Positions 1 to 64,000 of a DNA stretch of 64,000 nt are shown here, in pieces (position 1 is the first letter of the stretch; every line of letters starts with the position of its first letter). A model generated the notes under the pieces. That model worked only from the letters and a program-made list of their open reading frames with translations. It was not told where the DNA came from and ran no database searches. Position numbers and translations under genes: made by a program. Source of the stretch: Porticoccaceae bacterium. GTDB lineage: Bacteria; Pseudomonadota; Gammaproteobacteria; Pseudomonadales; Porticoccaceae. The DNA lies in assembly GCA_024639885.1 (NCBI GenBank), contig JAHEGD010000005.1, positions 1 to 64,000 of the forward strand. The letters are read 5' to 3'.

Positions 1-1256
1 ATCCAGAACTGGACCTGGCCCATCGTCTCGTTGTACATCTTGCCACACCACTTGGGCAGCCAGTAGTAGACCGCCGCGGTACCCGAGAAGACCGCACCGG
101 CGACCATCACGTAGTGGAAGTGAGCGACCACAAAGTAGCTGTCGTGGTACTGGATATCGGCCGCCGCAACAGAGAGCATCAGGCCGGTAAAGCCGCCAAA
201 GGTGAACAGGATCACGAAGGCGATTGAGAACAGCATCGGCGTCTCAAAAGTCAGCGCACCCTTGTACATGGTGGTCACCCAGTTGAACACCTTAACGCCG
301 GTCGGTACCGCGATCAGCATGGTGGCGTACATAAAGTACAGCTCACCGGCGATCGGCATGCCCACGGTAAACATGTGGTGGGCCCAGACGATGAACGACA
401 GGAAGGCGATCGCTGCGGTGGCGTAGACCATCGATGCGTAGCCAAACAGCGGCTTGCGGCTGAAGGCGGGAATGATCGCAGAGACTACACCGAACGCCGG
501 CAGAATGATGATGTAAACCTCGGGGTGGCCGAAGAACCAGAAGATGTGCTGGAACAGCACCGGATCACCACCACCGGCGGCATCGAAGAACGACGTGCCA
601 AAGTTGATGTCCATCAGCATCATGGTCACAGCACCGGCCAGTACCGGCATGACGGCAACCAGCAGGAACGCGGTGATCACCCAGGTCCAAACAAACAGCG
701 GCATCTTCATGTAGGTCATGCCGGGCGCGCGCATGTTCATCACCGTGGCGATGATGTTGATCGAGCCCATGATCGACGAGGCGCCCATGATGTGGATCGA
801 GAAGATGAAGAAGTTGACTGACTCGGGCGCATAGGTCGTAGAGAGCGGAGCGTAGAAGGTCCAACCGAAGTTGGGCGCACCACCGTCCATGAACAGCGTC
901 GAGGCCAGTGTGACAAAGGCGAAAGGAAGAATCCAAAAGCTGAGATTGTTCATGCGCGGCAGAGCCATATCCGGCGCGCCGATCATCAACGGGATCATCC
1001 AGTTAGCCAGGCCAACGAAGGCCGGCATAATCGCCCCGAAGACCATCACCAAGCCGTGCATGGTGGTCATCTGGTTGAAGAACTCTGGGCGGATTAACTG
1101 CATACCGGGCTGGAACAGCTCGGCGCGAATTATCATAGCGAAGGCGCCACCCAACAAGAACATCGCAAAGCTGAACCAGAGGTAGAGCGTGCCGATGTCT
1201 TTGTGGTTGGTGGTAAATAACCAGCGACCTATGCCTTTTGCGGGACCGTGTGCCAT
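1..1256 (-). CDS. ctaD: cytochrome c oxidase subunit I (3' part beyond window edge)
   Basis: Reverse-strand frame starting MAHGPAKGIGRWLFTTNHKDIGTLYLWFSF; typical heme-copper oxidase subunit I; runs off the left edge; adjacent to subunit II. Not in the supplied ORF track because it is truncated. Confidence 0.93.
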   Translation of the reverse strand, partial: MAHGPAKGIGRWLFTTNHKDIGTLYLWFSFAMFLLGGAFAMIIRAELFQPGMQLIRPEFFNQMTTMHGLVMVFGAIMPAFVGLANWMIPLMIGAPDMALPRMNNLSFWILPFAFVTLASTLFMDGGAPNFGWTFYAPLSTTYAPESVNFFIFSIHIMGASSIMGSINIIATVMNMRAPGMTYMKMPLFVWTWVITAFLLVAVMPVLAGAVTMMLMDINFGTSFFDAAGGGDPVLFQHIFWFFGHPEVYIIILPAFGVVSAIIPAFSRKPLFGYASMVYATAAIAFLSFIVWAHHMFTVGMPIAGELYFMYATMLIAVPTGVKVFNWVTTMYKGALTFETPMLFSIAFVILFTFGGFTGLMLSVAAADIQYHDSYFVVAHFHYVMVAGAVFSGTAAVYYWLPKWCGKMYNETMGQVQFW

Positions 1257-1269
1257 TGCTTATTCTCCC

Positions 1270-2412
1270 TTATTGGCCGTTCTTATGGTTCAGCACGTCG
1301 ACCGGCTGAGCCATGTCACCGACGTTGTTGCCCCAAGCGTTGCGCTCGTAGGTAACCACTGCGGCGATATCTACTTCTGACAGCTGAGCGGCAAACGCCT
1401 GCATCGCTGTCCCGCTAACACCATTGACGATGGTGTCGATGTGTGTGGCGATCGGGCCGAGGGTGACCGCGCTGCCCACCATCGCCGGGAACACCCCGGG
1501 GATACCCATGCCATCAATACTGTGACAGCCGGCGCAAGTGGTGTTGTAAACCTGCTCACCGCGCTCCATCAGCTCATCCATGCTCCACTCTTTACCGATG
1601 GTGCTGGCGTACTCGGCGGCGGCGGCTTTCTGCTCGGCCAGCCAGGCGTTGAACTCTTCCTTGGGTTTAACTTCGACCACGATCGGCATGAACGCGTGGT
1701 CCTTACCACACAGCTCGGCACACTCGCCGACGTAGACGCCGACTTCGCTGGTTTTGGCCCACGCTTCGTTGAACATGCCCGGCAGCGCATCTTTCTTGAC
1801 GCCCAGATCGGGCACCCACCAAGAGTGGATGACGTCGTTGCCGGTGATCAGGAAGCGGACTTTGGTGTCGGCGGGGATCACTAAGGGGTTGTCGACTTCG
1901 CGCAGGTAGTGCTCGCCTTTCTCTTCGCGGCCGTAGATCTCGTCTTGCGAGGTACGCAGGCTGCTCATGAAGCGGACATCTTCACCGAGGTACTCGTACT
2001 GCCATTTCCACTGGTAGCCAGTGATTTTGACATCCATCTCAGCGTCAGACGCGTCGTAGACTTTGAGTAGCGCGGTGGTGGCGGGAACCGCCATCACGAT
2101 GAGGATTAACGCGGGGATAATGGTCCAGGCCAGCTCGACGCCGATGTGCTCATGAAAGTGAGCCGCCTCGACACCGCGCGATTTGCGGTGGGCAAACATC
2201 ACATAAAACATGAAGCCAAATACTGCAGCACCAATGACCACGCAGAGCCACATCATAATCATGTGGATATCGTAAGCCGCCTGACTAACCTCAGTGACAC
2301 CCTGAGGCATATTGAGTTGTCGCGTCGACACCTGTGCCGCTTCGCTGGCCATTGCTGCGCCAGGAAGAGCCATCAGTACAGTCGCGAAAAGCGCTTTCGC
2401 TCTTTTCAACAT
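1270..2412 (-). CDS. ctaC: cytochrome c oxidase subunit II with C-terminal cytochrome c domain
   Basis: CuA motif CAELCGKDHAFM; C-terminal heme c motif CAGCHSIDGMG; N-terminal signal/TM segments. Confidence 0.95.
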   Translation of the reverse strand: MLKRAKALFATVLMALPGAAMASEAAQVSTRQLNMPQGVTEVSQAAYDIHMIMMWLCVVIGAAVFGFMFYVMFAHRKSRGVEAAHFHEHIGVELAWTIIPALILIVMAVPATTALLKVYDASDAEMDVKITGYQWKWQYEYLGEDVRFMSSLRTSQDEIYGREEKGEHYLREVDNPLVIPADTKVRFLITGNDVIHSWWVPDLGVKKDALPGMFNEAWAKTSEVGVYVGECAELCGKDHAFMPIVVEVKPKEEFNAWLAEQKAAAAEYASTIGKEWSMDELMERGEQVYNTTCAGCHSIDGMGIPGVFPAMVGSAVTLGPIATHIDTIVNGVSGTAMQAFAAQLSEVDIAAVVTYERNAWGNNVGDMAQPVDVLNHKNGQ

Positions 2413-2589
2413 CGCCCGTTTACTCCATTGTTATTGAATTTTATTGCCGTTTTAGGCAGCGAGCGGCGCACTAAAAGCGCTCCGTTCGCCCCCCCTCCCA
2501 GCGTAAAGCGGCGCGAGTATACCAAACGTTTTAGGTGATCACTACTTAGAAAAGTAGTCGCGCGCGCCACTTTGCGGCGGCGACGCGCC

Positions 2590-2832
2590 CTACTTGGCGG
2601 GGTCGATCAACCGCACCGGGGAAGTCTCGGCCGCGATCTGTTCAGCCGGTGTGTTAACCCGCGTCTGTAGTTCGCGTGGGTCGGGCTGCAGCCGTATTTC
2701 GTCGACAAAGCCGCAGGCGACGCACTCGCGGTAGCTCTTGTCAGCGTCGCTGAAGGCGACAATTTTGTCGAGCAGCGCGCACTTGGGGCAGCTAACCCCG
2801 GCAATAAATCGCTTTTTAGTTGAAAAAGTCAT
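2590..2832 (-). CDS. YheV-like putative metal-binding protein
   Basis: MTFSTKKRFIAGVSCPKC...CVACGFVDEIRLQ, two CxxC motifs, small size. Confidence 0.75.
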   Translation of the reverse strand: MTFSTKKRFIAGVSCPKCALLDKIVAFSDADKSYRECVACGFVDEIRLQPDPRELQTRVNTPAEQIAAETSPVRLIDPAK

Positions 2833-2881
2833 CTAACGCTCCGCACAATGGTCGGCCACAGTATAAAGAGGTTTAACCGCA

Positions 2882-3420
2882 ATGAGTGCACCGATACGGC
2901 CGTTCGGCGGCGTCACCCCCACCCTTGGCGCGCGCGTCTACGTCGACCCGGCCGCCACCGTGATCGGTCAGGTCACCCTTGGCGACGACGCCTCGGTCTG
3001 GCCCGGCGCGGTCATTCGCGGCGATATGCACACCATCGCCATCGGCGCCCGCTCTAACGTGCAGGACAACGCCGTGCTGCACATCACCCACGCCAGCGAT
3101 TTCAACCCCGGCGGCTGGCCGCTGACCATCGGCGACGACGTCATCATCGGCCATCGCGCGGTACTGCACGGCTGTACCTTGGGCAGCCGCATTTTGGTCG
3201 GCAACGGCGCCATTATTAACGACGGCGCCATCGTGGAAGACGAGGTGATCGTCGGCGCCGGTTGCATGGTGCCGCCCGGCAAACGGCTCGAGAGCGGCTT
3301 CGTCTACGTCGGCAACCCGTGTCGCCAGGCGCGCCCGGTCAGCGACAGCGAGCGTGGCTTTTTTGAATACTCGCCGGCCAACTACGTCAAGCTCAAAGAC
3401 CAGTACCTAGCCGAGGCGAA

Positions 3421-3424
<4 letters not shown>
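2882..3424 (+). CDS. gamma-carbonic anhydrase family protein (left-handed beta-helix, YrdA-like)
   Basis: Hexapeptide repeats; VIRGDMHTIAIGARSNVQDNAVLHITH, IGHRAVLHGCTLG. Confidence 0.93.
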
Positions 3425-5156
<1,732 letters not shown>

Positions 5157-5171
5157 CTAATCGGGTTTGGC

Positions 5172-5750
5172 TTATCCGGCGCGCAGTACCGCGCCGCTGG
5201 CAAAATTGCGTATCTCGCTCGGCCGCGCAGCGCGGCCGACTTGGCCCGGCGCGATGGCGTCGAGCTGGCCGGCAAAGTAGCTGAGCAACTTGCCGCGGTT
5301 GCGAGCCGGCACTAACCCCGCGGGGTTGGCCGAGGTCGAGACCAGCGGCGTGCCGGCGCGCTGGCACAACAGCGCGACGACCGGGTGGCCGGTGACCCGC
5401 ACCGCCAAGGTCGCGCGGCCGCCGGTGACCCCGTCGCCGTAGTAGCCGCTGTTATCAACTAACCAAGTGGTAGGCCGCTCGGTCAATTGGTCCGCAGCCA
5501 TCAGCGCCGCCAGGTCTATCGACAGCAGCGCCGGCGCCAGCCGCTGCCAGCTGTCGCTGACAACAATCATGCCCTTCTCGGGAACCCGCCGCTTGAGGGC
5601 GATAACCCGCTGCACCGCCGCCTCGTCGAGCGGATCGCAACCGAGCCCCCAGACCGCTTCGGTCGGGTAGCCGATCACGCCGCCCGCGGCGACGCTGGCG
5701 GCCGCTTGGGCGAGGTAGGGATTACCGGCATAACCGCGAGTGGTCGGCAT
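5172..5750 (-). CDS. tsaC: Sua5/YciO/YrdC family L-threonylcarbamoyladenylate synthase
   Basis: GGVIGYPTEAVWGLGCDP, KRRVPEKGMIVV, PLVSTSANPAG; start set at MPTTRGYAGN rather than the longer ORF start at 5900. Confidence 0.92.
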   Translation of the reverse strand: MPTTRGYAGNPYLAQAAASVAAGGVIGYPTEAVWGLGCDPLDEAAVQRVIALKRRVPEKGMIVVSDSWQRLAPALLSIDLAALMAADQLTERPTTWLVDNSGYYGDGVTGGRATLAVRVTGHPVVALLCQRAGTPLVSTSANPAGLVPARNRGKLLSYFAGQLDAIAPGQVGRAARPSEIRNFASGAVLRAG

Positions 5751-5884
5751 TGGGCTCTCGTCTTGGGGTGGCAGTATGGCTCTGCAGCGCAGGCTACAGG
5801 GCCGCCGCGGCGCTGGCAACTGAGCGGCCACAGCGGTGCGACGATTTTGCCAATTTATTTGATTTAGTCCAACAAAACCGCCGT

Positions 5885-7024
5885 TTAACGGCGCAGCCAA
5901 CCGCCGCTCTGGCGGACCACTCGGCCGGCCAGCTCAAGCTCGGCGAGCGCTCTGGCAGTCTCGCTGGCGGCCCAACCGAGCCGCTCGGCGAGCTGGTCGG
6001 TGGTCGCCGGGTCGTAACCGAGTGCCGCCAGTAGCGGCGAACCGGACGCCGCCTGTGGCGAACCGGACGCCGCCTGCGGCGGCGCCGGCTCGGTAAAGTT
6101 GAGCCCAAAGCCGGCGACAATGTCGGCGGCGCACTCGACCAGCGTCGCGCCGTCGCGCAGCAGCTGATGGGGGCCGCGCGCCAGCGGGTTGTTGACAGAA
6201 CCGGGCAGCGCGAGCAGCTCGCGGTTCTGCTCAAGCGCACAGCGGGCGGTTACCAGCGTACCGCTGCGCAGCGCCGCCTCCACCACCCAGACCGCCAAAC
6301 TGAGCCCGCTGATAATGCGGTTGCGGCGCGGGAAGTTGGCCGCCAGCGGCGGCTCGCCGGGCGGGTATTCGGTGACCAGCGCCCCGCCGCTGTCGAGCAG
6401 CTGTTCCGCCAACCGCTGGTGGCGGGGCGGGTAGAGCCGGTCGATACCGGTCGCCATTACCGCCACCCTGGCCGCGCCGGCGGCCAGTGCGCCGCGGTGG
6501 GCGGCACCGTCGACGCCGATCGCCAAGCCGCTGGTAATGGTCACCCCGGCCGCCGCCACCGCCCGACACCAGCGCTCGGTCAGCTCCAACGTCGGCCGGC
6601 CACTGTTGCGGCTACCGACCACCGCCAGCTGCGGGCGCGCCAGCAGCGACCGCTCGCCACGCAGGTAGAGCAGCGGCGGCGGGTCGGTGATCTCGGCGAG
6701 CAGCGCAGGGTAGTCGGGGCAGAACGCGGTGACCAGCTCGGCACCGGCAGCAACCGCCCGGGCGGCGATCGGTTCGGCCTGTTCGAGCAGCGCCCGCCAC
6801 TGGCCGGCGCTGTACGCTTTTGGCACCGGCAGTAGCGCCAGCTCGACCAGATAGTGGTCGAGCCGGCCGCGCGGCGGGCCGACCGCAGCGACCCGCTCAA
6901 ACAGCCGGTGGGTGATGGTGATGCGCCGCCGCGCCGCCAGCGACAGCGCAATCGCGGCGAGCTGCTCGGCCGTGGCGCCGGTATAGGGGATCGGTCTGCT
7001 CATCGCTGCCTCGTCTGGGCGCAC
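5885..7024 (-). CDS. dprA: DNA-processing protein DprA/Smf
   Basis: [39 protein letters not shown]. Confidence 0.94.
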
Positions 7025-7160
7025 CCGTCAGTGGGTGGCCTCCCCTAGTTATAGTCAAATCTCGCCGCCGCTGCTGCGGTGGCGGCCGCTATCGGTGTAT
7101 AATTTTGCCCCCACGGCGCGGCCACACCCGCCGCCGCGCACCAGCAACAGAGAGCAGGTT

Positions 7161-7661
7161 ATGGCGCTTCTGCCCATTTTAGAGTTCCCCGACCCGCGGC
7201 TGCGCACCGTCGCCGCACCGGTCGTCGCGGTCACTGATCAAACCCGCCAGCTGATCGACGACATGTTTGAGACTATGCGCGACGCCAGCGGTATCGGTCT
7301 CGCCGCCACCCAGGTCGATGTCCACCAGCGCATTGTGGTGATGGACTTGGGCGACGAGCAGCCGCAGCCGCGGGTGTTTATCAACCCAGAGATTGAAGTG
7401 GTCGCCGACGCCACCGCCCCCTACGACGAGGGCTGCCTGTCGGTGCCCGGGGTGTTTGCACCGGTAGAGCGGCCGAGCAGCGTGGTGATACGCGCCCTCG
7501 ACCGCGACGGCCAACCCTTTGAGGAGCGCGCCGACGGGCTGTTGGCGGTCTGTATCCAGCACGAGATCGACCACCTCGATGGCAAGCTGTTTGTCGACTA
7601 CCTGTCGCCTCTTAAACGCCAGCGGATCCGCAAAAAACTCGAAAAACAGCAGCGTCTCTGA
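7161..7661 (+). CDS. def: peptide deformylase
   Basis: [36 protein letters not shown]; start at ATG 7161 ([15 protein letters not shown]). Confidence 0.97.
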
Positions 7662-7663
7662 CC

Positions 7664-8611
7664 GTGCGCATCCTGTTTGCCGGCACCCCGGCGTTTGCCG
7701 CCCACCACCTCCAGGTGCTGCTCGACGATGGCCGCCACAGCGTGGTCGGTGTCTATACCCAGCCCGACCGCCCGGCCGGGCGCGGTAAGCAGCCGCGGCC
7801 GAGCGCGGTCAAGGCGATCGCGCTCAGCCACGGCTTAACGGTGATGCAGCCAGAGTCGCTGAAAGAGCCCGATGCCCAGCGACAGCTGGCCGCTTTCAAC
7901 GCCGACTTGATGGTGGTAGTCGCCTACGGGCTGCTACTGCCCCAGGCGGTGCTCGATACTCCGCGGCTCGGTTGTATCAACGTGCACGGCTCGCTGCTGC
8001 CGCAGTGGCGCGGCGCGGCGCCGATCCAGCGCGCCGTAGAGGCCGGCGATGCCACCACCGGCATCACCATCATGCAGATGGAGGCGGGGCTCGACACCGG
8101 CCCGGCGCTGCTGCGCAGAGAGACCCCGATCGGCCCCGCGGATACCGCCGGCAGCCTCTTAGCGCGGCTGCAGACGCTCGGCGGCGAGGCGCTGCTGAGC
8201 GCACTCGAGCAGCTTGAGCGGGGCGCCATCGCTGCCGAGCCGCAAGATGAGCAGGCGGCCAGCTACGCGCGCAAAATCAGCAAAGCCGAGACAGAGCTAG
8301 ATTGGCGGGCGCCGGCGGCGCTGCTGGTACGCAAAATTCACGCGCTCAACCCGAGCCCGGGTGCCTACACCCTGCTCAACGGTGAGCGGCTCAAGATCTG
8401 GGCGGCGGCTGTCGCGGCCGGCGCCAGCCAGCAGCCGCCCGGTACCCTGTTGCCGGCCCCGGCCGGAGAGCTCTGGGTCGCTTGCGGCGACCGGCCGCTG
8501 GCGATCCTTGAGGCGCAGCTGGCCGGCAAAAAACCGCAGCCAGCCGCCGAGCTGCTGCGCGGCCACGCCGCCCTGTTGGCGCCCGGCAGCGTGCTGGGTA
8601 GCGCCGAGTGA
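7664..8611 (+). CDS. fmt: methionyl-tRNA formyltransferase
   Basis: GTG start; MRILFAGTPAFAAHHL, NVHGSLLPQWRGAAPIQRA; follows def. Confidence 0.97.
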   Translation: MRILFAGTPAFAAHHLQVLLDDGRHSVVGVYTQPDRPAGRGKQPRPSAVKAIALSHGLTVMQPESLKEPDAQRQLAAFNADLMVVVAYGLLLPQAVLDTPRLGCINVHGSLLPQWRGAAPIQRAVEAGDATTGITIMQMEAGLDTGPALLRRETPIGPADTAGSLLARLQTLGGEALLSALEQLERGAIAAEPQDEQAASYARKISKAETELDWRAPAALLVRKIHALNPSPGAYTLLNGERLKIWAAAVAAGASQQPPGTLLPAPAGELWVACGDRPLAILEAQLAGKKPQPAAELLRGHAALLAPGSVLGSAE

Positions 8612-9909
8612 GCAGCCGCAGCAGCGCCGCCACCGCGATCGCGGCGGTGCTCAACGGCCGCTCGCTATCGAGCGCACTGCCGCCGGTACTGGCCGAGCTG
8701 GATGGCCGCGACCGCGGTTTCTGCCAGGCGCTCTGCTTCGGCACACTGCGCTACTACCCGGCGCTCGCCCTGATTATCGGCGCGCTGCTGGAGCGGCCGA
8801 TCAAACCCCGCGAGCAGGAGGTGCAGGCGCTGCTAGCGGCGGCGATCTACCAGCTCTGGCAGCTCGACACCGCCCCTCACGCGGCGATCAACGAGAGCGT
8901 CGAGGCGTGTCGGCAGCTCAATAAAGGCTGGGCGACCAAGCTGGTCAACGGCGTACTGCGCAACTTTGTGCGGCGCCGTGAATCACTGCTCGCTGAACTC
9001 GCCGACCAGCCCGACTTTGCCACCGCCCACCCGGCCTGGTTGGCTGGCAAGATTCGCAAAAGCTGGCCGCAGCAGTGGCCAGAGATTATTGCCGCCAACA
9101 ACCAGCAGGCGCCGCTGACGCTGCGCGTCAACCGCCGCCAGCAGAGCCGCGACGCCTACCTGGCGCGGCTCGCCGAGGCGGCCATCGAAGCGCGCGCCGG
9201 CGACTGCAGCGACGCTGCGATCACCTTGGCGGAGCCGTGCGATGTGACCGCGCTGCCGGGCTTTGCCGACGGCGCAGTGAGCGTGCAGGATGAAGCCGCC
9301 CAGCTCTGTGCCGAGCTGCTTGAGCTGGCCCCCGGCCAGCGGGTGCTGGACAGCTGCGCGGCGCCGGGCGGCAAAAGCTGCCACCTGCTCGAACGCGAAC
9401 CGGCGCTCGCCGAGTTGGTGGCGATCGACAGCGACCCGAAGCGGCTGCTGCGGGTCCACGACAACCTCGCCCGGCTCGGCTTGCACGCCACCGCGCTGGC
9501 CGCCGATGCGGCCGACACCGCTGGGTGGTGGGACGGCACTGTGTTTGACCGGATCCTGCTCGATGCGCCGTGCTCGGCGAGTGGTGTTATTCGCCGCCAC
9601 CCCGACATCAAGCTGCTGCGCCGCCCCGACGACATCGACCAGCTCGCCGCGCTCCAGCAGCGGCTGTTGACGGCGCTGTGGCCGACGCTCGCCGATGGTG
9701 GTATTTTGCTCTATGCCACCTGCTCGGTGCTGCGCGCCGAGAACGACCAACAGGTCGCTGCGTTTCTGGCCGCCGAGCCGAGCGCCGCGCTGCTGCCGAT
9801 AGAGGCGTCGTGGGGAGTCGCTACCGACTGTGGCCGCCAGCTGCTGCCGCGGATTGGCGGCAACGACGGTTTTTATTACGCCAGGCTGCAAAAACGTCGG
9901 CCCAGCTAG
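8608..9909 (+). CDS. rsmB: 16S rRNA (cytosine-967-C5)-methyltransferase
   Basis: GTG start overlapping the fmt stop; LDSCAAPGGKSCHLLE, DAPCSASGVIRRHPDIK. Confidence 0.96.
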   Translation: MSSRSSAATAIAAVLNGRSLSSALPPVLAELDGRDRGFCQALCFGTLRYYPALALIIGALLERPIKPREQEVQALLAAAIYQLWQLDTAPHAAINESVEACRQLNKGWATKLVNGVLRNFVRRRESLLAELADQPDFATAHPAWLAGKIRKSWPQQWPEIIAANNQQAPLTLRVNRRQQSRDAYLARLAEAAIEARAGDCSDAAITLAEPCDVTALPGFADGAVSVQDEAAQLCAELLELAPGQRVLDSCAAPGGKSCHLLEREPALAELVAIDSDPKRLLRVHDNLARLGLHATALAADAADTAGWWDGTVFDRILLDAPCSASGVIRRHPDIKLLRRPDDIDQLAALQQRLLTALWPTLADGGILLYATCSVLRAENDQQVAAFLAAEPSAALLPIEASWGVATDCGRQLLPRIGGNDGFYYARLQKRRPS

Positions 9910-9921
9910 AGAGACAGGCTT

Positions 9922-11304
9922 ATGAGAATAGTGATTGTGGGGGCCGGCCAGGTGGGTGGCACACTGGCTGAGAACCTGGTCCGCGAGAACAACGACATCA
10001 CCGTGGTCGACGTCGACCCGGTGCGGCTCGCGGAGCTGCAGGACCGGCTCGATATCCGCACCGTGCTGGGGGTAGGCAGCTACCCCGATGTGCTGTTTGA
10101 CGCCGGCACCAACGACGCCGATATGCTGGTCGCGGTCACCAACAGCGACGAGGTCAACATCACCGCCTGTCAGGTCGCCTACTCGCTCTACAAAACCCCC
10201 GAGCGGATCGCCCGCATCCGCGCCGGCAACTACAGCGACCCGCGCTTTCACAGCAAACTGTTTAACGACAAGAACATGCCGGTCAGCGTGATGATCGCCC
10301 CCGAGCAGGTGGTCACCGATTACATTATCAAGTTGGTCGAGCAGCCCGGCGCGCTGCAGGTGCTCGACTTTGCCGACGAAGCGATCCGTCTGGTCGGCCT
10401 GCGCGCGGTCAAGAACAGCCCGCTGGTCGGCCAAGAGCTGCGCACCCTGCGCGAGCACATGCCCAACGTCGACGCGCGGGTGGCGGCAATTTTTCGCGAC
10501 GGCCAGGCGATGTTCCCGAAGGGCGAGACGGTGATCGTCGACGGCGACGAGGTGTTTTTAATCGCCGCTAAAAACAATATCCGCCAGGTGATGGGCGAGC
10601 TGCGCAAGCTCGAAAACCCCTACCGGCGATTGATTATCGCCGGCGGCGGCAACATCGGCTACCGGCTCGCCAAGACGCTCGAGGACGACTACCAGATCAA
10701 GCTGATCGAATTCTCTGCCGAGCGCACCGCGTTTTTAGCCGCCAACCTCGACAAGAGCGTGGTGCTGCGCGGCTCGGCGACCGACCAAGAGCTGCTGCTC
10801 GATGAGAACATCGACAAGACCGACCTGTTCTTGGCGCTGACCAACGACGACGAGGTCAACATCATGGCCTCGCTGCTGGCCAAGAAGCTCGGCGCGCGCA
10901 AGGTAATGACGCTGATCTCCAACCCGGTCTACGCCGACCTGATGGAGAGCGGTGCGATCGATGTCGCCATCTCGCCACAGCAGGCGACCACCAGCTCGCT
11001 GCTCACCCATGTCCGCAAGGGCGGCGCGGTCAGCGCCCACTCGCTGCGCCGCGGTGCCGCCGAGGCGCTCGAGATCATTGTCCGCGGCGACCAAAACACC
11101 TCGCATGTGATCGGCCGCGCCATCGACGAGATCAAATCGCCGAGCGGGGTGACGCTGGCGGCGCTGGTCCGCAACGGCGAGGTGATCATCGCCCACCACG
11201 ACACGGTGATCGAGGCCGGCGATCACGTCATCGTCTTCCTGGTCGACAAACGCAACATCAAAGCGGTCGAAAAGCTCTTTGAGCCGACCGCCAGTTTCTT
11301 CTAG
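9922..11304 (+). CDS. trkA: Trk system potassium transporter TrkA
   Basis: MRIVIVGAGQVGGTLAENLVRENNDITVVD, duplicated Rossmann/TrkA-C domains; follows rsmB. Confidence 0.97.
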   Translation: MRIVIVGAGQVGGTLAENLVRENNDITVVDVDPVRLAELQDRLDIRTVLGVGSYPDVLFDAGTNDADMLVAVTNSDEVNITACQVAYSLYKTPERIARIRAGNYSDPRFHSKLFNDKNMPVSVMIAPEQVVTDYIIKLVEQPGALQVLDFADEAIRLVGLRAVKNSPLVGQELRTLREHMPNVDARVAAIFRDGQAMFPKGETVIVDGDEVFLIAAKNNIRQVMGELRKLENPYRRLIIAGGGNIGYRLAKTLEDDYQIKLIEFSAERTAFLAANLDKSVVLRGSATDQELLLDENIDKTDLFLALTNDDEVNIMASLLAKKLGARKVMTLISNPVYADLMESGAIDVAISPQQATTSSLLTHVRKGGAVSAHSLRRGAAEALEIIVRGDQNTSHVIGRAIDEIKSPSGVTLAALVRNGEVIIAHHDTVIEAGDHVIVFLVDKRNIKAVEKLFEPTASFF

Positions 11305-11313
11305 GGGCCGGCC

Positions 11314-12762
11314 GTGCACTTCTCTGTCATCGGTCGGGTACTCGGCCTGCTGCTCACCCTGTTCAGTGTGACCATGCTGACCCCAGTGTTGGTGGCGCTG
11401 ATCTACGGCGAGGACACCGCGCCGATGTTTCTGCTTGCCTTCGCGATCACCGCCGGCAGCGGCGCGGTCAGCTGGTGGCTGTCACGGCACAGCGCGGCCG
11501 ACCTGCGGACCCGCGACGGCTTTGTCATCACTGTGCTGTTCTGGCTGGTGCTGGGGGTGTTTGGCGCGCTGCCGCTGATGCTCTCGGCGGCGCCCCACCT
11601 CGCCTTTACCGACGCGGTGTTTGAGTCTATCTCGGGGCTGACCACCACCGGCGCGACGGTGATCGGCCAGCTCGATGAACTGCCCCGGTCGATTCTCTAC
11701 TACCGCCAGCAGCTGCAGTGGCTGGGCGGTATCGGTATCGTTGTGATCGCGGTGGCGATCCTGCCGATGCTCGGGGTCGGCGGCATGCAGCTCTACCGCG
11801 CCGAGACCCCGGGGCCGATGAAGGACTCCAAACTCAAGCCGCGCATCACCGAAACCGCCAACCTGCTGTTCCGGGTCTATCTGGTGCTGACGCTGGCCTG
11901 CGCGCTCGCCTACTACCTGGCCGGTATGGCGGTATTTGACGCCATCTGCCACAGCTTCTCGACGGTGGCGATCGGCGGCTTCTCAACCCACGACGCCAGC
12001 CTCGGCTTTTACGACAGCCCGGCGATCATGGTCATCGCGATGGTGTTTATGGTGTTGGCCGGCCTCAACTTTGCCCTGCACTACTTGGTCTGGGACAAAA
12101 AGCGCCTCGCCACTTACTGGGCCGACCCCGAGGCGCGGCTCTATTTGCTGCTGCTGCTCGGCGGTGGCGCGCTGACGGTGGGCTATCTCTACTTTGCCAA
12201 GGTCTACGCGCTCGGCGACAGCCTGCTGCACGGCTCGTTTCAATTTGTCTCGATCATGACCACCACCGGCTTCGCCACCGCCGACTTCAACAGCTGGCCA
12301 ACTTTCCTGCCGTTCTTCCTGCTGTTTGCCTCGTTCTTTGGCGCCTGTGCCGGCTCGACCGGCGGCGGCATCAAAATTAGCCGCATGCTAATTCTAGGTA
12401 AGCAGTGTATGCGCGAGAGCTACCGGCTGATCCACCCCAACGCGGTGCTGCCGATCAAGATTAACGGCCGGGTCTTCCCGGAGCGGGTCGCCGATGGCAT
12501 CTGGGCGTTCTTCGGCGCCTATCTGGCGATCTACTACTTTATCGTGCTGTTGCTGCTCGCCTCCGGGCTCGACTACATCACCGCTTGGTCGGCGACCGCT
12601 GCCGCGCTCAACAACCTCGGCCCCGGCCTTGGCGAGGTGGCCGCCAACTACGCCGGCATCAACGACTTTGCCAAGTGGGTGCTGTGCGCCGGTATGCTGC
12701 TCGGCCGGCTCGAGATCTTCACCCTGCTGGTGCTGCTGTCGCCGACCTTCTGGCGGAGCTAG
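11314..12762 (+). CDS. trkH: Trk potassium uptake transporter TrkH/TrkG
   Basis: GTG start; [41 protein letters not shown]. Confidence 0.96.
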
Positions 12763-14144
12763 CGGTCGCGTTTTACCTGCTTCTCGATGGCGGTGATCAT
12801 TAGCCCGGCGATATCTTTCTCGGTGGCGCGCTCAATCCCCTCCAGCCCCGGTGAGGAGTTCACTTCAAGCAGGAGCGGGCCGCTCTTGGAGCGGATGATA
12901 TCGACCCCGGCCACCGCCAGCCCCATCGATTTGGCGGCGCGGATCGCCAGCCGGCGCTCCTCTGGGGTCGGCTTGATCACCGTGGCGGTGCCGCCCTGGT
13001 GGACGTTGGCGCGGAACTCGCCGGGCGCCGCGGCGCGCTGAATCGAGGCGACCACTTTGCCGTCGATGACAAACAGGCGCAGGTCTTTGCCGCCGGCCTC
13101 TTTAATAAACTCCTGAACCAGCAGGTTGGCCTTGACCGCTTTAAACGCGTTGATGACGCTCTCGGCGGCCTTCTTGGTCTCGGCCAACACCACGCCGCGG
13201 CCCTGCGCCCCCTCTAGCAGCTTGACAATCAGCGGTGCGCCGCCGACCATTTCGATCAGCTCTTTGGTGTCCATCGGCGAATTGGCAAAGCCGGTCACCG
13301 GAATATCTAGGCCGCTCTTGATCAACAGCTGCAGCGAGAACAGCTTGTCACGCGATTGGCTGATGGCGGTGGCGGTGTTCTGTACGTAGACGCCCATGCT
13401 CTCGAACTGGCGGGTCAACGCACAGCCATAAAAAGTGGCGCTGGGGCGGATCCGCGGGATCACCGCGTCGAGCTCGCGGATGATATGGCCACCGCGGTAG
13501 TGGACCTCGGGGTTCTCATCGTCAAGCTTGATGTAGCAGTCTTTGATCGACAGAAAGCTCATCTCGTGGCCGCGCTCTTCGCCCGCCTCGATGATCCGCT
13601 GGTTGCTGTAGAGCTCGGGGTTACTCGCCAACAGGGCGATTTTAAGCCCGGTCGGGCTGCTTTTGACCACCCCGTACATGTCGTGCAGTTCACTGTCACG
13701 GATCCGCCCCTGTAGCAGGTGCTCGGCGGGGTCGACCAGTATCCGGCCGGTCATCGCCTCGCGGCCGAGTAGCATCCGGTAGCCCATGCTGTCGCGGTTG
13801 GTCAGGGTCAGCTCAATCTCCCAGACCTGCTCGCCGATCCGCATCGGCGAGCGGATCACGTAGCGCTGTTCGCTGGAGCCGCTCGAGCTGCGCACCACGC
13901 GGCGGTCGACCACCTGCGCCTCGCAGCGCACCGCCACCTTGCGGTTACCCTGCAGCGGGTGGACCTCAAACGACACCCACGGCAGATCGGCACGCCGAAA
14001 CGGTTGGATATTAAACGCGTGCAGCGCCGAGGTTTTAGCCCCCGAGTCGACCCGCGCCTTGATAGCCGGCATACCCAAGTGGGGCAGCTGCACCCACTCC
14101 TCGCTGCCGACGATAATCTTGTCCCGCTGCTGCTCTGTCGGCAT
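12759..14144 (-). CDS. RimK-like ATP-grasp glutamate ligase with N-terminal retropepsin-like (ATP-dependent zinc protease, PF05618-type) domain
   Basis: N-terminal [18 protein letters not shown]-terminal Rim[28 protein letters not shown]...[14 protein letters not shown]; probable start MPTEQQRDK at 14144. Confidence 0.85.
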
Positions 14145-14240
14145 CGCCGTGCTCCGCTGCTGGGGGCGACACTGCGTCACCCCGAAACGCGGATTAGAGG
14201 CCAATTAGGCGCTGCTGTACAGCGTTATTAGCAAGCGCTG

Positions 14241-15338
14241 CTAATCGAGTTTGCGCGCCCGGTAGTAGGCCTCTTCGCTGATCTGGTGGTACTGCATCGA
14301 CTGCGCCTTGAAGGCGTTGATCGAGTCGGCGACACGGCGCACAAACGGGTCTTGGCTGGCCAGCTCTTCGACTACCTCGGCCGAGATCCGCGCCAACTCG
14401 CGCAGTACGTCGTCGGGCAGCGGGCGCAGGTCGACTCCGTGCTGCTCAACCAACTCGGTGAGTGCGGCGTTGTTGCGGGCGGTATACTCGTCGAGCATGT
14501 CTTGGTTGATGGCGCGGCTGGCCACCTCAATAATCGCCTGTAGGTCGGCCGGCAGCGCATCAAAGGCCTGTTTGTTGACAATAAACTCGAGCGTCGGGCC
14601 CGGCTCCTGCCAGCCCGGGTAGTAGTAGTACTGGGCGATCTGGTGGAAGCCGAAGGCGAGGTCGTTGTAGGGGCCGACCCACTCGGTGGCGTCGATCACG
14701 CCGGTCTGCATGGCGGTGTAGATCTCGCCGCCGGCCATGCTCACCGCGGTGCCACCGGCGCGGCTAAACACCTCGCCACCGAGGCCGGGGATGCGCATCT
14801 TGAGCCCCTTTAAATCGTCGATAGAGTTGATCTCGCGGTTGAACCAGCCGGCCATCTGCACACCGGTATTGCCGCCGGCAAACGGCACCAAGTTGAACGG
14901 CGCGTAGAGCTCGCGCCACAGTTCCATGCCGCCACCGTAGTGCAGCCAACCGTTCATCTCTTGGGCGTTGAGACCAAACGGCAGGGTGGTAAAAAACGGT
15001 GCCGCCGGGGTCTTGCCCTTCCAGTAGTAGGCGCCGTCGTGGCCCATCTCGGCGACCCCCTGCGAGACCGCGTCAAAGCCCTCCAGGGCCGGCACCAGCT
15101 GGCCGGCGCCAAACACCTTGATAGTCAGCCGACCGGCGCTCAACCGCTCGACCAATTTGGCAAAGTTCTCCGGCGCGGTGCCGAGCCCGGGGAAGTTTTT
15201 TGGCCAGCTGGTGACCAGCTTCCACTCATAGCGCTCGGCCGGCTCGGCGGCGGCGTGTGGCCCGCTGCTGTTGGGCTGCTCAGCGCCGCAGGCGGCCAGC
15301 AGCAGCGCCGCCAGTGTGATACCCAGTAACTTGTGCAT
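14241..15338 (-). CDS. TRAP transporter substrate-binding protein (DctP/TakP-like)
   Basis: Lipoprotein-type signal (LLAACG); WKLVTSWPKNFPGLGTAPENFAKLVERLS; ATEWVGPYNDLAFGFH. Confidence 0.9.
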   Translation of the reverse strand: MHKLLGITLAALLLAACGAEQPNSSGPHAAAEPAERYEWKLVTSWPKNFPGLGTAPENFAKLVERLSAGRLTIKVFGAGQLVPALEGFDAVSQGVAEMGHDGAYYWKGKTPAAPFFTTLPFGLNAQEMNGWLHYGGGMELWRELYAPFNLVPFAGGNTGVQMAGWFNREINSIDDLKGLKMRIPGLGGEVFSRAGGTAVSMAGGEIYTAMQTGVIDATEWVGPYNDLAFGFHQIAQYYYYPGWQEPGPTLEFIVNKQAFDALPADLQAIIEVASRAINQDMLDEYTARNNAALTELVEQHGVDLRPLPDDVLRELARISAEVVEELASQDPFVRRVADSINAFKAQSMQYHQISEEAYYRARKLD

Positions 15339-15374
15339 ACTCTCCCCTCGCGCCGGCGGCGCTGTTGTGGCTGG

Positions 15375-17528
15375 TTACAGCGCGGTCAGGTTGGCCGACG
15401 CCAAGATTAAAATTTTGGTGCCGACGCCCTCAAAAGCGACCTGCACCCGGGCGCGGGCGCCCTGCCCCTCAAAATTGAGGATGGTGCCCTCGCCATAGGT
15501 GCCGTGCAGCACCTGCTGGCCGAGCGCAAAGCCCTCGCTGCCGCTGTCGCTGAGCGACGGCTGGGCGGCATAGCTGGTGGGCCGCGCCACCGCGTTGTTG
15601 AGCCGCACCTCCTGCAGGTACTCGCTGGGGATATCACGGACAAACCGCGACACGCTGTTGAAACTTTCGGTGCCAAACATGGTGCGGCTCTCGGCAAAGC
15701 TCAGCTGCAGTGCTTCGCGGGCGCGGGTGATGCCCACATAGGCGAGCCGGCGCTCCTCTTCGAGCCGGCCGGGCTCGTCGATCGACATCTTGTGCGGGAA
15801 CAGGTTCTCCTCCATGCCGACCAAAAACACCACCGGAAACTCCAGCCCCTTGGCGCTGTGCAGGGTCATCAGCTGCACGGCGTCTTGGTCTTGCTCGGCC
15901 TGATGGTCGCCGGCGTCCAGCGCCACCTGATCGAGAAACTGGCTGAGCACCGACTGCTCTTCGTCTTCGGCCTGGAAGTTGCCACTGGCGGTGACCAGCT
16001 CCTGGAGGTTCTCGACCCGCGCCTGACCGCGCTCGCCGCGCTCTTTGGCGTGAAAGTCGATCAACCCGCTGCGGCTGACGATGTGCTCGACCAGCTCGCG
16101 AAAGACCAGCTCCTCGGCCTCGTCGGCGAGCCGGTCGATCAGCTCAATAAAGCTGCCGAGCGACCCGGCGGCGCGGGCCGCCAAGCCGTCACTGCGCAGC
16201 GCCAGCGCCGCCTGCCAGAGGCTGATCTGGTCGGCGCGGGCCTTGCTGCGCACCGCGTCGAGGGTGCGATCGCCGATGCCGCGGGTCGGGGTGTTGACCA
16301 CCCGCTCAAAGGCGGGGTCGTCATCGCGGTTCTGCACCAGCCGCAGGTAGGCGAGCGCATTGCGGATCTCGAGCCGCTCGTAGAAACGCTGGCCGCCGTA
16401 GATGCGGTAGGCGATGTCGCTCTGCAGCAGCGCCTCTTCCAGCACCCGCGACTGCGCATTAGAGCGGTAGAGCACCGCCATCTCGTCGAGCCGGCGGCCG
16501 TTGGCGACGCCGGCGGCAATCTGGTCGGCGACGTAGCGCGCTTCGTCGCGCTCGTTAAATGCCGCGTAGAGCGAGATCAGCTCGCCCTCGCCAGACTCGG
16601 TCCAGAGCTGCTTGCCGAGCCGGTCGCTGTTTTTGACGATCACCGCGTTGGCGGCGTTGAGGATATTGGCGGTCGAGCGATAGTTCTGCTCGAGCTTAAT
16701 GGTCTCGACGGCGGCGAAGTCTTTCTCATAACTGAGGATGTTCTCGATCCGCGCACCGCGCCAGCCGTAGATCGATTGGTCATCGTCGCCGACCGCAGTC
16801 AGTTGGCAGCGGTTGCCGGCGAGCAGCCGCAGCCAACCGTACTGGACCGCGTTGGTGTCTTGAAACTCGTCGACCAAGATGTGCTGAAAGCGGCTCTGGT
16901 AGTGGTCGAGCAGCTCCGGGTTGTCGCGCCACAGCTCCAGCGAGCGCAGTAGCAGCTCGGCAAAGTCGATCACCCCGAGCCGCTGGCAGAGCTCCTCGTA
17001 GTCGCGGTAGACGCGCAGCATGGTAGCCAGCGTCGGGTCGCCGCTCTCTTGTATATGGCCGGCGCGCAGCCCCTCGTCCTTCTGGCCGTTAATCCACCAC
17101 TGGATCTGTTTGGGGGCCCAGCGCTGCTCGTCGAGATCGAGCGCACGCATCACCCGTTTGACCATCCGCAGCTGGTCGTCGCTGTCGAGAATCTGAAAGT
17201 TCTCCGGCAGCTTGGCCTCTTGGTAGTGGGCGCGCAGCAGCCGGTGCGCTAGGCCGTGAAAGGTGCCCACCCACATCGCGTTGGGGGCCATACCGATCAG
17301 CTGGTCGATCCGCTCGCGCATCTCGCGGGCCGCCTTGTTGGTAAAGGTAACCGCTAAAATAGCGTACGGCGAGGCGCCGTCGACCTGCACCTTCCAGGCG
17401 ATGCGGTGGACCAGTACGCGGGTTTTGCCGCTGCCGGCGCCGGCCAGCACCAGCAGGTGGCGGCTGTCGCTGGTCACAGCTTGTTGTTGTGCGGGGTTGA
17501 GCCCGCTGAGTAGAGTAGTCACATCCAT
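15375..17528 (-). CDS. uvrD: DNA helicase II (UvrD)
   Basis: LNPAQQQAVT, VLAGAGSGKTRVLVHR, VDEFQDTNAVQY, GDDDQSIYGWRGA, LMTLHSAKGLEFPVVFLVGMEE. Confidence 0.97.
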   Translation of the reverse strand: MDVTTLLSGLNPAQQQAVTSDSRHLLVLAGAGSGKTRVLVHRIAWKVQVDGASPYAILAVTFTNKAAREMRERIDQLIGMAPNAMWVGTFHGLAHRLLRAHYQEAKLPENFQILDSDDQLRMVKRVMRALDLDEQRWAPKQIQWWINGQKDEGLRAGHIQESGDPTLATMLRVYRDYEELCQRLGVIDFAELLLRSLELWRDNPELLDHYQSRFQHILVDEFQDTNAVQYGWLRLLAGNRCQLTAVGDDDQSIYGWRGARIENILSYEKDFAAVETIKLEQNYRSTANILNAANAVIVKNSDRLGKQLWTESGEGELISLYAAFNERDEARYVADQIAAGVANGRRLDEMAVLYRSNAQSRVLEEALLQSDIAYRIYGGQRFYERLEIRNALAYLRLVQNRDDDPAFERVVNTPTRGIGDRTLDAVRSKARADQISLWQAALALRSDGLAARAAGSLGSFIELIDRLADEAEELVFRELVEHIVSRSGLIDFHAKERGERGQARVENLQELVTASGNFQAEDEEQSVLSQFLDQVALDAGDHQAEQDQDAVQLMTLHSAKGLEFPVVFLVGMEENLFPHKMSIDEPGRLEEERRLAYVGITRAREALQLSFAESRTMFGTESFNSVSRFVRDIPSEYLQEVRLNNAVARPTSYAAQPSLSDSGSEGFALGQQVLHGTYGEGTILNFEGQGARARVQVAFEGVGTKILILASANLTAL

Positions 17529-17616
17529 AGCGCGCTATTCTACCCGACCGCCCCGCGCAGCGGGCAGGTCGGCCGACACTTTTCTGGGCGCGCCGCCATT
17601 GATAAGAGGTGTAGTG

Positions 17617-18855
17617 ATGAGACCGCATTGGGCGATAGCCCTGTTACTGTGGGCGGCGACTAGCGCCGCCACGATGACCGACCAGCTCGACAGCTTGGTG
17701 GTCGGCGGCGGCTGTTTTTGGGGGGTAGAGAAGCGCTTTGCGGCGATCCCGGGGGTCATTGATGTCGCCAGCGGCTACGCCGACGGCCGCGGCCTAGAGC
17801 CGACCTACCGGGCGATCACCCAGCCGCGCCAGCGCCACAACCCGGACAACTACGCCGAGGTGGTGCAGATCCGCTTCAACCGCCAGCAGGTCTCAACAGA
17901 GACCCTACTCGAGTACTTTTACGAGCAGCACGACCCGACTCAACTCAACCGCCAGGGCAACGACATCGGGACCCAGTACCGCTCGACGATCCTCTACAAC
18001 AGCCCGGCCCAACAAGCAGCCGCCACCGCCGTCACGGCGCGTTTTCAGCAGCGGCTCAGTGCGGCCGGCTACGGTACCATTGTCACCGCCATCAAGCCGC
18101 TCGAGCGCTTCCACCCCGCCGAGGAGTACCACCAGGATTACCTGCTAAAAAACCCCAACGGCTACTGCCCAGACCACAGCACTGGGGTGCGCTTTAGCGA
18201 CCGCCAAGAGGCCGCTGCCAGTGTCGACAACCAACCGCTATTAACCGGAAAGGCTATTGTGGTGCTTGAGGCCGAAGACTACTGCCCCTACTGCGAAAAG
18301 TTTCGCGCCGATGTAAGCGATCACTATCAGGGCACTATCCCGCTCTATTACCGCACCGCCAAACAGCTCGACGGGCTGCAAATTAGTACGCCGACCTGGG
18401 CGACTCCGACACTGCTGTTCTTGGATGACGGCAGCGAACAGTTTGGCGTGCAGGGCTACCGCTCGGCGGCCGAGTTCTATCGGCTGCTGGGCGCCTTTAA
18501 GCTGGGCGACAGCGAGGCGTTTCGGGTCGCTTTTGAGAACGGCACCGACGCCCGCTTCTGCCAGCAGTACGAAATTTTTAAAGAGACCCCCGACGGCGTG
18601 TTTGTCGATGCGCTGAGCGGCGCCGCGCTGTTTGATACCCGCGACCGCTTTGACTCGGCGAGCGGCTGGCTGTCGTTCACCCGCGCGGTTGACGGCGCGG
18701 TGGTCGAAAGGCCCGACCTGAGCTACGGCATGGTGCGCACCGAGATCCGCTCGGCGAGCAGCGACATCCACCTTGGCCACGTCTTTGACGACGGGCCGGG
18801 CGGGTTGCCGCGCTACTGTATCAACGCCACGGTGTTAGAGTTTGTGCCGCGCTAG
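17617..18855 (+). CDS. methionine sulfoxide reductase fusion: signal peptide + MsrA + thioredoxin/glutaredoxin-like (CPYC) + MsrB
   Basis: MsrA GGCFWGVEKRFAAIPGV; central EAEDYCPYCEKF; MsrB FDSASGWLSFT...HLGHVFDDGPGGLPRYCINATVLEF. Confidence 0.9.
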   Translation: MRPHWAIALLLWAATSAATMTDQLDSLVVGGGCFWGVEKRFAAIPGVIDVASGYADGRGLEPTYRAITQPRQRHNPDNYAEVVQIRFNRQQVSTETLLEYFYEQHDPTQLNRQGNDIGTQYRSTILYNSPAQQAAATAVTARFQQRLSAAGYGTIVTAIKPLERFHPAEEYHQDYLLKNPNGYCPDHSTGVRFSDRQEAAASVDNQPLLTGKAIVVLEAEDYCPYCEKFRADVSDHYQGTIPLYYRTAKQLDGLQISTPTWATPTLLFLDDGSEQFGVQGYRSAAEFYRLLGAFKLGDSEAFRVAFENGTDARFCQQYEIFKETPDGVFVDALSGAALFDTRDRFDSASGWLSFTRAVDGAVVERPDLSYGMVRTEIRSASSDIHLGHVFDDGPGGLPRYCINATVLEFVPR

Positions 18856-19886
18856 GCGCGCTCTTTAAACGATTCCAGCTGCGCGATCTTGCGCTCGACG
18901 ATAGCCAGCTCGACTGCAATCGCGTCGTCGTCGCCCCACTCGGCCGGCCGCTCTGCAGCGCTCAACTTGGCCCACTCGGCGAGCGCGTGGCGGTGGCTGC
19001 GCAGCGCGCGCAGGTTGGCCGCCGACTCGGCCTTGTCGAAGACAATCTCCTCGGCGGTCACCGCCACCTCGTCACTGGCAGCTGCCGGCCGCGCCACCGG
19101 CGGCAGTGCTTTGTCCCACTGTGCGAATTGGCGCTGGTTGATAAAGCCCGGCGAGACAATTTCGACCCCAGCGCCGTGCAGGGTGTCGAGAATACTCTTG
19201 CGCAGGTTGGATTTGGTGGTCAGCAGCTTGCCGACATCAGCCAGGAAGCCGCTCACCTTGTAGGTGATGGCGTGGTCACCGAGATCGTCAATATGGACGT
19301 AGGGCTCCTCCAGCTCAACCTCGCTGGCGGCGGCCAACAGCAGTGTCTCGATCTCTTGGCGCTGCAGATCGTAGCCGAGCGACAGCGAGCTGCTGACGAT
19401 GGTGCCGGACTTGTGAATCACTTTGATCGGGTGGGTGGCCAAGTAGAGGTGCGGCACGGTCAGCAGGTCGCGCTGCTCGGTCTGGATCTCGGTGTGGAAG
19501 ACCCCCTTGTCACTGACCCGCCCCCAGCGCTCGTTGATCTCAATAAAATCGCCGATATCAAAGGTGCGCACCGCGCGCAGCATGACACCGGCCATCGCGT
19601 TGGCGACAAAGGTGGTCGAAGAAAACGCGATCACACCGGTCAACAGCACACCCAGCAGGCTGAGGATCTGACCGCGGGTCACCTCGGAGAGCGGCAGCTG
19701 CACAATCACCAACACCAGCGCGACCAGCAGTACCGCCCAGCTGGCCAGCTGCCAGCGGATCGCCACCGCGCGGCGGCCGTCGCGGTTGGCGCGCTCGCGC
19801 TGCCATTGGCAGGCGCCGCCCAGCAGCGCCGCCGCGACCAGTGTGGCAGCGACAGTGAGCAGGCTGGTCAGGGTTGGGTTGTCCAC
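18852..19886 (-). CDS. MscS family mechanosensitive ion channel
   Basis: TM segments then FSSTTFVANAMAGVMLRAVRTFDIGDFIEIN...VPHLYLATHPIKVIH. Confidence 0.88.
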   Translation of the reverse strand: MDNPTLTSLLTVAATLVAAALLGGACQWQRERANRDGRRAVAIRWQLASWAVLLVALVLVIVQLPLSEVTRGQILSLLGVLLTGVIAFSSTTFVANAMAGVMLRAVRTFDIGDFIEINERWGRVSDKGVFHTEIQTEQRDLLTVPHLYLATHPIKVIHKSGTIVSSSLSLGYDLQRQEIETLLLAAASEVELEEPYVHIDDLGDHAITYKVSGFLADVGKLLTTKSNLRKSILDTLHGAGVEIVSPGFINQRQFAQWDKALPPVARPAAASDEVAVTAEEIVFDKAESAANLRALRSHRHALAEWAKLSAAERPAEWGDDDAIAVELAIVERKIAQLESFKERA

Positions 19887-19889
19887 GGC

Positions 19890-20210
19890 TTACCTCGCTG
19901 GCGGCTGGGCCGCATGTAATTCTACCGCCAACTGGTCTAACTGCGCCCCCAGCACAAAATCGCGCGCGCTGACGCCGCCACAGTCATGGGTGGTCAACAC
20001 CAGCCAGACGCGGTTGTAGACATTGCGCCAGTCGGGGTGGTGGTCGAGCGCATCAGCTAGCGCCGCGCCGCGCTGGATAAACGCTATCGCGGTAGCAAAG
20101 TCATCGAACTGCAGATCGCGGCGCAGCGCCCCAGTCGGCCCGTCGCAGCGCCACTGTGGGTGGCGGCTGACAAACTCGGCGCACTCGGCGGCGCTGGCGA
20201 CGGCAACCAT
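19890..20210 (-). CDS. phhB: 4a-hydroxytetrahydrobiopterin dehydratase (PCD/DCoH)
   Basis: DHHPDWRNVYNRVWLVLTTHDCGGVSARD. Confidence 0.88.
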   Translation of the reverse strand: MVAVASAAECAEFVSRHPQWRCDGPTGALRRDLQFDDFATAIAFIQRGAALADALDHHPDWRNVYNRVWLVLTTHDCGGVSARDFVLGAQLDQLAVELHAAQPPAR

Positions 20211-22054
20211 CAGCGACCCGGCGTATACCAGATCGGCGAGCTGTAGGCGCGCTCCTGGATCGAGGTCGGCTGGCTGTCTGGGTGGGGCTGTTGCAGCGCT
20301 ACAAAATCGTAGAGCGAGTGGCGCGGCGTCGGGATCTCCAGCACCCGCGCGTAGTAGAAGGCGCGCTGGGCCGGGTCGAAATCGGGGTCCTGCCAGTGCG
20401 CGCTCAGCTGGGCGGCACCGATGTCGTTGGTGTAGCTGGCTGTATCGATGTCAACGGTGTTGCCAACCGCGGTCCAGCCACCGTCGCTGCGCTTGCCGCG
20501 ATCGGCTGACAGCGCCACATCAAAGACCTGCTCCTGCGGCTCGCCGGCGCGGTTGAGCCAGCCCTTGACGATCTGAATGCGGTCGAGGTTGGCACCGTTG
20601 GCATCGCGCGCCGCCAGCACCATGAAGCGGGGCGCGGTGCCGTTGCCACCGCTCAAGTCGCCACCCATCGCCACCCCCTTGGCGCGAGCGCGTGCGGCCG
20701 GATCAGCCGCTGCCAAGTCGGCCTCGGTCAGCGACCAGCCGCCAAAAAATTGCAGCGCAATGCGGCTGCCGGTGGTGGCGTAGACCTCTTTGCGCTGGAA
20801 GGCGTCGAGGATCGCGCCGCGGCTGTTCTCAGCGGCCCAGACCGCGGTCAAGCCGGATGCCGAATAGTCCCAGCCGAGCGCGCCGTCGTGGCCGATACGG
20901 TTGGCCGCCTTGCTCTCCGGTGTGCCGTCGAAAGCCATCTTGCCGTGGAAGTTAGTCTCTTCAGCGGAGGCCATCGTGGTATGCGAATCGGTCGAACCGA
21001 TCATGCCAAACTTAAACGGGTTGACCCCGACCGACTGCTCGATCTGCAAGCCGCGCAGCAGTGCGGATCGGGCGTAGGCGCCCACTTCAATCGGCGCGGT
21101 GTGGTTGGTGTCGGGGCGGGTGTCGAGCAGGAAGCGGTAGCGCTCAAAGTCGGCGAACTCGTCGTTGGGCGAGAGCAGCGGGTGGGTCTCCGAGTCGCCC
21201 TTGATCTGGGTGACCTCGGCGATCGGCTCCCAGCGCGCCCGGGTGGTGGCGTAGTCGGCGCTGATCGCCGCGCCATCGCTGTCGACACTGTCAAACATCA
21301 GCCCTTTGGAGATGTTCATATTGTGCGGGATAGAGACAAAGCGGGTGTCGTGGGCCTCTGCGGTGGCGGCCAACCACGCCCACAGATCCTCCGGGCGCTG
21401 CGAGTCCAACGAGCTGTAGGGCAGGTACTGCGACGCGTTGGCGCGGTCGCCGTCGGTGACAAGTATCCGGTGCAGGTTGGCGCCGTCCGGGGTCGACGAC
21501 CACTCCCAACCGATAAACGCGGTAAACACCCCGGGCTGATTGTGGCGATCGGCGGCGGTAAGAATATCCTGCCACGGTGAGCGACGGATCTCCGGCTGGT
21601 TGAGCTCGGTCACCATCGCCATGTCACCACCATTGGCCGCGGCCACCAGCGCCTTAAACACATCGCCGGGTTCGCCGGCCGCTATCCGCTCGCTGGCAAA
21701 GCGGCCAAATTCAGTCGCACCCACTTGCGCATCGCCGGTAAACGCGCGCAGCGGCACCGCAGTGATCTCAGCGTGGTCGGAGACCACCAAAAAGTCCAAC
21801 GGGGTCTCGATCTGGATGCGGCCGCGGTGCATCGGGTGCAGCACCGGCAGCCCTTTGGCGTAGCGGTAAGCGGTATCCGGCGTGGTGTCGCGGTTGTTAA
21901 ACAAAAACGCATCAAACGAGTAGCTGGTGTGCAGGTGGGTGTCGCCCCACAGCAGCTCCGGTGAACCGTTGGCGACCGCCATATTGATTGGCAACAACGG
22001 GCTCAACGCTACCCAGACCAAGCGGTGGATCCATTTGATTTTTCTGTTCAGCAC
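20210..22054 (-). CDS. DUF3604-type (PHP-like) secreted protein
   Basis: Signal peptide; ELLWGDTHLHTSYSFDAFLFNN...DFLVVSDHAE...GMIGSTDSHTTMASAEETNFHGK...YATTGSRIALQFFGGW. Confidence 0.85.
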   Translation of the reverse strand: MLNRKIKWIHRLVWVALSPLLPINMAVANGSPELLWGDTHLHTSYSFDAFLFNNRDTTPDTAYRYAKGLPVLHPMHRGRIQIETPLDFLVVSDHAEITAVPLRAFTGDAQVGATEFGRFASERIAAGEPGDVFKALVAAANGGDMAMVTELNQPEIRRSPWQDILTAADRHNQPGVFTAFIGWEWSSTPDGANLHRILVTDGDRANASQYLPYSSLDSQRPEDLWAWLAATAEAHDTRFVSIPHNMNISKGLMFDSVDSDGAAISADYATTRARWEPIAEVTQIKGDSETHPLLSPNDEFADFERYRFLLDTRPDTNHTAPIEVGAYARSALLRGLQIEQSVGVNPFKFGMIGSTDSHTTMASAEETNFHGKMAFDGTPESKAANRIGHDGALGWDYSASGLTAVWAAENSRGAILDAFQRKEVYATTGSRIALQFFGGWSLTEADLAAADPAARARAKGVAMGGDLSGGNGTAPRFMVLAARDANGANLDRIQIVKGWLNRAGEPQEQVFDVALSADRGKRSDGGWTAVGNTVDIDTASYTNDIGAAQLSAHWQDPDFDPAQRAFYYARVLEIPTPRHSLYDFVALQQPHPDSQPTSIQERAYSSPIWYTPGR

Positions 22055-22098
22055 AAAGTAGCCCTCTAAAAAATTATAGTTATTAGATCCTGCAGTAT

Positions 22099-22118
22099 CG
22101 CTGAAGTGTATCAGCGAG
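22099..22118 (-). terminator. inverted repeat downstream of the ATP-grasp gene (possible terminator)
   Basis: TCGCTGA-agtgta-TCAGCGA, 7-bp arms; T-run (ATTTTTT) only ~25 nt further downstream on the minus strand. Confidence 0.35.
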
Positions 22119-22161
22119 GCTACTCACCAGTACAGTGGGGTTGCAATAACGACCCGACCGC

Positions 22162-23538
22162 TCAAGCCATCAGCATCTGCATAACTTGCCCAACCGACGA
22201 GCGCAGCTGAGGGAGTGCGCTCGTTCGCTCGATGCGCTGCGCCACGTTTTCCACCAGCTGCTGCCGGCGAAATTGCCGGTGTAACGGCGGCAGTGATTTA
22301 GCACCAGCAGCTGAGCGGTTTGCGCACAGCGCGATCGCCAAGTTTGGAGCGGAGTCGAGGAGCGCGGCGATATCGCCGTGGTCGGCTGGGGCGGCCACGA
22401 TCAGAATAACGGGTATCGCCGCCGGCAACTCGCCCAACACGGTGCGGCCAATCTCTTCGCGACTGACACCCGCCATCAGAGGCGCGCGCAACCCTGGTGT
22501 ACCGTTAACCTCGAGGAAGGCGCCCTGGCGATGACAAGAGACCGCGATGTCTTCGCTAATTAGATCTATCCCACAGAGCGCAATCCCAAAAGTGGCGGCC
22601 ACCGCCTCACAGGCGCGCACAGTATCCGGATGAGCGGCCGTCGTCACATCGGTGTACTCGGAACCGGTGCTCAGCAGCGGTATACTGGCTACTGGGATTT
22701 TGGTATCGGCCGCTACCACGCTCTGCGGCGTTAGCCCCTGCCGCGCCAGTGTGGCCTGAAAATCTGCATCAACCGGAATCGGGCCCTCGAAGCCACCCGG
22801 TCGCTGTCGCGCCGCCAACAGCCGGTTTTTTGCTTGGACTAACGCCTTTACTGAGGAGTAGCCGTCGCCCACCACCGTCGCCACCTCACGCTTGATCACC
22901 TTCCAAACGCGGCCGCGCACAACGAGGACCCTGAATGCGTCTCCTCTGACCAACTGCTCCACCATCACCGCGGCGTGGCCCTCGCCGGCGGCCAGCGCCA
23001 ACGCTTTATCGAGATCAATGGCGCTGTCGACGCCCACCGTGACACCGACACTGCGCGCCCCGCCAACCGGCTTAACGACCCAAGGCGGCGCCAGCTGCGC
23101 AGCTAAATGAGCGAACTCGGTCGGCTCACTCACCACCCGGTGCCGAACCGTCGGCACCGCGATCGACTCCAGCACCGCCTTACTGACCAGCTTATTTTTT
23201 GACCACTGCACGCCGTGATGAGAGTCCTCACTAGAGGACGATTCAAAAAATACCAGTGCGCGCGCCCCGCCGCCGTACTGCCAGAACTTACTACGACCAT
23301 CGAGCCGAAAGTGCGGCAAGCCCGCGGCGACAGCGTAATCGATTAGAAACTGGGCCTGAAAGTCTGGGTGATGGTCGACGCAACCCCGCCACAACTGCAT
23401 TAAGAGCTTCTGAAGTTGGCCGGGCGTCGGCGGCTCTGCGCCAAACAGTAACCGCGCCGCAACACTCAACGCCACAATGGTGACTCGCGGCTCATAAAAG
23501 CCGATAGCCACTGCTGGACCGCTATCGGTCTCGACCAC
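22162..23538 (-). CDS. cyanophycin synthetase-like ATP-grasp ligase lacking the Mur-ligase domain; N-terminal part separated by an in-frame TAA
   Basis: WVVKPVGGARSVGVTVGV, VEQLVRGDAFRVLVVRGRVWKVIKREVATVVGDGYSSVKALV, GIDLISEDIAV...AFLEVNGTPGLRAP; GTG start; no C-terminal Mur ligase module. Confidence 0.75.
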   Translation of the reverse strand: MVETDSGPAVAIGFYEPRVTIVALSVAARLLFGAEPPTPGQLQKLLMQLWRGCVDHHPDFQAQFLIDYAVAAGLPHFRLDGRSKFWQYGGGARALVFFESSSSEDSHHGVQWSKNKLVSKAVLESIAVPTVRHRVVSEPTEFAHLAAQLAPPWVVKPVGGARSVGVTVGVDSAIDLDKALALAAGEGHAAVMVEQLVRGDAFRVLVVRGRVWKVIKREVATVVGDGYSSVKALVQAKNRLLAARQRPGGFEGPIPVDADFQATLARQGLTPQSVVAADTKIPVASIPLLSTGSEYTDVTTAAHPDTVRACEAVAATFGIALCGIDLISEDIAVSCHRQGAFLEVNGTPGLRAPLMAGVSREEIGRTVLGELPAAIPVILIVAAPADHGDIAALLDSAPNLAIALCANRSAAGAKSLPPLHRQFRRQQLVENVAQRIERTSALPQLRSSVGQVMQMLMA

Positions 23539-23625
23539 GGTGGCTTGCAGCGCTCCGCGTATTTCGTTTAGGGCGGCGCGGCACCAACTGGCTAAAACAC
23601 TGGCGACCGCCCGCTGGTCGGTTGC

Positions 23626-23799
23626 TTAATCGCTGTCGACTGGCTGATACCAGGCGGCGCACTGCTGGGCCAGGATCGCCGAATTCACTGCGAATGCCGC
23701 TAAATCGGCGGGCTGCAACGCCAACTTCACCACCATCGCGGGGTAGTCGGTGTAAGGGTTATTGCCCCAATAGATTCGGTCTACTTTTAACTGGCTCAC
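23626..23799 (-). pseudogene. 57-codon N-terminal fragment in frame with the ATP-grasp CDS, ended by TAA
   Basis: GTG start at 23799, purine-rich SD-like sequence upstream; translation (M)SQLKVDRIYWGNNPYTDYPAMVVKLALQPADLAAFAVNSAILAQQCAAWYQPVDSD*; same frame as 22162-23538; 29 sense codons between the stop and the downstream GTG. Confidence 0.6.
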
Positions 23800-23854
23800 G
23801 ACACTGTGATCTCTCTGTCAAACGGCCTCGATACGCCACTATTAATAAGGGACG

Positions 23855-24619
23855 CTACTCCTCGTCTGGCAATCCAAAAATAGCTTTGGGCTCGCCGTTC
23901 AAACGACCACGGTAACTGGCAAAGCCTCCTACCAACTGCGGTCCATGTAACCGAATTCTTAGATACGACCGCAACCGGTTGAGTCTCAGCATGGTGAGAT
24001 AAAGCTCGGCCGGCCGGCTTATCTTGTCACTAATTGCTGCCACTTTTTGAGCCACATCGTTTTGTACCGCAGGAAGCTCAGGAGCGCCGGAACTGTCAAT
24101 ATCCATGCCACTCGCCCGCATTCTCAGGAGGAGATCGAAATCTTGGGTACCCATCGGTAACAGTGACTCGTCGTAACCCCCTAACTGATAGAATAAATCT
24201 CGGGCCAGACCGACTCGGCCGAAGGTTCCATCTTTTCTATTGCCAGAAAACTGCTGTACTCCGCAATCGCGTCTAGCGGCACTTGCAACACTCTCTATAT
24301 CTCTCGAAGTAACAAAGTTATCTGCGTCTAAGTTGAACAGGTAATCACCCGTACTGATGCGGTGGGCAAGATTTTTTGCCTTGGCAGCATGCCAGCTGAC
24401 CCGGCTGGCCACCTCGTAGAAACGCAGTCGACCATCGGCGATCTGATCGCCGAACTGGGCCCATACCCAATCGGCGAGTCCATCGGTTGAGCCGTAGTCA
24501 ACCAGAGTAAACTCTACCGCGGGCCCTGCTAGGCGCAGATTGTGCGCCAAAGTCTGCTCTAGCTGCCAGCGGCGATTACAGCTGGTAATGCAAAAACTTA
24601 TTTTCATTCGGCTATTCAA
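23855..24619 (-). CDS. GT2-like glycosyltransferase
   Basis: MKISFCITSCNRRWQLEQTLAHNL...FTLVDYGSTDG...DYLFNLDADNFVT...LGGYDESLLPMGTQDFDLLLRMRASG; start overlaps the glmS stop (alternative start 24607). Confidence 0.85.
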   Translation of the reverse strand: MNSRMKISFCITSCNRRWQLEQTLAHNLRLAGPAVEFTLVDYGSTDGLADWVWAQFGDQIADGRLRFYEVASRVSWHAAKAKNLAHRISTGDYLFNLDADNFVTSRDIESVASAARRDCGVQQFSGNRKDGTFGRVGLARDLFYQLGGYDESLLPMGTQDFDLLLRMRASGMDIDSSGAPELPAVQNDVAQKVAAISDKISRPAELYLTMLRLNRLRSYLRIRLHGPQLVGGFASYRGRLNGEPKAIFGLPDEE

Positions 24620-26435
24620 CCGTCACCGATTTGGCGAGGTTGCGGGGCTGATCGACATCGGTACCCTTGAGTACTGCCACATGGTAGGAGAGCAGCTGCA
24701 GCGGCAGAGTGTAGAGAATCGCCTCGAGGCTCTTGGGGACGTGCGGCATATCGATCACGGTGATGCCCGGCTCGCTGGTAAAGCCGGCATCGCGGTCGGC
24801 AAATACGTAGAGCTGACCGCCGCGGGCGCGCACTTCGTGGAGGTTGGATTTAAGCTTCTCGAGCAGCTGGTTATTGGGCGCCACGGCGACCACCGGCATC
24901 TGCTCGTCGACCAGTGCCAGCGGCCCGTGTTTGAGCTCGCCAGCTGGGTAGGCCTCGGCGTGGATGTAGGAGATCTCTTTGAGCTTGAGGGCGCCCTCTT
25001 GGGCGATCGGGTACTGCTCGCCGCGGCCGAGAAACAGCGCGTGGTGTTTATCAGCGAAGTGCTCGGCGACCTGTTCTATAGCGGTGTCGAGCGCCAACAC
25101 TGAGTCGACCAGCGCTGGCAGTTGGTGCAGCGCCGCGACCCACTCGGCCTCAACCGCTGCCGACAAACCGCGCGCGCGGCCGATCGACAGTGCGACCAAC
25201 TGTAGGGCGACCAATTGGGTGGTAAACGCCTTGGTCGAGGCGACGCCGATCTCGGGCCCGGCCTTAGTCATCAAAGCGATATCCGACTCGCGCACCAGCG
25301 AGCTGTTGGCGACATTGCAGATCGCCAGAAAGCCGAGGTAGCCGGACTCTCGGGCTTTGCGCAGCGCCGCCAGCGTGTCGGCGGTCTCGCCCGATTGCGA
25401 GATAGTGACAAACAGGGTGTTGGCCGGCACCGCAACCTCGCGGTAGCGGTACTCGGAGGCGACCTCGACCTGACAGGGTATGCCGGCCAACTGCTCGAGC
25501 CAGTACTTGGCGACCATGCCCGAGTGGTAGCTGGTACCGCAGGCGATAATGTGGAGCTGGCCAGCGGCCTCAAACAGTTCCTCAGCGCGGTGGCCAAACA
25601 CCGCCGCGATAACCCGCTCGCGACCGAGCCGACCGGCCAGCGTGTCAGCCAGTACCGCCGGCTGCTCAAAGATCTCCTTGAGCATATAGTGGCGATAGCC
25701 CGCTTTGTCGGCAGCGGCGTCTTGCTCGGTGAGCTGCACCACAGGGCGCTCGAACAAGGCGCCAGCGTTGCTGATCTGGTAACTGTCGCCAGTGATCGCG
25801 ACCAGGTCGCCGTCGGCGAGAAACACCACCCGGTCGGTGACCTGGCGCAGCGCCATCTGGTCGGAGGCGACAAACAGCTCGCCAATACCTACGCCGAGCA
25901 CCAGCGGACTGCCGCTGCGGGTGGCGACCAGCTGATCGGGGTGGTTGGCGTCGATCACCGCCAGCGCGTAGGCGCCCTCGAGCAGTGGCAGCACCGCCTC
26001 GACGGCAGCCAGCAGCGTCGGCGCGGTCTGGCTGGCGCGGTGCAGCAGGTGGACCACCACCTCGGTGTCGGTGGCGGAGAGAAACTGATAGCCGGCGGCC
26101 TGCAGCTCGCTGCGCAGTGCGTCGTGGTTTTCGATGATGCCGTTGTGCACCACCGACAAAGTGCCTGAGTTGTGCGGATGGGAGTTCACATCGCTCGGCG
26201 CGCCGTGAGTCGCCCAGCGGGTGTGGGCGATACCGACCCGGCCGTCGGCGGGGTCAGCCACGGCAGCGGCTTCAAGCGTGGCTACTTTGCCGGCCGCCTT
26301 GCGGGTCTGCAGGCCGTCGTTGGCGATGACCGAATAGCCGGCCGAATCGTAGCCGCGGTACTCGAGACGCCGCAGCCCCTCGATCAAAATTGGGTAGACA
26401 TCGCGCTGGGCAACAGCGCCGACAATTCCGCACAT
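24612..26435 (-). CDS. glmS: glutamine--fructose-6-phosphate aminotransferase
   Basis: MCGIVGAVAQRDVYPILIEGLRRLEYRGYDSAG; C-terminal DQPRNLAKSVTVE. Confidence 0.98.
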   Translation of the reverse strand: MCGIVGAVAQRDVYPILIEGLRRLEYRGYDSAGYSVIANDGLQTRKAAGKVATLEAAAVADPADGRVGIAHTRWATHGAPSDVNSHPHNSGTLSVVHNGIIENHDALRSELQAAGYQFLSATDTEVVVHLLHRASQTAPTLLAAVEAVLPLLEGAYALAVIDANHPDQLVATRSGSPLVLGVGIGELFVASDQMALRQVTDRVVFLADGDLVAITGDSYQISNAGALFERPVVQLTEQDAAADKAGYRHYMLKEIFEQPAVLADTLAGRLGRERVIAAVFGHRAEELFEAAGQLHIIACGTSYHSGMVAKYWLEQLAGIPCQVEVASEYRYREVAVPANTLFVTISQSGETADTLAALRKARESGYLGFLAICNVANSSLVRESDIALMTKAGPEIGVASTKAFTTQLVALQLVALSIGRARGLSAAVEAEWVAALHQLPALVDSVLALDTAIEQVAEHFADKHHALFLGRGEQYPIAQEGALKLKEISYIHAEAYPAGELKHGPLALVDEQMPVVAVAPNNQLLEKLKSNLHEVRARGGQLYVFADRDAGFTSEPGITVIDMPHVPKSLEAILYTLPLQLLSYHVAVLKGTDVDQPRNLAKSVTVE

Positions 26436-26457
26436 AGTGGTTCCCTGTAGTTCTTAA

Positions 26458-27825
26458 CTATCCCTTGGTGGGCTTTTTCCAGCCCTTGATTACCGTCTGT
26501 TTGGCACGGGTCAGCGCTAAGTTGTCCGGCTCAACACTGCGGCTGATGGTCGAGCCAGCACCGACTGTGGCACCGGCCCCGACCGTGACCGGTGCAACCA
26601 ACGCGCTGTTCGAGCCGATAAAGGCGCCGTCGCCGATCACCGTCTGGTGTTTGTTGACGCCGTCGTAGTTGCAGGTAATGGTACCGGCGCCGACATTGAC
26701 CTGCTCGCCGAGCACCGCGTCGCCCACATAGCTTAAGTGGTTGATCTTGCTGCCGCGGCCGAGGACCGCCTTTTTAGTCTCAACAAAATTGCCGATCTTG
26801 GTGTCGCTGGCCAGCACCGTGCCAGGGCGCAGCCGGGCAAACGGGCCAACCACCGCGCCGCGACCAATCTGGCTCTGCTCGATGATGGTGTGACTCTTAA
26901 TGACGACATCGTCGCCGATGGTAGCGTCAATCAGGTGGCAGTTGGCGCCGATGGTGACATTATTGCCGAGCCGATTGTCGCCTTCAAACAGGACATTGGC
27001 GTCGATAAAGACGTCTTCGCCGACCGTGACCGAACCGCGTTGGTCGTAGCGCGCCGGGTCGGCGAGGGTGGCGCCGGCGGCCATCAGCGCGGTCGCCTGG
27101 CGGCTCTGGTAGACCCGCTCGAGGCGCGCCAACTGCTCGCGGTCGTTAACCCCTTCCACTTCGCTGGGCCGGTCGGGCTGGGTGACCGCAATCGCGATCC
27201 CGGCCGCCACTGCCAAGCCGATTAGATCGGTCAGGTAGTACTCGCGCTGGGCGTTGTCGCAGTCGATCTGGGGCAGCAGCGCGGCCAACTGCTCACTGCA
27301 GATCGCCAGTACGCCGGTGTTGACCTCGCTGACCGCCAACTCTGCTGGGCTGGCATCTTTCTGCTCGACAATGGCGGCCACCGCGCCGTCGCAGTCGCGG
27401 ATAATCCGCCCGTAGCCGGTCGGGTCGGCCAGCTCGACCGTTAGCAGCCCAAGCTGCTCGGTGTTGACCGTCGCCAACAGGCGCGCCAGTGTCGCGGCGC
27501 TGATCAGCGGTACGTCGCCGTAGAGGACCAGCACCACACTCTGCTCGCGCAGCTGCGGCAGCGCTGCGGCAACGGCATCGGCGGTGCCGCGCTGCTCGGC
27601 TTGGCGGGCAAAGGCGACCGCGCGACCAGCCAGTGCCTGCTCTAACTGCTCTGCGGCGTGGCCGCTGACGACGATACTGCGCGCGTCGGGCAGGGCATTG
27701 GCCGCTGCCAACACGTGCTCGACCATCGGCCGACCGCCTAGTGGGTGCAGCACTTTCGGCTTGGCCGAGCGCATCCGCGTACCGCGGCCGGCCGCCAAAA
27801 TAACAATGTCGGTTGCTCTACTCAT
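26458..27825 (-). CDS. glmU: bifunctional UDP-GlcNAc pyrophosphorylase/GlcN-1-P N-acetyltransferase
   Basis: VILAAGRGTRMRSAKPKVLHPLGGRPMVEH; hexapeptide C-terminal domain NYDGVNKHQTVIGDGAFIGSN. Confidence 0.98.
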   Translation of the reverse strand: MSRATDIVILAAGRGTRMRSAKPKVLHPLGGRPMVEHVLAAANALPDARSIVVSGHAAEQLEQALAGRAVAFARQAEQRGTADAVAAALPQLREQSVVLVLYGDVPLISAATLARLLATVNTEQLGLLTVELADPTGYGRIIRDCDGAVAAIVEQKDASPAELAVSEVNTGVLAICSEQLAALLPQIDCDNAQREYYLTDLIGLAVAAGIAIAVTQPDRPSEVEGVNDREQLARLERVYQSRQATALMAAGATLADPARYDQRGSVTVGEDVFIDANVLFEGDNRLGNNVTIGANCHLIDATIGDDVVIKSHTIIEQSQIGRGAVVGPFARLRPGTVLASDTKIGNFVETKKAVLGRGSKINHLSYVGDAVLGEQVNVGAGTITCNYDGVNKHQTVIGDGAFIGSNSALVAPVTVGAGATVGAGSTISRSVEPDNLALTRAKQTVIKGWKKPTKG

Positions 27826-27918
27826 GCGCTTCTGGGATCCTTGTCGCCTACTTGCGGTTAGCGGTGCAGTTTACCGCAAAGCCAGCCGCCACCCTATATG
27901 CCGTTTAGAGACATTACC

Positions 27919-28254
27919 ATGCCGCGACTGTTCTCCTATGGCACCCTGCAGTTAGCACAGGTGCAACTGGCCACTTTTGGACGGCTGCTCGACGGCCAGA
28001 CGGCGCAACTGCCGGGCTATCTAATCGGCCAACTTGAGATAACCGATCCGGCGGTGCTGGCCACTAGCGGTGAACGCTTTCACCCGATACTGCGCCGTAC
28101 CACTGCCGCCGGCGCGGTCGTCGACGGCACGGTATTTGAGATCAGTGACGCCGAGTTGGCGGCAGCCGACCGCTATGAGGTCGCCGACTACCAGCGCCGC
28201 GAGGCGCTGCTCGAGGACGGCTCGCGCTGCTGGATCTACGCCGCGGCCGAGTAA
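27919..28254 (+). CDS. gamma-glutamylcyclotransferase (AIG2-like) family protein
   Basis: MPRLFSYGTLQ...VVDGTVFEISDAELAAADRYEVADYQRREALLEDGSRCWIY. Confidence 0.85.
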   Translation: MPRLFSYGTLQLAQVQLATFGRLLDGQTAQLPGYLIGQLEITDPAVLATSGERFHPILRRTTAAGAVVDGTVFEISDAELAAADRYEVADYQRREALLEDGSRCWIYAAAE

Positions 28255-28290
28255 TCGCGACTTAATGGTTGGCCGGTAAAATGCAGGCAC

Positions 28291-28320
28291 AAAAAAGGCA
28301 GCCGCTGGCTGCCTTTTTTT
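28291..28320 (-). terminator. rho-independent terminator of the atp operon, probably bidirectional
   Basis: AAAAAAGGCAGCCGCTGGCTGCCTTTTTTT between the convergent GGCT and atpC genes; 7-bp GC stem with A/T tracts on both sides. Confidence 0.9.
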
Positions 28321-28334
28321 CACCGCGGCTACCA

Positions 28335-28760
28335 TCAGCCGCCGAGTTTTTTGCGCAGTGTCTGCACGGTGCGCAGTTGCGCCGCCGCTTCAGCCAGCAT
28401 CGAGGCCGCTTTCGAGTACTCAATTTCGCCGCTCTGGTTGTGCAGCGCCTGTTCAGCCGCCTTGACCGCTTCGGCTGCAGCCGCCTCGTCGATATCGTCA
28501 GCGCGCACGGCGCTGTCGGCGAGGATCGAGATCTTGTTGGGCTGCACCTCAAGGTAGCCACCCGACAGGTAGTAGATCTCTTCTTCGCCGTTCTGTTTAA
28601 CGACTCGCACCGGGCCCGGCTTGAGGTCGCTAAGCAGTGCCGCGTGGCCGGGGGTAATGCCGAGCTCGCCGAGCGAACCGGTTGCCACCACCATCTCGAC
28701 CAAGCCGCCAAACAGCGACTCGTCGGCGCTTACGATGTCACAATGCACTGTGATTGCCAT
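28335..28760 (-). CDS. atpC: F0F1 ATP synthase subunit epsilon
   Basis: [15 protein letters not shown]...[21 protein letters not shown]...[19 protein letters not shown]. Confidence 0.97.
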
Positions 28761-28783
28761 ACTGATCTGCCTTTATTAGTCGC

Positions 28784-30217
<1,434 letters not shown>

Positions 30218-30248
30218 TCAACGTTTGGGTTAGATATTTTATTAAAAC

Positions 30249-31109
30249 TTAAACTGCTGCTGCACCACTGACGATCTCAGACAACTCTTGCGTGATCGCC
30301 GCTTGGCGGGCCTTGTTGTAGAGCAGTTGTAACTCGTCGATGATATCGCCGGCGTTCTCGGTGGCGTTTTTCATCGCCAACATCCGCGCCGCCTGCTCAC
30401 AGGCTTTGTTTTCAACAACGCCCTGGTAGACCTGCGATTCAATGTAGCGAACCAGCATACCGTCGAGGATCTCTTGAGCATCGGGCTCATAGAGGTAATC
30501 CCAGTGGTGTGCCAACTGCTCGTCTTCAATCGGCAGTAGTGGCAGTAGCTGGTCGACGGTCGGCTTTTGCGTCATGGTATTGACGAACTCATTGCTAACC
30601 ACAAACAGCTTGTCGATCGAGCCCGACTCGTAGGCGTCGAGCATCACCTTGACGCCGCCGATCAGATCGGCCGCCATCGGCTCATCACCCAGTTCGCGAA
30701 CCGCGGCAACCACATTGCCGCCGACCGAGTTGAAGAAGCCGGCCGCTTTGTTGCCGACTACGCAGACATCGATCTGTACTTCTTGATCGGACCACGCCTT
30801 CATCGACTTCAATGTCGCTTTGAACAGGTTGATGTTCAAGCCGCCACACAGACCGCGGTCTGTCGAGACGACGATATAGCCGACCCGCTTGACCGCGCGC
30901 TGCTCAAGGTAGGCGTGGCGATACTCAGAGGTGGCGTTGGCAATGTGCCCAACCACCGCGCGAATGCGCTGCGCGTAGGGCTTGCCGAGCGTCATCCGCT
31001 CCTGCGCCCGGCGCATCTTGCTCGCCGCCACCATCTCCATTGCACTGGTAATTTTCTGAGTGCTGCGGATGCTGACGATTTTCGTTTTAACTTCTTTTCC
31101 GACTGCCAT
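30249..31109 (-). CDS. atpG: F0F1 ATP synthase subunit gamma
   Basis: [36 protein letters not shown]. Confidence 0.98.
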
Positions 31110-31183
31110 TTATCTGCCTGTCTGGGTCGTTGTGCGGTGGGCTTGCGCCCACTGCCAAGTTAACAACACGGTGTGCTTGCCAA

Positions 31184-32728
31184 TTACCACGTTTGGGTGC
31201 TGACAAACTGCTCCAGGGCGGCCTTGTAACCGGCCTCGATGTCGCTGTTCCAGTCGCCTGAGGCGTTGACCTGATCGAGCAGGTCGCTGTGCTCTGCTTT
31301 GACATAAGAGAGCAGCGCCGCTTCAAAGTCACCAATCTTGGCCACTTCAACGTCTTTCAAGAAACCGTTGTCGGCCGCATAGATCGACAGACCCATTTCC
31401 GCGATGCTCTGCGGCGAGTACTGCTTCTGCTTCATCAACTCGGTTACACGCTCACCGTGGTCGAGCTGCGCTTTGGTCGCTTCATCAAGATCCGAGGCGA
31501 ACTGTGAGAATGCCGCCAGCTCGCGGTACTGAGCCAGTGCGGTACGGATACCGCCAGAGAGCTTCTTGATGATCTTGGTCTGTGCCGCACCACCTACGCG
31601 CGAGACCGAGACACCGGCGTTCATCGCTGGGCGCACGCCGGCGTTAAACATATCTGCTTCGAGGAAGATCTGGCCGTCGGTGATCGAGATCACGTTGGTC
31701 GGTACGAAGGCCGACACGTCACCCGCTTGGGTCTCAATGACCGGCAGTGCAGTCAGCGAGCCGGTTTTGCCTTTGACAGCGCCGTTGGTGAACTTTTCAA
31801 CGTAGTCGGCGTTGACGCGCGCAGCGCGCTCTAGCAGACGGGAGTGCAGGTAGAACACGTCGCCGGGGTAAGCTTCGCGGCCCGGTGGGCGGCGCAGCAG
31901 CAGCGAGATTTGACGGTAGGCCCAAGCTTGCTTGGTCAGATCGTCGTAGATAATCAGGGCGTCTTCACCGCGGTCGCGGTAGTATTCACCGATGGTACAG
32001 CCGGCAAACGGAGCCAAAAATTGCATCGAGGCGGGGTCTGAAGCGGTCGCAGCCACTACCACGGTGTGCTCCATGGCGCCGTGCTCTTCGAGCTTGCGGA
32101 CCACGGCGGCTACCGAGGAGGCCTTCTGGCCGACGGCAACGTAGACACACTTAATGCCCGAGCCCTTCTGGTTGATGATGGCGTCAACGGCGATCGCCGT
32201 CTTACCAATCTGGCGGTCACCAATGATCAGTTCGCGCTGACCGCGGCCGATTGGAACCATCGCATCGATCGCCTTAAGGCCGATCTGGACCGGCTGGTCG
32301 ACCGACTGACGGGCGATAACGCCGGGGGCCACTTTCTCAACCGCGTCGGTCTCGGTGGCGTTGATCGGGCCTTTGCCGTCGATCGGGTTACCGAGTGCGT
32401 CGACAACGCGGCCTTCCAGCGCCGGACCGACCGGTACTTCGAGGATGCGGCCGGTACACTTGGCTTTTTGACCTTCGGCGAGAGTCTGGTAGTCGCCCAG
32501 TACCACGGCACCGACAGAGTCGCGCTCGAGGTTGAGTGCCATACCGTAGACACCGCCTTCGAATTCGATCATCTCACCGTACATCACTTCGGCGAGGCCG
32601 TGGATCAGGATGATACCGTCCGACACCGAGACAATGGTGCCCTCGTTGCGGGCCTGGGTGGAGACTTCAAGCGCGTCGATACGCGACTTGATAATTTCAC
32701 TGATTTCAGAGGGATTCAGTTGCTGCAT
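31184..32728 (-). CDS. atpA: F0F1 ATP synthase subunit alpha
   Basis: [36 protein letters not shown]. Confidence 0.99.
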
Positions 32729-32744
32729 GGTTGTGCCTCAAATC

Positions 32745-33281
32745 CTAGCTATTTAATGATTCGGCGAGTTTTGCTAACCGGCCGCGAATAGACCCGTCGA
32801 TGACGGTATCTCCAGCGCGAATTAACGCACCACCCAGCAGGCTCTTGTCGATCGAGACCTGCATGTTTACCTTGCGGTCGAGTTTGGCGGCGAGCGCGTC
32901 ACTCAACTTTTGCTGCTGTGCGTCGTCTAACTCAACGGCCGCTACGACTTCGACCTCTACGGCGCGTTCGCGGTTGGCTTTGAGCACATCAAACTGCTGT
33001 GAAATGTGCGCCAACAGCGCCAGCCGGTTGTTCTCCGCCAGCACCCGTATAAAGTTCTGTTGCGGCGCCGCTAGCTGCTCGCCACACAAACCGATAACCG
33101 CCTCGGCCTGCTGTTCGCTGGTGTGGCTCGGCGAGCTCAACAGCGCAGCCACGTTTGGCTCCACCGCGACGCGGGCCGTCAGCGCCAAGCTGGCCGACCA
33201 CGCCTGCAGGTGGTCGGCGGCCGCGGCGTATTCAAACGCGGCTTTTGCATAGGGCCGAGCCAGTGTGCTCAATTCCGCCAT
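32745..33281 (-). CDS. atpH: F0F1 ATP synthase subunit delta
   Basis: LARPYAKAAFEYA...DKSLLGGALIRAGDTVIDGSIRGRLAKL. Confidence 0.97.
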   Translation of the reverse strand: MAELSTLARPYAKAAFEYAAAADHLQAWSASLALTARVAVEPNVAALLSSPSHTSEQQAEAVIGLCGEQLAAPQQNFIRVLAENNRLALLAHISQQFDVLKANRERAVEVEVVAAVELDDAQQQKLSDALAAKLDRKVNMQVSIDKSLLGGALIRAGDTVIDGSIRGRLAKLAESLNS

Positions 33282-33293
33282 GATCGACTCCGG

Positions 33294-33764
33294 TTACAGC
33301 TGTGCTGCGAGTTTGTCGACGAGATCGCGATTGGCTTTCTCGTCGATGGCCGCCTCGAGAACCTTCTCGGCCCCGGCGAGGGCGAGCCCTGCAACCTTGG
33401 CACGCAGCTCTTCTTTGGCGCGGTTCACTTCCTGCTCAACCTCAGCCTGTGCCGCCGCCTTGAGTCGATCACCCTCACTGATGGCTTGCTGCTTAGCTTC
33501 GTCTACAATTTGGTTGGCGCGCTTATTGGCTTGATCAACAATCACCGCGGCGTCTTGCTTGGCCTCTTTGAGTTGATCGGTCGCCTTGTCTTGAGCGAGC
33601 TCAAGGTCGCGCATCGCGCGGTCCGCGGCGTCGAGACCGTCAGCAATCTTCTGCTGGCGCTCTTCCATCGCGGTAATAATCACCGGCCATACAAACTTCA
33701 TGCAGAACCAAACGAAAAACGCAAAGGTCAGCATTTGGCCAAAAAGCGTTAAATTAATGTTCAC
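33294..33764 (-). CDS. atpF: F0F1 ATP synthase subunit B
   Basis: [29 protein letters not shown]. Confidence 0.98.
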
Positions 33765-33823
33765 GCCGTTACCTCTTTAGTTGCTGGCACTGGCCGTGGT
33801 CGGCAGCGCCCTGTTATTGCTAC

Positions 33824-33845
33824 GGGCGGCGGCTAGCCGCCGCCC
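33824..33845. repeat. perfect 22-bp palindrome / intercistronic hairpin between atpE and atpF
   Basis: GGGCGGCGGCTAGCCGCCGCCC; equals its own reverse complement; begins 14 nt after the atpE stop codon on the minus strand. Confidence 0.9.
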
Positions 33846-33859
33846 GACCCGGTGGCTGA

Positions 33860-35225
<1,366 letters not shown>

Positions 35226-35252
35226 TCAATGTACGGTATATCGTTTAGGTCA

Positions 35253-35633
35253 CTACTGCCTAGAGGCACCAACTAACCGTGCCGCTAGTGCGTTGTGCAC
35301 CACAATCATGACAGCGAAGGTGACAAACAACACCTCCACGCGGGGTGGTTTCACCACCACCAGCGCCGCTACAAACAGCGTCGCCGTTAAAATAATCTTG
35401 CCGCTCTCACCCCAATACATGGCGCGGACCATTCGGTCGAGCTGGCGCGCCCCAGTGTAACGGAACGCTTGAAAGTTAAACCACGCCTGCGGCAGACTCT
35501 GCAGCAGGCCACCCAACATGACCGCTTGACCGTACTCTGAGCCCACCAAACAGGCGATCAGCGTCGCGCCAGTGAGAAACAGATGGTGAATCAGTAACAG
35601 CTTGAGTAGCGGCGGTTTGGTTATCGTGGTCAT
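35253..35633 (-). CDS. atpI: ATP synthase subunit I
   Basis: Small 4-TM protein upstream of atpB; CLVGSEYGQAVMLGGLLQSLPQAWFNFQAFRYTGAR. Confidence 0.85.
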   Translation of the reverse strand: MTTITKPPLLKLLLIHHLFLTGATLIACLVGSEYGQAVMLGGLLQSLPQAWFNFQAFRYTGARQLDRMVRAMYWGESGKIILTATLFVAALVVVKPPRVEVLFVTFAVMIVVHNALAARLVGASRQ

Positions 35634-35785
35634 TACCGCCCCCGCTTGCCGGTGCTATTTTGCTGCAGCCCCCAGCAAGCGGCCGCAATTATAGGGAGAG
35701 TGGCGACCAAACTCAACAGAGGGTCGACCTTTGTCGAAGCTATTTGGCGACCATGACCGCTATTCACCGCTGCTATGGAGGCCAA

Positions 35786-36682
35786 TTAACGAATATGGGC
35801 GAGAATACCGTCCAACTCATCGAGGCTGGCGTAGCTCAACACCAGTTTGCCGCCGCCGTTGGCGCGGTGCTGCAGTGCCACCGGCGCGCCGACCTTCTCA
35901 GAGAGCTCACGCTCAAGCTGAGCGATATCGCCATTGGCCGGCTGAGCGGTAGTTTTTGCCGATTTACCGGCCAGCAACTGGGCGACCAGCTTCTCGGTCT
36001 GGCGGACCGTCAGCCCCTTGGCGACGACGCTGCGAGCAGCGCTACCCTGTTGTGTGGCCGGCAGGGCGAGTAGACACTTGCCGTGGCCCAAATCGATATC
36101 GCCGCGCTCCAGCATGGTCTGTACCTCGGCCTCCAGTGCCGACAGTCGCATCAAGTTGGCGACCGCCGAGCGCGATTTGCCGACCGCCTCGGCAACCTGT
36201 TGCTGGGTGAGCGAGAACTCCTCCTGAAGGCGGATCAGCGCGCGCGACTCTTCGATAGCGTTGAGGTTTTCGCGCTGAATATTCTCGATCAGCGCCATGG
36301 CGATAGCGGCCTCGTCAGAGACCTCGCGGACAATCGCCGGCACACTGTCCAGCCCAGCTTGTTGGCTGGCCCGCCAGCGCCGTTCACCGGCGATGATCTC
36401 GTAGCGGTTGGCGTCGATGGCGCGCACCACGATCGGCTGCATCACCCCTTGGGTTTTGATCGACTCGGCCAGCTCGGCGAGCGCCTCGGGGTCGAGATCG
36501 CGGCGCGGCTGGTATTTGCCGCGCTGCAGTAGCTCGACCGGCAGCTGCAGCAGCTGGCCATCGCTGGCCGGCTGGGCGGCGGCGCTATCGGTGCTGTCTG
36601 CCGTTGGGGGTTGGTGTGGGTCGGCACTGTAACCGAGCAGCGCATCCAACCCTTTGCCGAGGCTTTTTCTCTTGGTTGACAT
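35786..36682 (-). CDS. parB: chromosome partitioning protein ParB
   Basis: KRKSLGKGLDALLG, LLQRGKYQPRRDLDPEALAELAESIKTQGVMQPIVVR, EIIAGERRWRASQQAGL. Confidence 0.98.
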   Translation of the reverse strand: MSTKRKSLGKGLDALLGYSADPHQPPTADSTDSAAAQPASDGQLLQLPVELLQRGKYQPRRDLDPEALAELAESIKTQGVMQPIVVRAIDANRYEIIAGERRWRASQQAGLDSVPAIVREVSDEAAIAMALIENIQRENLNAIEESRALIRLQEEFSLTQQQVAEAVGKSRSAVANLMRLSALEAEVQTMLERGDIDLGHGKCLLALPATQQGSAARSVVAKGLTVRQTEKLVAQLLAGKSAKTTAQPANGDIAQLERELSEKVGAPVALQHRANGGGKLVLSYASLDELDGILAHIR

Positions 36683-36701
36683 AGTATTCCCTTGTTATCA
36701 G

Positions 36702-37526
36702 TTAGCCAGCGGCGCTGTGGCGGCGAATCATCTCATCGGCCAGCGCCAGGTAGGCGAGCGCCCCCTTGGAGCCGCGGTCGTAGGCGAGACAGGGCAGCCC
36801 GTGGCTAGGCGCCTCAGCGAGGCGGACATTGCGCGGTATCGCGGTGCGATAGACCTTATCGCCAAAAAATTTATAGAGCTGATCGGATACCGCGCCGGTC
36901 AAGCCTGCGCGCTGGTCGTACATGGTACGCAAAATACCTTCAATGCGCAGCGCCGGGTTGAGCTCGCGGCCGATCTGGCTGATGGTCCGCGACAGGTCGG
37001 TCAACCCCTCCAGCGCGAAGTATTCGCACTGCATGGTGATCAACACACTCTGCGCCGCCACTAGGGCGTTAACCGTCAGTAGATTGAGCGACGGCGGGCA
37101 GTCGATCAATATGTAATCATACTGGTCGGCGACCTCACTAAGCAGGGTAGCGAGCTGCTGCTGGCGGTCGACGCGCTGTATCAGCTGCACATCGGCTGCC
37201 ACCAGATCACCGTTGGCCGGCAGTAGATCGTAGCCGCCCGACTCGCTGCGAACTACCACCTCGGCAAAGCTGGCGCTGCCCAACAACAGGTCGGCAACCG
37301 TCTGCTCGCGGCCATTTTTGTCGATCCCGGAGCCCATGGTGGCGTTGCCCTGTGGGTCCATATCAACCAGTAGCACCCGCTTGGCGTAACTGGCCAGTGA
37401 GGCGGCGGTATTGACGGCGGTAGTGGTTTTTCCGACGCCGCCCTTCTGGTTGGCGATCGCAATCACTCTGCTGTGCGTTTGGCTCACACGCTGTTCCTTC
37501 TCTGCAGGGCCGGCGGCGCCGTCCAC
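36702..37526 (-). CDS. parA: chromosome partitioning ATPase ParA/Soj
   Basis: RVIAIANQKGGVGKTTTAVNTAASLA, VDMDPQGNATMGSG; alternative GTG start at 37487. Confidence 0.98.
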   Translation of the reverse strand: MDGAAGPAEKEQRVSQTHSRVIAIANQKGGVGKTTTAVNTAASLASYAKRVLLVDMDPQGNATMGSGIDKNGREQTVADLLLGSASFAEVVVRSESGGYDLLPANGDLVAADVQLIQRVDRQQQLATLLSEVADQYDYILIDCPPSLNLLTVNALVAAQSVLITMQCEYFALEGLTDLSRTISQIGRELNPALRIEGILRTMYDQRAGLTGAVSDQLYKFFGDKVYRTAIPRNVRLAEAPSHGLPCLAYDRGSKGALAYLALADEMIRRHSAAG

Positions 37527-37529
37527 GGT

Positions 37530-38198
37530 TTAACTCTCTCTGCTGCGTCGCAACACCACCGCGTGGCGCTGCTCGGCGCCAAGGCCGGGCACGCTTAACT
37601 CGATAGTGTCGGTGATCTGCCACACTGCGGCGGTCTTCAATGCGCTCAATTCAGCGAGCTCGCTAGCGGCTAGCTTTCCCTTCATCGCGACGATCGAGCC
37701 GCCCGCGGCAACCAGCGGCTCACAGGCTAGCAGCATAGCACCGAGTGAGGAAAACGCGCGACTAATCACCTGATCGTAGGGGCGCTGCGGGGTGTGCTGT
37801 TCGACACGGCAGTGGTGCTCAGTGACATTGGTCAAGCCGAGCTGGGTGCGCGCGTGGAACAGAAATCGGGTTTTCTTGCCGTTGCTGTCGAGCAGGTGGT
37901 AGTCGCGCTGCGGGGCGGCGATCGCCAATACCATGCCGGGCAGCCCCGGGCCGGTACCGACATCGAGCAGCCGGTCGCCGTCAACCAGATGAACCACGGC
38001 CAACGAATCGAGCAGATGGCGTACCACCATCTGTTCGGGTTGGGTGATTGCGGTCAGGTTGTAGGCGCGATTCCAGCGCAGCAGCTCAGCCAGGTAGTCG
38101 AGCAGCTGGTCAAGCTGGGCGTCACTGAGCGCCACCTTGAGCTCGGCGGCGCCGGCGCGCAGCTGGGCGGCGAGTCTGTCGCGGTTAAACTGAGCCAT
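37530..38198 (-). CDS. rsmG: 16S rRNA (guanine-527-N7)-methyltransferase
   Basis: WNRAYNLTAITQPEQMVVRHLLDSLAVV, LDVGTGPGLPGMVLAI. Confidence 0.97.
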   Translation of the reverse strand: MAQFNRDRLAAQLRAGAAELKVALSDAQLDQLLDYLAELLRWNRAYNLTAITQPEQMVVRHLLDSLAVVHLVDGDRLLDVGTGPGLPGMVLAIAAPQRDYHLLDSNGKKTRFLFHARTQLGLTNVTEHHCRVEQHTPQRPYDQVISRAFSSLGAMLLACEPLVAAGGSIVAMKGKLAASELAELSALKTAAVWQITDTIELSVPGLGAEQRHAVVLRRSRES

Positions 38199-38199
38199 C

Positions 38200-40071
38200 T
38201 CAGGCAGCGTTGCGTTTTTTTAACTGGATTAACAGTAGCGATATCGCCGCGGGGGTCACCCCGGGGATACGCGCGGCGCGGGCCAGTGTCTCGGGGCGCG
38301 CCTCGCTGAGCTTCTGCTTGAGCTCGTTGGATAGCCCAGAGATCTGCAGGTAGTCAAACTCGGCCGGGATCGCCGTCTGCTCGTGGCGCTGCATGCGCTC
38401 GATATCGTCTTTCTGACGATCGATGTAGCCGGCGTATTTGGCGGCTATCTCGATCTGCTCGGCCACCGCCGGGTCAACTGCCGGCGCACCGGGGAGCTCG
38501 GCGATCACCGCATAATTGAGCTCCGGCCGCTTGAGCAACTCAAACAGCGAGTACTCGCGAGCCAGCGGCTTTTCGCTGTAGCGGTTAATCACCGCGGCGG
38601 CGGCTCCGCTCGGTTGCGCATAGGTGGTGCGCAGCCGCTGGCGCTCTTGCTCTATCGCCTCGCGCTTGGCGCTAAATGCCGCCCAGCGGTGGTCATCGAC
38701 CAAGCCCAGCTCGCGGCCCTTTTCGGTGAGGCGCAGATCGGCGTTGTCCTCTCGCAACAGCAACCGGTACTCGGCGCGGCTGGTAAACATCCGGTAGGGC
38801 TCCAGGGTGCCCATGGTAATCAAGTCGTCGACCAACACGCCGATGTAGGCCTCGTCGCGACGCGGGCACCACGCTTCGCGGCCCTGTACCTGCAGGGCGG
38901 CGTTGGCACCGGCCAACAGCCCCTGGGCGGCGGCCTCCTCGTAACCGGTGGTGCCGTTGATCTGGCCGGCAAAAAACAGCCCGCCGATAAACCGACTCTC
39001 CAGCGAATAGCGCAGATCCTGCGGATTGAAAAAATCGTACTCTATGGCGTAGCCGGGGCGGCTGATATGGGCGTTCTCAAAGCCGACAATCGAGTGCACC
39101 ATGGCCAGCTGAACATCGAACGGCAAGCTGGTTGAGATACCGTTCGGGTAGAGCTCGTGGGTGGTTAGCCCCTCGGGCTCAACAAAGATCTGGTGGCTGC
39201 TCTTGTCGGCAAAGCGCACCACTTTGTCCTCGATCGAGGGGCAGTAGCGCGGCCCAATGCCGTCGATGACACCGGTGTAAAGCGGCGAGCGGTCCATGCC
39301 ACCTTGGATAATGTCGTGGGTCTGCTGATTGGTGTGGGTGACATAACAGCAGATCTGCTCGGGGTGCTGCTCGACCGAGCCGAGGTAGGAGACCACCGGC
39401 AGCGGGGTATCGCCCCACTGCTCGGTCATTTTGCTAAAGTCGACCGAGCGCGCGTCTATCCGCGGCGGGGTGCCGGTTTTCAGGCGATCGACCCGCAGCG
39501 GTAGCTCGCGCAAGCGCGCCGCCAATGAGGTGGCCGGAGGGTCACCAGCGCGGCCGGCTGCGTAGTTTTCAAGCCCGACATGGACCTTGCCGGCCAAAAA
39601 CGTCCCGGCGGTGATCACCACACTGCGCGCCTTAAAGGTCAGCCCCATCTGGGTGACCACACCTTCGACGCGATCGTTGACGACCACTAGATCCTCTACC
39701 GCCTGCTGAAACAGCTGCAGGTTGGGCTGGTTCTCTAGTATCTCGCGGATCGCCGCTTTGTAGAGTATCCGGTCGGCTTGGGCGCGGGTAGCGCGCACCG
39801 CCGGCCCCTTGCGCGAGTTGAGTACCCGAAACTGTATGCCGGAGAGGTCGGTCGCGGTAGCCATCGCGCCACCGAGTGCATCGACCTCTTTGACCAGGTG
39901 GCTCTTGCCAATTCCGCCAATAGCCGGGTTACATGACATCTGGCCGAGCGTCTCAATATTGTGGGTCAACAGCAGGGTTTGGCAGCCCATCCGCGCCGCA
40001 GCGAGGGCGGCCTCGGTACCGGCGTGGCCGCCACCGACAACGATGACATCGAACACTGTGGGGTAGTGCAT
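38200..40071 (-). CDS. mnmG: tRNA uridine-5-carboxymethylaminomethyl modification enzyme MnmG (GidA)
   Basis: [29 protein letters not shown]...[27 protein letters not shown] extends to 40128 but MHYPTVF (40071) is the likely start. Confidence 0.98.
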
Positions 40072-40128
40072 GAAAACCTCTGGGCTAGCGGGCGGTTTGT
40101 ACAGCGGGCTGCTGATAGCGGGCGGCAT

Positions 40129-40725
40129 TATACGCCAAACTGGCTACTATTTGACCAGCCATTGTGAGATCGCTTAATGGCGGTGTTCGAGCGGTTGTGA
40201 TTAATAAGTTAACCTAATGTTTAGTGAAAAAGAGTGGGTGAGTTATAGTCTTATTGTTATTAGCAACCCATCAGGGCTGGGATAGATTTTTTTTATCTAG
40301 CTATTACATAGGTTTAGATTGATTTTTGGGCGGTATAAAACGGCCGCTCTGCTGGGTGTTAATCGCTGCCAAGGTGTGTACGGCCAGTATAACTTTTCGG
40401 CTAGGCGCGGCCATTTGGCCGCTATGGATGAATGCGGTGGATAAATAGTTCTGTTGCGCGCAGGTTATACACAGCTTGTTATGGCGCCCGTCCATTTGTG
40501 GATAAAGCTGTGGGTGAGTGTGGGTAAGTTGCTGTGTATGGTGGCTGCTAGCATCGCGGCGGCGCGGCTTGCGGGGGAATGGCGCCTCTCTGTTGGTGGT
40601 TGACTACAGCAGAGACGGGTTGATAAATTGCCTTGCGTTTGTGCGCCAGCACCATTAGAATCGCCCGCCCTCGGCCCCATTCGGCCGGAAAAATTCAATT
40701 TCAGTGTTTTTGACGGACAGTTATC
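40129..40725. other. candidate oriC: strand-switch intergenic region with AT-rich tract and clustered DnaA boxes
   Basis: Divergent mnmG/rpmH; AT-rich 40200-40340; DnaA-box-like 9-mers at 40436-40444 (GGTGGATAA), 40465-40473 (TTATACACA), 40497-40505 (TGTGGATAA, perfect), 40509-40517 (TGTGGGTGA), 40519-40527 (TGTGGGTAA). Confidence 0.75.
40407..40422. repeat. inverted repeat in candidate oriC
   Basis: GCGGCCA-tt-TGGCCGC, 7-bp perfect arms, ~15 bp before the DnaA-box cluster. Confidence 0.8.
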
Positions 40726-40860
40726 ATGAAAAGAACGTTTCAGCCCAGTGTTATCAAGCGCAAGCGCACCCACGGTTTTCGCGCTCGTATGGCGACTAAA
40801 AATGGCCGCGCAGTGCTGTCGCGCCGTCGCGCCAAAGGCCGCAAGCGCCTGGCCGCATAA
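40726..40860 (+). CDS. rpmH: 50S ribosomal protein L34
   Basis: [44 protein letters not shown] (44 aa, below the ORF-track length cutoff). Confidence 0.99.
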
Positions 40861-40908
40861 GTTAGTCCCTGTTGGGCGCGCCGGTACAGTGTGTGCTGGT
40901 GGCTGGTT

Positions 40909-41274
40909 TTGAGCCAGAGCTTTAGCCGCGCGCAGCGGCTGTTGACCCCAAAAGACTTTAAGGCAGTGTTTGACCGCAACGAATCTCGTGCGGGCAACGC
41001 TGCCTTTTTGTTGTTGGCGCTACCCAATGGCGGCTCGTACTCACGGCTCGGTTTGGTCGTCGGCAAAAAAGCCCTTAAACGCGCAGTTGATCGCAACCGA
41101 GTGAAGCGTTTGGTTCGCGAGAGCTTTCGTCACACTGCGTTTTTCCAGCCGGTCGATATTGTCTTTCTTGCCCGCGCTGGGGTAGGTCCAGCGCTCGCTG
41201 GCGATTTCGGGGGCCAGTTGGCAGCTGAGTGGGCGCGCCTCAACCGTCGCTTGGCAGCGCCCCAAGGCCAATGA
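40909..41274 (+). CDS. rnpA: ribonuclease P protein component
   Basis: FSRAQRLLTPKDFKAVF...GLVVGKKALKRAVDRNRVKRLVRESFR; start uncertain (GTG 40891 or TTG 40909). Confidence 0.95.
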   Translation: MSQSFSRAQRLLTPKDFKAVFDRNESRAGNAAFLLLALPNGGSYSRLGLVVGKKALKRAVDRNRVKRLVRESFRHTAFFQPVDIVFLARAGVGPALAGDFGGQLAAEWARLNRRLAAPQGQ

Positions 41275-41591
41275 ACACCCCGCAGCAAGCCGCAAAGTGG
41301 CTGTTATTAAAGTTGCTGCGCGGTTATCAGGTGGCGATCAGCCCGTGGTTGGGTAGCAACTGTCGATTTCACCCGACCTGCTCGCAATACGCGGTCGAGG
41401 CAGTGGAGTTGCACGGCGTGGTCAAAGGGGGTTACCTTAGCTTGCGTAGAATTATAAAATGCCATCCGTTCCACCGCGGTGGCGTTGACCTTGTCCCGGG
41501 CCGGCCATCTTCAATCGAGCAGTGTCGCGATAGCAACCCTTCAGCCGCGTCTGATCATGCGGAATCTCACCAGAATAAAGAGTCTCAATAA
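41271..41591 (+). CDS. yidD: membrane protein insertion efficiency factor YidD
   Basis: LLKLLRGYQVAISPWLGSNCRFHPTCSQYAVEAVELHG; start at MNTPQQAAKW. Confidence 0.96.
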   Translation: MNTPQQAAKWLLLKLLRGYQVAISPWLGSNCRFHPTCSQYAVEAVELHGVVKGGYLSLRRIIKCHPFHRGGVDLVPGRPSSIEQCRDSNPSAASDHAESHQNKESQ

Positions 41592-43264
41592 TGGATTGGC
41601 AAAGAAACGGTTTACTCGCGGGTAGTTTGGTAGTGGCGCTGCTGCTGTTTAATCAGTGGATGAGCTTTACCGAGGCGCGCAAGCCGGCGGTGGTGGCAGA
41701 GCAGCTGTTGGTGCCGGGGCAGGGCGACAGCTCGGCTCAGTTCGACGGACGAGTAGAGAGCGGTGTTGGTGCCGCCAGTGATCTACCGGTGGCGCGCGAT
41801 CTTCCTGAAGCGATCGACACCAGCGCGGCGATTAGTTCGAGCCGTTTGGTTACCGTTGAGAGCTCGCAGTTCAGTGTGGTGATTGATAGCCATGGCGGCG
41901 ACATTGTCCAGGTTAAACTCAAGCAGCACCTCGACGCACCGGCCGCCAAGGGAGGACAACCGTTTACCCTGCTGACGCGCACTCAAAATAATACCTACGT
42001 CGCTAAGAGCGGGCTGGTCGGGATTAACGCTACCGATACCCGCGACGGACGTCCGCAGTTCGTGGTTGGGCGCGACAGTGTCGATGTGACCACCGGTGTA
42101 GAGCAGCTCGACCTGGTAACACGCAGCAACGGTGTGCTGATCACCAAGCGGTTTACTTTCACTCCGGGCAGCTATCAGATCGGCGTTGAGTATCTTATTC
42201 ACAACCCGACCGCGAGCCAGTGGAGCGCGGTTTTTTACGGTCAGATCAACCGCGACTCACACAAGCCGTTGGTCAACGCGACGGGCGTGCAGCCCTACCT
42301 GGGGGGTGCGCTGCGCACCGCCGAGAAAAATTACCGCAAGGTCACCTTCGGCGACATGCAGGACGGCAAGCTTGAAGAGAGCATTAGCGGCGGTTGGGTG
42401 GCGATGTTGCAGCACTATTTTATTGGTGCCTGGATCCCCGATCAAAATGCGACCAACCACTTTTCTCTGCGTAAAATTAACGGCCAAGACCTTTACGTGA
42501 TGGGCTACACCAGTGACCCTATTGTGGTTCCTGCCGGCCAGATCGGCAGCTATCAGACCTCGTTTTACGCGGGGCCGAAGGATCAGGAGGTGCTGGCCGG
42601 GCTGGCTGAGCACCTCGATTTAACCATCGACTACGGGTTTCTCTGGCTGCTCGCCAAACCGATTTTCACTTTGATGCAGTGGATCCACAATGTGGTCGGC
42701 AACTGGGGTTGGTCGATCATCCTGTTGACCGTGGTAATCAAGTTGACGCTCTACCCACTGTCGGCAGCGAGCCTGCGGTCGATGGCGAAGATGCGCAAGT
42801 TGCAGCCTGAAATGGCTCGTCTCAAGGATCTTTACGGTGACGATCGCCAGAAGATGTCTGGCGAACTGATGGGCCTTTACAAGAAGCACAAAGTCAACCC
42901 GGCCGGTGGCTGCCTGCCGGTGCTGCTACAGATGCCGGTCTTTATCGCTCTCTACTGGGTGCTGCTGGAGAGTGTCGAGATTCGCCACTCGTCGTTTATC
43001 TTCTGGCTTACTGATCTGAGTGCCAAAGATCCCTATTTTGTACTGCCGCTGATTATGGGTGCCAGCATGTATTTTATGCAGCGCTTGCAGCCGATGCCAC
43101 CCGATCCGATGCAGGCCAAGATCATGAAGATCATGCCGGTCGCCTTCACCTTCTTCTTTATGCTGTTCCCGGCCGGCCTGGTACTCTACTGGACCACTAA
43201 CAACCTGCTGTCGATGGCCCAGCAAATTATTGTTAACCGCCAGATAGAGGCCGGCAAAGGCTGA
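41591..43264 (+). CDS. yidC: membrane protein insertase YidC
   Basis: [24 protein letters not shown]-terminal 60KD_IMP domain [41 protein letters not shown]. Confidence 0.98.
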
Positions 43265-43268
43265 GTCT

Positions 43269-44645
43269 GTGGTAGCTAACCAGCGCGACACCATCGCCGC
43301 CATCGCCACCGCACCGGGGCGCGGTGGGGTCGGTATCGTCAGGCTCTCCGGCCCACAGGCGCGGCCGCTCGGCGAAGCGCTGTGCGGCCGGCAGTTGACC
43401 CCACGGCACGCCCACTACTGTGACTTTTGCGCCGGCGACGGCGAGCTGCTCGACCAGGGCATCGCGATCTATTTCGCCCAGCCCCACTCCTTTACCGGGG
43501 AAGAGGTGGTCGAGCTGCAAGGGCACGGCGGGCCGGTCATTCTCGACCAGCTGCTCGCCGAGCTGCTCAAGGCCGGCGCTCGCCAGGCTCGCCCGGGCGA
43601 GTTCAGCGAACGCGCCTTTCTCAACGACAAGTTGGACCTCACCCAAGCCGAGGCGATCGCCGACTTGATCGACGCCAGCAGCCAGGCCGCAACACGCTCG
43701 GCGCTGCGCTCACTGCAGGGCGCTTTTTCTGCCGCTGTTGAGCAGTTGCTGGTCCAGATGACCCGGCTTCGAGTATTCGTTGAGGCGTCTATCGACTTTC
43801 CCGAAGAGGAGATCGATTTTCTTGCCGACAGTGCACTGCACAGCCAGCTACAGGCATTGATCGCGGCGCTGCAAAGCACGCTGGCCGGCGCCCGCGAGGG
43901 GGCGCTGCTGCGCGACGGCATTAAGGTGGTGCTAGCCGGTCGACCGAACGCCGGTAAGTCGAGTCTACTCAACCAACTGGCCGGCCGCGACAGCGCGATT
44001 GTTACCGAGCAGGCCGGCACCACCCGCGACCTGCTTAAAGAGCAGCTGGTACTGGACGGGCTGCCGGTCGAGATTGTCGACACCGCCGGCCTGCGCGATA
44101 GCGACGATCTGGTTGAGCGAGAGGGTATCCGGCGGGCGCGCGCCGAGATCGCTCAAGCCGACCTCTGCCTGCTGTTAGTCGATGACCCAGAGTGCCACCA
44201 GAGCGGTGCAGCCCCCAATCTGGCGGCGCTGCTGACCGACCTGCTCGGCGATAGCGCGCTGCTCGATCGCACCGTGGTCGCGCTCAATAAAGCCGATCTC
44301 TACGGCGGTGCGGTGGGCCAGCTCGAGGCTGACTACCCGCTGTTTGCGCTCTCGGCCGCGACCGGCAGTGGGGTGCCGGCACTGGTTGCCCATATTCAAA
44401 AGGCAGCCGGTTACCGGGCCACTGAGAGCGGCGGCTACTCGGCGCGCCGGCGCCACATCGATGCTCTCGAGCGGGCGCTGGCACTGGTGAGCGACGGTTA
44501 CCGCCACCTACAAGCGACCGCTGCCGGCGAACTGCTCGCCGAAGACCTGCGTATCGCCCAGCAGGCGCTCGGCGAAATCACTGGACAGGTCAGTAGCGAT
44601 CAGCTGCTCGGGGAGATATTCTCCTCTTTTTGTATCGGCAAATAG
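43269..44645 (+). CDS. mnmE: tRNA modification GTPase MnmE
   Basis: [58 protein letters not shown]-terminal FCIGK. Confidence 0.98.
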
Positions 44646-44675
44646 CCCGTTATTAGTAACTGATAAGAATTATCC

Positions 44676-44697
44676 GACCAGACCGACTGGTCTGGTC
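44676..44697 (+). terminator. hairpin after mnmE (terminator-like)
   Basis: GACCAGACC-gact-GGTCTGGTC: 9-bp perfect stem, 4-nt loop, ~30 nt after the mnmE stop; no strong T-tract. Confidence 0.55.
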
Positions 44698-44795
44698 ACT
44701 CTATCGCTGAATGGCGGCCCATTGTCGCGTTAGCTGGCTCGCAAAGTGGCCTAATTGTCATTCTCCACCACTTCTCTACACACTTAGAAACAGAG

Positions 44796-44938
44796 TTATA
44801 CACAGGATAGTATAATAAATAACCAGTAAAAACCGACTTGCTTGTGGGTAAGTTTTCTGCTTACTGTTTTTAACTTGTTGTTTTAGTTGGTTTTGTTTTT
44901 ACCTCTTGCTTTATGTCGGTTTCTATTGGTGTGGATAA
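44796..44938. promoter_or_regulatory. DnaA-box cluster upstream of dnaA
   Basis: TTATACACA 44796-44804, TGTGGGTAA 44843-44851, perfect TGTGGATAA 44930-44938, in an AT-rich intergenic region. Confidence 0.75.
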
Positions 44939-45039
44939 CTGGTCGCGTTGAGGTTAGAATCCCTCTTCATTTTTCGGCCCCAATAGCGCATTGGCCGGTG
45001 GGCTGGTGAAGATAATAAAAATAGGTGAGCGAGGGATTC

Positions 45040-46476
45040 GTGTCCGACCCAATTTGGCATCAATGTCAGCAGCGGCTGCAGCTCGAGCTGCCGGCGCAGC
45101 AGTACACCACCTGGATTAAACCGCTGGCCGCGGAGTTGCTTGGCGACGCCGCTATGCTGCAGCTGCGCGCGCCCAACCGGTTTATTCAAGAGTGGGTCAA
45201 CAGCAAGTACCGGTCGCGGATCAAAGAGCTGGTCAGCGATCTCGGCTACCCGCAGACCCAGGTCGAGGTGGCGGCGGGGGCGCCAGCCCAGCCGTTGGAG
45301 AGCAATCGACCGGCCGAGCCCGTTGTGGCGCCGTTGATCGCTGCGCAGGCGCTCGCTCCGGCGCAGCCCGAGACTATCGTTCAGCAAGCTAGCAGCCCAT
45401 TAATTATCGCCAACTCAGCGCCGGCGGTGCACACTTCCGCGGCCGAGCGCAGTATGCGCAGCAATCTGATGGAGAACTACACGTTCGACACGTTTGTTGA
45501 GGGTAAGTCTAATCAGCTGGCTTTCGCCGCCGCTCAACAGGTCGCCGAGAACCCGGGTGGCTCCTACAACCCGCTATTTATTTACGGCGGTGTCGGCCTG
45601 GGTAAAACCCACCTGATGCACGCGGTTGGCAACGCGCTGCGCGCCCGCAAACCGGACGCCAAAATTGTCTACCTGCACTCCGAGCGGTTTGTCGCCGACA
45701 TGGTCAAGGCGTTGCAGCTCAAGGCGATCGACGAGTTTAAGCGCTTCTACCGGTCAGTCGATGCGCTGTTGATCGATGATATTCAGTTTTTCGCCGGCAA
45801 AGACCGCTCGCAGGAGGAGTTTTTCCACACCTACAATGCGCTGCTTGAGGGCGGCCAGCAGATGATTCTTACCAGCGACCGCTACCCAAAAGAGATTGAC
45901 GGCGTTGAAGAGCGGCTTAAATCTCGGTTTGGCTGGGGATTGACGGTCGCGGTTGAGCCGCCCGAACTGGAGACCCGGGTGGCGATCTTAATGAACAAGG
46001 CCGAGCAGAGCGGTATGGTGCTGTCGCGCGATGCGGCGTTTTTTATCGCCCAGCGAATCCGCTCCAATGTTCGCGAGCTGGAGGGGGCGCTCAAGCGGGT
46101 GATGGCCCATGCGCAGTTCACCCGCCGCGCTATCGATATCGACCTTATTCGCGAGTCGTTAAAAGACTTGTTGGCACTCCAAGACAAGCTGGTTACCATA
46201 GACAACATCCAGAAAGTGGTGGCGGACTACTATCAGATGAAGCTGTCTGATCTGCTCTCCAAGCGGCGTACCCGCTCGGTGGCGCGGCCGCGCCAGGTGG
46301 CGATGGCGCTGGCTAAAGAGCTCACCTCGCACAGCCTGCCGGAGATCGGCGACGCCTTTGGTGGCCGCGATCACACCACCGTGCTGCACGCGTGCCGCAA
46401 GATTAAAGAGCTGGAAGGGGCTGATCGCGAGGTTGAGCGAGACTTGAAAAACCTCTACCGAACACTGTCGACATAA
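45040..46476 (+). CDS. dnaA: chromosomal replication initiator DnaA
   Basis: [22 protein letters not shown]...[14 protein letters not shown]...[22 protein letters not shown] start at 45040 preferred to 45025. Confidence 0.98.
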
Positions 46477-46507
46477 AACCCAAGTAACTGATTTTAAAGG
46501 TAAAAAG

Positions 46508-47608
46508 ATGAAGTTTTCGCTAGAGAGGGAAGCCCTGCTAAAACCGTTGCAGATGGTGGTTGGGGTGGTTGAGCGGCGCCAGACACTGCCAATCTTATCC
46601 AATGTGATGCTGTCGCTGAGCGGTGGCAGGCTGTCGGTGACCGCCACTGATCTCGAGGTTGAGATCGTCGGTTACGCTGCGATCAGCGGCGACATCGAGG
46701 AGGGCGAGGTCACCGTCCCGGCGCGCAAGTTTCTCGACATTTGTCGCTCGCTGCCAGACCAGGCGATGGTCTCCTTTAGCAGTGCCGACGGCCGCGCCCA
46801 GGTTAAGAGCGGCCGCAGCCGTTTTACCCTGTCGACCCTACCGGCCAACGAGTTTCCGTCAGTCGATAGCGGCGACAGCTCGGCGACGGTCAGTATCGCC
46901 TCGGCAGCGCTCAAAAAGCTGATCGACGCGACCGGCTTTGCGATGGCTCAGCAGGATGTTCGCTACTACCTCAACGGTATGCTCTGGGAGTTGAGCCAGA
47001 CCAATCTGCGCGTGGTGGCCACCGATGGCCACCGCATGGCGCTGGCCGACCAGCCGTGCGAGAGCAGTGTCAGCGAGACCACCAAGTCGATTCTGCCGCG
47101 TAAAGGGGTGGTCGAATTGGTGCGTCTGCTAGGCGACGACGACCAGATCGAGATTCAGCTCGGCGGCAACCATCTACGCATCGCCACCGACAGCTTTCGG
47201 TTTATCTCCAAACTGGTCGACGGCGCCTACCCGGACTACCAGCGGGTGCTGCCCAAGGGTGGCGACAAGATCATTGAGGGTGATCGCGCCGAGCTCAAGC
47301 AGGCGTTTAGCCGCACTGCGATTCTCTCCAACGAGAAGTACCGCGGCATCAAACTCAATCTGGCCGCCGGCCAGCTGCTGTTGACCGCTAACAACCCCGA
47401 GCAGGAGCAGGCGGAGGAGGAGGTCGGTGTCGATTACAGCGGTGAGGAGCTCGAGCTCGGCTTTAACGTCAGCTACCTGATCGATGTCGTCAATGTGCTC
47501 AAGGGCGACAAGATTCGCATGACCCTGGCCGACGCCAACTCCAGCGCGCTGGTCGAGGACCCGCAGGACCCCAGCGCGGTCTATGTCGTCATGCCGATGA
47601 GGCTCTAA
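46508..47608 (+). CDS. dnaN: DNA polymerase III beta sliding clamp
   Basis: MKFSLEREALLKPLQMVVGVVERRQTLPILSNVML; C-terminal YVVMPMRL. Confidence 0.99.
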   Translation: MKFSLEREALLKPLQMVVGVVERRQTLPILSNVMLSLSGGRLSVTATDLEVEIVGYAAISGDIEEGEVTVPARKFLDICRSLPDQAMVSFSSADGRAQVKSGRSRFTLSTLPANEFPSVDSGDSSATVSIASAALKKLIDATGFAMAQQDVRYYLNGMLWELSQTNLRVVATDGHRMALADQPCESSVSETTKSILPRKGVVELVRLLGDDDQIEIQLGGNHLRIATDSFRFISKLVDGAYPDYQRVLPKGGDKIIEGDRAELKQAFSRTAILSNEKYRGIKLNLAAGQLLLTANNPEQEQAEEEVGVDYSGEELELGFNVSYLIDVVNVLKGDKIRMTLADANSSALVEDPQDPSAVYVVMPMRL

Positions 47609-47640
47609 GCCGACACCGGCAGCGGTTCAAGCGCGACGTT

Positions 47641-48747
47641 TTGCAGCTCCTACGGCTCGATCTGCTGGCGGTTCGCAACCTCAGCGAGGCGCGTATCGAC
47701 TGCCACCCGCGCGCCAACATTTTCTACGGCCAAAATGGCAGCGGCAAGACCAGCCTCCTCGAGGGGCTGGCGCTGCTCAGCCGCGGCCGCTCTTTCCGGC
47801 AGCGCGATGCGCGCAGCATTATCAACCACCAGGCAGAGAGTCTGGTTGTTTCGGCGCGCTGCCAGCAGAGCGGTAATGGCAACCAGCCGGTGCCGTTTAC
47901 GGTGGGGATCAGCCGCAGCCGGGCAGGGCAGCCGCAGGCGCGCCATAACGGAGCGTTGGTCGCCAGCGCTATGGAGCTCTCTGCGCTACTGCCACTGCAG
48001 GTAATTGAGCCGCAGAGCTTCCAGCTGCTTGAGGGTGGGCCGCTGCAGCGCCGTCAATTTATAGACTGGGGTGTGTTCCACGTGGAACAGCGCTATCGAG
48101 GCCACTGGCTGGCCTATCAGCGCGGCTTAAAACAGCGCAATGAGCTGCTCCGTCGTGGTAGAATAAGCGACGATTTAATCGCGCCGTGGAGTGCCCTGCT
48201 GGCAGAGCATGGCTCGGCGATTGGCGGTTATCGAGCCGACTATTTGGCAGCATTGACGCCGTTTGTCGACCAGCAGCTGAAGCGCTTTGGCGCGCTCGGT
48301 AACGTGGTGTTGATCTACCAACCGGGCTGGTCGGGCGAGCACGGCTCGCTGGCAGAGGCGCTGGCGGCCGGATTGGAGCGCGAAAAGCGCCGCGGCGTGA
48401 CCCTGAGTGGGCCGCACCGCGCCGAGCTCAAGGTCGCTATAGATGGCCGGCCGGCGGCAGAGGTAATGTCGCGCGGTGAGTTAAAGCTGCTGGTCTACGC
48501 GTTAAAGCTGGGCCAGGCAGAGCTGTTTGCGGCCCGTTGCGGTGAGCCGTGCGTGCTGGCGATCGACGATCTGCCGGCCGAGTTGGACTACCGCCATCGC
48601 GGTCAGGTGTTGGCTGCGATAGCTGGGCTGGGCGGGCAGAGTTTTATTACCGGGGTGGATTGGGCCGATTTTGCCCCGTTTACGGCAGAGATTGGAGCAG
48701 CGACCCTGTTCCACGTGGAACAAGGTGCGATACGAGCGGCCGATTAG
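47641..48747 (+). CDS. recF: DNA replication/repair protein RecF
   Basis: LLRLDLLAVRNLSEARID...NIFYGQNGSGKTSLLEGLALLSRGRSFR; TTG start. Confidence 0.97.
   Translation: MQLLRLDLLAVRNLSEARIDCHPRANIFYGQNGSGKTSLLEGLALLSRGRSFRQRDARSIINHQAESLVVSARCQQSGNGNQPVPFTVGISRSRAGQPQARHNGALVASAMELSALLPLQVIEPQSFQLLEGGPLQRRQFIDWGVFHVEQRYRGHWLAYQRGLKQRNELLRRGRISDDLIAPWSALLAEHGSAIGGYRADYLAALTPFVDQQLKRFGALGNVVLIYQPGWSGEHGSLAEALAAGLEREKRRGVTLSGPHRAELKVAIDGRPAAEVMSRGELKLLVYALKLGQAELFAARCGEPCVLAIDDLPAELDYRHRGQVLAAIAGLGGQSFITGVDWADFAPFTAEIGAATLFHVEQGAIRAAD
48074..48089. promoter_or_regulatory. parS centromere site (1)
   Basis: TGTTCCACGTGGAACA, perfect 16-bp palindrome matching the known ParB site family; inside recF; parA/parB present in the window. 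Confidence 0.92.
48707..48722. promoter_or_regulatory. parS centromere site (2)
   Basis: TGTTCCACGTGGAACA, identical 16-bp palindrome at the 3' end of recF, 633 bp from site 1. Confidence 0.92.
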
Positions 48748-48762
48748 CCGCCACCAAAGTAG

Positions 48763-51201
<2,439 letters not shown>

Positions 51202-51220
51202 ACGCTTAAATATCAAATAT

Positions 51221-51937
51221 TTAGGGGTTTAGTTCGGCGGCGCGCTGGCGCGCCCAGTGCTCGGCCTGTTCGGTCAGCTGGCGCGGGTCGCCATCGCTGG
51301 CCAGGGCCCGCCCGACCACCACGGTGATGACCCCGGGGCGCTTGCGGTAGCTGTCGACCGGCCAGCAGTGGCCGGCGTTGTGGTAGACCGGCAAGACCGG
51401 CACGGCCGCGCTCTTGGCGAGTGCCGCGCCGCTGGTCTTGTAGGGTTGCAGGGCGCGGCTGGTGCGCCGTGTCCCCTCCGGGTAGATGATCACACTGCTG
51501 CCGGCGGCGAGCCGGGCGCGGCCGGCCCGCAATACATGGCGGATAGCGCCGCCGGGGTTGCCGCGGCTGATCGCGATCGGCCGCGTCAGCGCCAGCGCCC
51601 AGCCAAACAGCGGTATCCGCAGCAGCTCGCGCTTGAGAATAAACGCCATCGGCCGAAACAGCTGCCAGAAGTAGAAGGTCTCCCAGGTGCTCTGATGGTT
51701 GCTGAGCACCACAAACGGGGTGGTCGGGATGTTGTCGGCGCCGATCACCTCGATGCGGATCCCGCAGCAGAGCCGCAGCCAGACCATCATCAGCCGCGAG
51801 CTGAGTGCCGCCAGCGGTTGCGCAACACCGCCGCCGGGCAGCCAGAACAGCAGGCAGCTCAGTGTGCTACCGATGATCACAATCAGCAGGAAACCCGCCT
51901 GAAACAGCAGCGATCGGCACCAGCCAAGCGCCGCCAT
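51221..51937 (-). CDS. 1-acyl-sn-glycerol-3-phosphate acyltransferase (PlsC family)
   Basis: VVLSNHQSTWETFYF, YPEGTRRTSRALQPYKTSGAALA. Confidence 0.92.
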   Translation of the reverse strand: MAALGWCRSLLFQAGFLLIVIIGSTLSCLLFWLPGGGVAQPLAALSSRLMMVWLRLCCGIRIEVIGADNIPTTPFVVLSNHQSTWETFYFWQLFRPMAFILKRELLRIPLFGWALALTRPIAISRGNPGGAIRHVLRAGRARLAAGSSVIIYPEGTRRTSRALQPYKTSGAALAKSAAVPVLPVYHNAGHCWPVDSYRKRPGVITVVVGRALASDGDPRQLTEQAEHWARQRAAELNP

Positions 51938-54016
51938 TTAGCTGCCCGCCAGTTGCGAAATGTCGGCGATCGAGAGGAACTGGCGGCGCAGCTCGGCGAG
52001 CAGTGCAATGCGGTTGGCGCGCACCGCGAGATCGTCGCAGTTGACCATCACCTCGTCAAAGAAGGCGTCTACCGGCGCTTGCAGGGCGGCCAGCGCGGTC
52101 AGCGCGGCACGGTAGTCGCGGCCCGCCAACAGCTCATCGAGGCGCGGACGCAGTGCTTGCAGCTGATCGCTCAGGGCGCGCTCGGCTGGCTCGCTCAACA
52201 GTGCGGTATCGAGCGTGGCGAGCGAATCGCCGGCCGGCTGCTTGGCGAGAATATTGGCGACCCGCTTGTTGGCGGCAGCCAGTGCGGCGGCCTCGGGGAG
52301 CTCGGCAAAGGCGGCGACCGCCTTGACGCGGGTGTCGATATCGAGCGGATTCTGTGCGCCGCTCTCGACTACCGCCAGCAGGTAGGCGTGGGCGATACCG
52401 CTGTCGCGGTAGTAGCCCTCTAGCCGCTCCAAGATGTAAGTGAGTGCTTGCTTACCTCCATCACCCTGCGGCTTATCAAGCGGCTGCGCTGCAGCAGCGG
52501 CGGCAACCAGCTCGGCGAGGTTGAGGTCGAGACCGCCCTCGATCAGCGTGCGCAGTACACCGAGGCTGGCACGGCGCAGTGCAAACGGGTCTTTGGAGCC
52601 GCTCGGCGGCTGGCCGATGGCAAAGATGCCGGTAATGGTATCGAGCCGGTCGGCCAGCGCCAGTGCGCGGCCGGCTGCGCTGGCGGCGATCGCGTCACCG
52701 GCAAAGCGCGGCAGGTACTGCTCGTAGAGCGCGCTGGCGACCGCGTCACTCTCGCCGTTGGCGCGGGCGTAGTAGCGGCCCATCACCCCTTGCAGGTCGT
52801 CGAACTCGCCGACCATATCGCTGACCAGGTCGGATTTACACAGCCGCCCGGCGCGCGCTGCGGCGGCGCCATCGCCACCGCTCTGGTTGGCGATCAGCTC
52901 GGCCAGGTTGGCGACCCGCTCGCTCTTGTCGTAGAGGCTGCCCAGCTGCGCCTGGAAGACCACACTGCGCAGACTGTCGCGGCGCGCCTCTAGGCTGATC
53001 TTGAGATCGTTGGCGTAGAAGAAGGCGGCGTCGGCCAAGCGCGGCCGAATCACCCGCTCATTGCCGGCGATAACCTGGGCTGGGTCGCGGCTCTCGATAT
53101 TGGCGACGGTGATAAAGTAGGGCAGCAGTGCCCCGTCGCCGTCGACTACGTGGAAGTATTTCTGATGGCTCGCCATCGACGACACCAGCGCCTCGGCCGG
53201 CACGTCGAGAAACTCGCGGTCAAACTGGCCGCGCAGTGGCACCGGCCACTCGTTGAGCGAGGCGACCTCGTCGAGCAGCGCCGGGTCGATCACGGCGCTG
53301 CCGCCGACTTCGCTGGCCAGAGCGGCAACCCGCTGTTCGATCAGGGCGCGGCGCTCGGCGCCATCGACCATGACCCAGTGTTCGCGCAGCTGCTCGCGGT
53401 AGCGGCCGGCGCCCTCCAGTACAAAGGCGGCCGGGGCGTGAAAGCGGTGGCCGCGACTCTGGTTGCCGCTCGCGACGCCGAGCAGCTCGACGGCCACGCT
53501 CTGCTCGCCAAACAGCACCGCCACCCATTTGAGCGGGCGGACAAACTCGGCGCGGCTCGCCCCCCAGCGCATCCGCTTGGGGATCGGCAGCCCGGCTAAC
53601 GACTCGCTGAGCAGCCCCTCGAGCACCTCGACGGTGACTGCGCCGGCGACCCGCTGAGTGACACAGAGCTTGTCCTGCTGACCATCGTTGGCGGTGTAGT
53701 CGGCCAGTGCCGCCGGGTCGATCTGATTTTTGCTGGCAAACGCCAGGCCGGCCTTGCTCGGTGCGCCGTCGGCGCCGAACGCGACTTTGAGCGGCGGCCC
53801 CCACTGGGTCTGCTGCTGGTCGGCGGCGGAGTCGGCAAGCTGGTCGATCAACACCGCCAGCCGGCGCGGCGCGGCAAAGTAGTAGCTGCCGCTGTGTTCG
53901 ATGCTGAGCGCGCTGAGCCGCGTCCCGACCGCCTCGGCGAGGGCTTGGCCGAGTGTTTCGAGCGCCTTGGGTGGCAGCTCTTCGGTGCCTATCTCTACCA
54001 ACAGTGGCCGGCTCAT
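51938..54016 (-). CDS. glyS: glycine--tRNA ligase beta subunit
   Basis: [61 protein letters not shown]. Confidence 0.98.
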
Positions 54017-54996
54017 GAGCGCTTCTCCTGTGCTGCCGCCTGCTTGGCGTGGTGGCGTTCGAGCGCCTCGGCGGCCAGCGCCGGGTCGGCGAGCGGGAAG
54101 CCGAGCGCCGCCCGCGACGCGAAGTAGCTCTCGGCGACCGCGCGCGCCAGGGTGCGCACCCGCAAGATAAAGCGCTGCCGCTCGGTCACCGAGATGGCGT
54201 GGCGGGCGTCGAGCAGGTTGAAGGTGTGCGACGCCTTCATCACCATTTCGTAGGCGGGCAGCGGCAGGTTGTGGCCGACCAGCTTGAGCGCCTGCTGCTC
54301 ATACTGGTCGAAGCAGCTGAACAGGAAATCGACATCGGCGTGCTCAAAATTGTAGGCCGACTGCTCCACCTCGTTCTGGTGGAAGACGTCGCCGTAGCTG
54401 ACCGCGCCGTTCGGGCCGTTGGCCCAGACCAGATCGTAGGCGCTGTCGACCCCCTGCAAGTACATGGCGATGCGCTCCAGCCCGTAGGTGATCTCGCCGC
54501 TGACCGGGTGGCATTCGATGCCGCCGGCCTGCTGAAAATAAGTGAACTGGGTGACTTCCATACCGTTCAGCCAGACCTCCCAGCCGAGCCCCCAGGCGCC
54601 GAGGGTCGGCGACTCCCAGTTGTCCTCGACAAAGCGGATGTCGTGCACCTGGGTGTCGATGCCGAGCGCCTCCAGCGAGGCCAGATAGAGCTCTTGGAAG
54701 TCGTCCGGCGACGGCTTCATAATCACCTGAAACTGGTAGTAGTGCTGCAGCCGGTTGGGGTTGTCGCCGTAGCGGCCGTCGGTCGGCCGCCGCGATGGCT
54801 GCACGTAGGCGCTGTTCCAGCGCTCCGGCCCGATCGCGCGCAAAAAGGTGGCGGGGTGGAAGGTGCCGGCGCCAACCTCCATATCGAGCGGCTGCAAAAT
54901 GACGCAGCCCTGTTCGGCCCAGAACTGCTGGAGCCGTAAAATGAGCTCTTGAAAGGTCGCCGGCAGGGCGGCGGCGGTCGGTTGCGGTGCGGGCAC
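54013..54996 (-). CDS. glyQ: glycine--tRNA ligase alpha subunit
   Basis: [44 protein letters not shown]; likely GTG start at 54996 rather than the ORF start at 55161. Confidence 0.97.
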
Positions 54997-55189
54997 AGGG
55001 ACTCTCTCTAGCGGCAAAAAATAGCCAGCAATTATACGGTGGTGGGGCGATAAAGTAACCCGCCAGCCGGCTTTTGTCGGCGCCGCCAAGTGGCTCTGGT
55101 GCGGCGTGCCCGCGCCGCCGCTAAGCCGTATAATGGCGCCCACCGCGCCCGTTGGGCGCAACGCTAATCGCCCGCCGAGGAGAGTCAGT

Positions 55190-56077
55190 TTGACCAGAGC
55201 CGACCTGTTGATCGCCCCGCTGCGCCTGCTCGGCTGGCTGCCGCTGGGCGCACTGCGCCGGCTCGGCGCGCTGGCCGGCTGGTTGTTCTATCGCAGCAAC
55301 AGCGCGGCACTGCGGGTGATGCGCCGCAATATCGCGCTCTGCTACCCACAGCTCAGCAGTGCCGAGCAGGAGCGGCTGGTGCGCCGGCGCGCCAGCGACC
55401 TGCCGACGCTGTTCTTTGAGACGCTGGCGGTCTGGAACCGTTCGCCGACGTGGCTCGCCAAACATATCGTCGCCAGCTCCGGCACCGAGCCCTTTGTCGC
55501 CGCAGTCGCCGCCGGCCGCGGGGTGATCGTGATCGCCCCCCACCACGGCAATTGGGAGGTGGTTGGGCTGTGGGCGGCACAGCACGCCCCGATGACCTCG
55601 CTTTACGACCCGCCGCGTTCGGCCGCCTTCGAGCGCTGGGTGGTGGCGGCGCGCCAGCGCTCCGGTGCCAAGCTGCTGCCGACCGATGTGCGCGGTGTCG
55701 CCGGAGTGATCAAGGCGCTCAAGCGGGGTGAGATCACCGGTATCTTGCCCGACCAGCAGCCGCCGCCTTCGAGCGGCGAGTTTGCCCCGCTGTTTGGCCA
55801 CCCGGCGCGGACCATGACGCTGGTCGGCAACCTGCTTCAGCGCACCGCGGCGGCGGCCTTTTTTGTCTCGGCGACGCGGGTCGCCGGCGGCTGGCAGCTG
55901 CATCTGGAGCCGGCCCCGGCCGAGCTCTGGAGCGAGCGGCGCAGCGAGTCGCTGGCGGCGCTCAACCGCGGCGTCGAGGCGGTGGTGGCGGTCGCTCCCG
56001 AGCAGTACCAGTGGGAGTACAAGCGCTTTCGCGCCCAGCCCGAGGGCAGCCCCTCCCTCTACCCACTGCGCTGGTAA
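55190..56077 (+). CDS. lysophospholipid acyltransferase (LpxL/HtrB family)
   Basis: [25 protein letters not shown]...[15 protein letters not shown]...[29 protein letters not shown] start at 55190. Confidence 0.9.
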
Positions 56078-56129
56078 GGCGCTAAGCTAAAACCCTAGCA
56101 ACCGATCGCCAGTAGGCGAGGAGCCCGGC

Positions 56130-57047
56130 ATGAAAGTCGACAATATTTTACAGACCATCGGCAACACCCCGCACGTGCGGATCAACCGACTGTTTGGCGA
56201 CCATCTCGAGGTCTGGATGAAGGTCGAGCGGTTCAACCCCGGCTCTAGCATCAAAGACCGCATCGCGCTGGCGATGGTTGAGACCGCCGAGCGCGACGGC
56301 CTGCTCAAGCCCGGCACCACGCTCATTGAGCCGACCTCGGGCAACACCGGTATCGGCCTGGCGATGGTCTGTGCGGTCAAGGGCTACCGGTTGGTGCTGA
56401 CCATGCCCGAGTCGATGTCGATCGAGCGGCGCAAGATTCTCAAGGCGTACGGTGCCGAGCTGGTGCTGACCGCCAAAGAGGACGGCATGGGCGGCGCCAT
56501 CGCCGAGGCCGAGCGGCTCGCCGCGGCAACCCCAAACAGCTGGGTGCCGTCGCAGTTTGCCAACCCGGCCAACGCAGAGGTGCACAAGAACACCACCGCT
56601 CGCGAGATTCTCGCCGACTTTCCGTCTGGGCTCGACTACATCATCACCGGGGTTGGTACCGGCGGCCATATCACCGGCGTCGCCGAGGCGCTCAAGCCGC
56701 ACTGGCCGGGGCTGCAGGTGCTGGCGGTCGAACCGGCCGCCTCGCCGGTGTTGAGCGGCGGCGCCAAAGGGTTGCACCGCCTGCAGGGGATCGGCGCCGG
56801 CTTCGTCCCCGAGGTCTACCGCGCCGACCAAGTTGACGGGGTGATCGGCGTCGAAGAGAGCGACGCCTTCGCGATGACGGTGCGCGCCGCCAAACAGGAG
56901 GGACTGCTGGTCGGGATCTCGTCGGGGGCCTCGCTGGCGGCGGTCGCCCAGCGCGCCGACACGCTGCCCGCCGGCAGCCGCGTGCTGGTGTTCAGTTACG
57001 ATACCGGCGAGCGCTACCTGTCGATCGACGACCTGTTCCAGGGCTGA
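56130..57047 (+). CDS. cysM: cysteine synthase B
   Basis: [18 protein letters not shown]...[14 protein letters not shown]...[14 protein letters not shown]...[10 protein letters not shown]. Confidence 0.94.
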
Positions 57048-57059
57048 CGCGGTCCTCTA

Positions 57060-57638
57060 GTGAATGACATGAACCTGCAACTGCAGCGCCTGGCAGCGCG
57101 GCGCGGCATCGATTACGCGGCGCTGCAGTGGCGCAGCGGTGCGTTGCTGCCAGCCCGCTGGCGGCCTTGGCTGCTCTGTCGGGATTCGCTGACCGCTCAG
57201 CTCAAGCAGCTGTCGGGCGGCCGCTTCACTGTCCAGCTGCTGCGCCAAGCGGTCGAGTCGCCGCACGACTCAGAGCGCCAGCAGCTCGGCATGGCAACGC
57301 GCCACTGGGCGCTGGTGCGCGAGGTCGTGTTGAGTGGCGGTGGCCAGCCGTGGGTATTCGCCCGCACCGTGGTGCCGCTGCAGACCCTGACCGGGCCGCT
57401 GCGCAAGCTGCGCTCGCTCGGCAGCCGCCCGCTCGGCGAGCAGTTGTTCGCCGAGCCGTCGCTGTGCCGCTCCGGCTTTGAGACTGCCGACTGCCGGCGG
57501 TTGGTGGCCGGCCAGTCGGCCCAGTGGGGGCGCCGCTCGCGGTTTACGGTGGCCGGCAAGCCGCTGCTGGTCGCCGAGCTATTTCTCGAAGCGTTTCCGC
57601 GCGCCACGCCGCCGCGCACCGCCGGGCGCCAAGTGTGA
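57060..57638 (+). CDS. ubiC: chorismate--pyruvate lyase
   Basis: LREVVLSG-type motif REVVLSGGGQPWVFARTVVPLQTL...RKLRSLGSRPLGEQLFAEPSLCRS; GTG start; immediately precedes ubiA. Confidence 0.9.
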   Translation: MNDMNLQLQRLAARRGIDYAALQWRSGALLPARWRPWLLCRDSLTAQLKQLSGGRFTVQLLRQAVESPHDSERQQLGMATRHWALVREVVLSGGGQPWVFARTVVPLQTLTGPLRKLRSLGSRPLGEQLFAEPSLCRSGFETADCRRLVAGQSAQWGRRSRFTVAGKPLLVAELFLEAFPRATPPRTAGRQV

Positions 57639-58510
57639 GCGCGGCGGGCTGGCGCGCCAACCGCTGGCTGCGGCTGTTGCGGCTGGACCGGCCGATCGGC
57701 ACCTACCTGCTGCTGTGGCCGGCCGGTTGGGCGCTGCTGCTGGCCAGTGACGGCTCGCCGAGTGCGGCGCTGGTGGCGCTGGTGGTTTCCGGTGTGGTGG
57801 TGATGCGCGCCGCCGGCTGTGTGATCAACGACTACGCCGACCGCCACTGGGACGGCGCAGTGGCGCGCACCGCCAGCCGGCCACTGGCGACCGGCGAGAT
57901 CGCGCCGCGTTCGGCGCTGCTGTTATTCGCCGCGCTGCTGCTGGTGGCGCTGCTGTTGGTCTTGGTCGGCGGCACCGCCTTGACGCTACAGCTGGCGCTG
58001 GTCGGCGCGGCACTGACGGCGCTCTACCCGTTCTCTAAACGGTTTACCCACCTGCCGCAGCTGCTGCTCGGCGCCTGCTGGGGGTGGAGTGTGCCGATTA
58101 TCTTCTCACTGCAGCCGGGTCTGGAGCCGCCACTGCCGCTGGCGGCACTGCCGCTATTTGGCGCGGTGCTGCTGTGGACGGTGGCGTTCGATACCTTTTA
58201 CGCGATGGTCGACCGCGACGACGACCGCCGAGTTGGCATTAAGTCGACTGCGGTCTGGTTGGGTGAGCGCGATCTGCTGGTGATCGCCGCCTGCCAGTTT
58301 GGCGCCTTGCTAGGGCTGGCCACCGCCGCCGTGGCGTTTGGTCGCGGCGGCTGGTTCTGGCTCGGTTTGGCGGTCGCCGCGGCGCTGTTTGGCGGCCAGT
58401 TGTGGTCGGCCCGCGGCCGCGACCGCGACGCCTGTTTCAGGGCGTTTCTCAACAACCACTGGGTCGGCCTGTGGCTGTTTGTAGCGCTCTGCGTCGACTA
58501 CTGGCTCTAG
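57635..58510 (+). CDS. ubiA: 4-hydroxybenzoate octaprenyltransferase
   Basis: LRLDRPIGTYLLLWPAGWALLLAS...GCVINDYADRHWDGAVARTASRPLATG; GTG start overlapping the ubiC stop. Confidence 0.96.
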   Translation: MSAAGWRANRWLRLLRLDRPIGTYLLLWPAGWALLLASDGSPSAALVALVVSGVVVMRAAGCVINDYADRHWDGAVARTASRPLATGEIAPRSALLLFAALLLVALLLVLVGGTALTLQLALVGAALTALYPFSKRFTHLPQLLLGACWGWSVPIIFSLQPGLEPPLPLAALPLFGAVLLWTVAFDTFYAMVDRDDDRRVGIKSTAVWLGERDLLVIAACQFGALLGLATAAVAFGRGGWFWLGLAVAAALFGGQLWSARGRDRDACFRAFLNNHWVGLWLFVALCVDYWL

Positions 58511-59289
58511 GCCGGATCGCGGCAGAAGGCCGGCTTGTCGGCGCTGCTCATGGCCGGGTTGTAGCGGTAGCCGTCGCTGTCGAAGTCGAGCAACTGCTCT
58601 GGGTCGCTCGGCTGCTGCTTAATAATGAACGCCGCCATCGCGCCGCGCGCCCGCTTGGCGTAAAAACTAATGATCTTGTAGTCACCGTTCTTGCGGTCGT
58701 AAAACTGCGGGGTGATCAATCGGCCGTCGAGCTGGCCACTCTTTACTGAGCGGAAGTACTCGTTAGAGGCGAGGTTGACGACCGTCTTGTCGCGCTGCTC
58801 GGCGAGAGCGCTGTTGAGCTCGGCGGTGATCTGATCGCCCCAAAACTGGTAGAGATCGGCGCCGCGCGAGTTGGCAAATTTGGTGCCCATCTCCAGCCGG
58901 TAGGGCTGCATCAGATCGAGCGGGCGCAGCACGCCGTAGAGCCCAGAGAGAATCCGTAGATGGCGCTGGGCGTAGTCGAGCTCGGCACCGCTCAGCGAGT
59001 CGGCGTCGAGCCCCTGGTAGACATCGCCCTGAAAGGCAAACAGCGCCGGCTGCGCGTTGGCGTCGTCAAACGGCTGCGCCCAAGTTTGAAAGCGTTCAAA
59101 ATTGAGCGTCGCCAAGCTGTCGCTCAGTTTCATCAGCCCGCCGACCTCGGCCGGCGACAGCCGCTGCAGCTGGTCGATCAACTGCTGGGCGTGGTCGAGC
59201 AGCACAGGTTGGGTCGGCGCGGGACGCTCGGCCGGCCACGGGCAAGCCCCGCTATCGAGTTTTTTTGCGGGAGAGATTACCATCAACAT
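58507..59289 (-). CDS. yaaA: peroxide stress protein YaaA (DUF328)
   Basis: MLMVISPAKKLD...LMKLSDSLATLNFERFQ...FAFQGDVYQGLDA...LRILSGLYGVLRPLDLMQPYRLEMGTK. Confidence 0.95.
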   Translation of the reverse strand: MLMVISPAKKLDSGACPWPAERPAPTQPVLLDHAQQLIDQLQRLSPAEVGGLMKLSDSLATLNFERFQTWAQPFDDANAQPALFAFQGDVYQGLDADSLSGAELDYAQRHLRILSGLYGVLRPLDLMQPYRLEMGTKFANSRGADLYQFWGDQITAELNSALAEQRDKTVVNLASNEYFRSVKSGQLDGRLITPQFYDRKNGDYKIISFYAKRARGAMAAFIIKQQPSDPEQLLDFDSDGYRYNPAMSSADKPAFCRDPA

Positions 59290-59379
59290 AGTCAGATCCT
59301 TGCGCCGTTTGCCGCTATTATAGGGCGCTGCGGTGTGAGTTAAAGAGCCGTTCGCGGCGGCCGCCAACAGGAGTGAGCA

Positions 59380-60663
59380 ATGACTGTCAGTTTACGTTTT
59401 TCAGCGCCGCGGCGCTGGGCGCTAGCGGTTGCCGCGGTGGCGCTGTGCGGCTGTGCCGTCAACCCGGTTACCGGCCAGCGCGAACTGTCGCTGGTCAGCG
59501 AGCAGCAGGAGTTGGCGATCGGTGCGGCCAACTACGCCAACTACCGCCAGCAACAGGGCGGCGACTACTACCTAGAGCCAGAGCTCAGCGACTACGTCGC
59601 CGATATCGGCCGCCGCTTGGCCGCCCACAGCGACCGCCCGGAGCTGCCCTATGAATTTGTCGTGGTCAACAACCCCACCGCCAACGCCTGGGCGCTACCG
59701 GGCGGCAAGATCGCTATCAACAGCGGGCTGTTGCGCCACCTCACCGATGAGGCGCAGCTGGCCGCGGTGATCGGTCACGAGATCATCCACGCCGCCGCCC
59801 GCCACGGCGCCGCCCAGATGAGCCGCGGCATGCTGCTCAACGTCGGCTTGGCGGCGATTGCGGCCGGCAGCCAGGGCAGCAGTGCCGAGTGGCTCGGTAC
59901 CGCCTCACAGTACGGGGCGGCGGCGTGGATGGCGCGCTACGGCCGCGACGACGAGCTCGAATCCGACTACCACGGCATTGAGCTGATGGTCGCCGCCGGT
60001 TACGACCCAGAGGCCGCCGTCGAGTTGCAGGAGACCTTCGTCAAGCTCAGCGAAGGGCGCAACAGCGATTTTATCGCCGGCCTGTTCGCCAGCCACCCGC
60101 CGTCGCAGCAGCGGGTTGACGCCAACCGCGCCCACGCCAGCGCGCTCGGGGTTGGCGGCCAGCGCCACGCCGACCGCTACGCGGCGGCGACCGCGGCGCT
60201 GCGCCGCGCCGAGCCCGCCTACCGGGCAGCCGAGCTGGCCGGCAAGCGACTCGCTGAGAAAAACTACCGCCAGGCGCTCGCTGAAAGCGACCGCGCCGTC
60301 GAGCGGCTGCCGGCCCAGCAGCAGTTTTGGCTGCTGCGCGCAGCGATCTGGCGCGGGCTCGATGAGCCGAGCAAAGCCGAGCAGGCCTTGGCTACCGCCA
60401 TCAGCAAAAACCGCGACTACTTCTTGCCCCACCTGCAGCGCGCTGCACTGCGCTGGCAGCGCGGCGACCGCCGCGCCGCGGCAGACGACTACCGGGCCAG
60501 CTACCGCCACTTAAAAACCGCTCAGGCGGCCTACTTTATCGGCATGGCGGCGCTCGATGCTGGCGATACCGCCAGCGCCGACAGTTACTTTGCCAGCGCC
60601 GTCCAGCTCGGTGGCGAGTACGCCCAACTGGCCGCCGCAGAGCGCCAAAAACTGCGCAACTAA
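59380..60663 (+). CDS. M48 family metalloprotease with C-terminal TPR-like region (BepA/LoiP-like), lipoprotein
   Basis: Lipobox LCGC; CAVNPVTGQRELSLVSE; HEXXH motif VIGHEIIHAAARHGA; C-terminal repeat region. Confidence 0.92.
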   Translation: MTVSLRFSAPRRWALAVAAVALCGCAVNPVTGQRELSLVSEQQELAIGAANYANYRQQQGGDYYLEPELSDYVADIGRRLAAHSDRPELPYEFVVVNNPTANAWALPGGKIAINSGLLRHLTDEAQLAAVIGHEIIHAAARHGAAQMSRGMLLNVGLAAIAAGSQGSSAEWLGTASQYGAAAWMARYGRDDELESDYHGIELMVAAGYDPEAAVELQETFVKLSEGRNSDFIAGLFASHPPSQQRVDANRAHASALGVGGQRHADRYAAATAALRRAEPAYRAAELAGKRLAEKNYRQALAESDRAVERLPAQQQFWLLRAAIWRGLDEPSKAEQALATAISKNRDYFLPHLQRAALRWQRGDRRAAADDYRASYRHLKTAQAAYFIGMAALDAGDTASADSYFASAVQLGGEYAQLAAAERQKLRN

Positions 60664-60672
60664 GGACCCACT

Positions 60673-61248
60673 ATGATCAACTTACCGGCGGCTCGCTCGC
60701 CACTGCAGTGGCTGGCTTGCGGGTCGGCGCTCCTCCAGCGGCTGGTCGATGGCCTCGGCCGGCTGGCCGGCTGGCTGGTGTTGGCGATGGCCTTGGCGAC
60801 TGCGCTGATTGTGCTGTTGCGCTACTACTTTGGGTTTGGCTCGATCGCCCTCCAAGAGGGGGTGACCTATCTCCACGCGACGGTGTTTATGGTTGGCGCC
60901 GCCTATGCCGCACAGCGCGATCAGCACGTGCGGGTGGATATCTTCTACCGTCGGTTTAGCCGCCGCGCCCAGCTCTGGGTCAATTTAATCGGTACCCTGG
61001 TATTTTTGTTGCCGGTCATGGCGCTGCTGTTTTTCTACTCGCTCGACTATGTCGCCGCCAGCTGGGCGCTCGGCGAGCGCTCGGCCGACGGCGGCGGGCT
61101 CGCCTACCGCTACCTGCTGAAAAGCCTGCTGCTAGTGCTGCCGGCACTGATGGCGCTGCACGCGTTGAGCGCGCTCATCGACGCGGCACTGGAGCTGGCC
61201 GGCCAGCCGCTGCCGGCACGCGCCCCGCACAGCGAGGGCCGCGTCTGA
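60673..61248 (+). CDS. TRAP transporter small permease (DctQ-like)
   Basis: Four TM segments; LQEGVTYLHATVFMVGAAYAAQRDQHVRVDIFYRR; followed directly by a DctM-like gene. Confidence 0.9.
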   Translation: MINLPAARSPLQWLACGSALLQRLVDGLGRLAGWLVLAMALATALIVLLRYYFGFGSIALQEGVTYLHATVFMVGAAYAAQRDQHVRVDIFYRRFSRRAQLWVNLIGTLVFLLPVMALLFFYSLDYVAASWALGERSADGGGLAYRYLLKSLLLVLPALMALHALSALIDAALELAGQPLPARAPHSEGRV

Positions 61249-62609
61249 TGGCCGAGTGGATCCCGCTGTTGATGTTTGCCACAGTCTGCCTGACGCTGCT
61301 GCTCGGCTACCCGGTGGCGCTGACCCTGAGCGGTACCGCGCTGCTGTTTGCCGGCGCCGGCCTGCTCGGCGGCCAGTTTGATAACGCCTACTTGCACGCT
61401 CTGCCCAACCGGGTGTTTGGGGTGATGGAGAACACCACCCTGATCGCCGTGCCGCTGTTTGTGTTGATGGGGGTGCTGCTGGAAAAATCTAAGCTCGCCG
61501 AAGAGCTGCTCAGCTCGATGGCGGCGCTGCTCGGCGGCCTGCGCGGCGGGCTGGCGCTCTCTGTGCTGCTGGTCGGCGCGCTGCTCGCCGCCAGCACCGG
61601 TATCGTCGGCGCCACCGTGGTGACCATGGGGCTGATGTCGCTGCCGACCCTGCGCGCACGCGGCTACAGCGACAGCGCCGCAACCGGCATGATCTGTGCG
61701 ACCGGCACCCTCGGACAGATTATTCCCCCCTCGATTGCGCTGGTACTGCTCGGCGATATCCTCTCCACCTCCTACCAGCAGGCGCAGCTGAGTATGGGTA
61801 TCTTCAACCCCAAGACGGTCTCGGTCGGCGACCTGTTTGTCGGCGCGCTGGTGCCGGGTGCGCTGTTGGTTCTGTTTTACGCGTTCTATCTGTTGGTCTT
61901 TGCGCGGCCGACTGCCGAGGCCGCCGACGCGGCAGAGCAGCGCCCCAGCGCACTGCAGCTGTTGGCGACGCTGCTGCCGCCGGTTGTGCTGATCGTCGCG
62001 GTACTCGGCTCGATACTGGCCGGCGCGGCCACCCCCACCGAGGCGGCCGGGGTCGGTGCGGTCGGCGCGCTGCTGTTGGCGCTCGGCAAGCGCCAGCTCA
62101 GTGGCGCGCGGCTGCGCGAGGTGCTGCGCAACACCGTCGAGGTTACCTCGATGGTGTTTCTGATTTTGATCGGCGCGGCGCTATTCTCACTGGTGTTCCG
62201 CGGCTTTGGCGGCGAGGAGCTGGTCAGCCACTACTTCACCAATATGCCAGGTGGCACGACCGGAGCGCTGCTGGTGGTGATGGCGGTAATTTTTCTGCTC
62301 GGCTTTATTCTCGATTTTATTGAGATCACCTATGTGGTGATCCCGATCGTCGGGCCGATCTTGCTGGCGATGGGGGTCGACCCGATCTGGCTCGGGGTGA
62401 TGGTGGCGATCAATCTGCAGACTTCGTTTTTAACCCCGCCGTTTGGATTTGCCCTGTTCTATCTGCGCGGCGTGGCGCCGGCCGATATCCCGACCGCGGC
62501 GATCTACCGCGGCGTGCTGCCGTTTATTGTTATCCAGCTGCTGCTGCTCGCCCTGCTGGCGATCTGGCCGCAGCTGGTCACCTGGCTGCCGGCGCAAGTC
62601 TACGGCTAG
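61248..62609 (+). CDS. TRAP transporter large permease (DctM-like)
   Basis: 12-TM-like; TGIVGATVVTMGLMSLPTL...GQIIPPSIALVLLGD...TPTEAAGVGAVGALLLAL...LTPPFGFALFYLRGVAP. Confidence 0.95.
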   Translation: MAEWIPLLMFATVCLTLLLGYPVALTLSGTALLFAGAGLLGGQFDNAYLHALPNRVFGVMENTTLIAVPLFVLMGVLLEKSKLAEELLSSMAALLGGLRGGLALSVLLVGALLAASTGIVGATVVTMGLMSLPTLRARGYSDSAATGMICATGTLGQIIPPSIALVLLGDILSTSYQQAQLSMGIFNPKTVSVGDLFVGALVPGALLVLFYAFYLLVFARPTAEAADAAEQRPSALQLLATLLPPVVLIVAVLGSILAGAATPTEAAGVGAVGALLLALGKRQLSGARLREVLRNTVEVTSMVFLILIGAALFSLVFRGFGGEELVSHYFTNMPGGTTGALLVVMAVIFLLGFILDFIEITYVVIPIVGPILLAMGVDPIWLGVMVAINLQTSFLTPPFGFALFYLRGVAPADIPTAAIYRGVLPFIVIQLLLLALLAIWPQLVTWLPAQVYG

Positions 62610-62635
62610 CCGGCCACCTTCACAGCGGAGCCCCT

Positions 62636-63034
62636 ATGACCGACACCCCAACGCAAGCCGACCAACCGAGCGGTGAACTGCTGCTGCAGACCGTGGCAAT
62701 GCCCAAAGAGACCAACACCAACGGCGATATCTTTGGTGGCTGGCTGCTCAGCCAGATGGATATCGCCGGCGGGGTGATGGCCGAGCGGGTCGCCGGTGGC
62801 CGCACGGTAACGGTGGCGATCTCGAGCATGGCGTTTATCCGCCCGGTGCCGGTCGGGGCGATTATCAGCTGCTACGGGCAGTTGGTGAGTGTTGGCCGCA
62901 GCTCGATCAAGCTGCTGCTGACGGTCTGGTGCCAGCCGCGGCTGACCGGCGAGCTGCACAAAGTGACCGAGGGCGAGTTTGTCTTTGTCGCCATCGACGA
63001 GCGCGGCAACTCGCGGCCGATCGAGCGCGCTTAA
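62636..63034 (+). CDS. acyl-CoA thioesterase (YciA-like hotdog)
   Basis: LQTVAMPKETNTNGDIFGGWLLSQMDIAGGVMAER. Confidence 0.93.
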   Translation: MTDTPTQADQPSGELLLQTVAMPKETNTNGDIFGGWLLSQMDIAGGVMAERVAGGRTVTVAISSMAFIRPVPVGAIISCYGQLVSVGRSSIKLLLTVWCQPRLTGELHKVTEGEFVFVAIDERGNSRPIERA

Positions 63035-63993
63035 AACTTTATCTGGGCAAACGCCTCGGCGCGCAGCCGCGGCGATTCGTTGACCAGTTGATGGCCGGCG
63101 CCGCGGACCATGGCCACCTGCAGCGCCGGGAACTGGCGCGCAAAGTTGGCTAGATTGCGTCGCCGGGCGACCGTGTGGTCGCAGTCGCCCTGAATAATCC
63201 GCACCCCGGCCGGGCCGCTGCGCTGCTTGAAGGCGACGATCCAGCGCTGCATGGCGCGCAGCCAGGCGAGCGGGATGACCCGGGTCTGCAGCGGGTCGCG
63301 GTGGGCCAGAAAGTGGTTGAAGTCGGGGTTGCTGGTGTTGGGTTTAAAGCCGCGCGGAATGGTTGCCAGCAGCGGCCCGAGCAGTGCCAGCAGCCAGCGC
63401 TGCACCGGCCAGTGGGCCGGCTCAAGCAGCGGCGCAAACAGGTTGAGTGACTGCCACGGCGCCCCCGGCACCGGGTGGTCGACCAGGTGCTGGAGCAGAA
63501 TGGCGCCGCCGGTGCTCTGGCCGAGCCCGACCAGCGGCAGCGCCGGCCACTGCGCGACCGCCGCCAGCAGCGCGTCGAGCGCCAGCTGGTAGTGGTTAAA
63601 GTCGTCGATGCTGGCCCGCGGGCCGCTGCTTAAACCGTGGCCGGGCAGGTCGAAGCAGAGCACCTCGCAGTCGCGCGCCAACAGCTCTTTGATCAGGTGG
63701 TGGTAGAGCCCGCAGTGGTCCATGTAACCGTGCACCACCAGCGCCCGGCGCTTCGCCAGCGGCGGCTGCCAGCGGTACCAGACCACCCGCTCGGTCGCTT
63801 CGGTGGTCAGCGCCGCGCTGCTAAAACGCAGCTGCTCGCTCGGTGCGGGCAGCTGGTAGTAGGCGAGGTGGGCGGCCAACTCGGCGCTCAGCTGCGCTGG
63901 CTCGGTGGCCGCGTCAATCGCTGGCCAGGGCTGCTTGAGCAGCCGTTCGGCGCAGGCGCGGTGGTCGCTGTCGCGGGCAGGGGTGGCGGTCAT
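63031..63993 (-). CDS. alpha/beta hydrolase (monoacylglycerol lipase/lysophospholipase-like)
   Basis: ALVVHGYMDHCGLYHHLIKELLARDCEVLCFDLPGHGLSSGPRASIDDF...LVGLGQSTGGAIL. Confidence 0.88.
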   Translation of the reverse strand: MTATPARDSDHRACAERLLKQPWPAIDAATEPAQLSAELAAHLAYYQLPAPSEQLRFSSAALTTEATERVVWYRWQPPLAKRRALVVHGYMDHCGLYHHLIKELLARDCEVLCFDLPGHGLSSGPRASIDDFNHYQLALDALLAAVAQWPALPLVGLGQSTGGAILLQHLVDHPVPGAPWQSLNLFAPLLEPAHWPVQRWLLALLGPLLATIPRGFKPNTSNPDFNHFLAHRDPLQTRVIPLAWLRAMQRWIVAFKQRSGPAGVRIIQGDCDHTVARRRNLANFARQFPALQVAMVRGAGHQLVNESPRLRAEAFAQIKF

Positions 63994-64000
63994 GGCACTC

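Follow-up and report, generated by a model that had tools for sequence, protein, structure and literature searches.

An ancient gene-block inversion beside a probably intact, mnmG-linked oriC in the Porticoccaceae

A replication origin beside mnmG (= gidA) is not without precedent, as the oriC of Escherichia coli and Vibrio adjoins this gene, turns its unwinding side toward it, carries a TTATTAG-N13-R1-like box, and has mioC or mnmE as its neighbor on the box side. The oriC of E. coli is also GATC-rich. In Pseudomonas the origin reportedly lies between rpmH and dnaA, as Yee and Smith are said to have described in 1990, and the core found between these two genes has its unwinding side toward rpmH. 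Bipartite origins, such as those of Bacillus subtilis and Helicobacter pylori, have two DnaA box clusters near dnaA, and the known examples extend over at most about 2 kb, with a spacer gene, usually dnaA, in between (PMC4285127). DnaA boxes have also been implicated in the control of dnaA itself; autoregulation through such boxes is established in several bacteria, but was not seen in Pseudomonas putida, and the dnaA promoter regions of E. coli and Vibrio harveyi contain a DnaA box, which in E. coli lies between two promoters (PMC8203912).

The locus compared here with these systems comes from a Porticoccaceae bacterium, and the window analyzed is a stretch of 64,000 nucleotides, the initial 64 kb of contig 38 in a 2.2 Mb genome of 39 contigs. 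Direct reading and tblastn, with gene names taken from tblastn across relatives and from known synteny, place parB, parA, rsmG, and mnmG on the minus strand, followed on the plus strand by a block of rpmH, rnpA, yidD, yidC, and mnmE (40726-44645, rpmH starting at 40726) and by dnaA (45040-46476), dnaN, recF, and gyrB. Relative to the arrangement in Pseudomonas and Vibrio, the block is inverted and reads toward dnaA, just as a sequence-only reading of this DNA had described. Because the initial 19 codons of the longest mnmG reading frame (from 40128) run over a conserved stretch resembling a promoter, 40071 is the more probable start of mnmG, and the gap between mnmG and rpmH would then run from about 40072 to 40725. 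The 19-codon extension enters what is likely the mnmG promoter (TGGTCA ... TATAAT read on the minus strand, 40128-40165), which corresponds to conserved 'cATTATAcg...TTTaACCA' columns of the family alignment. Other predicted signals are an rpmH promoter on the plus strand (TTGCGT-17-TAGAAT, 40633-40661; conserved columns TTG...TTARAATC in the family alignment) and an mnmE terminator palindrome, TGACCAGACC-AGTC-GGTCTGGTCG read on the minus strand (44675-44698), a TGAC...GTCA hairpin that most family members share at this position. An Rfam search of 38-47 kb gave no match. Inside recF are two perfect parS palindromes, both TGTTCCACGTGGAACA (48074-48089 and 48707-48722), lying about 8 kb to the right of the oriC proposed below; nowhere else does the 2.2 Mb assembly match TGTTYCACGTGRAACA.

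A key result of the comparison across genomes is that the inverted order belongs to the whole family. Both dnaA and mnmE are present in 102 of the 112 family genomes, two of these carry the genes on different contigs, and in all of the remaining 100 dnaA and mnmE stand in tandem on one strand, as in the window (lists of dnaA and mnmE positions compared by eye). The surroundings of mnmE are likewise inverted in all genomes of the family whose flank is readable. Outside the family, the standard order gyrB-recF-dnaN-dnaA, rpmH...mnmE, mnmG was found in 10/10 readable genomes from other families of the order, and among 80 named gammaproteobacterial loci 76 are standard, three are unreadable, and the sole inverted one is from Porticoccus sp. 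W117. In a tree of five concatenated proteins, all inverted genomes form one clade (support 1.0), whose sister, comprising locus L072 and Microbulbifer, has the standard order. On this comparative evidence, the arrangement is the product of one ancient inversion in the common ancestor of the family, since fixed family-wide, because the order is shared throughout and the inverted genomes form a single clade. A recent local inversion or an assembly error was rejected, as the inverted order is fixed in the family. The suspected inversion is, therefore, real, and the comparison with related genomes that the sequence-only reading had proposed shows it to be old; that the inverted order is ancestral in the whole clade is also a result that this reading had itself named as speaking against a relocated or split oriC. 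One family genome, listed at 5% contamination, carries on contig C81 a second mnmE/dnaA pair in standard order, which is probably foreign. We found no report of the arrangement in the open papers searched, which is not proof of absence; what remains novel is that a variant gene order has become fixed at a canonical origin.

DnaA boxes occur at both ends of the block. On the mnmG side, a cluster at 40436-40527 comprises TTATCCACC (40436, minus), TTATACACA (40465, plus), the perfect box TTATCCACA (40497, minus), and TTACCCACA (40519, minus), and in the gap between mnmE and dnaA lie box1, TTATACACA (44796, plus), box2, TTACCCACA (44843, minus), and box3, again the perfect TTATCCACA (44930, minus). 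The four copies of TTATNCACA in these two gaps (about 1 kb) are not a matter of chance, because the window holds five copies against 0.44 expected, a number reached in 0/100 shuffles, and there are only 25 in the 2.2 Mb genome. The box clusters reported earlier at both ends are, therefore, far above chance, and a chance origin was rejected. The number of boxes alone fails to distinguish one gap from the other.

What sets the mnmG-rpmH gap apart is its layout. In an alignment of this gap from 23 family members, an AT-rich tract beside mnmG is followed by a TTGTTATTATTATTAG-like stretch, 13 bp, a TGTGGATAA-like box, more DnaA boxes, and the rpmH promoter. In the window, the candidate DNA unwinding element is a tract at 40190-40300 (62-70% AT in a neighborhood of 57-63% GC), AT-rich at the same place across the family alignment. 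It contains a DnaA-trio-like stretch, TTATTGTTATTAG (40251-40263, plus), which aligns to the family TTGTTATTATTATTAG and is placed like the stretch that precedes R1 in E. coli, and 13 bp beyond this is a degenerate R1-like box, CTGGGATAG (40277-40285, minus), which is TGTGGATAA-like at the same spacing in most relatives. An unwinding system with a matching trio-plus-box layout has been described, for which E. coli scores weakly (PMC8287927). When the core was scored as a fixed pattern (maximum 25, threshold 18), it was found in plus orientation in 22/24 family mnmG-rpmH gaps, 13 of which score at least 18; random 600-mers reached 18 in 3/300, and the window's own core, with its degenerate R1-like site, scores only 18. 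Both the alignment and the pattern score show the unwinding side facing mnmG. In standard-order genomes the best core match beside mnmG has the matching orientation in 49/50, and the family core profile matches the E. coli origin at 447-512, on the mnmG-facing side of the annotated oriC (445-676). We, therefore, regard it as very probable, judging from sequence comparison, that the gap holds a complete oriC of the E. coli/Vibrio type at about 40.1-40.55 kb, and that the inversion breakpoints cut neither this oriC nor the module upstream of dnaA. The family oriC would share with its E. coli and Vibrio counterparts the adjacent mnmG, the polarity, and the TTATTAG-N13-R1-like arrangement, but unlike them has rpmH as its box-side neighbor and, unlike the E. 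coli oriC, has one GATC site in the gap. The core also makes 40.1-40.7 kb, where initiation had been suggested, the most likely site.

The boxes upstream of dnaA appear to belong to a predicted promoter module (44796-44960, plus), recognized by family conservation, in which box1 and box3 are separated by 133-140 bp in 23/24 genomes and a -10 hexamer resembling TAGAcT/TAGAAT comes exactly 16 bp after the TGTGGATAA box3, also in 23/24 genomes (TAGAAT at 44955-44960 in the window). Because of this fixed distance, box3 would lie over the -35 element of a promoter reading into dnaA. The module profile also matches the sequence upstream of dnaA in two standard-order genomes (E 7e-6 and 2e-5), in the dnaA orientation, and thus the module belongs to dnaA and predates the inversion. 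The second cluster is best read as an autoregulated dnaA promoter, with DnaA probably repressing dnaA through the boxes at 44796-44938. This resembles the E. coli and V. harveyi promoters in having a DnaA box within the promoter region, but differs from E. coli in the overlap with -35 at fixed spacing. The sequence-only reading had offered as its alternative that the oriC at mnmG/rpmH is complete and that the boxes at dnaA are autoregulatory, and it is this alternative with which core and promoter geometry agree. By the same comparisons, the oriC module and the dnaA promoter module are both older than the inversion, which left them intact.

Strand skew bears on the position of the origin and on the direction in which the block is replicated. 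In sampled stretches of two closed family genomes, G021 and G024, the skew changes sign within the roughly 20 kb locus, and the opposite change lies about half a chromosome away. This bears on the skew check that had been proposed with the original observation and places the origin at the locus; alone, it does not choose between the two gaps. The third-codon-position skew of yidC and mnmE, minus that of neighboring genes that both hypotheses place on the leading strand, is +0.044 +- 0.012 in the family (n=25 genomes, 21 positive) and -0.224 +- 0.046 in other families (n=10 genomes, 0 positive), a difference with a Mann-Whitney P=1e-5 among genomes that are not independent, shared ancestry being uncorrected. 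When the block genes were concatenated, a classifier trained on sampled genes assigned them to the leading strand in five family genomes (probability 0.67-0.92). In the window's own genome the skew is weak, with a balanced accuracy of 0.64 for the classifier and a P(leading) of 0.74 for the block, and the three block genes of G021 disagree with one another (combined log10 odds -0.13). A raw GC3 comparison, which has to be calibrated, gave about +0.03 to -0.12 for Pseudomonas and Marinobacter and mostly -0.16 to -0.29 for Vibrio and Photobacterium. Because negative values (to -0.30) also occur in Halomonas-type genomes, in which mnmG is not close by, and because the genomes are not independent, we treat skew as supporting rather than decisive evidence. 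It fits an origin on the mnmG side in family and relatives alike; the block would then be co-directional in the family, as the sequence-only reading had it for initiation at 40.1-40.7 kb, and head-on in the relatives. Since the block skew is of the leading-strand type in the family and lagging-like in relatives, the block was probably head-on before the flip and co-directional after it.

Of the other readings of the two clusters, a bipartite origin, in which the mnmG-side oriC is helped by the dnaA-side array as in B. subtilis or H. pylori, fares best. Boxes are conserved in both regions across the family, such origins are known (PMC4285127), and the dnaA-side module is conserved as well as oriC is, which a plain promoter need not be and which counts against our preferred reading. 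Here, however, 4.3 kb and five genes other than dnaA separate the clusters, the second of which is a promoter, and the dnaA side needs nothing beyond the promoter reading, so that we consider a bipartite origin very unlikely. It is tempting to speculate that, since the inversion, the three-box array, which shares a replichore with the mnmG-side oriC and lies 4.3 kb from it, cooperates with this oriC or titrates DnaA for it, giving bipartite initiation in the Porticoccaceae; going by sequence, we find this distinctly unlikely. Very improbable is an origin in the mnmE-dnaA gap itself, with the three-box region as the real oriC and the block head-on: the conserved distance between box1 and box3 and the AT-rich sequence between them would suit it, but the core reaches 18 in 1/25 genomes in this gap against the 13/24 on the mnmG side, box3 sits on the -35 of a conserved promoter, and the block shows leading-strand skew.

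The weakest reading is the one that headed the sequence-only account, in which the inversion cut an ancestral rpmH-dnaA origin whose halves, 4.3 kb apart, act together or separately: it draws on the similar composition of the two box clusters and on the oriC-like core between dnaA and rpmH in Pseudomonas and Marinobacter, but it is hardly credible, as both modules keep the same partner gene and polarity in relatives without the inversion and the dnaA-side boxes sit on a promoter. A split or relocated oriC was, therefore, rejected in favor of an intact mnmG-linked oriC and an intact dnaA promoter module. Because a core linked to rpmH and carried along with it would unwind toward rpmH, whereas the family core faces mnmG, the origin would have stayed with mnmG while the block flipped beside it. 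The locus does share its surrounding genes and DnaA box consensus with the Pseudomonas origin; in the family, however, rpmH and dnaA are not adjacent and the mnmE-dnaA gap lacks such a core upstream of dnaA.

Some Marinobacter and Pseudomonas loci merit mention in their own right. In five Marinobacter loci, the strongest core (20-22 of 25) lies between dnaA and rpmH with its unwinding side toward rpmH, and mnmG is at least 7 kb from mnmE or out of range. The Pseudomonas core between dnaA and rpmH is less clear than that of Marinobacter, and seven Pseudomonas loci have oriC-like cores in both the dnaA-rpmH and mnmE-mnmG gaps, in the same orientation, a finding of possible relevance to the pair of replicating elements that P. 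aeruginosa has been reported to have.

Our preferred explanation builds on what the analysis shows of the gene order and its fixation across the family, the motif and polarity of the core, the geometry of the promoter, and the skew. In the ancestor, the block would have stood between the mnmG-linked oriC and dnaA, reading toward oriC, and would have inverted once, with one breakpoint between mnmE and oriC and the other separating rpmH from the dnaA promoter module, so that neither module was cut. From these observations we infer initiation, melting, repression, and the head-on ancestral state. DnaA would bind the R1-like site as well as the box cluster at 40436-40527 and melt the AT-rich tract on the mnmG side via the trio stretch, from which forks would leave both ways; the block would now be transcribed with the right-hand fork, formerly against it. 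At the dnaA promoter, DnaA would bind the boxes at 44796-44938, with box3 over -35, and probably repress dnaA.

This reading predicts the location of oriC in a marine family for which dnaA may serve as the cut point of closed genomes, as in G021, which is numbered from dnaA; the likely start lies more than 4 kb from that gene. In addition, the family is a natural experiment, in which a block that adjoins the origin and contains essential genes was apparently head-on until a single ancient inversion made it co-directional, and in which the third-position skew of the block genes is leading-like where that of relatives is lagging-like.
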